Source of the DNA: an uncultured bacterium
Lineage (GTDB): Bacteria > Nitrospirota > Thermodesulfovibrionia > Thermodesulfovibrionales > Thermodesulfovibrionaceae
Assembly (NCBI GenBank): GCA_937998865.1
Contig: CALLBR010000004.1
Coordinates: 27,116 to 91,115, forward strand
DNA: 64,000 bases
Direction of reading: 5' to 3'
In this document: positions 1 to 64,000 of the stretch, in pieces
How positions within the stretch are numbered: the first letter of the stretch is position 1
Layout: each line of letters opens with the position of its first letter
Position numbers and translations under genes: made by a program
The notes under the pieces: model-generated
The model's input: the letters and a program-made list of their open reading frames with translations, nothing else
The model's database searches: none
Told to the model about the DNA's origin: nothing

Positions 1-391
1 TTGCAGCATACATAAATCCTGCATCAGCAATTAATAAAGGCCGAGAAGCTAATTCCTCTAGGGTTAGAAGAATTTTATTGCACCAATCAGCATCAGGCAT
101 AAGATAGTGAAAAGCTAAGGTAGTAAAAAATTTTTTTCTTAAGTCCTTTACTAAGAACTCATAAAGCCTTCTACTTCCATGCCCTTCTCCCGTATCTCCA
201 ACAAGATAAGCATAGGGGAGAGGTTTTTCAAGAAATTCCATCACTTCTATGGCTGAGGCAATCAGAGCTGGTGTTCCTCTTTGAATTGAGATCTCCCTTT
301 CTTCTAAGTATAAACTTCCTCTTTTTTTGTAAACTATTCCAAATAGGAGTGGAAAATTTTCATCTGGCACTGTGCCTATGATTGCGAGCAT
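1..391 (-). CDS. Partial unrecognised protein at the selenium locus (C-terminus outside window)
   Basis: An open frame runs from an ATG (complement of 389-391) to the window edge without a stop, about 130 residues. The visible start reads MLAIIGTVPDENFP and includes the segments YLVGDTGEGHGSRRLYEFL and LIADAGFMYAA. I cannot assign a family with confidence; the GDTGEGHGS glycine-rich turn and the DAG segment would suit a nucleotide- or sugar-binding enzyme such as a ribokinase/NnrD-like fold, but this is a guess. Its start overlaps the 3' end of the DUF3343 gene by 16 nt, so it is translationally coupled to the YedE/YedF/DUF3343 group and may share its selenium or sulfur role. Confidence 0.7.
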   Translation of the reverse strand, partial: MLAIIGTVPDENFPLLFGIVYKKRGSLYLEEREISIQRGTPALIASAIEVMEFLEKPLPYAYLVGDTGEGHGSRRLYEFLVKDLRKKFFTTLAFHYLMPDADWCNKILLTLEELASRPLLIADAGFMYAA

Positions 392-939
392 AATTCTTTA
401 ATTTTATCATAGGCTAACTGTAAAGCGTATCCACAGAGGGTGTGACCAATAAATCTTGGTTCTTTTGCCTCGTTAATTCTCTTCCCTACAAGCATGGCTG
501 CTAAGTAAGGAACATCAGGGCATCCTCCTCCTGATATGTTTACAATTATCTGTGAAGATTTATGCACAGTAATTTTCATATTGGCTGCTCTAACCATCAA
601 GAAATTTCCGAAATCTTTCACATGAAAAAGGTCAACAGGTTTTAGTCCTTCCTCATCAGATAGTACCCATTCAAGGGGAGGAAGTCCATGAGAGTCTAAA
701 ATATTTAAAATCCCCATAGAATGAACTATGGGGATTTCTATAGCAAGATCACATCCTTTTCTAATGTGAGCTGGAGGTCCCAAAACTTTTATGTTGTAAC
801 CTTTTTCTCTGAGGATATTTTCAGCTCTTATTACTTCTGAGGTATTGTCAAAAATAAGAAGAGCTTTGTCCTTTTCCTTTGATGATACTTTTCCTTTTTT
901 TTGTTTTCCTTTTCTGAATAAACTCTCAAGAATTTTCAT
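376..939 (-). CDS. DUF3343-domain putative Se/S carrier-like protein
   Basis: 187 residues. After a basic N-terminus (KGKQKKGK) comes a small alpha/beta domain of about 70 residues (ALLIFDNTSEVIRAENILREKGY ... GPPAHIRKGCDLAIEI) that matches the DUF3343 putative Se/S-carrier family, in which an Rxx(C) loop follows the second strand. The remaining ~100 residues form an additional domain with ISGGGCPDVPYLAAMLVG and a late Cys (HTLCGYALQ). The start is supported by AAGGAG just upstream of the ATG. It lies between TusA/YedF and the partial gene with almost no spacing, the grouping typical of selenium-mobilising loci. The function of the C-terminal extension is unknown; sulfur rather than selenium handling remains possible. 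Confidence 0.75.
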   Translation of the reverse strand: MKILESLFRKGKQKKGKVSSKEKDKALLIFDNTSEVIRAENILREKGYNIKVLGPPAHIRKGCDLAIEIPIVHSMGILNILDSHGLPPLEWVLSDEEGLKPVDLFHVKDFGNFLMVRAANMKITVHKSSQIIVNISGGGCPDVPYLAAMLVGKRINEAKEPRFIGHTLCGYALQLAYDKIKELCSQS

Positions 940-940
940 T

Positions 941-1159
941 TTACTCCTTTTTTATCTTTATTCTGTAACCAGAACCCTCTGTGATTATGTCTACTATTGA
1001 CCATCCCATAGATGAGGCTGCTCTTGATACATTTTCTTTAGAAGTGTCTGTATCAACTAAAATTTCTATTTCACCTTTGTCAAGCCTCTTAATTGCCTCA
1101 AGAGTTAAAAGCACAGGTTCAGGACATGAAAGTCCTTTTGCATCAACAATCTCAGCCAT
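941..1159 (-). CDS. TusA-family sulfur/selenium carrier (YedF-like)
   Basis: 72 residues from MAEIVDAKG. The ORF track begins 13 codons earlier, but AAGGAGGTAAAAATG places the start at 1159, leaving 2 nt to the upstream yedE stop. The protein is a single TusA/SirA domain with the signature VDAKGLSCPEPVLLT, whose CPxP cysteine carries persulfide in TusA proteins and is proposed to carry Se in YedF. It follows the YedE transporter and precedes DUF3343, the usual order of a selenium-metabolism cluster. Its likely job is to accept S or Se imported by YedE and pass it on for selenophosphate/selenoprotein synthesis; the window does encode a Sec-dependent formate dehydrogenase. Confidence 0.85.
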   Translation of the reverse strand: MAEIVDAKGLSCPEPVLLTLEAIKRLDKGEIEILVDTDTSKENVSRAASSMGWSIVDIITEGSGYRIKIKKE

Positions 1160-1161
1160 TT

Positions 1162-2259
1162 TTACCTCCTTCTCATTGTAAATCCTATTATTACGCAAAC
1201 AATTAAACCAATTGCTGTGGCTATTGCTCCATTAGGACCTATTCCTGCTGGAGAGCTGGCAAGTCCAAAATTATGGGCTACTGCTGCACCAACTATCATA
1301 CCAGTAGCAAAAATTGCTGCATCTCCATCTCCTTCTCCTGCCATGAAAAGCTGTCTTCCAGGACAGCCACCTGCTAGTGTAAAAGCAAGTCCGGCAAGAC
1401 TCATACCAAGAAAGTTCCATAGTTGCATTGAATGAGAAATGGGTTGTTTTTCAAAACCCGGGTTAAATTGGCCCAGTATTAGATTTGTTATAATTGCAGC
1501 AAGAAAAAGGGCAGCTACTCCTGAAAATAGATGTCCTTGTTTAAACAAGATGAGATCTCTAAAGGCACCCATTGTGCAGAATCGGCTTCTCTGGGCTAGG
1601 ATTCCAATAATTAAACCTACTGCAAGAGATATAAAAAGAGGAGCATGCTGAGAACCTGGTCCTTTTAAACTATAAAACAGTAACATTCCCCTTGCTTCTC
1701 CTTCTGGCTTGGGATCAATAAGGAGAAGTATCAATAATCCAAACATGAGTAAGGGGAAGCCTAATCCCATAGCCTTTGATTGACTTAGCTGAGTTCTTCC
1801 TAAGGAATATCCTGCCTTTAAAAATCTTGTGCCTATCCAAATACCAAAAGCAAGCCCAAGAAGTCCAAAAATTGCATTACCATCACCACCAGCAAGTCTG
1901 AGAAGTGTTCTCCATGGACATCCTAAGAATACTAAAGCACCAATCATAGCAAAGACACCAAGAATAAATCTAATGAAAGGTGCAGAGCCACCTCTTGGTC
2001 TGAATTCTTTAAGAGAAATAGCAGAAAGAAAAGCACCAAGAACAAAACCAATGATTTCAGGTCTAAGATATTGGACAACTGAAGCTCTGTGAAAACCTAA
2101 GGCACCAGCAATGTCTCTCTCCATACAGGCTACGCATATGCCCATATTGGGAGGATTGCCTAATTTTTGAAGGATTGGTGCTAAGATACCGATGATTAAT
2201 CCCACGAAAATAATTCCCTTTCTTGTGGCAAAAAAGTTTTTAAGTGCATCCATCCCCAT
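1162..2259 (-). CDS. yedE: YedE/YeeE-family putative selenium transporter
   Basis: 365 residues, strongly hydrophobic, about ten transmembrane segments in two related halves (each with a Gly/Cys signature: VFLGCPWRTLLRLAGGDGNA and LAGGCPGRQLFMAGEGDGDA). The N-terminal NMGICVACMERDIAGAL is characteristic of the YedE branch genetically associated with selenium metabolism, as opposed to thiosulfate-transporting YeeE. ATTGGAGG precedes ATG 2259; a second in-frame ATG lies two codons on. It is first gene of the yedE-tusA-DUF3343-unknown operon. Substrate (selenite-derived species versus thiosulfate) cannot be read from sequence. Confidence 0.82.
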   Translation of the reverse strand: MGMDALKNFFATRKGIIFVGLIIGILAPILQKLGNPPNMGICVACMERDIAGALGFHRASVVQYLRPEIIGFVLGAFLSAISLKEFRPRGGSAPFIRFILGVFAMIGALVFLGCPWRTLLRLAGGDGNAIFGLLGLAFGIWIGTRFLKAGYSLGRTQLSQSKAMGLGFPLLMFGLLILLLIDPKPEGEARGMLLFYSLKGPGSQHAPLFISLAVGLIIGILAQRSRFCTMGAFRDLILFKQGHLFSGVAALFLAAIITNLILGQFNPGFEKQPISHSMQLWNFLGMSLAGLAFTLAGGCPGRQLFMAGEGDGDAAIFATGMIVGAAVAHNFGLASSPAGIGPNGAIATAIGLIVCVIIGFTMRRR

Positions 2260-2489
2260 TTTCCTCCAATGATTTTTTGAATTTTGAAATATGTTACCTA
2301 AAGTCTGTTTTTGAGTAAAATATTTTTTATCTATAGATTTTGTCTTTATGTATAGAAAATACCAATTTTAAGTTTCTCTGGATCTCCTTTTTTGCCATTG
2401 CAAGCCTTTTTTTCCCTGAAATTGTTAGCTTCATCCATGTCAAAGTGAAGACTGCCTTCCCAGTTATTGTTAGCTTTTCCTGTCCTTGC

Positions 2490-2640
2490 GATGGCTTTCT
2501 CTTATCGTTATTGCAATGGTTTTTCTTTAATCTTCCTTCCTATGGTTTTTCTCTTATCGTCATTGCGATGGCTTTCTCTTATCGTCATTGCTATTTTTTC
2601 TCTTATCGTTAATGCGATGGTTTTCTCTTATCGTCATTGC
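2490..2640. repeat. Tandem array of six degenerate ~25-bp units
   Basis: Six adjacent units of 25, 26, 26, 25, 24 and 25 bp with consensus GATGG(T/C)TTTCTCTTATCGT then CATTGC. Units start near 2490, 2515, 2541, 2567, 2592 and 2616. The second is the most diverged. The last unit runs directly into the palindromic CATTGCGAGG repeat, and each unit ends with the CATTGC that also begins that repeat, suggesting the array grew by duplication from its edge. Confidence 0.85.
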
Positions 2641-2672
2641 GAGGGTGCGAAAGCACCCGAAGCAATCTCGCC
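2632..2672. repeat. Palindromic REP-like repeat (CGTCATTGCGAGG...GAAGCAATCTC type)
   Basis: The element starts CGTCATTGCGAGG and ends GAAGCAATCTCGCC. It contains a perfect GGGTGC-GAAA-GCACCC hairpin closed by a GAAA tetraloop, with an outer ATTGC/GCAAT pairing. Repeats with these termini are scattered widely through many bacterial genomes as short non-autonomous palindromic elements. No transposase gene is adjacent. Confidence 0.75.
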
Positions 2673-2879
2673 TCTCTCCCTCTTATAGAAAAAGACTCCA
2701 ATTAGATTGCCGCAGAAGCCTAAAGAATTCCTTTCAACAGCGGATTGTCATGGAGTCCTCAGGACTCCTTGAGATGAAGGAGAGAAGAAAAGCAGGCTTA
2801 CAAGCACGCAAGAGGCTCTAGAATTCCTCTCTAAACTATTGGCTATCTTACAATAGAGAAAAGTAATCTATTTTTTAGG

Positions 2880-2885
2880 TATAAT
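2880..2885 (+). promoter_or_regulatory. Candidate -10 box of the aroA operon
   Basis: Perfect TATAAT ending 14 nt before the aroA ATG. No good -35 hexamer is seen at 16-18 nt. No Shine-Dalgarno lies between the box and the ATG, so the transcript would have a leader of only about 7 nt. Confidence 0.45.
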
Positions 2886-2899
2886 ATTCTTTACTGCCT

Positions 2900-4192
2900 A
2901 TGGACAGAGTAATTACGAAAGCAAAAGCATTAAAAGGAGAAATAACTCCTCCCCCTGATAAATCCATATCTCACAGAGCAGTAATGTTTGCCTCCTTAGC
3001 AAAAGGTGTTTCCCTAATAAGAAATTTTCTCTGGGCACAAGATCCTGTAAGCACTTTGAAAGCAATGAAATCCTTAGGTGTAGAAGTGGAAATAAATAAA
3101 ACTAAAGAAATTAAAGTATTTGGTAAGGGTTTGTATTCTCTTAAAGAACCAGTAGATGTAATTGATTGTGGGAATTCAGGAACTACAATGAGACTCTTGA
3201 GCGGAATCTTAGCTGGACAAACTTTTTTAAGCATTCTTACTGGAGATGAATCACTTAGAAATAGACCTATGAAAAGAATAATAAAGCCTCTCTCTATGAT
3301 GGGAGCAGAAATTTTGGGAAGGCAAGAAAATTCTCTCCCCCCTCTTGTTATAAAAGGCGGAAAACTAAAGGGAATAACCTATGAAATGCCAATAGCCAGT
3401 GCACAAGTTAAAAGTTGTCTTTTACTTGCAGGACTTTATGCTGAGGGAAAAACAGTTATTACAGAACCTCACAAAAGCCGAGATCATACAGAAAAGATTT
3501 TAAAAAGCATGGGCGCTAAAATTGAAATTAAAGGCAACTGTGTAGAAATATCTTCCTTGAAAAAAGATCTTAATTCTATTGAAATAACAGTTCCTGCTGA
3601 CTTTTCCTCTGCTGCTTTTTTTATAGCAGGTGCTTTACTTGTGGAGGGCTCTGAGATAATCATAAAAAATGTTTGCCTTAATGAGACTCGCATAGGGTTT
3701 TTAGATGTTCTAAGAGAAATGGGAGCTACTGTGGAAGTTTTAGACCTCAGAATTCAGGCTGGAGAACCTGTAGGAGATCTTAAAGTAAAAAGTAATAAAT
3801 ACCTAAGGGGTGTCACTGTTAGTGGTAGCCTTGTACCGAGACTAATAGATGAATTTCCCATCTTATGCGTTGTGGCTACTCAAGCAGAAGGAGAGACAAT
3901 TATTAGGGACGCAAAAGATTTAAGGGCTAAAGAATCAGACAGGATTAGAGCAATGAAAACAGAATTGGAGAAAATGGGAGTTAACATTGAGGAGTTTGAA
4001 GATGGTGTATGTATAAAAGGTCCCTGTAAATTGAAAGCTGCTGAGGTGTACTCATACAAAGATCATAGGATTGCTATGGCTTTAACCATTGGAGGACTTC
4101 TTGCTGAGGGAGAAACAAAAATATTGGAAGCCCAGTGTGTTGATATTTCTTTCCCAGAATTTTATGAAATTTTGGAGAGGTTACAAATTTGA
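2900..4192 (+). CDS. aroA: 3-phosphoshikimate 1-carboxyvinyltransferase (EPSP synthase)
   Basis: 430 residues, the normal family length. It joins shikimate-3-phosphate and PEP to give EPSP in aromatic amino acid synthesis. Recognisable segments: PPPDKSISHRAVMFASLA at the N-terminus, DCGNSGTTMRLLSG, GDESLRNRPM, the PADFSSAAFF loop, RAKESDRI and DHRIAMAL near the C-terminus, i.e. the two pseudo-symmetric EPT domains. There is no Shine-Dalgarno before ATG 2900 and a TATAAT lies just upstream. It overlaps cmk by 4 nt, the start of an aroA-cmk-ispH-rpsA-sppA-ihf series related to the widespread aroA-cmk-rpsA-ihfB gene order. Confidence 0.97.
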   Translation: MDRVITKAKALKGEITPPPDKSISHRAVMFASLAKGVSLIRNFLWAQDPVSTLKAMKSLGVEVEINKTKEIKVFGKGLYSLKEPVDVIDCGNSGTTMRLLSGILAGQTFLSILTGDESLRNRPMKRIIKPLSMMGAEILGRQENSLPPLVIKGGKLKGITYEMPIASAQVKSCLLLAGLYAEGKTVITEPHKSRDHTEKILKSMGAKIEIKGNCVEISSLKKDLNSIEITVPADFSSAAFFIAGALLVEGSEIIIKNVCLNETRIGFLDVLREMGATVEVLDLRIQAGEPVGDLKVKSNKYLRGVTVSGSLVPRLIDEFPILCVVATQAEGETIIRDAKDLRAKESDRIRAMKTELEKMGVNIEEFEDGVCIKGPCKLKAAEVYSYKDHRIAMALTIGGLLAEGETKILEAQCVDISFPEFYEILERLQI

Positions 4193-4857
4193 AGAGAGTA
4201 ATAGCTATAGACGGTCCTTCAGGTGCTGGTAAGAGCTCCGTATCTAAAGCAGTTGCAAGGCAGCTAGGTTTCTATTATCTTGACACTGGTGCCCTTTACA
4301 GGGCAGTGGCTTACCATTTTTTGAAAATATTTGGTAGCAAGACAGATTTTACTGCGATGCCTGAAGAGGCTATAAAAAAAGAGCTAAGCAATGTAAAAAT
4401 CCTATATGACAAGGGCGAGGTCTATCTTTTTTCTGAGAATATTACGAATTTAATTAGAGATCCTCTTGTAGGAACTGCCACATCTCAGCTTTCTGCCAAA
4501 AAAGTTATAAGAGAGTTTCTATTACCCTTACAGAGAGAATTTGCAGAAAGACACAACACTGTTGCTGAGGGAAGAGACATGACTACAGTTGTTTTCCCTG
4601 ATGCCTGGAAAAAATTCTATTTAGATGCTTCCCTTGAGGTTAGAGCAAAAAGAAGGTATGAACAACTATTAAGCTTGGGCAAGGAAGTCACTTTTGATGA
4701 GGCTTTAAGGGATGTATTTGAGAGAGATGAAAGAGATTCTAAAAGAGAGGAATCACCTTTAATTAAATCAAAGGATGCTTTTTATATCGATACTTCAAAT
4801 CTCTCTTTTGATGAAGTTATAAAGATTGTTTTAAAAAAAGTTGCAGAGGATAGTTAA
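4189..4857 (+). CDS. cmk: (d)CMP kinase
   Basis: 222 residues. Phosphorylates CMP/dCMP. The P-loop IDGPSGAGKSSV is at the N-terminus, followed by YLDTGALYRAVAY, the NMP-binding region VAEGRDMTTVVFPDA and RRYEQLL. The frame begins with a TTG codon overlapping the aroA stop by 4 nt, with GGAGAGG about 9 nt upstream; there is no closer ATG, so TTG is the likely true start and translation is probably coupled to aroA. Confidence 0.95.
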   Translation: MKRVIAIDGPSGAGKSSVSKAVARQLGFYYLDTGALYRAVAYHFLKIFGSKTDFTAMPEEAIKKELSNVKILYDKGEVYLFSENITNLIRDPLVGTATSQLSAKKVIREFLLPLQREFAERHNTVAEGRDMTTVVFPDAWKKFYLDASLEVRAKRRYEQLLSLGKEVTFDEALRDVFERDERDSKREESPLIKSKDAFYIDTSNLSFDEVIKIVLKKVAEDS

Positions 4858-4870
4858 TATCTTGTATTAT
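4841..4870 (+). promoter_or_regulatory. Candidate promoter for ispH
   Basis: TTGCAG, 18-nt spacer, TATTAT, ending 10 nt before the ispH ATG and overlapping the 3' end of cmk. No Shine-Dalgarno is visible, so a leader of only a few nucleotides is expected. Confidence 0.4.
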
Positions 4871-4880
4871 CAAAAACAGT

Positions 4881-5726
4881 ATGGAAAAAGAAATTTTTCT
4901 TGTGGAAGGTGCGGGTTTCTGCTTTGGTGTTAAAAGAGCTATTGATATTGCCTTTGATGTAGCTGATAAAAATAAGGAAGGTGTTTTTACCTTAGGTCCT
5001 ATTATTCATAATCCTCAAGTAGTAGAAAAGTTAAGGGAATTAGGTGTTAATCCTTTAGAAGATATTTCAGATAGATTAGATATAAAGAGGCTGATTATAA
5101 GAGCCCATGGTATTCCAAAGGGTAAACTGGAAGAATTAAAAAATTATGGTTTTGAAATAATTGATGCTACCTGCCCTTTTGTAAAAAAAGCTCAAAAAAT
5201 TGCTGAGAAATTGGCATTAGAGGACTATCAAGTTATAATAATAGGAGACAAAAATCATCCTGAAGTAAAAGGAATACTAAGCTATGCTGGAGAAAAAGCA
5301 GTGGTTATTACAAATAGTGAAGATATTCCTTACATAAACAGAAGAATAGGAATAATTCAGCAAACAACTCAACCTCTTTTAAAGGTAAAAGAAATCCTTA
5401 ATGGTATAATTAATTCCTTGAGCGAGTTTGAAGAGTTGAGAATTTTTAATACTCTGTGTAACTTTACTTCAAAAAGATTAGAAGCTACTGAAAAAGTTGC
5501 GAAAGAGGTAGATATTATGATTGTAATAGGTGGTAAAAATAGTGCAAACACAACTCAATTGGCAAATTTGTGTAGGAAAATTGGGGTTAAAACCTTTCAT
5601 ATAGAGGATGCAAAGGAAATAAACAGTGATTGGTTTGCAGGGGTAAAGAAAATAGGCATTACTGCAGGGGCATCTACCCCTAATTGGATAATTAATGAGA
5701 TTGTTGATAAAATAAAATGTTTATAA
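4881..5726 (+). CDS. ispH: 4-hydroxy-3-methylbut-2-enyl diphosphate reductase (IspH/LytB)
   Basis: 281 residues. Last enzyme of the MEP isoprenoid pathway, reducing HMBPP to IPP/DMAPP with a [4Fe-4S] cluster. The three cluster cysteines lie in GAGFCFGVKRA (Cys14), IIDATCPFV and NTLCNFTSKR; the substrate-binding histidines are in IIHNPQVV and RAHGIPKG, and GITAGASTP is near the C-terminus. It sits directly before rpsA; in some Firmicutes IspH and S1 are fused in one chain, here they are separate genes 19 nt apart. Confidence 0.97.
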   Translation: MEKEIFLVEGAGFCFGVKRAIDIAFDVADKNKEGVFTLGPIIHNPQVVEKLRELGVNPLEDISDRLDIKRLIIRAHGIPKGKLEELKNYGFEIIDATCPFVKKAQKIAEKLALEDYQVIIIGDKNHPEVKGILSYAGEKAVVITNSEDIPYINRRIGIIQQTTQPLLKVKEILNGIINSLSEFEELRIFNTLCNFTSKRLEATEKVAKEVDIMIVIGGKNSANTTQLANLCRKIGVKTFHIEDAKEINSDWFAGVKKIGITAGASTPNWIINEIVDKIKCL

Positions 5727-5745
5727 ATTAAGGAGGAACAGTAAC

Positions 5746-7344
5746 ATGCAGAATCAGATCAGTGAAAAACAAGAACTGGAAAGCCTCTATGAAAGCTCTC
5801 TATCTCATGTAGAAAGGGGAGAGATTGTAAAGGGCAAAATAATTGGTATAAGAAACGATGGAATCATTGTAGATGTATGTTATAAGTTTGAAGGAATTAT
5901 TCCTCTTAGCGACTTTTCTGAGGAAGAGCTTAAATCTATTAAAGAGGGAGACGAAATTGAAGTTTTCATTGAAAAGATAGATGATGCTCAAGGTGCAATA
6001 TATCTCTCAAGAGATCGTGCGGTAAAAATAAGAGCTTGGGAAGTTCTCATGGATGCTGCTGATAAAAAGACAGCCATTGAGGTAACAGTTTCAGGCAAAA
6101 CAAAAGGAGGACTTTTAGCTTCTTACAGAGGAATTAAAGGTTTTATTCCTGCCTCCTTGTTAGAGATTAAAAGACCTAAAAATCTTGACGATTATATTGG
6201 TAAAACTCTCAAAGTTAGAGTTGAAAAAATAGAGCCCCCTAAAAATTTATATGGTTCTTGGAAAAATCTTAAGACAACCTTAGTATTTTCAAGAAAAGAT
6301 TACCTTGAGGAAGAAAAGGAGAGAATTAAGAGAGAACTTGCTGAAAAAGTTACAGAGGGTTCAAGAATAAAAGGAGTGGTCAAAAACTTAACAAAATACG
6401 GTGTTTTTGTAGATCTTGGAGGAATTGATGGTTTTCTCCATATATCGAATATTTCCTGGGGTAAAGTAAAAAATCCTTCTGAGTACTTTGAGGTTGGCAA
6501 GGAATATGAATTTGTAGTTCTAAAAGCAGATTTGGAAAATGATAGGATAACTCTTGGTTATAAACAGAAAAAACCTGATCCTTGGGAGAATATTGACAAG
6601 AAATATCAACCAGGCATGAAAGTAAGAGGTAAAGTAACTCGAATTGAAGAGTTTGGAATTTTTGTGGAGCTGGAAGAGGGAGTGGAAGGACTTGTTCATG
6701 TGAGCGAGCTTGACTGGGTTACTCCAAAAAATCCCTCCTATTATGCTGAAATTGATGACTGGTTAAATTTAAAAATAATAGACATAGATAAGGAGAGTAG
6801 AAAAATCTCTCTGAGCCTGAAACAGTTAAAACCAAAGCCTTGGGAAGTGGTAGCAAGGAAGTATAAAGTAGGAGATAGAGTGGTAGGAAAGGTTAAAACT
6901 ATCACAGACTTTGGTATATTTGTAAGATTGCCCGAGGGAGTAGATGGCTTAATTCATATTTCAGATATTTCTTGGACAAAACATATTGACCATCCTTCTG
7001 AACTTTTCAAGAAGGGTCAAAGAATAGAAGCAGTTATAACGAATCTTGATCCTGAAAATGAAAAGCTTTCTCTAAGTATAAAGCATTTAACTGAAGATCC
7101 TTGGCTTAAAGAAATCCCTGAAAAATTTAAGATAGGGCAGATTTATACAGCAAAAGTTATTAAGAAAACAGAGCATGGTCTTTTTGTAGATTTAGAGGGA
7201 ATTGTAGAGGGACTTGTTTATAATTCTGAAATCAATAAGGAGAAAGCAGTGAAAGAGGGTGATGAAATAAAAGTATTGGTTATTAAAGTAGATCCTGAAA
7301 AGAGAAAGATAGGTTTAAGCATGAAAAAAGCTGAGGAAGAATGA
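5746..7344 (+). CDS. rpsA: 30S ribosomal protein S1
   Basis: 532 residues with six S1 RNA-binding domains, at about residues 22-90, 108-175, 200-270, 288-357, 375-443 and 458-528. Repeated signatures such as GYGVFVDLG, EFGIFVELEEGVEGLVHVSEL and DFGIFVRLPEGVDGLIHISDI mark domains 3 to 5. Six domains is the full-length arrangement seen in Gram-negative S1, which recruits mRNAs to the 30S subunit. AAGGAGG lies before ATG 5746. The stop overlaps sppA by 4 nt. Confidence 0.97.
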   Translation: MQNQISEKQELESLYESSLSHVERGEIVKGKIIGIRNDGIIVDVCYKFEGIIPLSDFSEEELKSIKEGDEIEVFIEKIDDAQGAIYLSRDRAVKIRAWEVLMDAADKKTAIEVTVSGKTKGGLLASYRGIKGFIPASLLEIKRPKNLDDYIGKTLKVRVEKIEPPKNLYGSWKNLKTTLVFSRKDYLEEEKERIKRELAEKVTEGSRIKGVVKNLTKYGVFVDLGGIDGFLHISNISWGKVKNPSEYFEVGKEYEFVVLKADLENDRITLGYKQKKPDPWENIDKKYQPGMKVRGKVTRIEEFGIFVELEEGVEGLVHVSELDWVTPKNPSYYAEIDDWLNLKIIDIDKESRKISLSLKQLKPKPWEVVARKYKVGDRVVGKVKTITDFGIFVRLPEGVDGLIHISDISWTKHIDHPSELFKKGQRIEAVITNLDPENEKLSLSIKHLTEDPWLKEIPEKFKIGQIYTAKVIKKTEHGLFVDLEGIVEGLVYNSEINKEKAVKEGDEIKVLVIKVDPEKRKIGLSMKKAEEE

Positions 7345-8198
7345 AAAATAAAAGTTTAAAAATTCTTTTCATCATCCTTGGTTCGATTTTTTTTATAAGT
7401 TTTCTTGCAATGCTTATGGAAAGTGGGCTTTCCGCAGGTAAAATAGCTGTAGTCCATGTAAAGGGAGTTCTTATTGAATCGTCATCCATAATTGATGAAA
7501 TAAAGCAATACAGAAAGAATTCTGCCATCAAGGCAATTATTTTGAGAGTTGACAGCCCTGGAGGAGCTGTTGTCCCTTCTCAAGAGATTTATGAGGAGAT
7601 AAAGAGGACCACAAAGGTTAAGCCTGTTGTTGTTTCCATGGGATCAGTGGCAGCCTCTGGAGGATATTATATATCTTGTCCTGCAACAAAAATTATCGCA
7701 AATCCAGGCACTTTAACAGGTTCAATTGGGGTATTAATAGAGCTACCGAATATAAAGGGGCTTCTGGATAAAATAGGCGTAAAAGCTGAAGTTATAAAGA
7801 GTGGAAAGTATAAAGATATCACTTCTCCTTTCAAAAATATCCAACCTGATGAAAAGGAGGTATTGCAGAGGTTAATCGATGATGTTCATGAACAATTTGT
7901 TAAGGCTGTCTCTGAAGGTAGAAAAATTCCCTTAGAAAATGTAAGGAAAATTGCAGATGGTAGAGTATTCACAGGAAATAAAGCAAAAGAGTTAGGTTTA
8001 ATTGATGAGATAGGAGATTTTGAATATGCAGTAAAAGTGGCAGCTCAATTAGGAAAAATAAGGGGAGAACCTGAAATAGTATATAAAAAGACAAGCATAA
8101 TAAAGGAACTATTTAAAGGAGATACAGAGTCTCTTATGAGAAGAATAATACCTCATCTGCAGATTTATTACCTTTATTCACCCCAAATAAAAGATTAA
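7341..8198 (+). CDS. sppA: Signal peptide peptidase SppA (S49 family, short form)
   Basis: 285 residues. A single N-terminal membrane anchor (ILFIILGSIFFISFLAML) is followed by one S49 domain. The nucleophile Ser lies in MGSVAASGGYYIS and the general-base Lys in SGKYKDITSPF, so this is the single-domain bacterial SppA that degrades cleaved signal peptides in the membrane. It starts inside the rpsA stop (ATGA) and ends 13 nt before the IHF/HU gene. Confidence 0.93.
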   Translation: MKNKSLKILFIILGSIFFISFLAMLMESGLSAGKIAVVHVKGVLIESSSIIDEIKQYRKNSAIKAIILRVDSPGGAVVPSQEIYEEIKRTTKVKPVVVSMGSVAASGGYYISCPATKIIANPGTLTGSIGVLIELPNIKGLLDKIGVKAEVIKSGKYKDITSPFKNIQPDEKEVLQRLIDDVHEQFVKAVSEGRKIPLENVRKIADGRVFTGNKAKELGLIDEIGDFEYAVKVAAQLGKIRGEPEIVYKKTSIIKELFKGDTESLMRRIIPHLQIYYLYSPQIKD

Positions 8199-8211
8199 AG
8201 GAGGAAAGAAA

Positions 8212-8490
8212 ATGAAAAGATCAGAACTAATTGAAAAGTTAACTGAAAAGATAGAATATCTTACAAAAAAACAGGTAGAAACTATAGTAGATATGGTTTT
8301 CGAAAGAATGAGCGAGACACTACAAAAAGGAGAAAAAATAGAGCTTAGAGGATTCGGTAAATTTAAGGTGAAAGTAAGAAATGCTAGGATTGCAAGAAAT
8401 CCTAAAACAGGAGAAAAAGTAGAAGTTCCTCCCCAAAAATCTATTCATTTTAAAATGAGCAAGGCATTAAAGGATGCGTTGAACAAGTGA
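8212..8490 (+). CDS. HU/IHF-family DNA-binding protein (IHF-beta position)
   Basis: 92 residues with the full HU/IHF fold: MKRSELIEKLTEK helix, ELRGFGKFKVK saddle and the DNA-intercalating arm RNPKTGEKVEVPP. Placement downstream of rpsA mirrors ihfB in Proteobacteria, and the RNPKTGEKV arm is IHF-like, but sequence alone does not separate an IHF subunit from HU. A strong AAAGGAGG precedes the ATG. IHF would be relevant to the sigma-54 activator found later in the window. Confidence 0.93.
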   Translation: MKRSELIEKLTEKIEYLTKKQVETIVDMVFERMSETLQKGEKIELRGFGKFKVKVRNARIARNPKTGEKVEVPPQKSIHFKMSKALKDALNK

Positions 8491-8491
8491 A

Positions 8492-9412
8492 GTGCTACTT
8501 CGGGTAGAAAATCTTAGTGTTTATTATCAAAAATTTCCTTATCTTGAAGACATCAATTTTTCCATAGAGAGAGGAGAAATATTCTCCATAGTAGGGGAGA
8601 GCGGAAGTGGAAAGACTCTAACGGGTCTTTCATTAATAAATTTACTGCCGCCGTATTTTAAAAGTAAGGGTAAAATTTTTTTTGATAATACTAACCTCTT
8701 AGATTTACCAGAGTTTAAACTAAGAAATATTAGAGGTAAGAGGATTTCTATGGTTTTTCAAGATCCCTCTACCTCCCTGAATCCTGTAATGAAAGTATGC
8801 AATCAGATTGCAGAAATGCTTATTTATCATTTTAATTTGTCTAAAAAAGAAGCCTTAATGAAAACAATGGAAATTCTTGAGCGCTTAAAGATATCTCATG
8901 TTGCAAATTCCTATCCACATCAGCTTTCAGGTGGAATGAAACAAAGAATAATGATAGGAATGGCTATAGCTTGTAGTCCTGAATTAATAATTGCTGACGA
9001 GCCAACTACAGCATTAGATGTTACTGTTCAAGAGGAGATTCTTGATTTGTTGTATTATTTAACAAAAAATGACAAGAAATCTTTACTTTTAATTTCTCAT
9101 GATATAAACATAGTGTCAGAATATGCAGATAGAATTATGGTAATGTATGCTGGAAGAATTCTCGAAGAAGGTGGTATGGAGGAAGTTTATAAAAATCCTC
9201 TGCATCCCTATACAAAAGCTCTTTTTAAATGTATACCTTCTGAAGGGGAGAAAATTGAAGGAATTCCTGGTAGTATTCCCAACCTAAAGGCTCTACCTGA
9301 GGGCTGTATTTTCCATCCAAGATGTGAATTTAAAAAACCTCTTTGCAAGAAGAAAATTCCTAGTTATGTCATGGTTTCTCAGAACCATTATGTGCGGTGT
9401 TTGCTTTTTTAA
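8492..9412 (+). CDS. Oligopeptide/dipeptide-type ABC transporter ATP-binding protein (OppD/DppD-like)
   Basis: 306 residues. Walker A GESGSGKTL, ABC signature QLSGGMKQR, Walker B LIIADEPTTALDV and the C-terminal oligopeptide-transporter extension (GSIPNLKALPEGCIFHPRCEF) with four cysteines. The frame starts with GTG one nucleotide after the IHF/HU stop. No permease or binding protein is adjacent, so its partners must be encoded elsewhere; dipeptide, oligopeptide or nickel import are all possible for this family. Confidence 0.88.
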   Translation: MLLRVENLSVYYQKFPYLEDINFSIERGEIFSIVGESGSGKTLTGLSLINLLPPYFKSKGKIFFDNTNLLDLPEFKLRNIRGKRISMVFQDPSTSLNPVMKVCNQIAEMLIYHFNLSKKEALMKTMEILERLKISHVANSYPHQLSGGMKQRIMIGMAIACSPELIIADEPTTALDVTVQEEILDLLYYLTKNDKKSLLLISHDINIVSEYADRIMVMYAGRILEEGGMEEVYKNPLHPYTKALFKCIPSEGEKIEGIPGSIPNLKALPEGCIFHPRCEFKKPLCKKKIPSYVMVSQNHYVRCLLF

Positions 9413-10043
9413 GATCATCATTAAAAGATGTTCATTTTTTGAGAAATTTTATTTTCCCTATGATTAGCAGGAGTTTTTTCATTGCCATTGTAAAGGTTCT
9501 TACATACTTTGCTTGTAGAAATCTTATATTTTTAAACCCTTTTGCTTTTAATTTCTAAATCTCTCCTTCCTTGTAGGATGCTTTTAATGCTCATACTCCA
9601 ATGCCATTGCAAGGAACGTAAGCGATTATGAAAAAAGACGCAAGGAGGTTACTTCACCCTCCTAAAGGCATCCTTGCTTTTAAAGAATAAAAAAGGACTG
9701 ATCAGAATGAAAAAGAAAGAAAAGGTGTCCTTGCAGCTTCCGATTGATTCGCAGTCCCAATGCAACCTTTTTTGAATATTAAGAATAACGTATCTACTCT
9801 TAAAAGTCTTCTCCTCAAGCGATATGCTTTTTAAGAAATTATCATAAATGTAAAATTTAAAAGAGGAAACTCAAATTACGAAAAAAGGGTTGACAAAATT
9901 TTACAGATTTTGTAAGCTTAAATTGTATCAACTTTTACCCTCCTGAGGGGTTATAAACTAACTATATTTTGGGGAAGTTTGAAATATCTCTATAAAAAGT
10001 GATGATCTTCCTTCTAAAAAATCCATAATTGAGGTAATTTTAT
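9413..10043. other. 630-bp non-coding region upstream of rho
   Basis: No credible gene. Two segments resemble decayed, mutually inverted copies of the CATTGCGAGG palindromic repeat (CCATTGCAAGGAACGTAAGCG near 9603 and CCTTGCAGCTTCCGATTGATTCGC near 9730). There is an AGGAGG...CCTCCT hairpin around 9644-9664. Near rho a TTGACA (9890-9895) could be a -35 box, although no good -10 is found at 17 nt, and ACCCTCCTGAGGGGT (about 9937-9951) can fold in the rho leader. Confidence 0.5.
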
Positions 10044-11315
10044 ATGGAAAATAATAATATTCCGATTTCAATCTCAGAGCTGAAACAGAAGAAACTTTCT
10101 GATCTTCTTGAAATGGCGAAGGATCTAAACATTGAAAATCCTACTTCACTAAAAAAACAGGACTTAATTTTTGCCATACTCCAAAGCCAGATTGAAAAAA
10201 TAGGAACAGTATATGGTTCTGGAGTTTTAGAGATTCTCTCTGAAGGATTCGGCTTTCTTAGAAGTCCTGATTACAGTTATCTACCAAGCCCTGATGATAT
10301 TTATGTTTCTCCATCTCAGATAAGAAAATTTGGACTCAGAACAGGAGATCTCATTACAGGCCAGATAAGACCGCCTAAGGAAAACGAGAGATATTTTGCT
10401 TTACTTAAAGTAGAGACAATCAATGGGAAAAAGGTTGAGGACATTATTACAAGACCCCTCTTTGATAACCTTACACCTTATTATCCTACGGAGAAAATTA
10501 AGCTGGAATATAATCCTACAGATTACTCAACAAGGGTAATGGATTTATTAACTCCTGTTGGTAAAGGTCAGCGTGGACTCATAGTGGCTGCACCAAGAAC
10601 AGGAAAAACCATGCTCCTACAATCTATTGCAAAGGCTATTAAGAAAAATCATCCAGAGATATATCTGATGATTTTATTGATAGATGAAAGACCGGAGGAA
10701 GTGACAGACTGGAAAAGACAGGTTACAGGTGCAGAAATTATAAGCTCCACTTTTGATGAACCTGCCCAGAGACATTGCCAAGTATCTGAGATGGTTATTG
10801 AGAGAGCTAAAAGACTTGTGGAAGAAGGTATTGATGTGGTTATACTTCTTGATAGTTTAACAAGACTTGCAAGAGCCTACAATGCAATAACACCCTCATC
10901 AGGTAAAGTCCTTTCAGGTGGACTTGAAGCCACAGCATTACAAAGACCAAAGAGATTTTTTGGAACAGCAAGAAACATTGAAGAAGGTGGTTCAATTACA
11001 GTAATTGCAACTGCCCTTGTTGAGACAGGCAGTAGAATGGATGATGTAATTTTTGAAGAGTTTAAAGGCACTGGTAACATGGAAGTTCATCTTGACAGAA
11101 AACTTGCAGATAAGAGAATATTCCCAAGCATTGATATTGGCTCTTCAGGAACAAGAAAGGAAGAATTGCTACTGCCACCAGAAGTTCTTAATAAGGTTTG
11201 GATTTTACGAAAAGTTTTAAGCACCTTAAGTCCTATTGAAGCCATGGAGTTTCTTCTAAGCAAACTTAAAGGAACTAAATCAAATAAAGAATTCCTCGAG
11301 ATGATGAACAAATGA
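10044..11315 (+). CDS. rho: Transcription termination factor Rho
   Basis: 423 residues. The N-terminal Rho_N helical domain ([18 protein letters not shown]) is followed by the OB-fold RNA-binding domain ([23 protein letters not shown]) and the RecA-like ATPase with P-loop [22 protein letters not shown] and the secondary RNA-binding loops ending [11 protein letters not shown]. Length matches E. coli Rho. GAGGT lies 9 nt before ATG 10044. A long leader (up to about 130 nt) could allow autoregulation, a known feature of rho genes. Confidence 0.97.
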
Positions 11316-11710
11316 TGAAAACAGAGGATTATTGCTTTGTCTGTGGTAAGCAAAATCCTGTGGGACTGAAAGCTCAATTTAAATCTACAGCAGGGAAGTC
11401 TTATGCAGAACTTAGACTATCAAAAGAATATCAGGGATGGAGTGGAATTATTCACGGAGGAATTATTGCTGCTCTTCTTGATGAAGCCTGTGTTTATGCT
11501 GGAAATTCCTTAGGTTATAATACAGTTACAGCGGAATTAAGGGTGCGCTTCAAGAAGCCCATTGAACCAGAAGAAAAGATTCTTGTAGAAGCTGAGGCAA
11601 ATCTTGTAAAATCAAAGTTAATTGAAGCAAGGGCTAAAATAAAGGATTCTCAAGGTGATTTAGTTGCTGAGGCGCAAGGCAAGTTAATAATAAAGGAAAA
11701 AAGAGAGTGA
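11312..11710 (+). CDS. Hotdog-fold thioesterase (PaaI/4HBT superfamily)
   Basis: 132 residues. Begins with the [12 protein letters not shown] motif seen in a small 4HBT subgroup, then the catalytic region [17 protein letters not shown] and a hotdog beta-sheet ([13 protein letters not shown]). Probably hydrolyses an acyl-CoA, but the substrate is unknown. It starts inside the rho stop (ATGA) and its own stop overlaps the GTG start of purL, so all three are co-translated. Confidence 0.85.
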
Positions 11711-14700
11711 TTTTAAGGTTTTATAGAAAAAGTGCTCTTTCCGATTATAAGAAAAGAGAGCTTTTAAAAAAAGTTCAATCAGAAATCTCCAGTAAAATCC
11801 AAGATATTGAGTCAGAGTTCTGTTTTTATGTGCTTCTTACTGAGAGTTTAACTTCTCAAGAAGAAGAAGTTTTAAAATGGCTTCTTTCTGAGACTTTTGA
11901 ACCACATAATTTTTCAATAAAAAGTTTCCTTAATGATCAAGAAGGCCTTATCTTTGAAGTAGGTCCAAGACTTAATTTTTCCACAGCTTGGTCCACTTGT
12001 GCTGTTTCAATTTTTCAAAGCATAGGAATAAATAAAATTCAGAGAATAGAACGATCTCGTAGATATTGCTTATTTCCGAAACTTAGTGATTTTCCTGAAA
12101 ATAAATTTATCAATATGATCCATGACAGAATGACAGAATGTATCTATCAAAAACCTCTTGAAGATTTTTCTCATGGTATAAAACCAAAGCCAGTAAAAAT
12201 AATACCAGTTCTTGAAGAAGGTAGATCAGCTTTGGAAAAAATTAATCATGAACTGGGCTTAGGATGGGATGAATGGGATATAGATCTCTATCTTAAACTT
12301 TTTAGAGACAAACTCAAGAGAAATCCTACTGATGTAGAGTGCTTTGATCTTGCTCAGTCAAATAGTGAACATTCAAGACATTGGTTTTTTAGAGGTATTT
12401 TGCTTATAGATGGAAACCCTGTAGAAAAATCTTTATTTGAAATTGTAAAAGAGCCCCTTAAAAGGAATTACAGAAATTCAGTGATTGCCTTTAAGGATAA
12501 TTCAAGCGCTATATATGGAGCAAAAATCAACTATCTGAAGCCAAAAAGTCCTGGAAGTCCTTGTCCTTTCGAGATCAAAAAAAGACTAAATCACTTGATT
12601 TTTACAGCAGAAACTCATAACTTTCCCACAGGTGTAGCTCCTTTCCCTGGAGCTGAGACAGGTACAGGTGGAAGAATTCGTGATGTGCATGCCACGGGAA
12701 AGGGAGCTTTAACTATAGCTGGAACTGCAGCATACTGTGTGGGTAATCTCTATATTCCAGGATATGAACTACCTTGGGAAGACAAATCTTTTCAGTATCC
12801 TAGTAATTTAGCTAAACCTCTTCAGATAGAAATTGAAGCAAGCAACGGTGCCTCAGACTATGGAAATAAATTTGGAGAACCAGTCATTGCAGGATTTACT
12901 CGATCTTTTGGAATGAGGCTTACTGATGGAGAAAGGATAGAATGGGTAAAGCCAATCATGTTTACTGGTGGCATAGGCCAAATAGATTCAATTCATACGG
13001 AAAAAGATTTACCTAAGAAGGGAATGTATGTAGTAAAAATTGGTGGTCCTGCCTATAGAATTGGAATAGGGGGAGGATCTGCTTCTTCAGTAGTGTCAGG
13101 AGAACTCAGTGAAGAACTGGACTTCAATGCTGTTCAACGCGGCGATGCTGAAATGGAAAATAAACTCAACCGAGTTGTTCGTGCCTGTGTGGAGCTTGGA
13201 AAGAGAAATCCTATTATAAGTATTCATGACCAAGGTGCAGGAGGAAATTGCAATGTAGTCAAAGAACTGGTTTATCCAGAAGGAGCTAAGATTGATATAA
13301 GAAAAGTAATACTTGGTGATGAAACTCTTTCAGTTCTTGAAATATGGGGTGCTGAATATCAGGAAAACGACGCCATTCTTATAAAAAAGGAAAATATAAA
13401 TTTATTCAATGAAATCTGTAAAAGAGAACGTCTTCCTTGGTCAATTATTGGAGAAGTTACAGGTGATGGAAGACTCATAGTTTTTGATAGCCAAGATGGA
13501 AGAGTATTAGTGGATTTTGTCCTAAAAGATGTTCTTGGTGAGATACCAAAAAAAGAGTTTAGGCTTGAGACTATAGACAGAAAACTGGAACCTCTTAAAA
13601 TCCCTCAAGATTTAACGATTAAAGAAGCATTGAATCGTGTGTTAAGACTTCTTTCAGTAGGTTCCAAAAGATTTCTAACCAATAAAGTTGATCGCTCTGT
13701 TACAGGACTTATTGTAAGACAACAGTGTACCGGTCCGGTAGGACTCACTGTTTCTGATGTTTGTGTAGTAGCACAAAGTTATTTTAATAAAAAAGGAATC
13801 GCTCATGCTATTGGAGAACAACCTATAAAGGGCTTAATCCATCCTGAAGCAATGGCAAGACTTTCAATAACTGAGGCATTGACAAACATAGTTTGGGCAA
13901 AAATTACAGCCTTGGAAGATATAAAATGCTCTGCCAACTGGATGTGGGCTGCAAAGCTTCCTGGAGAGGGAGTAAGGCTTTACAGAGCTGCGAAGGCAAT
14001 GGCAGATTTTATGATTAAACTTGGAATAGCCATAGACGGTGGTAAAGATTCTCTATCCATGGCAGCGAAAGCAAAGACTAAGGAAGGCATAGAAGTTATT
14101 AAATCACCTGGTAGTCTTGTCATCTCAGCTTATGCACCCTGTCCAGATATTAACAAAGTAATCACTCCTGATATTAAAGCTCCAGGCGAGAGTTTAATTA
14201 TCTTCATTGATTTATCTAAAGGAAAGAGAAGACTGGGTGGGACAGCTTTTGCCCAATGTTTTGCCCAATTGGGGGATAAATGTCCAGACATGGAAGATCC
14301 AATGCTTTTGAAAAAAGCTTTTAATAAAGTGCAGACCTTAATAGATAAAAATTTAATTCTTGCAGGCCATGATGTATCAGATGGCGGACTCATAACTGCT
14401 CTCTTAGAGATGGCTTTTTCAGGAAGTGGTGGGTTAAGGATTAAAATAGAGCAGGGAGAATCAATTATTCCCGAGCTTTTCAGTGAAGAACCGGGCTTGC
14501 TCATTGAAGTTCATAAAAGAAAAGTTAAAAAATTGAAAAATTTTCTTAAGGAAGAAGAAATCCCCTTTTATGAAATTGCTGAAACACTCTGCGAAGATTT
14601 AATTGAAATAGATCACAAAGGGAAAAAAGTTTTCTCCGAAGAGATGACAAAATTAAGGGATCTCTGGGAAGAGACAAGCTATCAAATTGACAGGCTTCAG

Positions 14701-15609
14701 GCAAATCCTGAATGTGTGGATGAAGAAAAAAAGGTTATTTATGGAAGAAAAGCACCTAAATATGAATTAACTTTTATGCCTGAAAAAACACCCACAGTAA
14801 TAATAAAAAAGGCAAAAAAGCCCCTTGTAGCTATTATTAGGGAAGAGGGTAGTAATGGGGATAGAGAAATGGCAGCAGCTTTTTATCTTGCAGGTTTTGA
14901 GCCATGGGATATATGTATGCAAGATCTAATAGACAGAAAAATTTCTCTAAAAGGATTCAAGGGAATAGCTTTTGTGGGAGGATTTAGTTTTGCTGATGTG
15001 CTTGATTCAGCAAAAGGATGGTCTGGTTGTATAAGATTCTCTCATCTACAGAGAGAATTTGAAGAATTTTACAAAAGAAAGGATACATTTAGTCTTGGTG
15101 TTTGCAATGGCTGCCAACTTATGGCACTTTTAGGGTGGGTTCCTATTAAGGGTCTTGAAGATACAAGACAACCTCGCTTCATATGGAATAAATCAGGTAG
15201 ATTTGAGTCACGTTGGTGCACAGTGAAAATCCTTCCCTCTCCTTCAATTATGCTCAAAGGAATGGAAGGTTCTCAATTTGGTGTTTGGGTAGCCCATGGA
15301 GAGGGTAGAGCCTATTTTCCTGATGAAAATATTCTAAAAGAGGTTTTATCAAGAGGTCTTGCTCCAATTCGTTATGTGGATGACGAAGGGAACATTACAG
15401 AGACTTATCCCTTTAATCCAAATGGTTCTCCTTATGGAATTACTGCTTTGTGCACTGAAGATGGTCGTCATCTTGCAATGATGCCTCATCCAGAAAGAGC
15501 ATTTTTGCTTTGGCAATGGCAGTGGATTCCAAAAGATTGGAGCAAATTTAAAGCTTCACCTTGGCTTAAGCTTTTCCAAAATGCAAGGATTTGGTGCGAT
15601 AGCTTTTAA
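11707..15609 (+). CDS. purL: Phosphoribosylformylglycinamidine synthase, long single-chain form
   Basis: 1300 residues, the length of the E. coli type in which the synthetase and glutaminase domains are fused. Fourth step of purine synthesis (FGAR to FGAM). N-terminal PurS-like region, then the linker/AIRS-like halves (AETHNFPTGVAPFPGAETGTGGRIRD is split by the active site; HDQGAGGNCN; IDGGKDSLSM) and a C-terminal class I glutaminase with nucleophile LGVCNGCQ and catalytic MPHPERAF. Start is GTG overlapping the thioesterase stop. purM lies far away at 56.4 kb, so the purine genes are dispersed. Confidence 0.96.
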   Translation: MILRFYRKSALSDYKKRELLKKVQSEISSKIQDIESEFCFYVLLTESLTSQEEEVLKWLLSETFEPHNFSIKSFLNDQEGLIFEVGPRLNFSTAWSTCAVSIFQSIGINKIQRIERSRRYCLFPKLSDFPENKFINMIHDRMTECIYQKPLEDFSHGIKPKPVKIIPVLEEGRSALEKINHELGLGWDEWDIDLYLKLFRDKLKRNPTDVECFDLAQSNSEHSRHWFFRGILLIDGNPVEKSLFEIVKEPLKRNYRNSVIAFKDNSSAIYGAKINYLKPKSPGSPCPFEIKKRLNHLIFTAETHNFPTGVAPFPGAETGTGGRIRDVHATGKGALTIAGTAAYCVGNLYIPGYELPWEDKSFQYPSNLAKPLQIEIEASNGASDYGNKFGEPVIAGFTRSFGMRLTDGERIEWVKPIMFTGGIGQIDSIHTEKDLPKKGMYVVKIGGPAYRIGIGGGSASSVVSGELSEELDFNAVQRGDAEMENKLNRVVRACVELGKRNPIISIHDQGAGGNCNVVKELVYPEGAKIDIRKVILGDETLSVLEIWGAEYQENDAILIKKENINLFNEICKRERLPWSIIGEVTGDGRLIVFDSQDGRVLVDFVLKDVLGEIPKKEFRLETIDRKLEPLKIPQDLTIKEALNRVLRLLSVGSKRFLTNKVDRSVTGLIVRQQCTGPVGLTVSDVCVVAQSYFNKKGIAHAIGEQPIKGLIHPEAMARLSITEALTNIVWAKITALEDIKCSANWMWAAKLPGEGVRLYRAAKAMADFMIKLGIAIDGGKDSLSMAAKAKTKEGIEVIKSPGSLVISAYAPCPDINKVITPDIKAPGESLIIFIDLSKGKRRLGGTAFAQCFAQLGDKCPDMEDPMLLKKAFNKVQTLIDKNLILAGHDVSDGGLITALLEMAFSGSGGLRIKIEQGESIIPELFSEEPGLLIEVHKRKVKKLKNFLKEEEIPFYEIAETLCEDLIEIDHKGKKVFSEEMTKLRDLWEETSYQIDRLQANPECVDEEKKVIYGRKAPKYELTFMPEKTPTVIIKKAKKPLVAIIREEGSNGDREMAAAFYLAGFEPWDICMQDLIDRKISLKGFKGIAFVGGFSFADVLDSAKGWSGCIRFSHLQREFEEFYKRKDTFSLGVCNGCQLMALLGWVPIKGLEDTRQPRFIWNKSGRFESRWCTVKILPSPSIMLKGMEGSQFGVWVAHGEGRAYFPDENILKEVLSRGLAPIRYVDDEGNITETYPFNPNGSPYGITALCTEDGRHLAMMPHPERAFLLWQWQWIPKDWSKFKASPWLKLFQNARIWCDSF

Positions 15610-15610
15610 A

Positions 15611-16819
15611 TTATCTTCCTACAACCTCACCTAATTTGAAGATAGGTAAATACAATGAAATTACTATAAAGCCTATAGTAACACCCAAAAATACTATTAA
15701 GGCTGGTTCAAGCATATTCATGAGGTTAGCAACAGCATTATCAACTTCTTCGTCGTAAAAATCAGATACTTTGTTTAACATTTCATCTGTTGCTCCTGTG
15801 GATTCACCCACGCTTACCATCTGGATGAATACTGAATGGAAAAGATCTGGTTTTAATTTCAATACCTCTGTAAGAGATTTCCCTGCAGTTATATCCCTTA
15901 TCATTTCTATTACCACATCCTCTATCACTTTATTTCCTGATGCTTTTGCAGAAATTTCCATACTGTTGAGAATTGGTACACCGCTTCCAAGCAAAGTGCC
16001 CAGAGTTCTGGCAAATCTGGAAAGAGAGGATTTAAGTATAATGGATCCTAAAAGTGGTAATTTAAGTAAGATTTTATCAGTGATTTTTTTACCATTGGAT
16101 GTTTTGCGAAACAATCTTAAGAAAATAAAAAATCCTATAATTCCAATCAAAATAAATATTCCAGTTTGAACCATGAAATTACTTAAAGCAATTGTAATTC
16201 TTGTGGGGAGGGGTAATTGTAAACCCATTTCACCAAACAGTTTGGCAAAGGTGGGAATTACAAAGATCATTATAATTGCCACTACTAATACAGCTACCCC
16301 TATTACAATAGTAGGATAAATCATAGCGCTTATAATTTTTCTCTTTAGTTTAATTATTTTCTCAAAATAATCAGCCATTCGGAAAAGAACTTTATCAAGC
16401 ATACCACCTTCTTCACCAGCTCTCACCATGTTAATATAAAGGGAATTAAATACTTTGGGATGTTTTCGCATAGCCTCTGCAAGGGAGTAACCTTTCTCTA
16501 TGTCATTTCTCATTTGGATTAGCACTTTCCTGAAATTTTTATTTTTTATTTGTCCTATTAAGGCTTCAAAGGCTTGAACAATAGGTACTCCTGAGGAAAA
16601 AAGAGTGGCAAATTGACGGGTAAAGAAAAGAATTTCTTTCTGCGAAACTCCTCCTCTAAGTCTGAAAATTTTCCCTTCTTCTTTCTCTTTTATAGAGCTG
16701 GGGATAATACCTTGCTTTCTAAGGGTTAAGATTAAATCGCCTTCACTGGGAGCTTCTGTTTCTCCACTAACAATTACTCCGTCTTCTGTTCTACCTTTCC
16801 AGATAAAAATTGTGGGCAT
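15611..16819 (-). CDS. pilC: Type IV pilus / type II secretion inner-membrane protein (PilC/GspF)
   Basis: 402 residues with two T2SSF domains, marked by FFTRQFATLFSSGVPIVQAFEAL and FARTLGTLLGSGVPILNSMEIS, and three predicted membrane segments (near residues 170, 220 and 375). It is the polytopic platform protein of pilus/secretion machines. It follows sdhD but faces purL tail-to-tail with 1 nt between stops. The probable partner ATPase pilB is at 39.3 kb; no other pilus gene lies nearby. Confidence 0.93.
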   Translation of the reverse strand: MPTIFIWKGRTEDGVIVSGETEAPSEGDLILTLRKQGIIPSSIKEKEEGKIFRLRGGVSQKEILFFTRQFATLFSSGVPIVQAFEALIGQIKNKNFRKVLIQMRNDIEKGYSLAEAMRKHPKVFNSLYINMVRAGEEGGMLDKVLFRMADYFEKIIKLKRKIISAMIYPTIVIGVAVLVVAIIMIFVIPTFAKLFGEMGLQLPLPTRITIALSNFMVQTGIFILIGIIGFFIFLRLFRKTSNGKKITDKILLKLPLLGSIILKSSLSRFARTLGTLLGSGVPILNSMEISAKASGNKVIEDVVIEMIRDITAGKSLTEVLKLKPDLFHSVFIQMVSVGESTGATDEMLNKVSDFYDEEVDNAVANLMNMLEPALIVFLGVTIGFIVISLYLPIFKLGEVVGR

Positions 16820-16842
16820 TATCTTAACCTCTTTGAAGCTTT

Positions 16843-17160
16843 TTAAAAGATTACAATTTTTATTCCAAAAAATGCAAGTACCAGAGGTAAAATAAGAGTA
16901 AAGATTTTCAGAAAATTTTTCATTGAATTTCCTTTAACATATTCTGTAATTAAACCATTAATTCCATAAAAACCGTGAAAGAGGGCAGAAAGGAGAAACA
17001 ATATATTGAAAATCTTCCAAGAGGGATCAGCAAGTCTTTGCATTACAGCTTCATAGGAATAATTATCATGGCCTAAAAAATGCATTTGTATAAAATGATA
17101 CATTAAACCAAATAGAAGAATTATACCTGTTACTCTATGTAAAAGCCAGCTAAACATCAA
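16843..17160 (-). CDS. sdhD: Succinate dehydrogenase/fumarate reductase membrane anchor subunit D
   Basis: 105 residues, three hydrophobic segments. The N-terminal WLLHRVTGIILLFGLMYHF carries the HRxTG motif and a His positioned as a haem b ligand. It overlaps sdhC by 4 nt at the end of sdhABCD. Identification rests on the motif and on position; sequence outside the motif is weakly conserved in this family. Confidence 0.85.
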   Translation of the reverse strand: MMFSWLLHRVTGIILLFGLMYHFIQMHFLGHDNYSYEAVMQRLADPSWKIFNILFLLSALFHGFYGINGLITEYVKGNSMKNFLKIFTLILPLVLAFFGIKIVIF

Positions 17161-17501
17161 ATCACCTCCCTAAGAAAATAAAAAGCCCCAATAATCCATA
17201 ATAAAGCTACTGCTATGGCACCTATATATGCCATAGTTTTCTGATATTTTGTTGATATCCCTAATTCAAGTAGGGTAATTCTTAATCCTGCAAAGACATG
17301 TTTGAGAATTATGGCAAAAAGAATTAGTTCTCCAACTTTTAAAAGAGGATTTTTCATGATTGCCATGATTTTATTGTATGCTGTTGGATCTTTTAGATGA
17401 CTCAATACAAAAATATGGGCTATTAAATAAAAAGTAAGTATTATCCCAGTAATTCTATGGGTAATCCATGCTAAGGAACCGACGTTCCAACGGTATCTCA
17501 T
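17157..17501 (-). CDS. sdhC: Succinate dehydrogenase cytochrome b subunit C
   Basis: 114 residues, three transmembrane segments. WITHRITGIILTFYLIAHIFVLSHL is the SdhC signature (HRxTG followed by the haem-ligand His) and LKHVFAGLRITLLELG is also typical of the family. It overlaps sdhB and sdhD by 4 nt each. With SdhD it anchors the flavoprotein and Fe-S subunits and exchanges electrons with quinone. Confidence 0.92.
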   Translation of the reverse strand: MRYRWNVGSLAWITHRITGIILTFYLIAHIFVLSHLKDPTAYNKIMAIMKNPLLKVGELILFAIILKHVFAGLRITLLELGISTKYQKTMAYIGAIAVALLWIIGAFYFLREVI

Positions 17502-18217
17502 TCCTGTCCTCCTTTAAATCCTTTTTTTATAGCAAGTCTTTTGAGTTTTAGTATGTGTTTGGTAATATCTATTTCCTTAGGACAGACCTCTACACAATTA
17601 AAAATTGAATGACAACGCCAAATACCATCTTGACCTGCAATAGCCTTTAGTCTTTGTTCTGTAGCTTTGTCTCTTGTATCAAATAGAAATCTATAGGCTT
17701 TAAGCAGAGCAGAAGGACCTAAATATTCTTTATCAGACCAAAAGACTGGACAAGAGGTAGTGCAACTTCCACACATGATACAGGTTATAGATTCAAGAAT
17801 TTTATGCTGATCTTCGGGAGACTGAATTCTCTCTCTTTGCGGTGGTGGTTCTTCATTTATTAGATAAGGTAATACTTTATCGTTCTTCTGAAAGAATAGA
17901 GTCATGTCTACTACTAAGTCTTTTATTACAGGTAAAGAGGGAAGAGGCTCAATTTCAATTATTTCTGGTAAATCTTTTACAAGAGTTTGGCAGGCAAGTC
18001 TATTTTTTCCATTAATTTTCATAGCACAGGAACCACATACGCCATGGGCACAGGATTTTCTAAATGTTAAAGTTCCGTCCATTGTTTCCTTGATTTTTAT
18101 GAGTCCATCTAAAACTCTTTCCATGTTGTTGAGTTTTACTCTAAATTCATCCCATCTTGTTATAGGTTTTTCATTAGGTAAATATCTTTTTATTTTAAAG
18201 GTATAATATTTGCTCAT
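17498..18217 (-). CDS. sdhB: Succinate dehydrogenase/fumarate reductase iron-sulfur subunit
   Basis: 239 residues. N-terminal plant-type [2Fe-2S] domain (CAHGVCGSCAMKINGKNRLAC) and C-terminal ferredoxin domain with CIMCGSCTTSCP and IFNCVEVCPKEI for the [4Fe-4S] and [3Fe-4S] clusters. The start codon shares its A with the sdhA stop. It relays electrons between the FAD of SdhA and the membrane subunits. Direction in vivo (succinate oxidation or fumarate reduction) cannot be read from sequence. Confidence 0.96.
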   Translation of the reverse strand: MSKYYTFKIKRYLPNEKPITRWDEFRVKLNNMERVLDGLIKIKETMDGTLTFRKSCAHGVCGSCAMKINGKNRLACQTLVKDLPEIIEIEPLPSLPVIKDLVVDMTLFFQKNDKVLPYLINEEPPPQRERIQSPEDQHKILESITCIMCGSCTTSCPVFWSDKEYLGPSALLKAYRFLFDTRDKATEQRLKAIAGQDGIWRCHSIFNCVEVCPKEIDITKHILKLKRLAIKKGFKGGQE

Positions 18218-19950
18218 TAGTATTTCCTCTCCTCCGGCTTAAATCTTGTTATTTTAACAGGCTTGTATTTGAAAGTGATACCTTTTTCCCTTTGAAAGGC
18301 TAAAGTATGCTTCATCCAATTTTCATCATCTCTTTTTGGATAATCTTCTCTGTAGTGAGCACCTCTGCTTTCTGTTCTCTGTAAAGCACTGGAAGCAATA
18401 ACTTCTGCTAAGGTTAGCATATGACCAAGTTCAATGGCTTCAAGAAGATCAGTATTGAAAGTCTTTGATTTATCTGTAATTTCTATTTCTTTATACCTTT
18501 CTTTTAAGGTTTTTATTTCATCTATAAGTAATTTCAATTCCTTTTCTGTTCTGAAAACTGAGCATTTGTCCATCATGGCTTGTTGAAGATCTTTTCTTAT
18601 AGAAGCTACTGTCTCTTTTCCTTTGTTATTTTTGAGCATCTCTAAACATTCTGTAATTAGAGCTACTCTTTCCCTCTTTACTTTACCTTTTGTAGAATTC
18701 TTAAGAATGGAACTGGCCGCTTTTCCTGCTCTTCTTCCAAATACTACGGTATCTAAAAGAGAATTACATCCTAATCTATTGGCTCCATGAACTGAAACAC
18801 AGGCGCATTCACCAGCTGCAAAAAGTCCTTGTATAAAAGAACCGTCCACATCCCTTAGAACTCTTCCGTCAATATCTGTTGGAATTCCACCCATCGCATA
18901 ATGAGCAGTGGGAACAACAGGTATAGGTGCTTCTGAAGGGTCAATTCCCATGTAAATTTTACAGAAGGTTGATATTTCAGGAAGTCTCTCATTAAGGATT
19001 TTCTTATCTACGTGCCTTAGATCAAGATAGACATAATCTTTTCCGTCGATTCCTCTTCCTTCTCTTATTTCACTGAGAATTGCACGAGATACCATGTCTC
19101 TTGGCGCAAGATCTTTTATTGTAGGAGCATATCTCTCCATAAATCTTTCACCTTTACCATTTATAAGAATTCCGCCTTCACCCCTTGCTCCTTCAGTAAT
19201 TAGAATTCCCAGTCCATAAAGTCCCGTAGGATGAAATTGGAAGAATTCCATATCTTCAAGCGGTAAACCTTGCCTAAAAAGCATGCTTAAACATTCACCA
19301 GTGCTTGCATAAGCATTAGAGGTGACTTTAAAAATTTTACCGTAGCCGCCACTGGCTATAATAACTACTTTTGCTTCAAAGACATGAAGTGAGCCATCTT
19401 TTATATTAATGGCTATGACGCCTTGAATTGCTTGGTTTTCAATAACTATGTCAAGAACTTGAAATTCTTGGAAAAATCTTACACCTCTTAGTTGACATTG
19501 CTCATAGAGAGCAAAAAGTACAGCATGTCCAGTTCTGTCAGCAGAATAACAAGCACGTCTTACTGGTGCTTTGCCAAACTCCTTTGTATGCCCGCCAAAC
19601 CTTCTTTGAGCAATTTTGCCCTCAGGAGTACGAGAGAAAGGGACTCCCATATGTTCTAACTCAATAATAGTGGGTATGGCATCATAACACATAATTTCAA
19701 TCGCATCTTGATCTCCGAGAAAATCACTTCCTTTTACAGTGTCATAAGTATGCCATTCAGGACTATCTTCTTCTTCATTTCCCAGGGCAGCTCCAATTCC
19801 TCCCTGCGCTGCTGTAGAGTGAGAACGAGTAGGATAAAGCTTACTTAAAACTCCTACAGTTCCCTTTCCTGTACATTCAATGGCAGCACGGCATCCTGCA
19901 AGGCCTGAACCAATGATAATAGTGTCAAAATAATGTTTGTTGATCTCCAT
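18217..19950 (-). CDS. sdhA: Succinate dehydrogenase/fumarate reductase flavoprotein subunit
   Basis: 577 residues. FAD-binding N-terminus (IIGSGLAGCRAAIE), RSHSTAAQGGIGAALGN with the His that covalently binds FAD, substrate-site motifs FQFHPTGLYG and HAVLFALYEQ, the catalytic PRDMVSRAI and HANRLGCNSL, with the helical C-terminal domain ending in RGAHYREDYP. AAGGAG precedes the ATG. First gene of sdhABCD, divergent from malic enzyme, consistent with a C4-dicarboxylate metabolism block. Confidence 0.97.
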   Translation of the reverse strand: MEINKHYFDTIIIGSGLAGCRAAIECTGKGTVGVLSKLYPTRSHSTAAQGGIGAALGNEEEDSPEWHTYDTVKGSDFLGDQDAIEIMCYDAIPTIIELEHMGVPFSRTPEGKIAQRRFGGHTKEFGKAPVRRACYSADRTGHAVLFALYEQCQLRGVRFFQEFQVLDIVIENQAIQGVIAINIKDGSLHVFEAKVVIIASGGYGKIFKVTSNAYASTGECLSMLFRQGLPLEDMEFFQFHPTGLYGLGILITEGARGEGGILINGKGERFMERYAPTIKDLAPRDMVSRAILSEIREGRGIDGKDYVYLDLRHVDKKILNERLPEISTFCKIYMGIDPSEAPIPVVPTAHYAMGGIPTDIDGRVLRDVDGSFIQGLFAAGECACVSVHGANRLGCNSLLDTVVFGRRAGKAASSILKNSTKGKVKRERVALITECLEMLKNNKGKETVASIRKDLQQAMMDKCSVFRTEKELKLLIDEIKTLKERYKEIEITDKSKTFNTDLLEAIELGHMLTLAEVIASSALQRTESRGAHYREDYPKRDDENWMKHTLAFQREKGITFKYKPVKITRFKPEERKY

Positions 19951-19963
19951 CAGCCGCTCCTTA

Positions 19964-19992
19964 TTTGCAAAAATTATTTTATTTTGTATAAT
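19964..19992 (+). promoter_or_regulatory. Candidate promoter of the malic enzyme gene
   Basis: TTTGCA (19964-19969), 17-nt spacer, perfect TATAAT (19987-19992). Transcription would start near 19999, giving a ~29-nt leader that includes AGGAGG before ATG 20028. Confidence 0.6.
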
Positions 19993-20011
19993 TTATTACA
20001 CACTATGTCAA
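19983..20011 (-). promoter_or_regulatory. Candidate promoter of the sdhABCD operon
   Basis: On the minus strand TTGACA (complement of 20006-20011), 17-nt spacer, TACAAA (complement of 19983-19988); TATACA at a 15-nt spacer is an alternative -10. It overlaps the divergent malic-enzyme promoter, so the two operons may compete for or share regulation. Confidence 0.5.
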
Positions 20012-20027
20012 GTATAGGAGGACAAAA

Positions 20028-21431
20028 ATGGGATATGTTCCAAGCCCCAGCTATAGTATAACACTAAGGGTAGAGATTGAAAACAAAATAGGTATGTTTG
20101 CAAAAATCGCTTCTGCTATAAGTGGTGCTGGTGGAGATTTAGGTTCCATTGATATTGTTAAGGTAGAGAAAGGACGAATTATAAGGGACATAACAGTAAA
20201 TGCTCGCAATGAAGAGCATGAGAAAAAAATAATTAAAGCCTTAAAACACATTGAGGGTGTGAAAATTTTAAGAGTTATGGATAGAACCTTTCTTGTTCAT
20301 GAAGGCGGTAAAATTGGAATATACAACAGGATAAATGTTAAAGGTAGAGAAGATCTTTCAAGAGTTTATACGCCTGGTGTTGCTCGAGTTTGTCTTGATA
20401 TCTATAAAAATCCTGATCATGTGTATCGTTATACGATTAAGGGAAATACAGTAGCGGTTATAACAGATGGTACCGCGGTGCTAGGACTTGGAAATATTGG
20501 ACCTGATGCAGCAATGCCAGTGATGGAAGGAAAGTGTATGCTTTTCAAAGAGTTTGGCGGTGTTGATGCCTTTCCAATAGCAATAAGAACAACAGATGTG
20601 GATGAACTTGTTGATATAATTAAAAAAATCTCGACTCCCTTCGGAGGTATCAATCTTGAGGATATTGCTGCTCCACGATGTTTTGAAGTGGAGAGAAGAC
20701 TTCGTGAAGAACTTAATATACCAGTAATTCACGATGATCAGCATGGTACAGCCATTGTAGTCTTAGCTGCATTGATAAATGTAGGGAGGATCTTAAAAAG
20801 AGATATAAGGGATTTAAAAATTGTCATAGCAGGAGCCGGTGCTGCAGGAACCGCTACTGCTTATATGTTATTAGACTATGGCATAAAAGATATAGTTGTC
20901 TGTGACAGATCTGGGGTTGTTTACGAAGGCAGACAACAGGATATCGATCCTTACAAGGAAGAATTAGCAAAGGTAACTAATCCACGAAAAATAAAAGGAA
21001 GTCTATCAGATGCTCTTGTAGGTGCTGATGTATTTATTGGACTTTCTGCTCCTAACATTGTTAGACCAGAGGATATTGAGAAAATGGCAAAAGACAGGAT
21101 AGTTTTTGCCCTGGCAAACCCAGATCCTGAAATTGCTCCAGAACTTGCCATGCCACTTGTAAGAATTATGGCAACAGGAAGATCCGATTATCCCAATCAG
21201 ATTAATAATGTTCTTGCTTTTCCAGGATTATTCAAAGGACTTCTTGAGGTACGGGCAAAGGGAGTGGATAAAGAGATATTTTTTACTGCCTCCAATGCCA
21301 TTGCTAATATAATCAAAGATGAAGAACTGAATGAAGATTATATTATTCCCAGCATTTTTAACAAGAAAGTAGCTCAGGTAGTATCTCATGCAGTGGCAGA
21401 AAAGGCAAGGAAATTAAAATTAGCAAGATAA
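20028..21431 (+). CDS. NAD(P)-dependent malic enzyme with N-terminal ACT domain
   Basis: 467 residues. Residues ~10-85 form an ACT regulatory domain (LRVEIENKIGMFAKIASAIS), suggesting amino-acid or effector control. The catalytic part has VYTPGVARVCLDI, NIGPDAAMPVMEGK, the metal/substrate site IHDDQHGTAIVV and a Rossmann GAGAAGTATA. Decarboxylates malate to pyruvate. Its position between sdhABCD and a TRAP transporter suggests a path from imported or succinate-derived C4 acids to pyruvate. Preceded by GGAGG and its own promoter. Confidence 0.93.
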   Translation: MGYVPSPSYSITLRVEIENKIGMFAKIASAISGAGGDLGSIDIVKVEKGRIIRDITVNARNEEHEKKIIKALKHIEGVKILRVMDRTFLVHEGGKIGIYNRINVKGREDLSRVYTPGVARVCLDIYKNPDHVYRYTIKGNTVAVITDGTAVLGLGNIGPDAAMPVMEGKCMLFKEFGGVDAFPIAIRTTDVDELVDIIKKISTPFGGINLEDIAAPRCFEVERRLREELNIPVIHDDQHGTAIVVLAALINVGRILKRDIRDLKIVIAGAGAAGTATAYMLLDYGIKDIVVCDRSGVVYEGRQQDIDPYKEELAKVTNPRKIKGSLSDALVGADVFIGLSAPNIVRPEDIEKMAKDRIVFALANPDPEIAPELAMPLVRIMATGRSDYPNQINNVLAFPGLFKGLLEVRAKGVDKEIFFTASNAIANIIKDEELNEDYIIPSIFNKKVAQVVSHAVAEKARKLKLAR

Positions 21432-21437
21432 TTAATA

Positions 21438-21466
21438 TTGACTTTTTTGGAATTTTTTAATATTAT
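21438..21466 (+). promoter_or_regulatory. Candidate promoter of the TAXI-TRAP operon
   Basis: TTGACT, 17-nt spacer, TATTAT, located just after the malic enzyme stop and about 30 nt before the transporter ATG, which has AAGGAGGGGG as its ribosome-binding site. Confidence 0.65.
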
Positions 21467-21495
21467 CATTAAAATCCTAAATAAGGAGGGGGTCC

Positions 21496-22506
21496 ATGAA
21501 AAGAGCTTTGTTGATTTTATTGAGTACCTTTTTTATTCTTTTCCTGTTTTTTGGCATTACCCCAACCTCTGAAGCTTCGAAGAAGTTTTATGTTAAATGG
21601 GGTGCTACCTCTGTCCGTTCTGGTCTTTATGCAAACACTGTTGCTATGGCAAAGGTGGTAAATAAAGCATATCCAGGCGAGATAGAAGTTACCGTTGTGG
21701 AGACGGGTGGATTTCTTGAGAATCTTTCAAGACTGCAAAGAAAAGCAATCCATATGGGACCAGCCGATGCTGCAGCAGGATATGCCAATTACATGGGAAT
21801 AATTGACTACCAAGGGAAAGCCAATCCTAATCTTAGAACCCTTTGGGGTGGCTACATTACTCCTATTCACATTGTAGTGAGTGAAAAAAGTGGTGTTAAG
21901 GATGTGAAACAGTTAAATGGTGTGGATTTTGCTATGAATCCCGGTACAACTTCAGGAAGAGTTGTAGAACTCTTTTTTAAAGCCTTAAATATTAACCCAA
22001 ATTACAAAATGATGGGAATAGGTGCCAGTGTGGATGCCATGAAATCAGGTGTTGTAAAAGGCTGGTATAAAGCAGGATATAAAGATGCTGCTATTCTAGA
22101 TCTTGAGGCAAATATGGATATAATAATACTTCCAGTATCTAAGGAACTTATAGATCAATTCAATAAGGTTTATCCTGGACAGGGATTGATGATGGACATC
22201 CCTGCAGGATTATTTAAGAGTGTTAAGAAGTCTCAACCAAGCTTAGCTTATGTGGTAACAGACTTTGTTGATAAAGATGTACCAGAGGATGTAGTTTTTA
22301 AGATTGTAAAAGCAGTTTATGAGAACAGAAAAGAGATTGTAGGTTCTCTCGCCACTTTAAAAGAGGGTAATTTTGAGGATATGTTTGGGATGGCTGTAAA
22401 ATATGGTAATGTGCCATTACATCCGGGAGCAGTTAAATTCTACAGAGATGTTTTGAAAGTTAAGATACCAGATAAACTAATACCTCCAGAGATGAAAAAG
22501 AAATAG
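21496..22506 (+). CDS. TAXI-family TRAP transporter solute-binding protein
   Basis: 336 residues. Secretory signal peptide (MKRALLILLSTFFILFLFFG ... SEAS), then the TAXI fold: KWGATSVRSGLYANTVAMAKVV, HMGPADAAAGYAN, and the later LNGVDFAMNPGTTSGRVVE. Captures a substrate in the periplasm and delivers it to the fused permease two genes downstream. TAXI substrates are usually carboxylates or glutamate; context (malic enzyme, SDH) makes a C4-dicarboxylate the best guess. Confidence 0.93.
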   Translation: MKRALLILLSTFFILFLFFGITPTSEASKKFYVKWGATSVRSGLYANTVAMAKVVNKAYPGEIEVTVVETGGFLENLSRLQRKAIHMGPADAAAGYANYMGIIDYQGKANPNLRTLWGGYITPIHIVVSEKSGVKDVKQLNGVDFAMNPGTTSGRVVELFFKALNINPNYKMMGIGASVDAMKSGVVKGWYKAGYKDAAILDLEANMDIIILPVSKELIDQFNKVYPGQGLMMDIPAGLFKSVKKSQPSLAYVVTDFVDKDVPEDVVFKIVKAVYENRKEIVGSLATLKEGNFEDMFGMAVKYGNVPLHPGAVKFYRDVLKVKIPDKLIPPEMKKK

Positions 22507-22515
22507 GAGGCTAAA

Positions 22516-22878
22516 ATGAGAGAGAAAATTTTGATGGTAGCTCTTTTTATAATTGTCATACCCCTTTTTGCTTTTGCTCAACCAACAGTAACAATAACTC
22601 CAGCCAAAGGTGAACCTGCAACAGAAATAACCATAGAGGGAATAGGATTTCAACCTAAGGAAGATATTGATATTGTTATAACTCTTGATGAGGGTGAAAA
22701 GGTAGGTCTAGGAACAGAAAAGGTTGATGTAATAACCACTGATGATAAGGGAATGTTTTCAGTAAAATCTGGTATACCCATAAACGCAAAACCAGGCAAA
22801 CATAAAATAGAGATAATTGGTAATAAAGGTAGCGAAGTGGAGATATTTATAGAAGTACTACCAAAGGAAAAGAAATAA
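22516..22878 (+). CDS. Secreted single Ig-like (IPT/TIG-type) domain protein
   Basis: 120 residues. A clear signal peptide (MREKILMVALFIIVIPLFAFA) followed by one beta-sandwich: VTITPAKGEPATEITIEGIGF ... KPGKHKIEIIGNKG. The pattern resembles IPT/TIG or bacterial Ig-like domains, with no catalytic motif. It is embedded between the TRAP binding protein and permease (9 and 23 nt spacing), so it is presumably co-expressed and may be an accessory periplasmic component. No function is known to me. Confidence 0.85.
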   Translation: MREKILMVALFIIVIPLFAFAQPTVTITPAKGEPATEITIEGIGFQPKEDIDIVITLDEGEKVGLGTEKVDVITTDDKGMFSVKSGIPINAKPGKHKIEIIGNKGSEVEIFIEVLPKEKK

Positions 22879-22901
22879 GTTAAGGAGGCTTAAGAAGACT
22901 A

Positions 22902-24857
22902 ATGCGTGAATTAAGAGGGCTATGGAAGTTAATTCTAAATATTCTTGTTGGATTATGGGGATTGTTTATCCTATATACAGCTCTTTTGCACGCCCTGCAT
23001 CCTCTTTTGCAGGGCGGTATCTCTCTTTCTATAGGTCTGGCTATTGTTTTTTTAGTTTATCCCTTTTCAAAAAGAATGTTAAAATGGAATGTTCCTAAAA
23101 TATTCCAGTACCTTATTACAGGTACCAAGAATGCTCCTTCGCTGGTTGATCTGATCTTTCTAGCCATGAGTCTCATTCCTTGTATTTACATCATGATTCA
23201 TTGGGAAGATATAGTAAGGAATCCGGGAGTTTTTGAGGATTATCATTTAATTTTAGCAGTTTTACTTGTAATAGCTCTTTTAGAGGGAACAAGAAGAGCT
23301 TTAGGGTTAACAATACCTATTCTTGTATTATTCTTCATTCTCTATACAATTTATGGACCTAATATTCCGGGAAGATTTGGCCATCCTGGCTTTAGTTTCA
23401 CTGATATACTTTATCAGTTATACCTAATGACTGAGGGAATATGGGGTCTGCTCACTGATATGGCAAGTAGAATAATAGCACCTTTTATAATCTTTGGTCC
23501 TATCCTTTTTGCCACAGGAGTTGGTTCTACTGTTATGGAACTTTCCACATACTTTGGAGGGAAAATAAGAGGTGGTCCAGGTCATGTGGCAGTAATTTCA
23601 AGTTCACTTTTTGGAATGCTCAGCGGTTCTTCTGTGGCAAATGCTGCTACAACTGGTTCCTTTACAATCCCTCTTATGAAAAAGTTTGGTTTTTCCAGAT
23701 CTTTTGCAGCAGCTGTTGAAGCTGCTGCTTCCTCTGGTGGACAAATCATGCCTCCAATAATGGGAGCTGGTTGTTTTATAATGGCTGAATTTCTTAATAT
23801 TCCCTATACCAGTATCATGATTGCAGGGTTAATTCCTGCTTTAATCTACTTTGCTGGTATTGCTGCCGGAATATGGATAGAAGCTGGTAGAACAGGCATG
23901 GGTAAACTTCCAAAGGAACTCATGCCTGAGCTAAAAAATATTCTAAAACCGAATAAAATTTTAGGCTTTTTCTTACCTATTGGTACCTTAGGTGTTTTAC
24001 TCTTCATGTTTTTTCCTGCCCAAATATGTGCTGCCTGGGCAATTGTTGTGTCTGTCTTATTTTTCCTATTTTTTGGAGGTCCACTAAAGATAAGAGATGT
24101 ATGGAATAGAGCAAAATCAATCTGGGGTGGACTCTATGAGGGTATTGTCAAAGCATTGGCGTGGCTAATGATAATGATGGCCTGTGTGCAGATTGCTGTA
24201 AGTCTTATTTCTCTTACAGGTTTTGGAGTAAAAGTTTCCGAATTAATTATTGAAATATCAGGCTACAATTTATATCTTGCCTTAATTGCTACAATGCTTA
24301 CTGCCATAATTCTTGGAATGGGAATGACAACTACAGCTGCCTATGTTATTGCAGCTGCTGTTTTGGTGCCAGCCTTACAGCAAATGGGGATTAATCCATT
24401 AGCAGCTCATCTTTTCATCTTTTACTTTGCCATTAAGTCAGGTTTAACACCACCTGTGTGCATAACTGTTTTTACCACTACTGCTATTGCTGGTGGAAGC
24501 TGGATAAAGGCTGCATGGAATTCAATGAAATTAGGAATTGGCGGATATATAATGCCATTTTTCTTTATATTCGTACCGTCCTACTTGATGAAAGGTCCTG
24601 CCTGGGAGGTTTTATTCATTTTTATAGGTGCCTTTGTTGCTATGTTTGCTATTGAGGCAGGAGTTCTTGGTTATTGGAAGAAACCAGCCACTCCTCTTGA
24701 AAGGGCTTTATACATCTCTGGAGGCTTGATAATGATGGCTCCTGGACATTGGACTTTTGTGGGATTAGCAATTTTTGCCTTAGGACTTTTATTGGAAAAA
24801 TTTGATGTACAAATACCTATTATAGCTAAAAGACCAGTACAGATATTAAAAAAATAA
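22902..24857 (+). CDS. TRAP transporter fused permease (DctQM-type, 4TM/12TM)
   Basis: 651 residues, highly hydrophobic. A small DctQ-like N-terminal region is fused to the large DctM domain, as usual for TAXI systems. Recognisable: SSLFGMLSGSSVANAATTGSFTIPLM, AAASSGGQIMPPIMGAG, GMGMTTTAAYVI and FYFAIKSGLTPPVC. It uses an ion gradient to import the solute bound by the TAXI protein. A strong intrinsic terminator follows. Confidence 0.95.
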   Translation: MRELRGLWKLILNILVGLWGLFILYTALLHALHPLLQGGISLSIGLAIVFLVYPFSKRMLKWNVPKIFQYLITGTKNAPSLVDLIFLAMSLIPCIYIMIHWEDIVRNPGVFEDYHLILAVLLVIALLEGTRRALGLTIPILVLFFILYTIYGPNIPGRFGHPGFSFTDILYQLYLMTEGIWGLLTDMASRIIAPFIIFGPILFATGVGSTVMELSTYFGGKIRGGPGHVAVISSSLFGMLSGSSVANAATTGSFTIPLMKKFGFSRSFAAAVEAAASSGGQIMPPIMGAGCFIMAEFLNIPYTSIMIAGLIPALIYFAGIAAGIWIEAGRTGMGKLPKELMPELKNILKPNKILGFFLPIGTLGVLLFMFFPAQICAAWAIVVSVLFFLFFGGPLKIRDVWNRAKSIWGGLYEGIVKALAWLMIMMACVQIAVSLISLTGFGVKVSELIIEISGYNLYLALIATMLTAIILGMGMTTTAAYVIAAAVLVPALQQMGINPLAAHLFIFYFAIKSGLTPPVCITVFTTTAIAGGSWIKAAWNSMKLGIGGYIMPFFFIFVPSYLMKGPAWEVLFIFIGAFVAMFAIEAGVLGYWKKPATPLERALYISGGLIMMAPGHWTFVGLAIFALGLLLEKFDVQIPIIAKRPVQILKK

Positions 24858-24882
24858 AGCAATTGAATAATAAGTTTTTAAA

Positions 24883-24920
24883 GGAGCTCTAGAATTTAAC
24901 AAGAGCTCCAATTTTATTTT
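24883..24920 (+). terminator. Rho-independent terminator after the TRAP operon
   Basis: Perfect GGAGCTCT / AGAGCTCC stem (24883-24890 and 24902-24909) with an 11-nt loop, followed by AATTTTATTTT. Confidence 0.85.
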
Positions 24921-24934
24921 CCTATGTCCAAAAC

Positions 24935-24965
24935 TTGACTTTTTTGTCAGGCTTTAAGATATTAT
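24935..24965 (+). promoter_or_regulatory. Candidate promoter giving a leaderless mRNA (histone-deacetylase-like gene)
   Basis: TTGACT (24935-24940) and TATTAT (24960-24965, 19-nt spacer; GATATT gives 17). TATTAT ends exactly 5 nt before ATG 24971 and no Shine-Dalgarno is present. The ORF-track start (TTG 24935) is this -35 box. Confidence 0.5.
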
Positions 24966-24970
24966 TGTTT

Positions 24971-25888
24971 ATGAATAGAAAAGTTGCTTTCATTTATGAT
25001 GATATCTACTTGAGACATGAAACTCCTCATGGACATCCTGAATCGAAAGAGAGGCTTGTTGCCATTATAAATCAATTAAAAGCAGCAGGTTTGTGGGATA
25101 AACTTCTCCATCTGAAACCAAGAAAAGCAACCATTGAGGAATTATCATTAGTGCATGAACCTAATTACATTGAAAGAATTAAGAATTCATCACCTGGATA
25201 TGTGGACCCTGATACTTATGTTTGTGAAAATACCTATGAAGTTGCCCTATATGCTGTTGGTGGAGTTTTGGAATCCATTGACGGGGTTTACAAAAAAGAA
25301 TTTGATAGGGCTTTTTGTGCAGTAAGACCACCAGGTCATCATGCTGAGATGGATGCTGCTATGGGTTTTTGTATTTTTAACAATATTGCCATAGGTGCAG
25401 CCTATGCTAAAAAATTAGGTTACAAAAAAATTTTTATAATAGACTTTGATGTACACCATGGAAATGGAACTCAGCACATTTTTGAGGATGATTGTGCTGT
25501 TTTCTATTTTAGTTCCCATCAATTTCCCTTTTATCCTGGAACAGGCAGGGAGTTGGAAATTGGTAAGGGACCAGGAGAGGGTTGCACATACAATGTTCAA
25601 CTCAGAGCAGGTTCTGGTACTCGGGAATATTTAACAGTTTTTCAAGATATACTTCCACAAAAAATTAGAGAGTATAAACCTGATCTAATACTTGTCTCAG
25701 CTGGTTATGATATGCATCAGGATGATCCCATGAGTTATATAAATGTAACAACAGAAGGAGTAAGAAGTATTGTAAGAAGTATTATTAATTCATCATATGC
25801 TCCTAAGATATTCGTTCTCGAAGGTGGCTATAATCTTCAATCCTTAGCAGAATGCGTTCAAGTAACTATTGAGGAGTTACTGAATTAG
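24971..25888 (+). CDS. Histone deacetylase-family protein (AcuC/Apha-like deacetylase)
   Basis: 305 residues from MNRKVAFIYDD. The zinc hydrolase signature is complete: RPPGHHAE (tandem catalytic histidines), DFDVHHGNGTQ (metal ligands), SAGYDMHQDDP and LEGGYNL. Bacterial members deacetylate acetyl-lysine on metabolic enzymes or acetylpolyamines; the substrate here is unknown. The ORF track extends 12 codons upstream to a TTG, but promoter placement favours ATG 24971. It is a stand-alone gene after a terminator and ends in a 4-nt convergent overlap with the PPC-domain gene. Confidence 0.92.
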   Translation: MNRKVAFIYDDIYLRHETPHGHPESKERLVAIINQLKAAGLWDKLLHLKPRKATIEELSLVHEPNYIERIKNSSPGYVDPDTYVCENTYEVALYAVGGVLESIDGVYKKEFDRAFCAVRPPGHHAEMDAAMGFCIFNNIAIGAAYAKKLGYKKIFIIDFDVHHGNGTQHIFEDDCAVFYFSSHQFPFYPGTGRELEIGKGPGEGCTYNVQLRAGSGTREYLTVFQDILPQKIREYKPDLILVSAGYDMHQDDPMSYINVTTEGVRSIVRSIINSSYAPKIFVLEGGYNLQSLAECVQVTIEELLN

Positions 25889-26307
25889 TCTTTCCACAAA
25901 AACAATCCAGTATCCTCATTAAAGATTCTTTCATAAGCTTCTCCATCCAGCTCAATAATTTCAAACTCAAAGGCAAAAACATCTGCTTCAAAGAGATGTC
26001 CACCTATGGATGAGTAATCTTCTCTTGATAGAATTATATGTAAATGGGCAAAAGGTTCATTTTCTTTTATTGAAATATTTCCCTTAAGAGATGAGATTTC
26101 CATGGGCTCTTTGAATTCTTTCCACATATACTGTCTATTTTTTTGATCATAGTAGCCAATTTTTGCTCTACTTACAGCTCCTATTCCGCTAATAAGTCCT
26201 GCCTTTATAGACTTTTCTTTTAGAATTTTTGTGATTTCTGATATTATTTCATCTCCTTTCAGAAGTCTTCCTTTTATGACTCTTTTGATTTTAAAATCTC
26301 TAAACAT
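25885..26307 (-). CDS. PPC-domain (DUF296) protein
   Basis: 140 residues covering one PPC/DUF296 domain: GLISGIGAVSRAKIGYYD, the KGNISIKENEPFAHLHIILS strand with the conserved HxH, and GGHLFEADVFAFEFEII. Plant homologues are DNA-binding AT-hook proteins and bacterial ones form trimers of unknown role with a metal site at the histidines. It is 2 nt downstream of the lactate-oxidation operon and probably co-transcribed with it. Confidence 0.88.
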   Translation of the reverse strand: MFRDFKIKRVIKGRLLKGDEIISEITKILKEKSIKAGLISGIGAVSRAKIGYYDQKNRQYMWKEFKEPMEISSLKGNISIKENEPFAHLHIILSREDYSSIGGHLFEADVFAFEFEIIELDGEAYERIFNEDTGLFLWKD

Positions 26308-26309
26308 TT

Positions 26310-28436
26310 TTAGCCCTTCTTTAGTCTTTCTGCGAGTATTTCTATAGAATGTCTCACTTGCAGAGATAATCCTTCTTTGTCAACGCCTCCTCTAATTTGC
26401 ATAACACAGCCAGGACAGTCTGTGCATACCAGTTTAACTTCTGTTTTCTTAATATTTTCTAATTTTCTTTTTAGAATTGTCTTTGAAATCTCTGGGAATT
26501 TTAGAGAATAGGAGCCTCCCATGCCACAGCAGGTATCAGACTCAAACATCTCTACGAGATTTAGTCCTGCACTTATTAAGCTTTCTCTAGGTTCTTTATA
26601 TATTCCAAGACTTCTTATGAGATGACATGGATCATGATAGGTAAAGCTTTCTTGGGGGGTGGATTTAAACTTAATTTTGTCCTCTCTTATAAGTTTATTT
26701 ATCAATTCAGAGGCATCTTTTACCTTTTTTGCCAATACTTCAGCCTTTTTAATTAATTCTTCATTGAAATTTTGCTCCAGAAGGTCTTTGGTAAACTGCT
26801 TTTTCAAGGCTACAGTACAAGTAGGACAGGCAGAGATTACATAATCAGCCTCTGTGGTAAGAAGGGCTTCAATGTTCTGTTTTGCGTTATTTGCTGCCAC
26901 ATCCATTACACCAGAGTATCGGGCTGGAGCTCCACAGCATGTTTGCTCTATAGGGAACAATACCTCTATTCCTGCAGAATTTAAGAGTTTTACCAGAGCT
27001 TCACCAATCTCTGGATAGGCAAAGTCAATTAAACAGCCAGCAAAAAAAATGACTTTTTTGTCAAATTTAGGTTGTATAATCTTTTTAAATCTATCCCTAA
27101 AAGGAACATCGGAAATGGCAGGTAGACTTCTGCCTTCAGTTAAATCTGAAAGGAAGAAAGGAAGATGTCTTATAAATCCTTCTTTTTCAATGGGTTTTTG
27201 AAATTTAGAGGCAGCTTTTAAAATAGAATGAAAGAGTTTTCTGTTATTCACTATTGAGTAAATCACTTTGGTTTTAAAGTTTAATCCCTCTTCTTTAGCG
27301 AGTCTTTTTCTAATCTCTAATATAAGCCCTGGAATATCGATCTTACCAGGACATACTTTTACACAATTACCACACTGTATGCATAGCCCCTGAATGTCTT
27401 TAGAGGCTTTTAGTCCTTCTGTCCAAGCAGTAAGTATGGTGCCAATACCACCAGTGTATACTTTGCCGAATACATGTCCTCCGATAAGCCTAAAAACAGG
27501 GCATACATTAAGGCAAGAAGCGCAACGAATGCATTGGAATGTTTGCTTAAAATTAGGATCTTTTGCCATAGCACTGCGATTATTGTCAAAAAGTATTATG
27601 TGGAACTCTTTTTGTGAACCATCAAAATGAGTATAGGGTTTGTTAACAAAGGATATATAGCTTGTAATTAATTGAGCTGTGGCACTTCTTGGTAAAGCTC
27701 TGATTATTGGGAAAATGTCTTCAAATTTAGCAACCAGTTTTTCTACACCAACTACAGCTACGTGAATTTTTGGTAAAGCCATTGTAAGCCTTGCGTTTCC
27801 TTCATTGGTAAAAATTAAAAGAGTTCCTGTTTCAGCTACTGCAATGTTTGCACCTGTTATACCCATGTCAGCAGCAAGAAATTTTCTCCTCAGATGCTTT
27901 CTTGCAAATTTCACCATTTTGGAAATATCAGGTTCTATAGGCTCTACTTTTTTTGTAAAAACCTCTGAAACATCATATCTTGTAAGATGAATTGCAGGAA
28001 GGACCATGTGAGAAGGTCTCTGGCCTGCCAATTGAATTATCCATTCTCCAAGATCAGTTTCGTTTACTTCTATTCCCTCTTCTCTTAGATATTTATTTAG
28101 ATGAATCTCTTCTGTTGCCATAGATTTAGATTTAACTATGCTTTTAACATTGTTTTTCTTTGCAAGATCTATGATGTATTTTCTGACCTCATCAGGTTTT
28201 GTTGTATAGAAAACCTTTGCGCCATTTTCTTGAGCTGATTTAATAAAAGTGTCTATTATTTCGTTAAGATTCTCAGCCACATAGGCTTTCAAGGAGGCAA
28301 TTTTATCTCTAATTTCCTCAAAATCAAGTCCTTCATAGGCTTTACGTCTACTCACTGAATAAGCTTCTGAAAAACGAGTTAATGCTCCTGCAAGATTTGC
28401 ATTCTGGAGTGCTCTTTTTATTTCTTCTTTAATCAT
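26310..28436 (-). CDS. Fused LutB-LutA type lactate utilisation Fe-S protein
   Basis: 708 residues. Residues ~60-300 are a LUD (LutB) domain with MGITGANIAVAETGTLLI; about 305-365 hold two ferredoxin motifs (CIRCASCLNVCPVF and CIQCGNCVKVCPG); the C-terminal ~250 residues carry two CCG domains as in LutA/GlcF/HdrB (FFAGCLIDFAYPEIG ... QTCCGAPA and YHDPCHLIRSL ... DTCCGMGGSY, CTDCPGCVMQ). In Bacillus these are separate LutA and LutB subunits; here one chain. With LutC it forms an L-lactate oxidase complex. AGGAGG precedes the ATG. Confidence 0.9.
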   Translation of the reverse strand: MIKEEIKRALQNANLAGALTRFSEAYSVSRRKAYEGLDFEEIRDKIASLKAYVAENLNEIIDTFIKSAQENGAKVFYTTKPDEVRKYIIDLAKKNNVKSIVKSKSMATEEIHLNKYLREEGIEVNETDLGEWIIQLAGQRPSHMVLPAIHLTRYDVSEVFTKKVEPIEPDISKMVKFARKHLRRKFLAADMGITGANIAVAETGTLLIFTNEGNARLTMALPKIHVAVVGVEKLVAKFEDIFPIIRALPRSATAQLITSYISFVNKPYTHFDGSQKEFHIILFDNNRSAMAKDPNFKQTFQCIRCASCLNVCPVFRLIGGHVFGKVYTGGIGTILTAWTEGLKASKDIQGLCIQCGNCVKVCPGKIDIPGLILEIRKRLAKEEGLNFKTKVIYSIVNNRKLFHSILKAASKFQKPIEKEGFIRHLPFFLSDLTEGRSLPAISDVPFRDRFKKIIQPKFDKKVIFFAGCLIDFAYPEIGEALVKLLNSAGIEVLFPIEQTCCGAPARYSGVMDVAANNAKQNIEALLTTEADYVISACPTCTVALKKQFTKDLLEQNFNEELIKKAEVLAKKVKDASELINKLIREDKIKFKSTPQESFTYHDPCHLIRSLGIYKEPRESLISAGLNLVEMFESDTCCGMGGSYSLKFPEISKTILKRKLENIKKTEVKLVCTDCPGCVMQIRGGVDKEGLSLQVRHSIEILAERLKKG

Positions 28437-28447
28437 TAAAAGTCCTC

Positions 28448-28984
28448 CTATAAATTATCTACTACTAAAATTAAAAGCCTTTCAGGACCATGCACACCTA
28501 TTGTTAAAACTCTCTCAATGTCTGCAGTTCTGCTTGGTCCACTTATAATGGTCATGTAAGGAATTTTTGAAATGGGAATTTTTTTCATAACCTCTTCTAA
28601 GGTAGGCTCAATTCTATTTAGGGGTAAAATAGCTATGTGAATCTCTGGTAAAATAGAACAAAGCCTTTTAAAAATACTATCAGAAATCTCTACAATGCTT
28701 CCAGTTTCTGCAATGCCATAATCTACCTCATTTATTCCAATTTTTGCTGAGGATGCTGAGTTTTGATCTATGTTGAATTCAATTTGAGGGACTTCTTTTA
28801 GCAAGGAATCCTTGTCAACACCATCAAGAAAAGGAGACTCATGCCATACCACTTCTTTGGTTGAAGTACCTTGTGTATTTTTTGCTATTAAATCTTTTAT
28901 AAAATCAATTGCCTCTGCTTTGCTATTGAAATAATGGACCTCAGCATTAATTGCCTCAGCCTTTTGTTTAAAAAGTTCAAACAT
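28448..28984 (-). CDS. lutC: LutC-like LUD-domain protein
   Basis: 178 residues of a single LUD domain: FNSKAEAIDFIKDLI, VDYGIAETGSIVEISD, PEIHIAILPLNRI and SGPSRTADIERVLTIGVHGP. This is the third component of the LutABC L-lactate dehydrogenase. It lies 11 nt upstream of the LutBA fusion in the same operon. Confidence 0.93.
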   Translation of the reverse strand: MFELFKQKAEAINAEVHYFNSKAEAIDFIKDLIAKNTQGTSTKEVVWHESPFLDGVDKDSLLKEVPQIEFNIDQNSASSAKIGINEVDYGIAETGSIVEISDSIFKRLCSILPEIHIAILPLNRIEPTLEEVMKKIPISKIPYMTIISGPSRTADIERVLTIGVHGPERLLILVVDNL

Positions 28985-29025
28985 TAATAATCCTCCTCAT
29001 TTTTAAGAAATCAAAAGCTTTAACT

Positions 29026-30330
29026 TTAATTTTCTGCTCTGTATGATTGGGCAAGGAGGCTAACTGTATGAATAACTTTACAGTTTCCACCAAATCTATG
29101 GAGCCCTTCAAAAAGCTCCATCATGCAAGCAGGACAGCCTGTGCATACAGCATCTGCTTCTGTAGTCTTTATATCATCTATCTTAGATTTTGATATTTTG
29201 AGAGCTGTATTAGAATGAGTAAGATGATAGCTTCCTCCACTACCACAGCAGGCATCAGGTTTTTTCATCTCTAATAGAGTTATTCCTGGAATCATTTTTA
29301 TTAATTGTCGCGGCTCGTTGAAGACTTTCATTGATTTTTTAAGGTGACAGGAATCATGATAGGTTACTTTTAATTCCACTTTTCCTTTTGGTTTTTCAAA
29401 TTTGATAACTTTCAGAAGAAAGCTTGATATGTCATAGACTTTTTCAGCCCATTTCTTTGCTTTCTCTTCATAATCCGTTCCTTCCAGTATTATGGGATAT
29501 TCATGTTTTAAGGCACTTCCACAAGAACCGCAGACTGTAATAATATATTGGGCATTACTTTTTTCAAAAGCATCAATATTTCTCTTTGCTAATTCTCTTG
29601 CTGACTCTATATCACCATGAACCATAACAGGCATACCACAGCAGTTTTGGTTCTTAGGAGTTATTACGGTAGTATTATTTCTTTGAAGGACATAAATTAG
29701 GTCATCTCCTACTTCAGGATAAAGATAATTCACCGAACATCCTGTGAAGAATATGGCAGTACATTGAGGATCCTTAGCTTCTATTTTTTCTTTAACCTTA
29801 TCTCTAAAGCTTTCCTTAGAAAGTTCAGGCACAATGAATTTTTCATCAAGTCTTGGATTTATGGTTTTTAAAAATCCTTTTGGTTTTCTTTTCTTATGAC
29901 CTTCAGATTTAAGGAAAAATCCTTGCATGGCTGCAAAGGCTTTCATCCCTTTGTCAAAAAGCTCAGGATTTTTTAAAAGCCCAAAGAGAGCTTTTTTCAC
30001 GAAGGGTAAGCCTTTTTTCTTTACAATAGCTGACCTTAAGCCAAGAATTATTCTGTCAAAACGGACCCCTGAAGGGCAAGCCATCATGCAGGATTTACAT
30101 ACAAGGCAGTTAAATATAAGTTTCACAAGTGTTTCATCATCAATATCTATTTCATCCTTTAGAACTGCCTCACCCAGGGCAATTTTTCCTCGAGCTACTG
30201 AGGCTTCCTTTTTTTCTACGTTATAAATAGGACATACAGACATACAGTTACCACATTTCATGCATCTAATTAATTCTCTCTTTAGGGTTTCCATATCATC
30301 AAAAACAGTTTTAACTGATGCCTGGGCCAT
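29026..30330 (-). CDS. GlcF/LldE-type iron-sulfur oxidoreductase subunit
   Basis: 434 residues from MAQASVKT, chosen because GGAGG is 7-8 nt upstream; the ORF track starts 7 codons earlier inside the previous gene. Two N-terminal ferredoxin motifs (CMKCGNCMSVCPIY, CLVCKSCMMACPSG) and two CCG domains (FFTGCSVNYLYPEVG ... NCCGMPV, YHDSCHLKKSM ... DACCGSGGSY, CTGCPACM). It would pass electrons from the adjacent FAD-linked dehydrogenase to the quinone pool or another acceptor. Confidence 0.92.
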   Translation of the reverse strand: MAQASVKTVFDDMETLKRELIRCMKCGNCMSVCPIYNVEKKEASVARGKIALGEAVLKDEIDIDDETLVKLIFNCLVCKSCMMACPSGVRFDRIILGLRSAIVKKKGLPFVKKALFGLLKNPELFDKGMKAFAAMQGFFLKSEGHKKRKPKGFLKTINPRLDEKFIVPELSKESFRDKVKEKIEAKDPQCTAIFFTGCSVNYLYPEVGDDLIYVLQRNNTTVITPKNQNCCGMPVMVHGDIESARELAKRNIDAFEKSNAQYIITVCGSCGSALKHEYPIILEGTDYEEKAKKWAEKVYDISSFLLKVIKFEKPKGKVELKVTYHDSCHLKKSMKVFNEPRQLIKMIPGITLLEMKKPDACCGSGGSYHLTHSNTALKISKSKIDDIKTTEADAVCTGCPACMMELFEGLHRFGGNCKVIHTVSLLAQSYRAEN

Positions 30331-30331
30331 T

Positions 30332-31723
30332 TTAGTCCTCCATAGGCACAAGTTTTCCCGGGTTGAGTATATTATCAGGATCTAAAGCTTGCTTTATTCT
30401 TCTCATTGTCTCTACACCAGATCGTCCAATTTCATTTTTTAAATACTTTATTTTTGCTACTCCAATTCCATGTTCACCAGAGAGAGTTCCGCCTAAGGAA
30501 AGGGCTATCTCAAAGATTTCATCTACTGCTTTGTGAAGTCTCTCCATTTCATCTTTATCCATAGGATCCACTAAAATTGTGGGATGAAGATTTCCATCAC
30601 CGGCATGACCAAAAGTTCCAATCATGAGATTATATTTTTTTGCAATATTTTGAATTGCAATTAACATGTCAACAAGCTTTGTTCTTGGAACAGTGGCATC
30701 TTCTAAAACAGTGGATGGTTTTACTTGCGCAAGGGCTGGAAGGGCTGCTCGACGGGCTGCCCATAAGGAGTCTCTCTCAGAGTCTGTTTCAGCAATTTTG
30801 TAGCTACCATTATTTTGCTTTATTATTTCAACACATTTTTCAGCTTCCCAAAGTACTGAATCTTGTCCCATACCATCTACTTCAATTAATAAAAGAGCTT
30901 CTACATCAGTAGGTAGTCCTACTTTTGCATAATTTTCCACAGTGTGAATTGTAACTTTGTCCATTATTTCAAGAGTTGCAGGTATTACATGATTACGGAC
31001 AATATCTGTAACAGTTTTTCCTGCCTCTTCAAGTTTATTGAAGAATGCAATCATTGCTTTACGATATTTTGGAGCAGGAATAAGTTTGCAGATAATTTCC
31101 GTTATTATTCCTAGCGTGCCTTCAGAACCTACAAAAAGATGAGTAAAGTCATAAGCTGTCACATTTTTAACTGTTTTACCTCCAAAACGAAATACTTCAC
31201 CTGTAGGCATTACTACTTCCATTCCCATAATATAATGCTTTGTAACTCCATATTTGAGACCTCTAAGTCCACCAGAATTCTCTGCTACAGAACCTCCTAC
31301 TGTGGCAGTAGCCATAGAGCCTGGATCTGGTGGATAGAGTAATCCATATTTTGATACAGCTGCATTTAAGTCAGCAATTATTACACCGGGCTGAACAGTG
31401 GCTGTTAAATTGTCTGGATCTATTTCAATTATTTTATTCATCTTTTGGAAAGATATGACTACTCCTTTGCTGAGAGGAACAGGTCCACCACTCAGTGAGG
31501 TGCCTGAACCTCTGGGGTATATAGGGGTCTTTGTTTGTCTTGCAAGAAATATTAATTCCTGAATTTGTTTTGTATTTTCAGGGAAAACCACTGCCCCGGG
31601 AATTTCACGGGGTATCCCGGGGGTGGCATCGTAGCTGTAAGCTATTAGCTCAGCTTTATCAGTAAGAACATTATCACTACCAAAAATGTTCTTACATTTT
31701 TCAATGAATGTTTTATCAATCAT
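30332..31723 (-). CDS. glcD: FAD-linked 2-hydroxyacid dehydrogenase (GlcD/D-lactate dehydrogenase)
   Basis: 463 residues. PCMH-type FAD-binding domain (IYPRGSGTSLSGGPVPLSKGVV, PPDPGSMATATVGGSVAENSGGLRG) and the C-terminal cap with HAGDGNLHPTIL and SGEHGIGVAKI, typical of GlcD/Dld. Oxidises D-lactate or glycolate; next to lactate permease and LutBC, D-lactate is most likely. Its ATG overlaps the permease stop by 4 nt. Confidence 0.93.
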   Translation of the reverse strand: MIDKTFIEKCKNIFGSDNVLTDKAELIAYSYDATPGIPREIPGAVVFPENTKQIQELIFLARQTKTPIYPRGSGTSLSGGPVPLSKGVVISFQKMNKIIEIDPDNLTATVQPGVIIADLNAAVSKYGLLYPPDPGSMATATVGGSVAENSGGLRGLKYGVTKHYIMGMEVVMPTGEVFRFGGKTVKNVTAYDFTHLFVGSEGTLGIITEIICKLIPAPKYRKAMIAFFNKLEEAGKTVTDIVRNHVIPATLEIMDKVTIHTVENYAKVGLPTDVEALLLIEVDGMGQDSVLWEAEKCVEIIKQNNGSYKIAETDSERDSLWAARRAALPALAQVKPSTVLEDATVPRTKLVDMLIAIQNIAKKYNLMIGTFGHAGDGNLHPTILVDPMDKDEMERLHKAVDEIFEIALSLGGTLSGEHGIGVAKIKYLKNEIGRSGVETMRRIKQALDPDNILNPGKLVPMED

Positions 31724-33486
31724 CTTGCAACTCCTTTACCTACTAATCTTGATACTAAAACTATGAATATGGAAACTGCGAAAGTAATAATCAAATAAGT
31801 AACTCCTTCTGTAGAGGGAGCAGCTGCTGCTGGTTTAGCTGCTTGTACTGCAGTTTGCACTGCTTGTTCCCATTGAGGAATCATCCATGTGAATACATAA
31901 GCCTGAAGCATTGCTATAACTCCCATTATAAAGGTGAGAATTATAGAATGCTTAAGAGTAAATCTAAATATATCACCTTCATGACCAACATAACCAGTAG
32001 CAGCTGTAGCAACAGCAATGGATTGGGGTGATATCATTTTTCCAAAGACTCCTCCAGAGGAATTAGTAGCTACTGTAAGGACAGGGTCAATCCCAAGCTG
32101 ACGAGCTGTTACTTCCTGAAGCTTACCAAACAAAGCGTTTGAAGAAGTATCAGAACCTGTCATGAAGACTCCAAGCCATCCAAGAAATGCAGCGAAAAGT
32201 GGGAATACAGTACCTGTTGACGCAAAGGCATAGCCAAGGGTTATAGCCATTCCAGAGAAATTGTAAAGATATGCAAATCCAAGAATTGTTCCTATGGTTA
32301 CTATAGGCCATTTAAGCTGATTAAGGGTTCTTCCTGCAACCTTTAAAGCTGTACTTAAGGATGCTCCCATTACAGGGATTGATAGAATTCCTGCAAAAAG
32401 TATTGCTGTGCCAGCAGCAGACAAAATATTAAAAGCATAAACAGCAGCCTTTGGTTTACCAAGATGGTCTATGACCATTTTATCAAGACCTGTGATAGGA
32501 AATTTTATAGTGGCAATTTGATCGAGATAGGCTTTTACTGGTTTAATTCCCCAGGCAGCAACAAAAATTGACAGAAGTATAAAAGGTGCCCAAGCACGAA
32601 ATACTTGCCCTAAGGTATAATTCAGACAAGCTTTACCTTCAACACAAACTTCATGGGAAAAGGTCCAAGACTCTTTTGGATGCCATATTTTTACAAAAAT
32701 AACGGTTGCTAAAATTGAAATAATAGCAGATAAAATGTCAGGAAGATATGGACCCACATAATTTGAAACTATGAATTGAGTGAGGGCAAAGGAGCCACCA
32801 CTTACAAGAAGAACAGGCCAGATCTCTATTGTTTTCTTCCATCCAGCCATTACCACTACCATATAAAAAGGAACTAAAACACTAAAGAAGGGTAGTTGTC
32901 TACCTACCATTTTACTCAAAGCCATAAGATCTACTCCTGAGACTCCAGCACCTACAACAATTGGAATACCTATTGCACCAAAGGCAACAGGAGCTGTATT
33001 AGCGATCAAGCATATGCCGCAAGCATAGATAGGATTAAAACCTAAACCTGCAAGCATAGCAGCAGAGATTGCCACAGGTGTTCCGAATCCTGCAGCTCCT
33101 TCAAGAAAGGCACCAAAGGAAAAGGCAATTATAACTGCTTGAATTCTTCTGTCATCTGTGATTGTAGCAAGAGAGTTCTTAATAATTTCGAACTGCTTTG
33201 TCTCTACGGATAAGTTGTAAATGTAAACTGCTGTGACAACAATCCAACAAACAGGCCAGAGTCCAAAGATAAAACCATTGAAAGTAGAGAGAATTGCTAA
33301 ATTTACAGGCATTCCATAAGCAACAATAGAGATTAACATGGCAATGACAACTGCTGAAATAGCTGCCCAGTGACCTTTCATTCTTTTGTAGGCAAGTGCC
33401 CAAAATAGATAAAAGATAGGCACTGCTGCTACAAGAGCACTTAGAGCAAGACTACCAAGAGGATCAATATTGATGTTCCATTGCAT
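31720..33486 (-). CDS. lldP: L-lactate permease (LctP/LldP family)
   Basis: 588 residues, about 13-14 membrane segments. Family signatures: AFSFGAFLEGAAGFGTPVAI, NTAPVAFGAIGIPIV, FLGWLGVFMTGSDTSSNALFG and SPQSIAVATAATG. Imports lactate (possibly glycolate) with protons. AAGGAGG is 5 nt before ATG 33486. First gene of the five-gene lactate operon plus the PPC-domain gene. Confidence 0.96.
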   Translation of the reverse strand: MQWNINIDPLGSLALSALVAAVPIFYLFWALAYKRMKGHWAAISAVVIAMLISIVAYGMPVNLAILSTFNGFIFGLWPVCWIVVTAVYIYNLSVETKQFEIIKNSLATITDDRRIQAVIIAFSFGAFLEGAAGFGTPVAISAAMLAGLGFNPIYACGICLIANTAPVAFGAIGIPIVVGAGVSGVDLMALSKMVGRQLPFFSVLVPFYMVVVMAGWKKTIEIWPVLLVSGGSFALTQFIVSNYVGPYLPDILSAIISILATVIFVKIWHPKESWTFSHEVCVEGKACLNYTLGQVFRAWAPFILLSIFVAAWGIKPVKAYLDQIATIKFPITGLDKMVIDHLGKPKAAVYAFNILSAAGTAILFAGILSIPVMGASLSTALKVAGRTLNQLKWPIVTIGTILGFAYLYNFSGMAITLGYAFASTGTVFPLFAAFLGWLGVFMTGSDTSSNALFGKLQEVTARQLGIDPVLTVATNSSGGVFGKMISPQSIAVATAATGYVGHEGDIFRFTLKHSIILTFIMGVIAMLQAYVFTWMIPQWEQAVQTAVQAAKPAAAAPSTEGVTYLIITFAVSIFIVLVSRLVGKGVAR

Positions 33487-33517
33487 AAAAACCTCCTTAT
33501 TATGAAATTTTTTATTA

Positions 33518-33546
33518 ATTATGCATGTTTAAGGATTAAATGTAAA
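33518..33546 (-). promoter_or_regulatory. Promoter of the lactate operon
   Basis: Minus strand TTTACA (complement of 33541-33546), 17-nt spacer, CATAAT (complement of 33518-33523), about 31 nt before the lldP ATG. A perfect palindrome lies 20 nt upstream of the -35 box. Confidence 0.6.
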
Positions 33547-33565
33547 TCGGAAAAATCTTACAATC

Positions 33566-33583
33566 TGTAGGATTTTTCCTACA
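33566..33583. promoter_or_regulatory. Palindrome upstream of the lactate promoter (operator or argF terminator)
   Basis: TGTAGGATTTTTCCTACA: 7-bp arms with a 4-nt centre, overlapping the argF stop codon. A second overlapping inverted repeat, GGAAAAATC (33549-33557) with GATTTTTCC (33571-33579), shares its right arm. No T-run follows on the minus strand, so a regulator-binding site for lactate control is at least as likely as a terminator. Confidence 0.4.
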
Positions 33584-34490
33584 AGGTAAGAAGAAACTCT
33601 AGGATAGCTTTTGATGTATGGAGTCTGTTTTCTGCTTGATCAAATACTACGCTTTGCGGTCCATCTAGGACATCATCGGTTATTTCTTCTCCTCTATGAG
33701 CAGGTAAACAGTGCATTACTATAGCATCAGCCTTGGCATATTTTAAAAGATTAGAATTTACTTGAAAGCCTTTAAACTTTTCCCTTTTTTCAATCTTTTC
33801 CTCTTCACCCATACTAAGCCAAACATCAGTGTAGATAACATCCGCATCTTCTACTGCCTGGAAGGGATTATTAAAAATATTCACTTCTGTGAAGGATCTT
33901 GCTTTTTTGATAGACTCTTCAAGTGGTTCATAACCTGCCGGTGTTGCTACATTGATCTTTAAGCCTGTAAGTGCACAGGCTTCAATAAGTGAGTTAGCCA
34001 CATTATTGCCGTCTCCTACATAAGCCACTTTAATGTTTTCAAGGCTGCCTTTTTTCTCTAATATGGTAAGAATGTCTGCTGTTGCTTGGCAGGGATGATG
34101 AAGGTCTGTTAAGGCATTTATTACAGGCACACGAGCATATGCTGAGAATTCTTCAAGGGTTTTATGAAAAAAGGTTCTTATTACTATGGCATCTAAATAA
34201 CGAGATAAAACTCTGGCAGTATCTCCTATTGTTTCTCCCCGGCATAGCTGTAATTCTTTTGGGCTGAGATAAATAGCATGTCCACCTAGTTGATACACAG
34301 CAACTTCAAAGGAAACTCGAGTTCTTGTAGAGGGTTTTTCAAATATCATCCCCACATTTTTCCCTAACAGAGCATAATTTGAAGATTCTTTTGACTCTTT
34401 TAAGTTTTTTGCTCTTTGGATTATATGAAGGAATTCATCTTTTGAAAAATCAAATACTTTCAAGTAATCTCTTTTAACTTTTGGCTTCAT
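33579..34490 (-). CDS. argF: Ornithine carbamoyltransferase
   Basis: 303 residues. Carbamoyl-phosphate site FEKPSTRTRVSFE and HPCQATAD, ornithine site DVWLSMGEE and the HCLPAHRGEE loop identify OTCase rather than aspartate or N-acetylornithine carbamoyltransferase. Sixth step of arginine synthesis (ornithine to citrulline). It overlaps the upstream argD by 17 nt, so translation is likely coupled. Confidence 0.96.
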   Translation of the reverse strand: MKPKVKRDYLKVFDFSKDEFLHIIQRAKNLKESKESSNYALLGKNVGMIFEKPSTRTRVSFEVAVYQLGGHAIYLSPKELQLCRGETIGDTARVLSRYLDAIVIRTFFHKTLEEFSAYARVPVINALTDLHHPCQATADILTILEKKGSLENIKVAYVGDGNNVANSLIEACALTGLKINVATPAGYEPLEESIKKARSFTEVNIFNNPFQAVEDADVIYTDVWLSMGEEEKIEKREKFKGFQVNSNLLKYAKADAIVMHCLPAHRGEEITDDVLDGPQSVVFDQAENRLHTSKAILEFLLTL

Positions 34491-35679
34491 TGAATACCTC
34501 GTTAAGTATTTTTATGGCCTCCTCTATGTCTTCTTTCTCTATTATCAAGGGTGGAGTGAATCTTAATACCTTACCATCGCCAGCAGTACCGATTAAGAGT
34601 CCCTTCTCTAAGCATTTTTTTACTATCTCACTTCCATCTATAAAAAGTTCCATTCCAATTAAGAGTCCTAATCCTCTTATTTCTTTAATTATTTGGGGAT
34701 GTTTCTCTTTTAAGGAGTTAAGTTTTTTTATAAAGTATTTGGAAATTCTCTCGCAGTGATTAAGAAAGTAGCCATCCTCCAGGATTGTTTCAAGAGTTGC
34801 TACAGCAGAAGCACAAGCAACTGGATTTCCTCCGAAAGTAGAGGCATGCGTTTTAGGAGCAAAGGCCTTAGAGATTTCTTCCTTTGTGAGTATCGCTCCA
34901 ATAGGAATTCCACCTCCAAGTCCTTTTGCTAAAGTCATTATATCAGGTTCTATTCCAAAGTGTTCGTAAGCAAAAAGTTTACCTGTTCTACCAATGCCAG
35001 TTTGAACTTCATCAAGAATGAGAAGTATTCCCTTTTCATTACAGATTTCTCTAACTTTTTTTAGATAATCTTTGTCAGGCACATTAATACCACCTTCAGC
35101 CTGAATTGGTTCTAAAATAACTGCACAAGTTTTATTTGTGATAGCCTCATAAATAGCCTGGGCATCATTGTAAGGAACAAATTTTACTCCACTAAGTAAA
35201 GGTTCAAATCCCTCATGGTATTTTTCTTGACCAGTTACACTTAAACTCCCAAAGGTTCTACCGTGAAAGGACTTAAAAGTGGAGATGAATTCAAATCTTT
35301 CCTTACCAAACTTTTTCTTCATGTATATACGTGCAAGTTTTAATGCACCTTCAATTGCTTCAGTGCCTGAATTACAAAAGAAGACCCTGTCAGCAAAGGA
35401 ATTTTTTATTAAAATATGGGCTAAAGCAATCTGTGGTTCAGTATAGTAAAGATTTGAAGTATGGATTAATCTTTGAACTTGCTTTTGGATAGCCACCACT
35501 ACTTTTCTTGGGCAATGGCCCAGAACATTAACAGCTATCCCAGCAAGGAAATCTAAGTATTCTTTGCCTTCTACATCCCAGACTCTTGCTCCTCTGCCTT
35601 TTCTTAGAACAATTGGATATCTTTTATAGGTAGGAATAAAAAGCTTCTCAGAAAGATTCATTATTTCCCTTTCTTCCAT
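34474..35679 (-). CDS. argD: Acetylornithine aminotransferase
   Basis: 401 residues. Class III aminotransferase: FCNSGTEAIEGALKLAR, FHGRTFGSLSVTGQ, LILDEVQTGIGRTG and the PLP lysine in LAKGLGGGIPIGAI. Supplies N-acetylornithine for arginine synthesis; the adjacent argF supports ArgD over GABA or succinylornithine aminotransferase. Two starts are possible: ATG 35679, leaderless behind a TATAAA box 5 nt upstream, or ATG 35661, preceded by AAAGGGAAATA. Confidence 0.92.
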   Translation of the reverse strand: MEEREIMNLSEKLFIPTYKRYPIVLRKGRGARVWDVEGKEYLDFLAGIAVNVLGHCPRKVVVAIQKQVQRLIHTSNLYYTEPQIALAHILIKNSFADRVFFCNSGTEAIEGALKLARIYMKKKFGKERFEFISTFKSFHGRTFGSLSVTGQEKYHEGFEPLLSGVKFVPYNDAQAIYEAITNKTCAVILEPIQAEGGINVPDKDYLKKVREICNEKGILLILDEVQTGIGRTGKLFAYEHFGIEPDIMTLAKGLGGGIPIGAILTKEEISKAFAPKTHASTFGGNPVACASAVATLETILEDGYFLNHCERISKYFIKKLNSLKEKHPQIIKEIRGLGLLIGMELFIDGSEIVKKCLEKGLLIGTAGDGKVLRFTPPLIIEKEDIEEAIKILNEVFNEAKS

Positions 35680-35684
35680 AAAGA

Positions 35685-35712
35685 TTTATATTACCACAAA
35701 AGTGCTTGTAAA
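35685..35712 (-). promoter_or_regulatory. Candidate leaderless promoter of argD-argF
   Basis: Minus strand TTTACA (complement of 35707-35712), 16-nt spacer, TATAAA (complement of 35685-35690), with exactly 5 nt between the -10 box and ATG 35679. Confidence 0.55.
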
Positions 35713-35721
35713 TGGTATAAT
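35713..35721 (+). promoter_or_regulatory. Extended -10 promoter of the 5-formyl-THF cyclo-ligase gene, leaderless
   Basis: Perfect extended -10 TGGTATAAT ending 5 nt before ATG 35727, with no Shine-Dalgarno. It is back to back with the argD promoter, whose -35 box ends at 35712. Confidence 0.65.
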
Positions 35722-35726
35722 TTTAA

Positions 35727-36311
35727 ATGTTTATTTCCCAAAATTCTGAAATTTCTCAAAAGAGTGAGATAAGGAAAATAATCCTTAAATTAAGGAATGA
35801 GATAAATCCACAAATAAGGAAAATCAAAGATGAGCAAATTACTTTTAGATTTATGGAATTTGTGGAGCAAAGGAAAATAAGATCTATTCTTCTTTATGCT
35901 TCTTATGGTAGTGAAGTGGACTGTTGGAGGATATTTCATCAATGCAAGGAAAAATCAATAAGAACATCTTTTCCAAAGGTTAACGAAAAAGAGAAGATTC
36001 TTGAAATTTATTGGGTTGAAAATCTAAACCAAATTTCTCCAGGTTACAAATCAATCCCAGAGCCTCATGATGGTTTAAGGGCATCCATAGAAGAGATAGA
36101 TTTAATTGCTGTACCAGGAGTAGCTTTTGACTTAAATTGTAACAGAATTGGCTATGGAGGAGGATTTTATGATAGACTTCTTTTATTTAAAAAAGGATTA
36201 GCCATAGGACTGGCTTATGAAGAACAAATTGTTGAAAAAATTCCAGTAGAACCCTTTGACATAAGGGTTGACTTAATAATTACAGATGAGAGGGTTATAA
36301 GCTGTGTTTGA
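35727..36311 (+). CDS. 5-formyltetrahydrofolate cyclo-ligase
   Basis: 194 residues. [16 protein letters not shown] at the N-terminus, [11 protein letters not shown] and the nucleotide/folate loop [11 protein letters not shown] identify the family. Converts 5-formyl-THF to 5,10-methenyl-THF using ATP. First gene of a folate C1 operon (cyclo-ligase, folE, folD, metV, metF); overlaps folE by 8 nt. A leaderless start is proposed. Confidence 0.93.
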
Positions 36312-36870
36312 CAAGAAAAAAATAGAAGAAGGTATAAGACTCTTCTTAGAGGGAATTGGAGAGGATATTAGAAGACCAGGCATTAAGGATACACCAAAGC
36401 GTATTGCAAGAATGTGTGAAGAGATCTTTAGAGGTTTACTTCCTCCAGAAGAAGACCTTCTTAAGTGTATTGAAGGTGAATCTCACGATGAAATGGTTTT
36501 AATAAAGAATATTCCCTTTTATTCCATATGTGAGCATCATCTTTTGCCCTTTTTTGGTTATGCTCACATTGCATATATACCTGATGGTAGAATAGTAGGA
36601 TTAAGTGAGTTACCTAAAGCTCTTGATTATTTTGCCAAAAGGCCACAGGTTCAGGAGAGACTAACAAGCCAGTTAGCAAATTTACTAATGGAGAGATTAA
36701 AACCAAAAGGATGTATTGTAGTGATAGAAGCTGAACATTTATGCATGAGCATGAGAGGTATCAAAAAGCCTGGTTGTAAGACAGTTACCTCTGCAGTTAG
36801 AGGTATTTTCAGAAAGAGTCAAACAACCCGACAAGAAGCCTTAGAGCTTATTAATAAAAAGGAGGACTAA
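36304..36870 (+). CDS. folE: GTP cyclohydrolase I (FolE1)
   Basis: 188 residues. Zinc ligands are Cys and His in [16 protein letters not shown] and the Cys of [46 protein letters not shown] and KTVTSAVRG complete the signature. First step of tetrahydropterin/folate synthesis. Starts with GTG inside the preceding gene. Its location in a C1-carrier operon links folate supply to the methyl branch. Confidence 0.96.
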
Positions 36871-37730
36871 TGGGATATACATTAATCAATGGTAAATTTC
36901 TTGCCTCTATAATAAAAGAGGACTTAAAGCTAGAGATTGAGTCTCTAAAGAAAAAGGGAATAATGCCATCTTTAGCAGTCATTCTTGTAGGCCAAAATAA
37001 AGCATCAGAAAAATATGTATCTTTCAAGGAAAAAACTTGTCAGGAAATAGGAATAAAAAGCATTGTATTTAAATTTTCTGAAGATACAGAAGAGGAAGAA
37101 ATAACTAAATTAATTGATGAATTAAACAGTAATCCTTCTGTAAATGGAATTCTTGTTCAATTACCCTTACCAAAGCATATAGATCAAAATAATCTTTTGC
37201 TAAAAATTGATCCTTTCAAAGACGTAGATGGTTTCACGCCCTATTGTCTTGGTAAACTTTTAATGGATGAACCCTTATTTATACCCTGTACACCCAAGGG
37301 AATTTTAAGAATGTTGGATATATACGAAATAGGAATCGAGGGGAAAAAGGCGGTTATTGTGGGAAGAAGCATAATAGTAGGTAAACCTCTCTCCTTATTG
37401 TTACTAAAGAGAAATGCAACTGTCACTATCTGTCACAGTAAAACAGAATCTTTAGGAGAAATTACCAGAAGAGCTGATATTTTATGTGTGGCTGTTGGAA
37501 AACCCAATTTTATTACTGAAGATATGGTCAAGGAGGGTGCAGTTGTAATAGATATCGGTATAAATGTAAGTGCGTATGGTAAAATTATTGGAGATGTTGA
37601 TTTTGAAAGAGTTAAAGAAAAAGCATCTTTTATAACTCCTGTACCCGGTGGCGTAGGACCAATGACTATCGCAATGCTAATGGAAAATACAATTTTTGCT
37701 ACAAAATTACAGAAGGGATTAATCGTATGA
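36870..37730 (+). CDS. folD: Bifunctional methylene-THF dehydrogenase / methenyl-THF cyclohydrolase
   Basis: 286 residues. YVSFKEKTCQEIGI with the catalytic Lys, GILVQLPLPKHID, KDVDGFTP, the Rossmann segment VIVGRSIIVGKPLSLLLL and PVPGGVGPMTIAML. Interconverts methylene-, methenyl- and formyl-THF. Overlaps folE by 1 nt and metV by 4 nt. With MetV/MetF it forms the lower half of the methyl branch. Confidence 0.96.
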   Translation: MGYTLINGKFLASIIKEDLKLEIESLKKKGIMPSLAVILVGQNKASEKYVSFKEKTCQEIGIKSIVFKFSEDTEEEEITKLIDELNSNPSVNGILVQLPLPKHIDQNNLLLKIDPFKDVDGFTPYCLGKLLMDEPLFIPCTPKGILRMLDIYEIGIEGKKAVIVGRSIIVGKPLSLLLLKRNATVTICHSKTESLGEITRRADILCVAVGKPNFITEDMVKEGAVVIDIGINVSAYGKIIGDVDFERVKEKASFITPVPGGVGPMTIAMLMENTIFATKLQKGLIV

Positions 37731-38386
37731 TTGTTTCTAAGAAGAAACCAATTGAAGATATATCTCAATTCCTCAATAGATATAATTCATTTTTTTTAAT
37801 TGGATGTTCTGAATGTGCCAGTTTATGTGGAACAGGTAATGAAGAGGCAATTTTAAATTTAAAAGAGTGGCTTGAAAAGGAAGGCAAAAAAGTTACTGGT
37901 TGGTTTATCGCTAAAACAGGTTGTCAAATTTTAGGAACAAAAAAAGAGGTTTCAAAATATAAGGATCTCATTCATGAGTCCGAGTGTATCTTAGTTCTTT
38001 CATGTGGAGCAGGAACTCAAAGTATTGTGGAGCTTTTTGAAGACAAGCCTGTAATTCCTACCAATGATACTTTATTTATTGGCAATATGCGACGATTTAA
38101 AGAATTTGAAGAGAAGTGTAAAGCCTGTGGAGAATGTTTTCTTGCAATTACAGGCGTTTGTGTTGTTACCCTTTGCCCAAAGTCTATGTTAAATGGACCT
38201 TGTGGAGGGTATAAAAATGGAAAATGTGAGGTAAATCCTCAAAGGAAATGTGTTTGGATAACAGCATTTTCTATCTTACAGAAAAGAGGAGTTGTTGATA
38301 GCTTTTATGAAAGCCTTTTGGGACCAAAAGACTGGTCAAAAGCAAGTTCACCAAGAAATTATAAGGCTATGGAGAAAGGAAGTTGA
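37727..38386 (+). CDS. metV: MetV-like methylene-THF reductase accessory zinc/Fe-S protein
   Basis: 219 residues, Cys-rich: IGCSECASLCGTG near the N-terminus, LVLSCGAGTQS, CKACGECFLAITGVCVVTLCPKSMLNGPCGG and CEVNPQRKCVW. This pattern is MetV, which partners MetF in acetogen-type methylene-THF reductases and probably carries metal centres. Immediately upstream of metF with a 4-nt overlap. It supports a ferredoxin- or NAD(P)H-linked reductive methyl branch rather than a purely methionine-biosynthetic MetF. Confidence 0.9.
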   Translation: MIVSKKKPIEDISQFLNRYNSFFLIGCSECASLCGTGNEEAILNLKEWLEKEGKKVTGWFIAKTGCQILGTKKEVSKYKDLIHESECILVLSCGAGTQSIVELFEDKPVIPTNDTLFIGNMRRFKEFEEKCKACGECFLAITGVCVVTLCPKSMLNGPCGGYKNGKCEVNPQRKCVWITAFSILQKRGVVDSFYESLLGPKDWSKASSPRNYKAMEKGS

Positions 38387-39261
38387 ACATATTCAAGGAG
38401 AAACTCTTGGGCAATGAATTTGTCATAACCGTAGAACTTACTCCACCTAAAGGTCCTGATGTTACAGTCATGCTTAATAAATTAGAGGGATTAAAGGATT
38501 TAGTTGATGCTGTTAATTTTACTGATAGTCCCTCAGCAAAAATGCGACTTTCCTCTACAGCAGCCTGTAAATTAGCTTTAGAGAGGAAAATAGTACCGGT
38601 ACTGCAAATGACCTGTAGGGATCGTAACAGAATAGCTCTTCAGTCGGATCTTCTAGGAGCTCATGCTTTGGGTATAAGAAATGTTTTAGTTATGACAGGA
38701 GATCATCCTATCTGGGGTGATCACAAGGAGGCTAAACCAGTATATGATTTAGACTCGTCCCATTTGTTGAAAATAATTAAAAATTTAAATAAAGGTAAGG
38801 ACATGAATGAAAACTCCTTAAATGGAAAGACAGATTTTTTTGTTGGTGCTGTTGTAAATCCTAATGTAGAACCTCTCATGCCCCAATTAAAGAGATTTGA
38901 GCAAAAATTTTATTGTGGAGCAGAATTTTTTCAAACACAGATGATTTTTGAACTAGAGAGGTTAAAAAGATTTTTAGATTATGCTCATAAATATGATGGA
39001 ATTAAAATCATCGTAGGACTTATAATTATAAAAACAAAAAAAATGTTAAATTATATAGCAGAGAAAATCCCTGGTGTTGCGGTGCCCCAAGGCTTAATAG
39101 AGAAAGTAAGTAAACTCAAGGATGAAGATGTGGAAAAATTTGGTATAGATTTTGCGTTAGAAATTAGCAGGCAGATAATAGACAGAAAGATGGCCCATGG
39201 AATTCACATTATGGCTATTTCTAAGGTGGAAGATGTGAAAAATTTTTTAAATTCATTATAA
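38383..39261 (+). CDS. metF: Methylenetetrahydrofolate reductase
   Basis: 292 residues forming the MTHFR TIM barrel: VITVELTPPKGPD, DAVNFTDSP, PVLQMTCRDRNRIALQSDLLGA, NVLVMTGDHP and FFQTQMIFELERL. Reduces methylene-THF to methyl-THF. Start is TTG overlapping the metV stop. The MetV-coupled form suggests it functions in the Wood-Ljungdahl methyl branch, oxidatively or reductively. Confidence 0.95.
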   Translation: MNIFKEKLLGNEFVITVELTPPKGPDVTVMLNKLEGLKDLVDAVNFTDSPSAKMRLSSTAACKLALERKIVPVLQMTCRDRNRIALQSDLLGAHALGIRNVLVMTGDHPIWGDHKEAKPVYDLDSSHLLKIIKNLNKGKDMNENSLNGKTDFFVGAVVNPNVEPLMPQLKRFEQKFYCGAEFFQTQMIFELERLKRFLDYAHKYDGIKIIVGLIIIKTKKMLNYIAEKIPGVAVPQGLIEKVSKLKDEDVEKFGIDFALEISRQIIDRKMAHGIHIMAISKVEDVKNFLNSL

Positions 39262-39277
39262 GGAAAGGACAATTAAT

Positions 39278-40990
39278 ATGGGTGTAGTAGGTGCTACATC
39301 TTTGGGTCAATACCTGGTTAAGAAGGGAGTTATTACTGAAGAACAACTACTTCAGGCTGTTAAATTACAAAAAATTGAAGGTATTAAAATAGGCTCAGCT
39401 TTAATGAGGCTGGGCTATATTGATGAGAATAAATTATTTAACGCTTTAAGTGAAATGCATGGTTTTCCTTTAATAAATATTTTAAAAGTGGAAAAGGATC
39501 TTCAAGTTGTTAAACTAATTCCTAAGGAAATAATGAAAAAGTACAAAGTTGTTCCTTTTGGGAAAGAGGGAAATACTATTAAAGTAGCGATATGTGATCC
39601 CTCAAACACCATAGTGGATTTTGTAAAATTTCTTCTTACTGGTTTTAATTTACAGATTTACTTAGCAAAATACTCAGAAATGCTGAAATATCTATACGAA
39701 GCAGACAAGAGAGAAGATTCAGAAGAGAAAAACCTTGAGCAATTAGATGAATTAGTAGAAAGTGCTGTAGTAGATATGGCATTGGTAGAGGAAACGGAGT
39801 CAAAAGATGAAGAGACTGTGAAAGTAGATGCCCCAATTATAAAACTTGCAAATCAGATTATTAATGATGCAATTAAAACAAAAGCAAGTGATATTCATAT
39901 AGAGCCTCATGAAAAGGGAGTTACTGTAAGATATAGAATAGATGGAGTTCTTCATAATGTGAAAAATCTCCCTAGCCAGATTAAAAGCGCCTTAACAACT
40001 CGTTTCAAAATTATGGCACACTTGGATATATCAGAGAGGCGTCTTCCTCAAGACGGTAGGATTAGGATGAAACATGGAGATAAAGCGGTAGATTTTAGAG
40101 TTTCTTCTTTACCAATAATACATGGTGAGAAAATAGTCCTAAGAATTCTTGAAAAAAGTTCTTTACAGCTTGATCTGACAAAGCTTGGTTTTGAAGAGAT
40201 TTCTTTAAAATTTTTTCTTGAAGCTTTAGAAAAACCATACGGAATGATTCTTGTTACAGGTCCAACAGGATCTGGTAAAACAACTACACTTTATTCTGCT
40301 TTAATGAAATTAAATAAACCAGAAGTTAACATAATGACAGTTGAGGATCCAGTAGAATATAGTTTCCAAGGAATTAACCAAGTTCAAGTTAAAGAAGAGA
40401 TTGGGCTTACATTTGCATCAGCCTTAAGAGCTTTCCTTAGACAGGATCCCGACATAATAATGGTAGGTGAGATAAGAGATTTTGAAACAGCAGAGATTGC
40501 GGTAAAGGCAGCTCTTACAGGTCATCTTGTACTAAGCACTCTTCATACTAATGATGCACCAAGTACAATAACAAGATTAATAAACATGGGTATAGAGCCA
40601 TTTTTGATATCTTCCTCAGTTTTGCTTGTAGTTGCCCAAAGATTAGTCAGAAAACTTTGTCCTAATTGCAAAAGGGAAGAGACAGTTTCTAAGGAAACTT
40701 TGTTGAAATTAGGATTTACTGAAAAGGAAGTGGAGAATTTAAAAGTATACGGTCCTACGGGTTGTTCAGAGTGTAATTTTACAGGTTATAAAGGAAGAAT
40801 TGCCTTATATGAAGTAATGCCCATAACAGATGAAATTAGGGAGTTGATTCTTACGGGTGCCACATCCCTTGAAATTAAGAGAGAAGCAATAAAACAGGGT
40901 ATGTTAACCCTGAGAAAAAGTGGATTAAATAAAATAATGCAAGGAATAACATCTCTTAAAGAAGTTCTAAAAGCATCTGTCGAGGATTAA
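39278..40990 (+). CDS. pilB: Type IV pilus / type II secretion assembly ATPase (PilB/GspE)
   Basis: 570 residues. N-terminal MshEN/T2SSE-N region (LGQYLVKKGVITEEQLLQA), then the catalytic domain: ASDIHIEPHE, GPTGSGKTTTLYS (Walker A), MTVEDPVEYSFQGINQVQV, RQDPDIIMVGEIRDFETAEIA (Walker B/Asp box) and LSTLHTNDAPSTITRL. The zinc tetracysteine CPNCKREE...CSECNF near the end is typical of PilB/GspE. It is separated from pilC/gspF (15.6 kb) and lies in a metabolic operon, 16 nt after metF. Confidence 0.95.
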   Translation: MGVVGATSLGQYLVKKGVITEEQLLQAVKLQKIEGIKIGSALMRLGYIDENKLFNALSEMHGFPLINILKVEKDLQVVKLIPKEIMKKYKVVPFGKEGNTIKVAICDPSNTIVDFVKFLLTGFNLQIYLAKYSEMLKYLYEADKREDSEEKNLEQLDELVESAVVDMALVEETESKDEETVKVDAPIIKLANQIINDAIKTKASDIHIEPHEKGVTVRYRIDGVLHNVKNLPSQIKSALTTRFKIMAHLDISERRLPQDGRIRMKHGDKAVDFRVSSLPIIHGEKIVLRILEKSSLQLDLTKLGFEEISLKFFLEALEKPYGMILVTGPTGSGKTTTLYSALMKLNKPEVNIMTVEDPVEYSFQGINQVQVKEEIGLTFASALRAFLRQDPDIIMVGEIRDFETAEIAVKAALTGHLVLSTLHTNDAPSTITRLINMGIEPFLISSSVLLVVAQRLVRKLCPNCKREETVSKETLLKLGFTEKEVENLKVYGPTGCSECNFTGYKGRIALYEVMPITDEIRELILTGATSLEIKREAIKQGMLTLRKSGLNKIMQGITSLKEVLKASVED

Positions 40991-42574
40991 ATGTCATTGG
41001 ATATCTATACTGACTATCTTATTATAGGCAGCGGTGTTGCAGGACTTAGAGCAGCTATTGAGATGTCAAAAAGTGGAAATGTTCTGGTTGTCACAAAAGA
41101 TTTGCCTACAGAAAGCTCTACAGAGTATGCGCAGGGAGGAATAGCCGTAGCACTAAGCGACGAAGATGAAATAGGTATACATTATGAAGATACTATAAAA
41201 GCAGGTGATGGTCTTTGTAATGAAGAGGCAGTAAAAGTCTTAGTGTCAGAAGGACCTGACCGGATAATTGAATTAATAAATTGGGGAGTTGAATTTGATA
41301 GAGAGGGAACTAAATTATCTTTTACTTTAGAGGGCGCTCATTCAAGAAAAAGAATACTCCATGCCCACGGAGATTCCACAGGAAAAGAAATTGAGAGAGT
41401 TTTAATAAACAAAGTATCTACAATAGATAGTGTCAAAAAAGCTTCTTTTACGATGGCCATAGATTTAATTGTGGATGACCAAAGATGCTATGGTGCTTTT
41501 TTGCTGAGAGACAAAGAAATAATTAGATGCTTTGCAAAAGCTACTTTTTTAGCAACAGGTGGAGCAGGCCAAGTTTATTCCCGAACAACTAATCCAAGAG
41601 TTATAACAGGAGATGGCATGGCAATGGCATTTAGAGCTTTTGCTCATCTAAAAGATATGGAGTTTGTTCAATTCCATCCTACTGCTCTTTATAAGAAAGA
41701 GGCTCCTCAATTTTTGCTAAGTGAGGCAATGAGAGGAGAAGGAGCTATTCTAAGAAATATTCACGGTGAAGCTTTCATGAAAAATTATCATCCTTTAGGG
41801 GATTTAGCTCCAAGGGATGTAGTTTCGAGGGCTATAATTTCAGAAATGGTTCGGACCAATGCTCCCTTTGTTTACTTAGACTTAACTCATCTGGAAGAGA
41901 ATTTTTTAAAGAAGAGATTCCCACACATCTATAGGACTTGTTTAAGTTTTAATATTAATATTGCTCACCATAAGATTCCTGTATCTCCTGCAGCTCATTA
42001 CATTATGGGTGGAGTTGAAACAAATATTGATGGAGAAACAAACATAGAGGGACTTTTTGCTGCTGGTGAAGTAGCTTGTACCGGTGTTCATGGGGCAAAC
42101 AGATTAGCAAGTAATAGTCTTCTGGAAGGACTTGTTTTTGGCTATAGAGCAGCAAAAGGTGCAATTAAATATGTAGAGGGTTTTGAAATCTTTAAGTTTA
42201 AAAAAGATTTTCCAATGGTAGGTAAAATTGAAAATTTAGATCCAACAGAGATGAATAGTATAAAAAAGCAGTTCAGAGAAATAATGTGGAATAGAGTTGG
42301 AGTCATAAGATGTGCAGAATCCCTTAATAATGCAAAATCTTTTATTCAACCCCTTTATGAGAGGTTTTCTTCATCTTTATTTCTAGATCCTTTTTCTGTA
42401 GAGCTTAAAAATATGATAACAGTGGGATTTTTAATTACAGAATCAGCTTTAGCTAGAAAAAACAGCGTGGGTGCTCATTATAGAACTGATTACAAAGATA
42501 AATCAGGAAATTGGAAGAATCACACTATAATAAAAAGGAAAGACAATGATATACAATTCATATCAAAATGTTAA
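40991..42574 (+). CDS. nadB: L-aspartate oxidase
   Basis: 527 residues. FAD fold IIGSGVAGLRAAIEM, STEYAQGGIAVALSDEDE, HSRKRILHAHGDSTGKEI, FVQFHPTALYK and HGANRLASNSLLEGLVFG. The active-site loops and absence of the His that links FAD covalently in SdhA favour NadB. First step of NAD synthesis (aspartate to iminoaspartate); in an anaerobe it would use fumarate as acceptor. Starts right at the pilB stop; nadC is at 55.6 kb. Confidence 0.94.
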   Translation: MSLDIYTDYLIIGSGVAGLRAAIEMSKSGNVLVVTKDLPTESSTEYAQGGIAVALSDEDEIGIHYEDTIKAGDGLCNEEAVKVLVSEGPDRIIELINWGVEFDREGTKLSFTLEGAHSRKRILHAHGDSTGKEIERVLINKVSTIDSVKKASFTMAIDLIVDDQRCYGAFLLRDKEIIRCFAKATFLATGGAGQVYSRTTNPRVITGDGMAMAFRAFAHLKDMEFVQFHPTALYKKEAPQFLLSEAMRGEGAILRNIHGEAFMKNYHPLGDLAPRDVVSRAIISEMVRTNAPFVYLDLTHLEENFLKKRFPHIYRTCLSFNINIAHHKIPVSPAAHYIMGGVETNIDGETNIEGLFAAGEVACTGVHGANRLASNSLLEGLVFGYRAAKGAIKYVEGFEIFKFKKDFPMVGKIENLDPTEMNSIKKQFREIMWNRVGVIRCAESLNNAKSFIQPLYERFSSSLFLDPFSVELKNMITVGFLITESALARKNSVGAHYRTDYKDKSGNWKNHTIIKRKDNDIQFISKC

Positions 42575-43989
42575 GAAGAGCTAAAATAGTCTGTACTATA
42601 GGTCCTTCCACAGAGAAAAGAGAAGTGATCAGACAGTTAATTCTGTCTGGCATGGATGTAGCTCGATTAAATTTTTCCCATGGCAGTTATGAATGGTTCA
42701 GAAAAATAATCAAAATTATTAGAGAAGAATCAGAAAAACTTTCTAAGTCTATAAGTATAATACAGGATCTCCAGGGCATTAAAATACGAATAGGAGATGT
42801 TGAGGGTGGACAGACAGAATTAATTGATGGAGAGTTAATAGAGATTTTCCATGGCCATGAAGTCTCCACAAATAAGCGCCTATACATATCTTATCCTTCA
42901 CTATTGGAGGATGTTAGAGCAGAAGAGGAAATTTTAATAGATGATGGACTTTTAAAGATAAAAGTCATTGAAAAACATAAGGATAGACTCGTGGGTGTAA
43001 TTGTGGAAGGAGGGATTTTAAAATCTAAAAAGGGTGTAAATTTACCTCATACAAGAACCACTATAAGTTCTTTTACAGAAAAAGACAAAAGAGACCTTTT
43101 ATTTGGTATAGATCAAGGTGTTGATTATGTAGCTGTTTCTTTCATTAGAAACAAAAGTGATTTATTGAGAATTAAAAACTGGGCAAAGGAAAATAATATT
43201 GAATTACCTCCGCTCATAGCTAAAATAGAAAAAAGAGAAGCTTTAGAAAATATTAATGAAATACTTGATTGCTGTGATGGAATTATGGTTGCAAGAGGTG
43301 ATTTAGGGGTGGAATTGCCTACAGAGGAAGTTCCTGTATATCAGAAAATGCTCATAGAAATTGCTAATCAGAAAAAAAAGTTAGTCATAACTGCTACCCA
43401 AATGCTTGAATCAATGCGGGAGCATTCAAGACCTACAAGAGCAGAGGCAACTGATGTGGCAAATGCTGTGCTTGATGGTACTGATGCTTTAATGCTTTCT
43501 GCAGAGACAACTACAGGTAAGTATCCTATAGAATCAGTTAGAACAATGGATTCAATAATAAGATACACGGAGGAAAAATTAGGAAAAAACATATTATCAC
43601 CCTTCAAAGTGAGCACCTATTTTCCAGAAGCAATAGCATCAGGAGCAGTAAGAGTTGCTCAAGATATTGAAGCTAAGGCTATTGTAGTTTTTTCTCATTC
43701 AGGATTCTCTGCTTTACTAATCTCAAAACTTAGACCTCAAATGCCCATAGTTACTTTTACTCCAGATTACAAAGTATATCTTCGACTTTCTTTACTTTGG
43801 GCAGTTATTCCTATGCATATTCCTTCTCAAATAGACGTAATTGACGATATTTTCCTAAAAGAGACAGAAGATAGACTTAAGAGTCTGAATCTTGTAAGAA
43901 ATGGGGATGCTGTTGTATTTGTTGCAAGCTCTCCTTTCATGGGCAACAAAAACGTCATTAGACTTCATAAAATTGGAGATCCTTTATAG
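42568..43989 (+). CDS. pyk: Pyruvate kinase
   Basis: 473 residues. KIVCTIGPSTEKREVI, ARLNFSHGSYEWF, AVSFIRNKSDL, PPLIAKIEKREALENI, MVARGDLGVELP, TATQMLESM and DGTDALMLSAETTTGKYP cover the catalytic barrel; the C-terminal regulatory domain is present. Last step of glycolysis. Overlaps nadB by 7 nt; the stop overlaps the convergent LysR gene by 6 nt. Confidence 0.96.
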   Translation: MLRRAKIVCTIGPSTEKREVIRQLILSGMDVARLNFSHGSYEWFRKIIKIIREESEKLSKSISIIQDLQGIKIRIGDVEGGQTELIDGELIEIFHGHEVSTNKRLYISYPSLLEDVRAEEEILIDDGLLKIKVIEKHKDRLVGVIVEGGILKSKKGVNLPHTRTTISSFTEKDKRDLLFGIDQGVDYVAVSFIRNKSDLLRIKNWAKENNIELPPLIAKIEKREALENINEILDCCDGIMVARGDLGVELPTEEVPVYQKMLIEIANQKKKLVITATQMLESMREHSRPTRAEATDVANAVLDGTDALMLSAETTTGKYPIESVRTMDSIIRYTEEKLGKNILSPFKVSTYFPEAIASGAVRVAQDIEAKAIVVFSHSGFSALLISKLRPQMPIVTFTPDYKVYLRLSLLWAVIPMHIPSQIDVIDDIFLKETEDRLKSLNLVRNGDAVVFVASSPFMGNKNVIRLHKIGDPL

Positions 43990-44892
43990 GAGTAAGTCGT
44001 TGTAAGGATAGTTTCTGAGGTAAGAGATAAATTCTTCTACTGCAGGAGAAAGAATTGAATTTTTTGGTAAAACAATGTAGAAATCTCTTGTTATTTTACC
44101 CTCTTTAAGTTTCAGAATTTTTAAGTTTCCACAGGATATTTCCTTTCTAATTGCCCATTTAGAGACAATAGAAAGCCCCATGCCTCTTTCCACAGCTTCT
44201 TTAATTGAACCAGTTGACCCTAAAATCAGAGCAATATGTAGATCAGAAATAGTGAGACCATTGTCAGCAAAAAATTTTTCAATAATAGCTCTTGTGCTTG
44301 AACCTTCCTCTCTTATGACAAAAGGCTCTTTTACTAAATCATATAGAGAGAAGGTTTTCTGTTTTGTTAAGGGATGATCCGCTGGACATATTACACAGAG
44401 TTCGTCAGAGATGATGGATTCTATATTAAATTTACTCTTTCCTGGCATTTCAGAAATAATTCCAAAATCTATCATGCTTGTGGAGAGCATTTCTAAGATT
44501 TTTTTCGCATTACCAATTGAAATACTAACCCTAATTTTGGGATGCTTCTTTTTGAAGTCTACTGCTACTGCAGGAAGAATGTAATTTCCTACAGTTGTAC
44601 CAGCTCCTATTTTAACACATCCTTTTATCAAACCAGTTATTTTACCAATCTCTTTAGCAGCTTCTGCATACAAGGTTAATATCTCTTTAGCATACTTATA
44701 AAGAATTTCACCCGCTGGGGTAAGGGTTATGGTACCAGAAGAGCGATCAAAGAGTTTGGTCTCATAAAGTTCCTCTAAAGCTTGAATTTGAAGGCTTACT
44801 GCTGGTTGGGTAAGATGAATAATTTCAGATGTTTTAGAAAAACTTTTGGTTTCAGCGACAGTGCAAAAAATCTTTAATTTATGGTCTTCCAT
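43984..44892 (-). CDS. LysR-family transcriptional regulator
   Basis: 302 residues from MEDHKLKIFCTV. The N-terminal winged HTH (TKSFSKTSEIIHLTQPAVSLQIQALEELYETKLFDR) and a substrate-binding domain (IRVSISIGNAKKILEML, VKEPFVIREEGSSTRA) resemble the CysL/CbbR group. The ORF-track start (44931) overlaps the -35 box of a well-formed promoter whose -10 lies 10 nt before ATG 44892, so the shorter form is preferred. Divergent from the CsoR-family repressor; ligand and targets unknown. Confidence 0.92.
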   Translation of the reverse strand: MEDHKLKIFCTVAETKSFSKTSEIIHLTQPAVSLQIQALEELYETKLFDRSSGTITLTPAGEILYKYAKEILTLYAEAAKEIGKITGLIKGCVKIGAGTTVGNYILPAVAVDFKKKHPKIRVSISIGNAKKILEMLSTSMIDFGIISEMPGKSKFNIESIISDELCVICPADHPLTKQKTFSLYDLVKEPFVIREEGSSTRAIIEKFFADNGLTISDLHIALILGSTGSIKEAVERGMGLSIVSKWAIRKEISCGNLKILKLKEGKITRDFYIVLPKNSILSPAVEEFISYLRNYPYNDLLL

Positions 44893-44902
44893 AGTAAAAT
44901 AA

Positions 44903-44931
44903 ATTTTAGCATAAAAAATTTTAATATTCAA
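44903..44931 (-). promoter_or_regulatory. Promoter of the LysR-family gene
   Basis: Minus strand TTGAAT (complement of 44926-44931), 17-nt spacer, extended -10 TGCTAAAAT (hexamer complement of 44903-44908), 10 nt before ATG 44892. No Shine-Dalgarno follows. Confidence 0.6.
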
Positions 44932-44939
44932 GTAAAATA

Positions 44940-44957
44940 ATACCCCCTATGTTGACA
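44940..44957 (+). promoter_or_regulatory. Candidate CsoR/CstR-family operator and -35 box
   Basis: ATACCCCCTAT (44940-44950) directly abuts TTGACA (44952-44957). A -10-like TAAACT follows at 18 nt. A C/G tract flanked by A/T is the usual shape of CsoR-family operators, and a partner GGGGGTA occurs in the leader at 44998-45004, where it may also serve as ribosome-binding site. Autoregulation of the downstream repressor gene is the natural reading. Confidence 0.5.
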
Positions 44958-45014
44958 TCCAAATTAATCATATTTTAAACTATAAAAAAAGAGTTAAGGG
45001 GGTAAGGTATAAAG

Positions 45015-45275
45015 ATGGATAATAAAACCAAGTTGATGCAGAGGTTAAAGAGAATAGAGGGGCAAATAAGAGGACTTCAAAAAATGATTGAATCTGGCAG
45101 ATCCTGTGAGGAGATTATTACTCAATTTGCTTCTATAAATGGTGCTTTAAAGGGAGCAGGGTTGATGATTGTAAAGTTTTATATTAAAGACTGTTTAACT
45201 AAAAATGAAAGCTCTCATGAAGAAATTGAGAAAGATATAGAGAAAGTTATTAAAACATATATATCAGCTGTTTAG
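45015..45275 (+). CDS. CsoR-family repressor, CstR-like persulfide-sensor type
   Basis: 86 residues, the all-helical CsoR/RcnR/FrmR fold: MQRLKRIEGQIRGLQKMIESGRSCEEI ... MIVKFYIKDCL. The two thiols are Cys31 and Cys60. In copper-sensing CsoR a His lies four residues before the second Cys; here that position is Tyr56, so a Cu(I) site is incomplete. Cys31/Cys60 without His matches CstR, the per/polysulfide sensor. A sulfide-stress or sulfur-oxidation regulon is therefore more likely than copper; the downstream genes are now pseudogenes. Confidence 0.85.
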   Translation: MDNKTKLMQRLKRIEGQIRGLQKMIESGRSCEEIITQFASINGALKGAGLMIVKFYIKDCLTKNESSHEEIEKDIEKVIKTYISAV

Positions 45276-45286
45276 GAGGTGATCTT

Positions 45287-45469
45287 ATGCCCTTATATGA
45301 ATAAAGATGTAAAAAATGTAACAATACTTTCGAGTTTTACAAGCCAATTAATAGAAAAGACGAAAAACAAAAGTGTCCTCTCTGTGGAAATTTTGAGACA
45401 GAGCGTTTAATCTCTTCATTTTTAAATAAGTCAGGCAGCTGTAGTTTTTCCTACAATTTCGGTAGTTGA
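45287..45469 (+). pseudogene. FmdB-family zinc-ribbon protein, interrupted by an early TAA
   Basis: Read through codon 6, the frame gives MPLYE-stop-RCKKCNNTFEFYKP ... KCPLCGNFETERLISSF, a ~60-residue FmdB-family zinc ribbon with its two CxxC pairs. FmdB proteins start MP(I/L)YEY.C..C, so the TAA (45302-45304) replaces the conserved Tyr codon. AGGAGG is retained before the ATG. 11 nt downstream of the CstR-like gene, so it belonged to that operon. The small size kept it out of the ORF track. Confidence 0.8.
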
Positions 45470-45507
45470 AAAGTAAAGTAGTCGGTAGTTTACCGAAGGA
45501 GGATATG

Positions 45508-46462
45508 ATGAATTTATCAAGAAGAGGTTTTTTTGACATTATCATCTGTATTTTGTAGCACTCTTTTATTAGGCAATTATGTGGATGCTTCTAAAGGTAA
45601 ATATGCTACTTTAGTTGATATTGATAAATGTGACGGTTGTAAGGATGAATCTATACCACTCTGCACAAAGGCTTGCAGAGAATACAATAAAGATAGAATC
45701 CCAGAACCTCAAAAACCAATTTTACCCTATTGGCCAAGAAAGACTTATGAAGATTGGTCTAATAAAAGAGATAAAATCGACACCTTAACACCTTACAATT
45801 GGATATTTATTCAAAAAGTTAAAATTGAAGATGAAGAAATTTTTATTCCTCGAAGATGTATGCACTGTGATAATCCTCCTTGTGTTCGGCAGTGTCCCTT
45901 TGGCGCATTATCTAAGTATTCTGAGGGAAATTCTGTAATTAATGATAAATTATGTTTTGGTGGAGCAAAATGCAGAGATGTTTGTCCTTAGCATATTCCT
46001 CAAAGACAAGCTGAAGTTGGAATTTATCTGAAGATCTTGCCTAAGTATGCTGGAGGCGGAGTAATGTATAAATGTGATTTATGCAAAGATCGAATAAAAA
46101 AGGGACAAGAACCAGCCTGTGTTGTTGCTTGTAAAGAACGACTGGGAGAAAAAGCAGTATTTACTTTTGGTTTAAGAGAACAAATTTATGATATGACATT
46201 GAAGAGAGCAAAGAATGAAGGATTATACATATATGGTGATAGACAGAACGGAGGAACTTCAACTCTTTACCTTTCTAAAATTCCCTTTGAAAGGATAAAC
46301 AATGCTCTTAAAGCCCATAATGAGAGATTTCAAATGCCTCTAAAGGTGGAAAATAAAATAGAGTCTACCTTTAATCCAATTGGTAAAGTAGCGCTCCTTT
46401 CTGGAGCTTTATCCATGGTGGGAGCTATTGTGGGAGCAATAAAATCTAAGAAAAATCCATAA
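45508..46462 (+). pseudogene. Tat-exported four-cluster Fe-S electron-transfer subunit, frameshifted and with internal TAG
   Basis: The intact product would be ~317 residues. ATG 45508 (GAAGGAGG upstream) gives MNLSRRGFF, then a frameshift in a 7-T run (45528-45534); removing one T restores MNLSRRGFLTLSSVFCS, a Tat signal. The ferredoxin part has CDGC, CMHCDNPPCVRQCP and CRDVCP, followed by an in-frame TAG (45989-45991) where relatives have Trp (CPWHIPQRQ), then CDLCKDRI, CVVACKER and a C-terminal membrane anchor (VALLSGALSMVGAIVGA). It resembles FdnH/HybA-type beta subunits. Two independent lesions argue for decay over a sequencing error. Confidence 0.85.
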
Positions 46463-46475
46463 AAGGAGGAAAACA

Positions 46476-47149
46476 ATGAAAAGTAAAATAAGAAGACACA
46501 GTAAAATAGAACTTATAGAGCATTGGAGTATTGCTTTGTCAGGTATTGTACTTCTTTTTACTGGTTTAGGTTGTTTACCTCTTTACAAAATATAAGTGAA
46601 ATACCAGGTTTTGCTTGGACAGCTGATTTTTACAATGTTACTCTTATTCATTACATTGCTTCAATAGTATTTCTTTGTGGTGTTGTCTTTCATATTTTTT
46701 ATCATGGACTAAGAAAAGATTATGGTCTTTTGCCCAAAAAGGGAGATATTTCAAAGGGTATTAAAGTTTTATTGGCAATGATAGGTATTGGGAAAGAACC
46801 ACCTTCAGAGAAATATCTACCAGAACAGAGAATTGCCTATGTAGGAATTGGATTTGTCATAATTTTACTTCTCATAACAGGTATAATAAAAATTCTAAAA
46901 AATTTGGAGTGGATTTTATTATCGCCAGAAGTGGAAAGCATAAACACTATAATTCATACTCTTTCAGGTTTTCTTTTTTTGCTTGCCTTCATAGTTCATG
47001 TAGGTACAGTACTAATTTTTCCTTCAAATTGGCCTCTTTTGAAAAGCATGTTTACTGGTTATGTAGATGAGGAAGATGCTAAGCACAGACATTCTTTATG
47101 GTATAACAAGATTAAAAGAGATTTGACTGCTATAATTTTGGGCAAGTAA
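46476..47149 (+). pseudogene. Formate dehydrogenase-type cytochrome b (gamma) subunit, frameshifted
   Basis: ATG 46476 with AAAAGGAGG reads MKSKIRRHSKIELIEHWSIALSG ... LPLYKI then stops at 46593; the rest (ISEIPGFAWTADFYNVTLIHYIASI ... GLRKDYGLLPKKGDISKGIKVLLA) continues in another frame to 47149. The shift lies in AAAATATAAG near 46587-46593. Joined, it is a ~220-residue four-helix di-haem cytochrome b of the FdnI type with its membrane histidines (EHW, IHYIAS, FHIFYHG, HTLSGF). The ORF-track N-terminus (MEYCFVRY) is out-of-frame translation of the first helix. Confidence 0.85.
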
Positions 47150-47230
47150 AAATTTATTTATTTTTTATCAGAGGTTTTTTTGAGGTTCAACATAGTTTTC
47201 AACAAAAAATGTTAAAAGATAGAAAAAGCT

Positions 47231-47470
47231 CTATAAAGAAATAAATTTTTTGTGAATTTTCTCCCTAATTTGTTCATCTGTGGCATCGGGTTCAGACAGA
47301 AAAAGTTCCATGAGTCTCACGTTGTTATGAGATAGACAATTGGGGCATCTGTCTTGAATATGGATTGTAAAACAATCTAAGCAAAACAAAGCAGATCTTA
47401 GAGGAATAAGGCATTTCCCAAATTTTTCTTTAATGCTACATTTTTCTTCAATCTCATAGATTTTTTTCAT
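47231..47470 (-). CDS. Small zinc-ribbon protein
   Basis: 79 residues from MKKIYEIEEKCSIKEKFG; the ORF track adds 8 codons. It contains RSALFCLDCFTIHIQDRCPNCLSHNNV, i.e. two CxxC knuckles forming a zinc ribbon, then an acidic/basic tail. ATG 47470 is preceded by an extended -10 TGTTAAAAT ending 5 nt upstream, a leaderless arrangement that supports both the gene and its start. Function unknown; perhaps a nucleic-acid- or protein-binding adaptor. Confidence 0.65.
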   Translation of the reverse strand: MKKIYEIEEKCSIKEKFGKCLIPLRSALFCLDCFTIHIQDRCPNCLSHNNVRLMELFLSEPDATDEQIREKIHKKFISL

Positions 47471-47475
47471 AAACG

Positions 47476-47484
47476 ATTTTAACA
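47476..47484 (-). promoter_or_regulatory. Extended -10 promoter of the zinc-ribbon gene, leaderless
   Basis: Minus strand TGTTAAAAT, the hexamer (complement of 47476-47481) ending 5 nt before ATG 47470; TTAACA lies 19 nt upstream as a weak -35. Confidence 0.45.
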
Positions 47485-47528
47485 CATATTGCAATAAGAG
47501 TGTTAAAATTTTTAAAATATATTATCTT

Positions 47529-47602
<74 letters not shown>

Positions 47603-47604
47603 TT

Positions 47605-47681
47605 GGCGGATGTAGCTCAACGGTTAGAGCACTGGACTGTGGCTCCAGGTGCTGCGGGTTCGAGTCCCGTCATCCGCCCCA
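47605..47681 (+). tRNA. tRNA-His (anticodon GTG)
   Basis: Eight-base-pair acceptor GGCGGATG/CATCCGCC, which includes the extra G(-1):C73 pair diagnostic of tRNA-His, anticodon loop CTGTGGC (GTG), T-loop TTCGAGT. CCA (47679-47681) is encoded, unlike the neighbouring tRNA-Arg. The two tRNAs are 2 nt apart and probably processed from one transcript. Confidence 0.97.
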
Positions 47682-47800
47682 TTGTAAAGTCCGTTGAGAC
47701 TTTTTTGCATCTTCATTCAGACAAAAGACTCTTAGCCCAAACTCCCATTTCCATATTTAATCAACCCTATTTATTAGCAATTATGGATAGAGGTTTTGTA

Positions 47801-47828
47801 TTGACAAAAGGATATAAAAAGAGATAAT
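47801..47828 (+). promoter_or_regulatory. Promoter of the mla-tolC operon
   Basis: TTGACA, 16-nt spacer, GATAAT, ending 11 nt before ATG 47840. No Shine-Dalgarno lies between, so the leader is only a few nucleotides long. Confidence 0.6.
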
Positions 47829-47839
47829 TTAAAACTTCA

Positions 47840-48610
47840 ATGAAATCAATTTTTAGATATTTAGGAATTAATGTATTAAATTTGTTTGTCTTCTTAGGAA
47901 AAATGTTTTTATTTCTCACGGAGATATTCTATTGTCTCCTAATTCCTCCTTTTAGATTTAAAAATTTATTGAGGCAGATAAGATTCTTCGGAAATAAGTC
48001 TATGATTGTTGTTGTTTTTACGGGTGCTTTCAGTGGGATGGTATTGGCTCTGCAGGGTTTTTATGCTCTCAACAAATTTGGAGCTGAAGCTTTATTAGGT
48101 CCTGTGGTAGCTCTCTCTCTAATTAGAGAGCTTGGTCCTGTTTTATGTGCTTTAATGGTTACAGGAAGGGCAGGTTCGGCAATAACTGCAGAAATCGGGA
48201 TTATGAAGATTACTGAACAGCTTGATGCTCTTACTGTTATGGCAGTAAATCCAATGAAATATGTAGTTGTTCCAAATATTCTTGCTGGTGTAATAACTTT
48301 TCCTCTCCTTACTGCTATATTTGATGTAATAGGAATTTACGGTGGTTACTTAGTTTCTGTTCATGCTTTGGGGCTAAGTGAAGGAACATACTTTGCACAA
48401 ATGGAACTATATGTTGATATGGAGGACATTAGAATTGGTTTATATAAAGCGTTAAGCTTCGGACTGCTTGTAAGTTGGATTTGCACTTTCATGGGCTATA
48501 ATGCAGGTTATGGTGCAAGAGGTGTTAGTAAAGCCACTACAAATGCTGTAGTGCTCTCTTCAGTAGTAATTCTTTTGTGGGACTACATGCTTGGAGCTTT
48601 TCTTTTATGA
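47840..48610 (+). CDS. mlaE: MlaE-type ABC transporter permease (phospholipid/OM lipid asymmetry)
   Basis: 256 residues, the usual MlaE length, about five membrane segments. IVVVFTGAFSGMVLALQGFYALNKFGAEALLGPVVALSLIRELGPVLCALMVTGRAGSAITAEIGIM is the family core, along with EQLDALTVMAVNP and the late NAGYGARGVSKATTNAVV. Inner-membrane channel of a system that moves phospholipids between membranes. ATGA overlap with mlaF. Confidence 0.95.
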   Translation: MKSIFRYLGINVLNLFVFLGKMFLFLTEIFYCLLIPPFRFKNLLRQIRFFGNKSMIVVVFTGAFSGMVLALQGFYALNKFGAEALLGPVVALSLIRELGPVLCALMVTGRAGSAITAEIGIMKITEQLDALTVMAVNPMKYVVVPNILAGVITFPLLTAIFDVIGIYGGYLVSVHALGLSEGTYFAQMELYVDMEDIRIGLYKALSFGLLVSWICTFMGYNAGYGARGVSKATTNAVVLSSVVILLWDYMLGAFLL

Positions 48611-49362
48611 TTGAGATAAAAAACCTCTATAAATCTTTTGGAAAACAAGAAGTTTTAAGAGGTGTTAATCTTGTAATCCAAGAAGGCCAGGTAACAGCAA
48701 TTATTGGAAGAAGTGGGGGAGGTAAATCAGTCCTCTTGAAACATATTGTGGGGTTACTAAAGCCTGACAGAGGAAGTATTTTCATAAAGGGAGAAGATAT
48801 AACTAAGCTCAAAGGCAATAAGCTTGATCAAATAAGAAGCCAAATTGGAGTAGTCTTTCAGGGAGGAGCACTTTTTGATTCCATGACAGTTTATGAAAAT
48901 GTTGCCTTTCCCTTGAGAGAGAAAACAAAGCTTGATAAAAATGTTATTCATGAGGCTGTGCTAAAGTCTCTTCATGATGTTGGATTAGATGGTATGGAGT
49001 ATAAATATCCAGCGGAACTAAGCGGAGGAATGCGTAAAAGAGTTGCTCTTGCCAGAGCTCTTATTGGAAAACCCAAGATAATACTTTTCGATGAACCCAC
49101 CACTGGACTTGATCCAATTTTAGTACGTTCCATACACAAACTTATTAAAAATACTCAGAAGCAGTATGGGTTCACAGGCTTAATAATTAGTCATGAAATT
49201 CCTGAAATATTTGAGATTTCAGATACTGTTGCCCTACTTCACGAAGGTACGATTATAGAGGTGGGAACTCCCCAAGAGATTCAAGAAAGTGATAACATTA
49301 TTGTAAAAAAATTTATAAAGGGAATAGAACAGGGAGGTAATAATGAAACGGGAAAATCTTGA
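48607..49362 (+). CDS. mlaF: MlaF-type ABC transporter ATP-binding protein
   Basis: 251 residues from MIEIKNLYKSFG (the ORF track adds 10 codons; the ATGA overlap with mlaE fixes the start). Walker A GRSGGGKSVLLKHIVGLL, signature ELSGGMRKRVALARAL, Walker B IILFDEPTTGLDP and switch His ISHE. Powers MlaE. Confidence 0.96.
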   Translation: MIEIKNLYKSFGKQEVLRGVNLVIQEGQVTAIIGRSGGGKSVLLKHIVGLLKPDRGSIFIKGEDITKLKGNKLDQIRSQIGVVFQGGALFDSMTVYENVAFPLREKTKLDKNVIHEAVLKSLHDVGLDGMEYKYPAELSGGMRKRVALARALIGKPKIILFDEPTTGLDPILVRSIHKLIKNTQKQYGFTGLIISHEIPEIFEISDTVALLHEGTIIEVGTPQEIQESDNIIVKKFIKGIEQGGNNETGKS

Positions 49363-49786
49363 AATAGCTGTGGGAATATTTGTTTTTATTGGAATTATAG
49401 CTTTAGGTTATCTTTCCTTTAAGCTGGGTAAAGTTAATCTCTTTTCTACTGGAGCTTATACTTTATATGCTGAGTTTGATAAGGTAGGAGGAATCAAGAA
49501 AGGCTCTATTGTTGAAATTGCAGGCGTTCCTGTGGGATCAGTTGAAAAAATTGAAATTAATGAGAAATATCATGCAGTGGTTTCAATTAAAATTGACAGT
49601 TCTATTAAAATCCCTGAAGATTCAATTGCATCTGTTAGAACTAAGGGACTTATTGGAGAAAAATATATCCAGATTACTCCAGGAGGCTCTGAGCAATTTT
49701 TATCAAAGGGAGATAAAATTAGAGAAACAGAATCATCAATAGACATAGAGGAGGTGTTATCTAAGTATGTTTTCGGTAAAATTTAA
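49343..49786 (+). CDS. mlaD: MlaD-type MCE-domain protein
   Basis: 147 residues. One N-terminal membrane anchor (IAVGIFVFIGIIALGYLSF) and one MCE domain (YTLYAEFDKVGGIKKGSIVEIAGVPVGSVEKIEI ... IPEDSIASVRTKGLIGEKYIQI). Short form lacking a long helical tail, as in E. coli MlaD; expected to form a hexameric ring in the periplasm. Overlaps mlaF and the TolC-family gene by 20 nt each. Confidence 0.95.
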   Translation: MKRENLEIAVGIFVFIGIIALGYLSFKLGKVNLFSTGAYTLYAEFDKVGGIKKGSIVEIAGVPVGSVEKIEINEKYHAVVSIKIDSSIKIPEDSIASVRTKGLIGEKYIQITPGGSEQFLSKGDKIRETESSIDIEEVLSKYVFGKI

Positions 49787-51131
49787 AACTTTATTAATTC
49801 TGGTATTTTTTTTATTTACAGGAATCTGCCATGCTGAGGATGTGATTACTCTTGATCTTAAAGCGTGTATTGATAGAGTTATTAAATTTCATCCTGAGAT
49901 AGGTGAATACAAAAAAAATATTGAAATTTATAAGGCAAAACTTAGTCAAGCTGAAAGTGCTCTTTTACCTCAAATCGAGCTGATAGCTCTTGGAGGACCT
50001 TCTCCCAAAGCAGAAAAAGAGGCTATTTCACCTGAAATAAAGACAGATGTGAAGTCTTCAACAATCAATGGCCTTTTTGGGATGATCACTCTGCAAGTGA
50101 TACAGCCGATTTATACTTTTGGAAAACTCTCAGGTTACAGGACTGCTGCAGAAGGGGGAATGAAAGTCTCCGAGGCAGAGCTTGAAAAAAAACGTTCTGA
50201 GTTAATCCTGAAAACTAAAGAACTTTACTGGAGTTTAGCTTTAGTAAGAGATTTAAAAGCATTGGCAACAGAGATTAACGATGAACTTCAAAAGGCAATA
50301 AAGAGAACTGAAGAAGACTTAAAAAAGGATATACCTTCTGCAGATGAACTGACTCTTTACAAACTTAGAACATTTCTGGGGGAGGTAAAGAGAAATTTAA
50401 ATGAAATAGAGAAAAACGAAGCAATCCTTACAGAAGCAATTAAATTTATGACAGGTATTCCCTTATCTCAGAAAGTTAATATACTAACCTTTCCTCTTCA
50501 ATACGAAGAAGCTTACATCAATAAAGAGGATATGATAAATAAAGCTTTTAATTTAAGGCCGGAGATGACTCAAATAAAAGAGGGTCTCAAAGCAAAAGAA
50601 GCCCTTATAGAAGTAGAAAAGAGTAATCTTTATCCTCAAATTTTTGCTCTATTGAAAGGCAATTTTTCAAGTGCTACTAACAGAGATAGAATTCATAATC
50701 CCTATATTACAGATCCTTTAAACTCTTCATATATGGCTGTTGTCGTAGGAATGAAACTCAACATTGATTTTGGAATCACTAAAGGTAAAATAAAAGAAGC
50801 CCAGATAGAATATGAAAAGATTCTGGAGAAAAAAAAGCTTGCTGAGAAAGGTATTCCAGTTCAGATTACAAAGGCTTATTTAGAGTATTTGGAAGCAACA
50901 AAGAGTGCAAAAGACATGGAAGAGGCTTATCAGAATGCCAAAAAATGGCTTATAAGTGCAGATGCAAACCTTGACATGGGAATTGGAGAGACTAAGGATT
51001 TAGCAGATGCTGTGCTTGCCTATGCAACAACGAGAATAAATCAATTGAAATCTCTATATAATCAAAAAATGGCCTTGGCAAATTTATTACATGCTTCTGG
51101 ATTTGATAAAGAGGAAAGGGAGGAGAAGTAA
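49767..51131 (+). CDS. TolC-family outer membrane efflux protein
   Basis: 454 residues with a signal peptide (LLILVFFLFTGICHA). Two OEP repeats with long amphipathic helices (LKACIDRVIKFHPEIGEYKKNIEIYKAKLSQAESALLPQIEL; LRPEMTQIKEGLKAKEALIEVEKSNLYPQI). A trimeric beta-barrel with a periplasmic tunnel is expected. It lies within the mla operon between mlaD and mlaC, where E. coli has no TolC protein. Confidence 0.92.
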   Translation: MFSVKFKTLLILVFFLFTGICHAEDVITLDLKACIDRVIKFHPEIGEYKKNIEIYKAKLSQAESALLPQIELIALGGPSPKAEKEAISPEIKTDVKSSTINGLFGMITLQVIQPIYTFGKLSGYRTAAEGGMKVSEAELEKKRSELILKTKELYWSLALVRDLKALATEINDELQKAIKRTEEDLKKDIPSADELTLYKLRTFLGEVKRNLNEIEKNEAILTEAIKFMTGIPLSQKVNILTFPLQYEEAYINKEDMINKAFNLRPEMTQIKEGLKAKEALIEVEKSNLYPQIFALLKGNFSSATNRDRIHNPYITDPLNSSYMAVVVGMKLNIDFGITKGKIKEAQIEYEKILEKKKLAEKGIPVQITKAYLEYLEATKSAKDMEEAYQNAKKWLISADANLDMGIGETKDLADAVLAYATTRINQLKSLYNQKMALANLLHASGFDKEEREEK

Positions 51132-51745
51132 TGATGATTAAAAATATTATCATTTTCTCATTAATACTATTATTTTTTAACTTAGATATTTCCTTTTCAG
51201 CTACATCACCCCAGGAACAGATAAAAAAAACCATTGACAGTGTTTTACAAATTGTAAAGGATCCAAAATTTAAAGGTAAGGAAAATACACAAAAAAGAAG
51301 AGCGGCTTTAAGAAATGAAATAAGTAAGGTCTTTGATTTTGAAGAGATGTCAAAACGTTCCTTAGGAATTTATTGGAGAGAGAGAACTCCCCACGAAAAA
51401 AAGGAATTTGTAGAGCTTTATAGAGATTTATTAGAAAGATCCTATGTGGGTAAAATTGAATCATATACCAATGAAAAAATCATTTACTATGATGAAAAGA
51501 TCGAAAATAAATATGCAGAAGTTAAGACAAAAATAGTTACCAGCGACAAAAGGGAAATTCCTATAGATTACAAACTTTATTTTGATGGCAGGGATTGGAA
51601 GGTATACGATGTGGTAATTGAAGGTGTAAGTCTGGTGAGTAACTATCGCTCTCAATTTAATAAAATAATTCGGAATCAATCTTATGAAGAGCTTATTAAA
51701 AGAATGAAAGCGAAACAACAAGAGGAACTCTTAAGGGAGAAATAA
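51131..51745 (+). CDS. mlaC: MlaC-type periplasmic lipid-binding protein
   Basis: 204 residues with a signal peptide (IIIFSLILLFFNLDISFSA). The MlaC/Ttg2D core is present: RRAALRNEISKVFDFEEMSKRSLGIYWRERTPHEKKEFVELYRDLLERSYVGKI and DWKVYDVVIEGVSLVSNYRSQFNKII. Shuttles phospholipid through the periplasm between MlaFED and an outer-membrane partner. Its first ATG shares the last A of the TolC stop. Confidence 0.95.
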   Translation: MMIKNIIIFSLILLFFNLDISFSATSPQEQIKKTIDSVLQIVKDPKFKGKENTQKRRAALRNEISKVFDFEEMSKRSLGIYWRERTPHEKKEFVELYRDLLERSYVGKIESYTNEKIIYYDEKIENKYAEVKTKIVTSDKREIPIDYKLYFDGRDWKVYDVVIEGVSLVSNYRSQFNKIIRNQSYEELIKRMKAKQQEELLREK

Positions 51746-52258
51746 ATGAAAACCATTGCTTTACTTGAAAAAAATAAGGTTTTACATAGGATGATTAGAG
51801 ATTCTCTTTCTCCTGATATAAGGATTAAAGAAATAAGTGATGCTCATGACTTCATAAGGAACTATGACAAAATAAATCCCTCTTTAATTGTTTTAGATGA
51901 AAATTTTGCAGAAATACAAACTCTTGATTTTTGTATAATGATAAGAGAGAAACGCTCCCTTCTTACGCCCATTTTATTGGTTCTAAATTTTTACTCCACT
52001 ATGGATTTAGAAAGGTTAAAAAACTTAGGTATTCACCATTTAGTTAAACCAGTGCCCAAGGAAGTGATGTTAGAGAAGATAGAATCCTTTTTCAAACCAT
52101 TTGTTTCACTAAAAATAAAAGAAGCAGAAATGATAGAAAAAAGTCAATTTTCTTCTCTTACGGAGAGTTTAAAGCCTATCATAAGGGATGAAGTAAAGAG
52201 AGAGATTTTAAACATTTTTAAACAATTCATGGAGGTTGTGGAGAAAAGAAATGGTTGA
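51746..52258 (+). CDS. Atypical stand-alone receiver-domain protein
   Basis: 170 residues. A receiver fold with Asp51 in LIVLDENF and the Lys in HHLVKPVPKE, but the N-terminal acidic pair is reduced (IALLEKNK instead of VDDD/E) and the conserved Ser/Thr is Asn (LLVLNFY), so phosphorylation is doubtful. The last ~45 residues form a helix rich in charged residues. No output domain. It follows mlaC directly and precedes valS; a scaffold or partner-binding role is possible. Confidence 0.78.
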   Translation: MKTIALLEKNKVLHRMIRDSLSPDIRIKEISDAHDFIRNYDKINPSLIVLDENFAEIQTLDFCIMIREKRSLLTPILLVLNFYSTMDLERLKNLGIHHLVKPVPKEVMLEKIESFFKPFVSLKIKEAEMIEKSQFSSLTESLKPIIRDEVKREILNIFKQFMEVVEKRNG

Positions 52259-55079
52259 AGGAAATCTTTCTATTTCAGAAACTTATAACTCTGAAAAAAT
52301 TGAGACAAATCTTTATAATTTTTGGCAAGAAAAAGGATATTTTACCCCTTCCCTTGATTCTAACAAACCTTGCTATTGCATTGTTATTCCTCCACCTAAT
52401 GTTACAGGAACTCTTCACATGGGACATGCTTTAAATGCCACATTACAGGATATCTTAATCCGCTGGAGAAGGATGCTTGGGTATGCTGCTTTGTGGATCC
52501 CTGGAACAGATCATGCCGGTATTGCCACCCAGAATGTAGTGGAGAGACAACTTCTTCAGGATGGTTTAGACAGATATACTTTGGGAAGAGATGCATTTCT
52601 AATGAGAGTCTGGCAATGGAAGGAATCTTGTGGGGGAAGAATAATAGATCAACTTAAAAGATTAGGTGCATCCTGCGACTGGTCACGTCTTCGTTTCACT
52701 ATGGATGAAGGGTTAAGTAAGGCTGTTAAAGAGGTTTTTATAAGGCTTTTTGAAGAGGGATTAATATACAGAGATTTAAGGCTTATTAACTGGTGTCCAA
52801 GATGTCATACTGCTTTGTCAGACCTTGAGGTTGAGCACGAAGAAGCAGAAGGTAAGCTTTATTACATCAAATATCCTTTTAAAGATGAGCCTGATAAATA
52901 CATTACCGTTGCCACTACAAGACCAGAGACAATGCTGGGAGATACTGCAGTTGCTGTAAATCCTGAAGACAAAAGGTATAAAAATCTTATTGGGAAAACC
53001 CTTGTGCTTCCCCTTATGAACAGAGAAATCCCATTAATTGCTGATAGTTCAGTTGATATGGAATTTGGAACTGGTGCAGTAAAAATAACGCCATCCCATG
53101 ATTTTAATGATGCTGAAGTTGCTCAGAGAAATAATCTTCCTTATGTTTGTGTCATAGATGAAGACGGTAAAATGACTGAACAAGCTGGTAATTACAGAGG
53201 ATTAGACAGGTATGAAGCAAGAACAAGAATAATAAATGATTTAACAGACCTTGGGCTTCTTGAAAGGATTGAGAAACATAAACATTCAGTAGGTCATTGC
53301 TATAGATGTAAAACAGTAATAGAACCATTTCAAACTGTTCAGTGGTATGTGAAGATAAAACCTCTGGCAGAGGAGGCAGTAAGGGTTGTTGAAGAAGGCA
53401 AAATAAAATTCATTCCAGAGGGATGGGTAAATAACTATTATGCTTGGATGCGAGATATTAAAGACTGGTGCATATCTCGTCAACTTTGGTGGGGACATCG
53501 AATTCCTGTCTGGTATTGCACAAAATGCAAAACTGATGATGGAAGACAGCAAGGTGATTTGATAGAGATTCTTTTTTACAAGCCCTTAACACTTAATGGC
53601 AAGGAAATATGGGGAGGAAGTTTTAATGAATTAAGAAACCTAGGCATTTCAAAAGAAGAGATAGAGCAGAGAGCAAAAATTGTAAAAATTCCAAAAGAAA
53701 TCATACCCTTTGCAAGCAGACAGGAAATTAGAGCATGCCCTCAATGCGGAAGTGAAGAGATAATTCAAGATCCTGATGTTTTAGATACATGGTTTTCTTC
53801 AGCTTTATGGCCCTTTTCAACGCTCGGATGGCCTGAACAAACAGAGGATTTAAAGAGATTTTATCCCACAGATGTTCTTGTAACAGGTTTTGACATAATA
53901 TTTTTCTGGGTTGCAAGAATGATTATGATGGGTTTGAAATTCATGCAGGATGTTCCCTTTAGAGATATATATATTCATGCTCTTGTGAGGGATTCTAAAG
54001 GACAAAAAATGAGCAAATCAAAGGGAAATGTTATAGACCCTCTTGTGATGATTGATAAATATGGTGCTGATGCTTTTAGGTTTACCTTGGCAGCTTTTGC
54101 AGCTCAGGGAAGAGACATAAAGTTTTCAGAAGAAAGAGTAGAAGGCTACAGACATTTTATAAATAAAATGTGGAATGCCCTAAAATTCATCATGACCTTT
54201 AGACATTTTAGGACTAAAGATGTGATTACTGTAGAGGAAGTAAAAAGCTTAAAAGATAAATGGATTTTATCAAAACTATATGATGCTATATATGAGACAA
54301 ATAGAGCTTTAGAAGCTTATAGATTTAATGATGCAGCTGGAGCAATTTACCAGTTCCTCTGGCATGAATTTTGTGACTGGTACATTGAGCTTTCAAAAGT
54401 TATTTTGTATGCTCAAGAGGAAGAAAAGGAAGACACTGTTAATTGTCTTTTCTACGTATTTGAGAACATTCTTAAGCTTCTTCATCCCTTTATGCCTTTT
54501 GTTACAGAGGAAATTTGGCTTAATATTTTGAAAAAAGAAAAATCCCTTATGATTTCTTCCTATCCCACTGTGAAAAATTTGATTAGAGATGAAGAAGCTA
54601 TAAAAAAAATGGCTTATATAATTGATGCTATATCAGGAATAAGAAGCATTAGAGGTGAATTAAACATTTCTCCTGCTTTAAACATTGAAGTTTTTATAAA
54701 GCCTTTAACAAAGGAAGTAGAAGAAATTCTCAGATATGGCTCTAAATTCATAATGAAACTTGCTAAAGCAAGTAAGGTTAACATAGCAAAGGAGATAGTA
54801 AGAGAAAAAGGTTCAGCAATGTATGTTCAAAGAGATTATGAGATTTACATACCATTGAAAGATCTTATCGATATTGGTCAGGAAAAAAGAAGACTTACAA
54901 AGGAGCTTCAGAAGACTGAAGAGAATATAAAATTTTTAAATAAAAAACTGATGAACGAAGACTTTATTAGAAACGCTCCCAAGGAAGTGGTGGAAAAAGA
55001 TAAAATAAAATATGAAGAGCTATTGATAAGAAGTGATAAAATAAAAAAGAATCTTGAAGTAATTGAAGAAATATCATAG
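52251..55079 (+). CDS. valS: Valyl-tRNA synthetase
   Basis: 942 residues from MVEGNLSISE; the ORF track's TTG start 5 codons earlier is unlikely because GGAG lies 7 nt before ATG 52251. Class I synthetase: PPPNVTGTLHMGHALN (HIGH motif as HMGH), WCPRCHTALSDLEV and the CP1 editing domain with ATTRPETMLGDTAVAV, zinc-type CPQCGSEEI, KMSKSKGNVIDP, and a C-terminal coiled-coil arm. Overlaps the receiver gene by 8 nt. Confidence 0.97.
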   Translation: MVEGNLSISETYNSEKIETNLYNFWQEKGYFTPSLDSNKPCYCIVIPPPNVTGTLHMGHALNATLQDILIRWRRMLGYAALWIPGTDHAGIATQNVVERQLLQDGLDRYTLGRDAFLMRVWQWKESCGGRIIDQLKRLGASCDWSRLRFTMDEGLSKAVKEVFIRLFEEGLIYRDLRLINWCPRCHTALSDLEVEHEEAEGKLYYIKYPFKDEPDKYITVATTRPETMLGDTAVAVNPEDKRYKNLIGKTLVLPLMNREIPLIADSSVDMEFGTGAVKITPSHDFNDAEVAQRNNLPYVCVIDEDGKMTEQAGNYRGLDRYEARTRIINDLTDLGLLERIEKHKHSVGHCYRCKTVIEPFQTVQWYVKIKPLAEEAVRVVEEGKIKFIPEGWVNNYYAWMRDIKDWCISRQLWWGHRIPVWYCTKCKTDDGRQQGDLIEILFYKPLTLNGKEIWGGSFNELRNLGISKEEIEQRAKIVKIPKEIIPFASRQEIRACPQCGSEEIIQDPDVLDTWFSSALWPFSTLGWPEQTEDLKRFYPTDVLVTGFDIIFFWVARMIMMGLKFMQDVPFRDIYIHALVRDSKGQKMSKSKGNVIDPLVMIDKYGADAFRFTLAAFAAQGRDIKFSEERVEGYRHFINKMWNALKFIMTFRHFRTKDVITVEEVKSLKDKWILSKLYDAIYETNRALEAYRFNDAAGAIYQFLWHEFCDWYIELSKVILYAQEEEKEDTVNCLFYVFENILKLLHPFMPFVTEEIWLNILKKEKSLMISSYPTVKNLIRDEEAIKKMAYIIDAISGIRSIRGELNISPALNIEVFIKPLTKEVEEILRYGSKFIMKLAKASKVNIAKEIVREKGSAMYVQRDYEIYIPLKDLIDIGQEKRRLTKELQKTEENIKFLNKKLMNEDFIRNAPKEVVEKDKIKYEELLIRSDKIKKNLEVIEEIS

Positions 55080-55089
55080 GAGGAAAGAG

Positions 55090-55572
55090 ATGGATAAAAA
55101 AATAGAGATTGAGAGCCAAAATATGGACATAGTGGAGGCAGAATTTTTAACAGTAAAACAGAGTACTATAAGGGCTGTAGAAGCAGGAAAAGTAGAGATG
55201 CAACAAGTTTGTACCCTAAGTGTTGATTCTGAGAAGTCTGAAATGACCCAAGGATTAATAGGCTTTGTAAAGGCCAAAGAATTAAATATGAATCAATGCG
55301 TTAGCGGAATCTCCATGGGAGAAAAAGCCCATATAAATTTTTCTCTTTGTCCCTTAGCCATTGGAAACGAAGAATCTAATATTGAGAAATCAGCTGTAGG
55401 AGTTTTAATGGGAAGTAATATTAAAGCAGAGAATTCAGCTGCTTTTATAATAGTAGGTAAGAATATAGAAGGAAACATAACAACTCTCTTTGATTGGAAA
55501 AGTGCCCTTGCAGTTACAGCGGTGGCAGGGGGAATTTTTGGACTTCTTAGGCTTTTTCTTAAGAAAAAATAA
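55090..55572 (+). CDS. Unknown membrane-anchored repeat protein (bactofilin-like short beta repeats)
   Basis: 160 residues from MDKKIEIESQNM, with AGGAGG 8 nt upstream (the ORF track starts 9 codons too early, inside valS). About 120 residues are short degenerate repeats of ~12-18 residues alternating hydrophobic and polar positions (VEAGKVEMQQVCTLSV, VKAKELNMNQCVSGIS, MGSNIKAENSAAFII), suggestive of a beta-solenoid. The C-terminus is one membrane helix (ALAVTAVAGGIFGLLRLF) with a KKK tail. I do not recognise an assigned family. It sits between valS and nadC. Confidence 0.75.
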   Translation: MDKKIEIESQNMDIVEAEFLTVKQSTIRAVEAGKVEMQQVCTLSVDSEKSEMTQGLIGFVKAKELNMNQCVSGISMGEKAHINFSLCPLAIGNEESNIEKSAVGVLMGSNIKAENSAAFIIVGKNIEGNITTLFDWKSALAVTAVAGGIFGLLRLFLKKK

Positions 55573-55574
55573 TA

Positions 55575-56432
55575 ATGTTTACTCTCTTTATTGATGATAT
55601 TTTCAAGCTTGCTATCCTAGAAGATGTGGGATATGGAGATATAACATCTCAATTAGTAATTCCTCCAAAATCTTTTGCAGTAGCTCAAATAATAGCAAAA
55701 GAAGACTTTCTTCTGGCAGGTATGCCTTTTATCAGGAGATTTTTTAATCTGTTGGCAGAATACTTTCATTTTCCTGAAGAAAAGCTCAATTTTACTGAAC
55801 ACCGTAAAGATGGAGATTTTATCAATAAGGGTACAATTATTGCTGAAATAAAGGGAGAGGCAATGCTAATTCTTGCAGGAGAAAGAATTGCCCTTAACAT
55901 TCTTCAAAGGCTTTCAGGAATTGCCACACTAACAGCAGAGTTTGTAAAAAAAGTAGAAGGCTTTGAAGTAAAAATCCTTGATACTCGAAAAACAACACCA
56001 GGATTGAGATTTATGGAAAAATATGCAGTTAAGATTGGAGGAGGCTTTAATCATCGCTTTTCTCTCTATGATGCAATTTTAATAAAAGACAATCACATTA
56101 AAATCGCAGGCTCTGTAAAGCAGGCAATAGAGAGGGTAAAGAAAATCAATATTCATCAAAAAATAGAGATTGAAGTTAAAAATCTTGACGAACTTAAAGA
56201 AGCTGTTGAATCTGGAGTAGATATTGTAATGCTTGATAACATGGATATTGAAACTTTGAAAAAGGCAGTAAAGATAGCAAAAGGTAAAGTACTTCTTGAA
56301 GCTTCAGGAGGAGTAAATCTCTTAAATGTAAGGGAAATAGCTTCCACAGGAGTAGATTTTATATCAATTGGAGCTCTGACTCATTCTGCAAAGGCTGTTG
56401 ATATAAGCATGAAAATTAAGGAGGTATTATGA
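55575..56432 (+). CDS. nadC: Nicotinate-nucleotide pyrophosphorylase (carboxylating)
   Basis: 285 residues. LAILEDVGYGDITSQLV at the N-terminus, then ERIALNILQRLSGIAT, ILDTRKTTPGLRFMEKYAVKIGGGFNHR, LIKDNHI and EIEVKNLDELKEAVESGVDIVMLDN. Makes nicotinate mononucleotide from quinolinate and PRPP, completing the pathway begun by nadB at 41 kb. Overlaps purM by 4 nt. Confidence 0.96.
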   Translation: MFTLFIDDIFKLAILEDVGYGDITSQLVIPPKSFAVAQIIAKEDFLLAGMPFIRRFFNLLAEYFHFPEEKLNFTEHRKDGDFINKGTIIAEIKGEAMLILAGERIALNILQRLSGIATLTAEFVKKVEGFEVKILDTRKTTPGLRFMEKYAVKIGGGFNHRFSLYDAILIKDNHIKIAGSVKQAIERVKKINIHQKIEIEVKNLDELKEAVESGVDIVMLDNMDIETLKKAVKIAKGKVLLEASGGVNLLNVREIASTGVDFISIGALTHSAKAVDISMKIKEVL

Positions 56433-57457
56433 CAATTACCTATAAAAAAGCTGGTGTTGACATTGATGAGGCTGACAGATTTGTAAATATGATTTCTCCT
56501 ATGGTCAAAAAAACCTTTCGTAAAGAAGTATTAACCAATATTGGGCTTTTTGCAGGACTTTTCAAACTAAATACAAAAAAATATAAAAATCCTATTCTTG
56601 TGAGCGGCACAGATGGTGTAGGAACAAAATTAAAGATAGCCTTCATGGCAGACAAACATGATACTGTTGGTATAGACCTTGTTGCTATGTGTGTGAATGA
56701 CATATTAACCTTAGGAGCAGAACCTCTTTTTTTTCTTGATTATTTTGCCACAGGAAAGTTAAAAGCAGAAAAAGCTTCTGAAATTATAAGAGGAATAGTG
56801 GAAGGCTGTAAACAGGCAGGATGTGCCTTAATCGGTGGAGAGACAGCAGAACTTCCGGGATTTTATAAGGAAGATGAATACGATCTTGCTGGGTTTGCTG
56901 TTGGGGTTGTGGAAAAAAATAAAATTATAAATGGTTCTCAAATAAAGGAGGGTGATGTAGTTTTAGGAGTGGCTTCTTCTGGTTTACATAGCAATGGTTT
57001 TTCTCTTGTAAGAAAAGTCTTATTGGAAATTGGCAAATTTGATATCGACCATTACATACCTGAACTTCAATGTACCTTAGGAGAGGAATTACTTAAACCA
57101 ACTGAAATATATGTGAAAGCTTATTTTGCTCTTAAAGATAAAATAAAAATAAAGGGAATGGCTCACATTACTGGTGGTGGAATTCCGGGAAATTTACCAA
57201 GAATATTCTCATCAGGTCTGACAGCTGTTATATATAAGAATAGCTGGCAGTGCCCACCTATTTTCCCGTTGATTCAGAAGTTAGGAAAAATTGAGGAATC
57301 AGAGATGTACAAAGTTTTCAATATGGGAATAGGTTATATTTTTATAATAAGTAATAAAGATGCAAAGAGAGCAATCAGTATTTTGAAGAGAAAGAGTTAC
57401 ACAGCTTATATAATTGGTGAAATAGTTAAAGGTGAAGAGAAAGTAATTTTAAAATGA
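56429..57457 (+). CDS. purM: Phosphoribosylformylglycinamidine cyclo-ligase (AIR synthetase)
   Basis: 342 residues. Signature segments: AGVDIDEADRFV, SGTDGVGTKLKIAF, DLVAMCVNDILTLGAEPLFFLDYFATG, GGETAELPGFY, SSGLHSNGFSLVR and AHITGGGIPGNLPRI. Fifth step of purine synthesis, following PurL. ATGA overlap with the downstream sensor kinase gene. Confidence 0.96.
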   Translation: MTITYKKAGVDIDEADRFVNMISPMVKKTFRKEVLTNIGLFAGLFKLNTKKYKNPILVSGTDGVGTKLKIAFMADKHDTVGIDLVAMCVNDILTLGAEPLFFLDYFATGKLKAEKASEIIRGIVEGCKQAGCALIGGETAELPGFYKEDEYDLAGFAVGVVEKNKIINGSQIKEGDVVLGVASSGLHSNGFSLVRKVLLEIGKFDIDHYIPELQCTLGEELLKPTEIYVKAYFALKDKIKIKGMAHITGGGIPGNLPRIFSSGLTAVIYKNSWQCPPIFPLIQKLGKIEESEMYKVFNMGIGYIFIISNKDAKRAISILKRKSYTAYIIGEIVKGEEKVILK

Positions 57458-58611
57458 GAGTATTTCAAACTGAAACAAAATTTGGAGAGATTTTTTTAAA
57501 ATTCATTGAGAACTATGTTGATCCTCTAATTGTTTATGAACCAGAGCGCTATGAAATTTTATATATAAACGAAAAAGCAAGAGATTTTCTCGATAACTCT
57601 TTAGATTTTTCAAGAATCTTTAAAGAAGAAGAATACCTTAATTTAATAAAACTTATAAGAGATTGCCACCACATAGAAGAAAACAGAGCTATTACTTTTC
57701 AGAAAAGAGAGGGAGAAAGTGGAATTTTATTATTTAATCTTTATCCAATAGCTGACGGAGAAAACAGATTTGTTATTTTAACTTTCAGGGATATTACTAA
57801 TAAAATTAAACAAAAAGAGGAAAAACGAAGAAAAAATGCTCATCTTATATTTCAAGATAAATTGAAATCCATAGACCTTGTCACATCAAGTATTTACCAT
57901 GAAATTAATAATATTTGCAATTTTATGTCAAATAATTTGAGGATTTTACTTCCTATTTGGAACGATATTTTTAATCTAATCAAAGAATATGAAAAGGAAA
58001 ATGGAGAATTTATTTTAGGAGGAGTATTGTCTTCAGAAATTGACAAAATAATTCCGAGGCTGATGATCTCTATATTAGAGGGGATGAACAGAATTACTCA
58101 AAGAATTGACAACTTTAGAGACTATATAAGAGAGGGCCTTAGATCAACTTCTTCAATTATTGATGTTAATGAAACCATAAAAAAAGTGGTAAATATTTTA
58201 AATCATCAGATATTTCTTTATACTGAAAATTTTGACCTTGCCCTGGATGAATCTTTACCTAAAATAAAAGTAAACTTACAAAAGTTTGAACAAGTTCTAA
58301 TAAATTTATTAATAAATGCTCTTCAGGCATTGCCTAATAGAAATCGCGGTGTCCACATCATAACAGCTCGACAAGAAAATAGAGTTTTGATAGAGATTAA
58401 AGATGAGGGAATAGGAATTCCTAAGAGTATAATGCCCTATATTTTTGAACCATTTTTCTCCACAAAGTATGCCACTGGAGGATCAGGTCTAGGGCTTTAT
58501 TTAGCAAAATCTATAATTGATGAATTTGGTGGTGAAATAATTATAAACTCAGAAGAAAATAAAGGTACTACTATAAAGATTTATTTACCTTATGAGGATG
58601 AAAGTGGATAA
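57454..58611 (+). CDS. Soluble PAS-domain sensor histidine kinase
   Basis: 385 residues, no membrane segment. Residues ~1-120 form a PAS-like sensor (VDPLIVYEPERYEILYINEKARDFL ... FVILTFRDITNKIKQKEE); the phospho-acceptor region is TSSIYHEINNICNFMSNNL; the ATPase domain has VLINLLINALQALPN (N box), DEGIGIPKSI, FEPFFSTKYATGGSGLGLYL. Overlaps the sigma-54 activator gene by 20 nt, so the two form a two-component pair that senses a cytoplasmic signal. The pair lies immediately upstream of fdhA. Confidence 0.93.
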   Translation: MRVFQTETKFGEIFLKFIENYVDPLIVYEPERYEILYINEKARDFLDNSLDFSRIFKEEEYLNLIKLIRDCHHIEENRAITFQKREGESGILLFNLYPIADGENRFVILTFRDITNKIKQKEEKRRKNAHLIFQDKLKSIDLVTSSIYHEINNICNFMSNNLRILLPIWNDIFNLIKEYEKENGEFILGGVLSSEIDKIIPRLMISILEGMNRITQRIDNFRDYIREGLRSTSSIIDVNETIKKVVNILNHQIFLYTENFDLALDESLPKIKVNLQKFEQVLINLLINALQALPNRNRGVHIITARQENRVLIEIKDEGIGIPKSIMPYIFEPFFSTKYATGGSGLGLYLAKSIIDEFGGEIIINSEENKGTTIKIYLPYEDESG

Positions 58612-60040
58612 TTTTAATTATAGCGTTGCTATAGTTGATGACGAAAAAGAAGCCCTTTACACCTATTCAATTATGTTAAAACAAGCGGGGATAAAAGACA
58701 TTACACTCATTGAAGATCCCAGAGAACTTCCCATATTACTTAGAGAAAGGTCCTTTTCTCTAATTTTACTAGATTTATCTATGCCTTTTATTTCAGGGTT
58801 CGAACTCCTTAAGTTTTTAACTTTAGAATATCCGGAAATACCCATTATAATAATCACGGCAATAAAAGAAATAGATACAGCTGTAGAATGTATTAAAATG
58901 GGAGCCTGTGATTATCTTGTCAAACCAATTGAAAAAAATAAAATCATTTCTTCTATAAAGAAAGTTCTCGAAATGAATCGACTTAAAGAGGAGATCAAAG
59001 GGTTAAAACATAGACTTATTGAAGACAAATTGGAATATGAAGAAGCCTTTTCTGAAATAATTACCATTAACCAAAAAATGCGAGGAATATTTAAATACAT
59101 AGAAGTAGTATCAAAAACGGATCAGCCTATTTTAATCACAGGAGAGACAGGCACAGGCAAGGAACTTATTGCTCGAGCAATACATAAAGTCAGCAGCAAA
59201 AAGGGAGATTTTGTTGCAGTAAACGTGGCAGGTCTTGATGATACTATGTTTTCTGACACGCTTTTTGGTCACAGGAAAGGTGCTTTCACTGGAGCTATAT
59301 CACCCCGCGAAGGACTTATAGCTAAGGCTAAAGAAGGGACCCTTTTTCTTGATGAAATAGGTGATATTACTGAAGCTTCTCAACTTAAACTCTTACGAGT
59401 CCTTCAAGAGAAAGTTTACTATCCGCTTGGTTCTGATTTGCCGAAATCTACTGATGCAAGAATCATCGTGGCAACAAATCAGGATATTCATGAATTAGTT
59501 AAAAATGGAAAATTCAGAAAGGACTTATTTTTCAGACTGAAAGCTCATCACATTCATTTACCTCCTCTTAGAGAGAGAAAAGATGATATACCTCTCTTAG
59601 TAGAACATTTTATTTCAGAGTCAGCTAATTCATTAGGAAAGAAAGCACCTAAATATCCACCAGAATTAATAATACTTTTAATGAACTATGATTTCCCCGG
59701 TAATATTAGAGAATTAAAAATGATGATATATGACGCTGTTGCAAGGTGTTCTTCTCAATTTTTATCATTAGATATATTCAAAGATATGATAGACATTAGT
59801 AATTCAATAGACAATAACCTGAAAAGCGAGATTGTGAAATTTTATATTCAAATGAGATTTCCCGAGAAATTACCGACTTTAAAAGAGATGGAGAATTTAC
59901 TTATCAAAGAAGCCCTCAGAAGGTCAAAAGGGAATCAGGGTATTGCAGCAACAATGCTTGGAATAACAAGACAGGCTTTAAATAAAAGATTAAAGAAATT
60001 AACTACCCCTGAAATAAATTTTTACAAATCTCAGAATTAG
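58592..60040 (+). CDS. NtrC-family sigma-54-dependent response regulator
   Basis: 482 residues. Receiver domain (SVAIVDDEKEALY, phospho-Asp in LILLDLSMPFISG, Lys in LVKPIEK), AAA+ domain with GETGTGKELIARAIH, the sigma-54 contact loop RKGAFTGA, GTLFLDEIGD and arginine finger LRERKDDIPLL, and a Fis-type HTH (NQGIAATMLGITRQALNKRLKKL). Start is ATG 58592 or ATG 58598. It most likely activates a sigma-54 promoter nearby, for example the fdhA promoter 60-70 nt downstream. Confidence 0.95.
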   Translation: MRMKVDNFNYSVAIVDDEKEALYTYSIMLKQAGIKDITLIEDPRELPILLRERSFSLILLDLSMPFISGFELLKFLTLEYPEIPIIIITAIKEIDTAVECIKMGACDYLVKPIEKNKIISSIKKVLEMNRLKEEIKGLKHRLIEDKLEYEEAFSEIITINQKMRGIFKYIEVVSKTDQPILITGETGTGKELIARAIHKVSSKKGDFVAVNVAGLDDTMFSDTLFGHRKGAFTGAISPREGLIAKAKEGTLFLDEIGDITEASQLKLLRVLQEKVYYPLGSDLPKSTDARIIVATNQDIHELVKNGKFRKDLFFRLKAHHIHLPPLRERKDDIPLLVEHFISESANSLGKKAPKYPPELIILLMNYDFPGNIRELKMMIYDAVARCSSQFLSLDIFKDMIDISNSIDNNLKSEIVKFYIQMRFPEKLPTLKEMENLLIKEALRRSKGNQGIAATMLGITRQALNKRLKKLTTPEINFYKSQN

Positions 60041-60097
60041 CAAAAATTTTTTCACCCCCCTAATAAGATAATTCCTTGAACATATTGGAAATTTCTA

Positions 60098-60113
60098 TGG
60101 TATGGTAATTGAT
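60098..60113 (+). promoter_or_regulatory. Candidate sigma-54 promoter of the fdh operon
   Basis: TGGTATGGTAATTGAT has the TGG...TTG spacing of -24/-12 elements (consensus TGGCACG-N4-TTGCA), although the GC of the -12 box is GA. It lies between an NtrC-type activator and fdhA. A sigma-70 reading (TTGAAC at 60076, 16 nt, TGGTAT) overlaps it, so the assignment is uncertain. Confidence 0.4.
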
Positions 60114-60135
60114 TATAGAAAATATTTTAGATGAG

Positions 60136-60177
60136 CCGATTAAATTTTCCATACTGCCCCCAAAAAATTTTAATCGG
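60136..60177 (+). promoter_or_regulatory. Long leader hairpin upstream of fdhA
   Basis: CCGATTAAATTTT (60136-60148) pairs with AAAATTTTAATCGG (60164-60177), a 13-bp stem with one bulged base; the loop contains ACTGCCCCC. It lies between the candidate promoter and the terminator, the position of an aptamer or antiterminator. Confidence 0.55.
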
Positions 60178-60184
60178 TGATGGA

Positions 60185-60232
60185 GGGTTGTTTTTGAGGT
60201 ACTTAACCTCAAAACAACCCTTATTTTTTTTT
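60185..60232 (+). terminator. Strong intrinsic terminator in the fdhA leader (attenuator candidate)
   Basis: GGGTTGTTTTTGAGGT (60185-60200) pairs with ACCTCAAAACAACCC (60206-60220): a 15-bp stem with one bulged T and a 5-nt loop, followed by TTATTTTTTTTT. It ends ~27 nt before the fdhA ATG, leaving only the ribosome-binding site, so no promoter fits downstream and fdhA transcription must pass through it. Confidence 0.85.
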
Positions 60233-60259
60233 GAAAAAAACTAAAAAGGAGGAGGTTCT

Positions 60260-63200
60260 ATGGAGTTGACAAGGCGAAGTTTCTTAAAGCTCTCCACAGG
60301 CGCTTTGCTTCTCAGTTCAATTGGTCTTAATCTTGAGCCAGCAAAGGCATACGCTGCTGAACTGAGAACAAAAGGCGCTAAGGAGACAACTACAGTATGT
60401 CCTTACTGTTCTGTAGGGTGTAGTATTATTGTTTCTGTGAAAGATGGTAAGGTTATTAACACAGAGGGTGACCCTGATAGTCCTATTAATGAAGGATCTC
60501 TTTGTCCGAAGGGGGCTTCAATCTATCAAATGGCAAATAATCCTTACAGACTAACTGAACCCCTTTACAGAGCACCTGGAGCAAATCAATGGAAGAAAAT
60601 CTCATGGGAAGAGGCATTAGATAAGATTGCAAAGCTAGTTAAAAAGACAAGAGACAAATATTTTATGGTAAAGAATGAAAAAGGTCAAGTAGTAAATAGA
60701 ATTGATGCTATTGCCCATGTGGGTTCAGCTGCCCTTGATAATGAGGAATGTTATCTTCTACAAAAATTAATGCGTTCTTGGGGGCTTGTTTATATTGAAC
60801 ATCAAGCCCGTATATGACACTCCCCCTCTGTAGCGGCTCTGGCAGAGTCGTTTGGTAGAGGAGCAATGACCAATCAATTTAACGACCTTAAAAATGCTGA
60901 TGTAATTCTCATAATGGGTGGAAATCCCGCAGAAAATCATCCTATTGCGATGAAGTGGATAATGAGAGCAAAAGAAGAAAGAGGTGCTAAGCTTGTTGTT
61001 GTTGATCCTAAATTCACAAGAACTGCCTCCAAGGCAGATCTCTATGTTCCAATCCGTTCCGGGACTGATATCGTATTTCTAGGTGGACTAATAAAGTATA
61101 TAATAGACAACAACTTATACTTTAAAGATTATGTTCTTAACTATACTGACGCATCTTTTCTGGTTGATCCTAACTTTAAACTTCCTGATGAATTAGATGG
61201 AGTATTCTCTGGTTATGATGAGAAAAAGAGAGCTTATGATAAATCCACTTGGAAATATCAACTTGATGAAAATGGAGTTCCTAAAAAAGATCCTTCATTG
61301 CAGCATCCAAATTGTGTATTTCAACTTTTGAAGAGACATTACACGAGATATACAATAGATACTGTTTCTGACATAACTGGAGCTCCTAAGGATAAAATTG
61401 AAGAATGTTATAAGATTCTTGCTTCCACAGGCAAACCAGACAAAGTAATGACAGAATGTTATGCCATGGGTTGGACGCAGCATACTGTGGGTACCCAAAA
61501 TATAAGAGCATTCACCATAATTCAACTTCTACTTGGCAATGTGGGAATGGCTGGAGGAGGTGTTAACGCTCTCAGAGGTGAGTCCAATGTTCAGGGTGCC
61601 ACAGATGCAGGACTTCTTTTCCATATCTTGACTGGATATAATCCAACCCCTGTGGCCAGTGATGTTGATCTTAAGACCTATATTGAAAAATATACGCCAA
61701 AAACAAAAGAGCCAAAAAGTGTTAACTGGTTGTCTAATAGACCTAAGTACATAATCAGTTATCTAAAGGCATTGTATGGAGACAAAGCTACTAAGGAAAA
61801 TGATTTCTGTTACAGTTATTTACCTAAGAGAGATGATGGTCAAAACTGTTCTTGGCTTATGATTTTTGATCAGATGTACCAAGGTAAGATTAAAGGGTTC
61901 TTTGCTTGGGGACAGAATCCTGCCTGTTCTGGTGCTAACTCAAACAAAACAAGAAGAGCTCTTGCTAAACTTGATTGGCTTGTTTGTGTAAATCTTTTTG
62001 ATAATGAAACTGCTTCCTTCTGGCGTGGACCAGGAATGGATCCAAAGAAGATTAAAACAGAAGTATTTCTGCTTCCATGTGCTTCCTCAGTGGAAAAGGA
62101 AGGAAGCATCACGAATTCTGGCAGAATAGCACAATGGAGATACAAAGCAGTTAATCCTTATGGTAAATCATTGCCTGATGCAGAGATTATGAATGAATTA
62201 TACTTTAGAGTTAAAAAGTTGTATGAAAAAGAAAAAGGAGCATTTCCAGAGCCCATAATCAATCTTACTTGGAATTATGGAGAGGCCGACAAGAATGGAA
62301 AAATCAAACATATAGACATTCACAAAGTTGCAAAAGAAATAAATGGTTATTTCACTTCAGACATACCTGAACATCCTGTTGATAAGAAAGCTTATAAAAA
62401 AGGTCAGCAGATTCCCAGCTTTGTTTACTTAAAAGATGATGGAAGTACTGCTTGCGGAAACTGGATTTATTGTGGTAGCTACACCGAGGCAGGAAACATG
62501 ATGGCAAGAAGAGGAAAAGAAGATCCCACAGGACTAGGTTTATTCTCTAACTGGGCATGGTCTTGGCCTGTAAATAGAAGAATTATTTACAACCGAGCAA
62601 GTGTAGATCCACAGGGTAATCCATGGGATCCAAAGAGACCATTAATTAAATGGGATGCGGCTAACAAGAAATGGGTAGGAGATGTACCAGATGGTCCGGC
62701 TCCACCTCTTGCTTTGGAAGGTGGAAAACTTCCATTTATTATGAAACCTCTAGGTGTAGGAGCCCTATTTGGACCAGGTTTAGCAGATGGACCTTTCCCA
62801 ACTCATTATGAACCTCTGGAATGTCCATTCCAGGAAAATCCTCTATATAAGAAACACAGAATTAATCCAACAGTGAAAATTTTTGATACGGAAGAGGATG
62901 TCTTTGTTTTCTGTGATACAAGATATCCTTATGTTGGAACTACCTATAGAGTAACTGAACACTGGCAGACAGGAGTTATGACAAGACATTCTGACTGGCT
63001 CCGTGAGCTTGAACCTCAAATTTTTGCAGAAATAGATCCAGTTCTTGCAAAAGAAAAGGGGATTAAAAGCGGTGATAAAGTTATTGTATCCTCAGCAAGA
63101 GGAAAAATCTGGGCAATTGCTATAGTAACACCAAGACTTCAGCCCATGAAAGTTTTAGGACAGACAATACATATTGTAGGCTTGCCATGGCATTATGGAT

Positions 63201-63322
63201 GGAGATTCCCTGAAGATGGTTCAGGTGGAGATAGTGCAAATCTTCTTACACCAACAATAGGTGATGCAAATACCATGATACCTGAGTCTAAGGCATTCAT
63301 GGTAAACATAGAGAAGGCATAG
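60260..63322 (+). CDS. fdhA: Formate dehydrogenase catalytic subunit, selenocysteine-containing, Tat-exported
   Basis: One 1020-residue protein read through an in-frame TGA (60815-60817, residue 186 = Sec); the ORF track splits it into 60260-60817 and 60866-63322. Tat signal (ELTRRSFLKLSTGALLLSS) then the [4Fe-4S] ligands CPYCSVGC and LCPKG, the ARI-Sec-HSPSVAALAESFGRGAMTN active site of FDH-N-type enzymes, MGGNPAENHP, molybdopterin-binding segments and a C-terminal molydopterin dinucleotide domain (KEKGIKSGDKVIVSSARGKI). Oxidises formate in the periplasm with Mo or W bis-MGD. AGGAGGAGG precedes the ATG. The fdhB gene follows after 10 nt. Confidence 0.95.
60815..60850 (+). promoter_or_regulatory. 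Sec UGA codon and candidate bacterial SECIS hairpin
   Basis: TGA at 60815-60817 is followed after 8 nt by CTCTG (60826-60830) pairing with CAGAG (60843-60847). The loop carries GGCTCT, resembling the apical GGTCT of the E. coli fdhF SECIS element that SelB binds. The inner stem is imperfect, so the fold needs verification. Confidence 0.6.
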
Positions 63323-63332
63323 GAGGTAAAAG

Positions 63333-64000
63333 ATGGCACGTAAGGGATTGTTAATAACACCAGATATATGCATAGGATGCAGAGCTTGTCAGGTAGCCTG
63401 CAAAGAATGGAATCAACTTCCTGCTAGTAAAACAAAAAACAATGGTACCCATGAAAATCCTCCAGACCTTGATGAAAATACCTATAACAGAATTAAATTT
63501 ATAGAGCATGCTGATACAAAAGGAGTAAGATGGCTTTTTGTAAGCCATCGTTGTATGCATTGTGGTGAACCTGCTTGTGTTAGCATATGTCCAGTTGCAG
63601 CATTAATTAAGGACAAAGAGACAGGGATTGTGTATTATGATAAAAAGAAATGTATAGCCTGTCATGCCTGTAGAACAGCCTGTCCCTATGATATACCGAG
63701 GTATGATCAGGGAGGTAAAGGTAAGATTTCGAAATGTCATTTTTGTATTGACAGAGTAAAGGCAGGACTTACTCCAGCCTGTGCAAAGACTTGTCCTACA
63801 GATGCAATAAAGTACGGAGATAGAGATGCTCTTATAAAGGAAGCGAAAGGGAAGGGATTCAAGCTTTATGGAGAGACAGAATTTGGAGGACTTGGAGTAG
63901 TCTTTGCACTTAAGGATTCACCAAAGGTATACAAACTTGCTGAGAATCCTCGAATACCAGAGACAGCCCTGTTTTGGGGTTCTGTGTTGAAGACTCTTGT
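63333..64000 (+). CDS. fdhB: Formate dehydrogenase iron-sulfur (beta) subunit, partial
   Basis: Open from ATG 63333 (ATAGGAGGTAAAAG upstream) to the window end, 222 codons, MARKGLLITPDICIG. Four ferredoxin cysteine groups are visible: CIGCRACQVACKEW, CMHCGEPACVSICP, CIACHACRTACPYDIP and CHFCIDRV ... CAKTCP. It transfers electrons from FdhA. It has no Tat signal and would be co-exported with FdhA. It is absent from the ORF track because its stop lies outside the window. A gamma cytochrome or other anchor subunit may follow beyond the edge. Confidence 0.95.
   Translation, partial: MARKGLLITPDICIGCRACQVACKEWNQLPASKTKNNGTHENPPDLDENTYNRIKFIEHADTKGVRWLFVSHRCMHCGEPACVSICPVAALIKDKETGIVYYDKKKCIACHACRTACPYDIPRYDQGGKGKISKCHFCIDRVKAGLTPACAKTCPTDAIKYGDRDALIKEAKGKGFKLYGETEFGGLGVVFALKDSPKVYKLAENPRIPETALFWGSVLKTL

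Follow-up and report, generated by a model that had tools for sequence, protein, structure and literature searches.

What does a CsoR-family repressor sense once the histidine ligand for copper has been lost, and what is left for it to control when the genes behind it have decayed? Both questions are raised by a 64,000-nucleotide stretch of DNA (hereafter the window) from a hot-spring sulfate reducer of the Thermodesulfovibrionaceae, in which an intact repressor gene stands before three pseudogenes (Table 1). The first-pass annotation of this locus had read the repressor as a persulfide sensor of the CstR type.

Table 1 Features of the repressor locus, in window coordinates.
Feature	Position	Strand	Details
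LysR gene (NF040786, selenium metabolism-associated)	43984..44893	-	intact; divergent, intergenic region common with repressor
ATACCCCCTAT	44940..44950	+	one base 5' of -35 box
Operon promoter, sigma-70-type	44952..44981	+	TTGACA (-35, 44952-44957), 18 nt, TAAACT (-10, 44976-44981); 10/12 consensus bases
Conserved operator candidate TTAAGGGGGTAAGGTAT	44994..45010	+	genus consensus ATARGGGGGNWAGGTAT; between -10 region and start codon
CsoR-family (PF02583) repressor gene	45015..45275	+	86 aa, ATG start, intact ORF
fmdB-like zinc-ribbon pseudogene	45287..45469	+	codon 6 TAT to TAA
Pseudogene, exported four-cluster Fe-S subunit (HmcB/HybA/FdnH-like)	45508..46485	+	1-nt insertion, two in-frame stops
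Pseudogene, cytochrome b subunit (FdnI-like, PF01292)	46476..47149	+	7-nt deletion

Residues and phylogeny of the repressor

The repressor belongs to the CsoR/RcnR superfamily both by its match to the PF02583 profile (E 1.7e-25; 89.6 bits, cut-off 22.8) and by its three-helix fold (AlphaFold2 model, pLDDT 84.6), for which the top matches in the PDB were InrS, CsoR, FrmR and CstR. It is the sole PF02583 gene in the 1.75 Mb window genome, and its nearest relative is L016 (92% amino acid identity). The key residues, in window numbering, are Cys31, Tyr56 (at the position of CsoR His61) and Cys60. As had been claimed from the sequence, the two cysteines, 29 residues apart, have the spacing of CsoR Cys36/Cys65, and the copper-ligand His is lost; the whole protein contains a single His, and most orthologues have one or none. 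Cys31, Tyr56 and Cys60 are unchanged in all 14 aligned Thermodesulfovibrio sequences (that of the window and 13 congeneric orthologues), so this set of residues is not due to chance.

In two trees, neither the Cu-CsoR clade (97/93) nor that of FrmR/RcnR (100/98) included the repressor clade. The CstR-group references formed a clade of their own (98/92), with the repressor again outside, and the trees placed it on the CstR/sulfur side with weak support. AU tests rejected neither a join with Cu-CsoR (p 0.14) nor one with CstR (p 0.26) or FrmR/RcnR (p 0.36), as the 87 columns available are too few to reject any placement. In the phylogeny which had been proposed as a check, the repressor falls apart from the metal- and formaldehyde-sensing clades and from CstR alike, at a strength short of rejecting any of the joins.

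The groups also differ in their residue signatures: copper proteins have Tyr30 and His56, the CstR group has Asn56 without Tyr30, and the repressor clade has Tyr56 without Tyr30 (residue 30 of the repressor is Ser). Asn56, which corresponds to N55 of Streptococcus pneumoniae CstR (mutated in PDB 7mq3), was found in 7 of 7 CstR-group references. The Cys pair alone cannot separate CstR from CsoR, because Cu-CsoR has the same pair together with His56. A CopA-type ATPase was found within about 6 kb of 24 of the 34 His56 loci vs 1 of the 37 non-His loci, counted over loci which are not phylogenetically independent, so that His56 tracks CopA. It should be noted that the copper clade includes two Nitrospirota Y56 proteins, of which one (L257) is near CopA; since Tyr56 proteins also occur beside CopA, the missing His is no proof of copper-blindness. 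Tyr56 with the Cys pair was also found in members of the Deinococcota, in M. taiwanensis within a rhodanese cluster. No CstR model was matched in the NCBIfam search, in which genuine staphylococcal CstR, like the repressor, scored only against RicR/FrmR/RcnR.

Among characterised proteins, Cu(I)-CsoR (PDB 4m1p, 2hh7, 4adz) has the fold and the Cys pair in common with the repressor but differs in having Tyr30, His56 and copA/copZ neighbours; where it has the His61 ligand and a Tyr35-type residue, the repressor has Tyr56 and Ser30. RcnR and InrS carry a His ligand at position 56, and here the repressor has Tyr56, with Cys60. FrmR requires Pro2 with Cys35 (PMC5146963), and residue 2 of the repressor is Asp (Glu or Lys in congeners). 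E. coli FrmR is alike in its Type I operator core (ATA-G/C tract-TAT) and in a convergent pair of sites around the promoter; it differs in having no second sensing Cys and in controlling frmA. Copper, nickel and formaldehyde readings were rejected on residues and clade, the AU tests lacking power.

CstR (Staphylococcus; S. pneumoniae, PDB 7mq1-7mq3) likewise has Cys31/Cys60 and no His at the copper position, and its C31-C60' bridge lowers operator affinity (PMC5480029). A regulon which is probably a single operon (PMC5480029) and an ATACC-type site near the -35 box are further points of likeness. It differs in Asn56, in forming its own clade and in its targets, which are sulfurtransferases and a persulfide dioxygenase. 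The “CstR arrangement” of the first-pass annotation is supported by the Cys pair without ligand His; it is not supported by Tyr56 nor, within the low power of the AU tests, by the tree position outside the CstR clade. As far as can be judged from sequence, a description as CstR would suit the protein less well than one as a two-Cys repressor of the CsoR family, orphaned and in a clade to itself.

Another close parallel is TTHA1953, a two-Cys CsoR-like protein of Thermus thermophilus which represses sox genes and loses DNA on Cys oxidation; it responds to oxidation by Cu(II)/H2O2 and is without response to NaHS in vitro, and its reduced form is insensitive to metals (PMC10318464). Its cysteines (C39/C68) have the same 29-residue spacing, and the likeness in Tyr56 is with its Deinococcota relatives, TTHA1953 itself lying outside our alignment. 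It differs from the repressor in binding TACNNTACNNNNGTANNGTA, which has no G/C tract, and in controlling distant sox genes. On the residues of the clade, the Deinococcota proteins with Tyr56 and the Cys pair, and TTHA1953, sensing by two thiols is the best inference.

The decayed module

Relatives, among them the congeners G009 and G002, have the operon intact, in the form repressor-(fmdB)-FeS-cytochrome b with the repressor gene first. The Fe-S protein was found in 10 of 296 sampled Nitrospirota genomes, in each case with the repressor gene beside it on the same contig, and the csoR-FeS-cytb linkage was also found in Syntrophaceae, so that the operon occurs in two phyla. Stand-alone operons of repressor, FeS and cytochrome b, with neither fmdB nor a catalytic subunit, were observed in another Thermodesulfovibrionales genus and in Syntrophaceae (L255, L064, L065, L084). 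Among the papers searched, none links CsoR, FmdB and cytochrome b.

An intact fmdB orthologue exceeds the TIGR02605 cut-off. Among solved structures and curated models, the Fe-S and cytochrome b subunits come closest to FdnH and FdnI of formate dehydrogenase-N (FDH-N; PDB 1kqf) and to HmcB and HybA. The module differs from FDH-N in that the operon has no catalytic subunit (nor does it have a metal transporter) and in that an intact orthologue of these two subunits falls below all curated cut-offs, with 62.8 of 334.7 bits for the FDH-N beta equivalog and 70.4 of 115.85 bits for gamma. The suggestion that the module served sulfur rather than formate metabolism cannot be read from the module itself, whose nearest solved relatives are subunits of FDH-N; a link of the repressor to sulfur is given by rhodanese and psr genes in relatives (see below). 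The window also contains a formate dehydrogenase alpha gene (60260-63322), with an in-frame TGA (60815-60817) in the typical selenocysteine context ARI(TGA)HSPSV, followed by its own Fe-S subunit gene which runs off the contig end; as this enzyme has an Fe-S subunit, the module cannot simply be regarded as the part which it lacks.

The decay of the module, which had also been noticed from the sequence, was borne out by five disabling lesions across its three genes; the 1-nt insertion falls in a T run, and the others differ in kind and are spread over the three genes. Breakage or loss of the Fe-S/cytochrome part was likewise observed in G006, G007, G015 and G001, the last of which additionally lacks most of the repressor. 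Loss of the relay has thus recurred among the congeners, and the repressor usually outlasts it. Between the window and L016, the repressor had a dN/dS of 0.149, a value within the range of the pseudogenes (0.127-0.162), so that the decay is too recent for retention to be separated from drift. By a hand estimate, the density of five lesions per 1.8 kb or so would put 0.7 lesions in the repressor, which gives a probability of about 0.5 that it is intact by chance. It is plausible that the repressor has lost its function and is “on the way out”, which an intact ORF neither shows nor excludes. Beside the module, genus-wide, lies a gene for a small Cys-rich protein (47231-47494, minus strand; KKIYEIEEKC...CLDCFTIHI..CPNC), which is retained in G001 after loss of the module.

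Promoter elements and neighbouring sulfur genes

The TTGACA box of the operon promoter is kept in congeners. An ATACCCCCTAT element had been described as abutting this box, and it does lie one base before TTGACA; its C5 run, however, is private to the window genome, and footprinting showed that the genus shares ATACC alone. The relatives have the form ATACCYT at this position, with ATACCCTCAATG in L016 and ATACCTTA in others. The proposed genome scan gave 2 exact copies of ATACCCCCTAT and 32 matches at ≤ 1 mismatch vs 42 for the reversed control, and we rejected it as a genome-wide motif which is not distinctive. The E. coli frmR promoter carries ATACCCCCCTAT. The same ATA-C(5-6)-TAT core occurs in that promoter, so ATACCCCCTAT is no pointer to CstR.

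The better operator candidate lies downstream of the -10 region. With ≤ 1 mismatch, ATARGGGGGNWAGGTAT precedes csoR in 13 of 13 congeners in which the gene is at this locus; it recurs three more times in 16 genomes, which equals the reversed control and is at chance level. Its G tract may double as a ribosome-binding sequence and may be conserved for that. The window genome has one exact copy, and any further site there has at least 2 mismatches; the idea that the repressor now controls other targets thus finds no second good site there.

In one congener, G006, sulfur genes adjoin the repressor: its neighbours there are three rhodanese genes, together with a gene for a multihaem cytochrome, and psrA is about 10 kb off. 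About 45-25 nt before the repressor start in G006 (L025) we observed an inverted repeat, TAGGGAGGA-GTAT-TCCTCCCTA, with a strong fold (z -3.3), which may act either as terminator for the rhodanese gene or as an altered operator. The PsrA/PhsA-like gene scored 564 of 694 bits against the PhsA model (G004 orthologue). In the other congeners the psrABC promoter is divergent from a Rieske gene and has ATACCCCC-N4-CCTAT or a closely similar sequence 5' of its -35 box, with a second element, GGGGGTGAGGGTATG, at the start codon; psrA promoters bear ATACCCCC-N4-CCTAT and GGGGGTGAGGGTAT. G001, the only congener with a visibly broken repressor, has lost both psr elements and kept the -35 and -10 boxes. 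The csoR operator pattern matched the psr region of G009 with one mismatch, and a one-base-longer pattern had also flagged psrA start sites. The generic 17-mer (ATA-N11-TAT/G4-C4) had 25 matches in 365 kb of congeneric DNA, which is partly redundant, 20 of them in csoR/psr promoters; the window had zero matches, vs 1.1 per 64 kb in shuffled windows.

These elements would link the repressor to sulfur through the psr promoters, a link in which our confidence stops slightly short of even because it was found after the fact and with a single loss of the repressor. In G005 the psr element is present, and the repressor and the neighbouring LysR gene were not found; this exception may be an assembly gap. 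Rhodanese promoters had no conserved 17-bp element, and the repressor copies of Syntrophaceae and G181 have no adjoining sulfur genes. At the thresholds used, neither psrA nor the triple-domain rhodanese had matches in the window genome, and with this reductase not found there the repressor looks orphaned.

Several further features of these regions were observed. In L285-L288 and L290-L293 (G008, G014, G002, G005, G004, G012, G003, G011), the motif YYCQGPT(TGA)ALTPS of the exported triple-domain rhodanese includes a TGA in frame, where two orthologues (L289 and L284) have Cys; this TGA probably encodes selenocysteine in a C-x4-U loop of a rhodanese domain. Two congeners (L295:6745-6761, L297:9698-9714) have ATAGCCC-N2-AGGGGTAT where a small cytochrome bc gene ends, which may be chance or coding conservation. 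On the same contig as the selenium-type LysR gene, the window has a selenium/sulfur gene set at 376-2259 (minus strand): a YeeE/YedE-type transporter, a TusA-like CPEP protein (about 940-1165) and a DUF3343-like ORF.

Signals and targets of the repressor

The explanation which we consider best, and to which as a whole we give an even chance, is a two-Cys, non-copper repressor of the CsoR superfamily which is orphaned in the window genome. The presumably tetrameric protein would, when reduced, bind 17-bp ATA-(G/C tract)-TAT operators flanking or overlapping its target promoters, and a di- or polysulfide formed between Cys31 and Cys60' of neighbouring subunits would release it from DNA. The predicted trigger is reactive sulfur species, with sulfane sulfur as the putative effector; another oxidant is less likely. 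Its primary target would be its own operon, repressor-fmdB-FeS-cytochrome b, which appears to encode an exported Fe-S/quinone-reactive cytochrome b relay without catalytic subunit, and in the genus it would probably control psrABC, a polysulfide/thiosulfate reductase-like operon, as a second target. With the relay recently pseudogenised and no psrA found, the repressor itself would be the only recognisable target left in the window genome.

The signal could be the same and the protein a bona fide CstR, a per/polysulfide sensor controlling a sulfur-metabolising module. The Cys pair without ligand His or Tyr before Cys31, the weakly supported tree position and the ATACC beside TTGACA, an arrangement also present between the cst genes of S. 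equorum, are consistent with this; we consider it unlikely, given the tree position outside the CstR clade, Tyr in place of the Asn56 of all seven references, the FDH-N-like module and the lack of cstA/B, TusA, DsrE or TauE adjoining the repressor. Equally unlikely in our estimate is a thiol/redox or electrophile sensor of a non-sulfane signal (O2, nitric oxide, quinone or aldehyde) which switches a quinone-linked electron relay. The predicted target is indeed a respiratory relay with neither a catalytic nor a sulfur enzyme, TTHA1953 answers Cu(II)/H2O2 oxidation and not NaHS (PMC10318464), and CstR is also oxidised by HNO (PMC5480029), but the rhodanese and psr linkage in congeners points to sulfur.

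A sensor of Cu or Ni with altered ligands is very unlikely: although a sister position to Cu-CsoR or FrmR/RcnR is compatible with the AU tests, Y56 proteins occur inside the copper clade and E. coli frmR has the same operator core, the ligand position lacks a His and Cys31 a preceding Tyr, most orthologues have hardly any His and the operon has no metal transporter. Least probable of all is an FrmR-type sensor of formaldehyde with a role in formate/C1 metabolism, for which the FDH-like module and the resemblance of the ATA-C5-TAT core to the frmR promoter could be cited; Pro2 is absent, the repressor lies outside the FrmR/RcnR clade at 100/98 and the operon has no frmA. A thiol/sulfane-sulfur sensor is thus, from residues and gene neighbourhoods, the most likely identity of the repressor, with sulfur sensing as the leading hypothesis.

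The sulfur-responsive repressors of CsoR type known so far either protect against sulfide stress or regulate the oxidation of sulfur. More broadly, and only tentatively, the clade may represent a new CsoR-type thiol-switch subfamily in anaerobic sulfate reducers, which would sense sulfane sulfur and act on respiration itself, governing a psrABC-type polysulfide/thiosulfate reductase and an Fe-S/cytochrome b relay without catalytic subunit through paired 17-bp operators that decay once the repressor is lost; this we hold to be somewhat improbable as it stands. The predicted operators make control of psrABC directly testable in cultivable Thermodesulfovibrio, and the window genome offers a view of the repressor just after the loss of its targets. 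Were the clade to control the anaerobic reduction of polysulfide/thiosulfate, this same type of switch would determine how electrons flow in a sulfate reducer.
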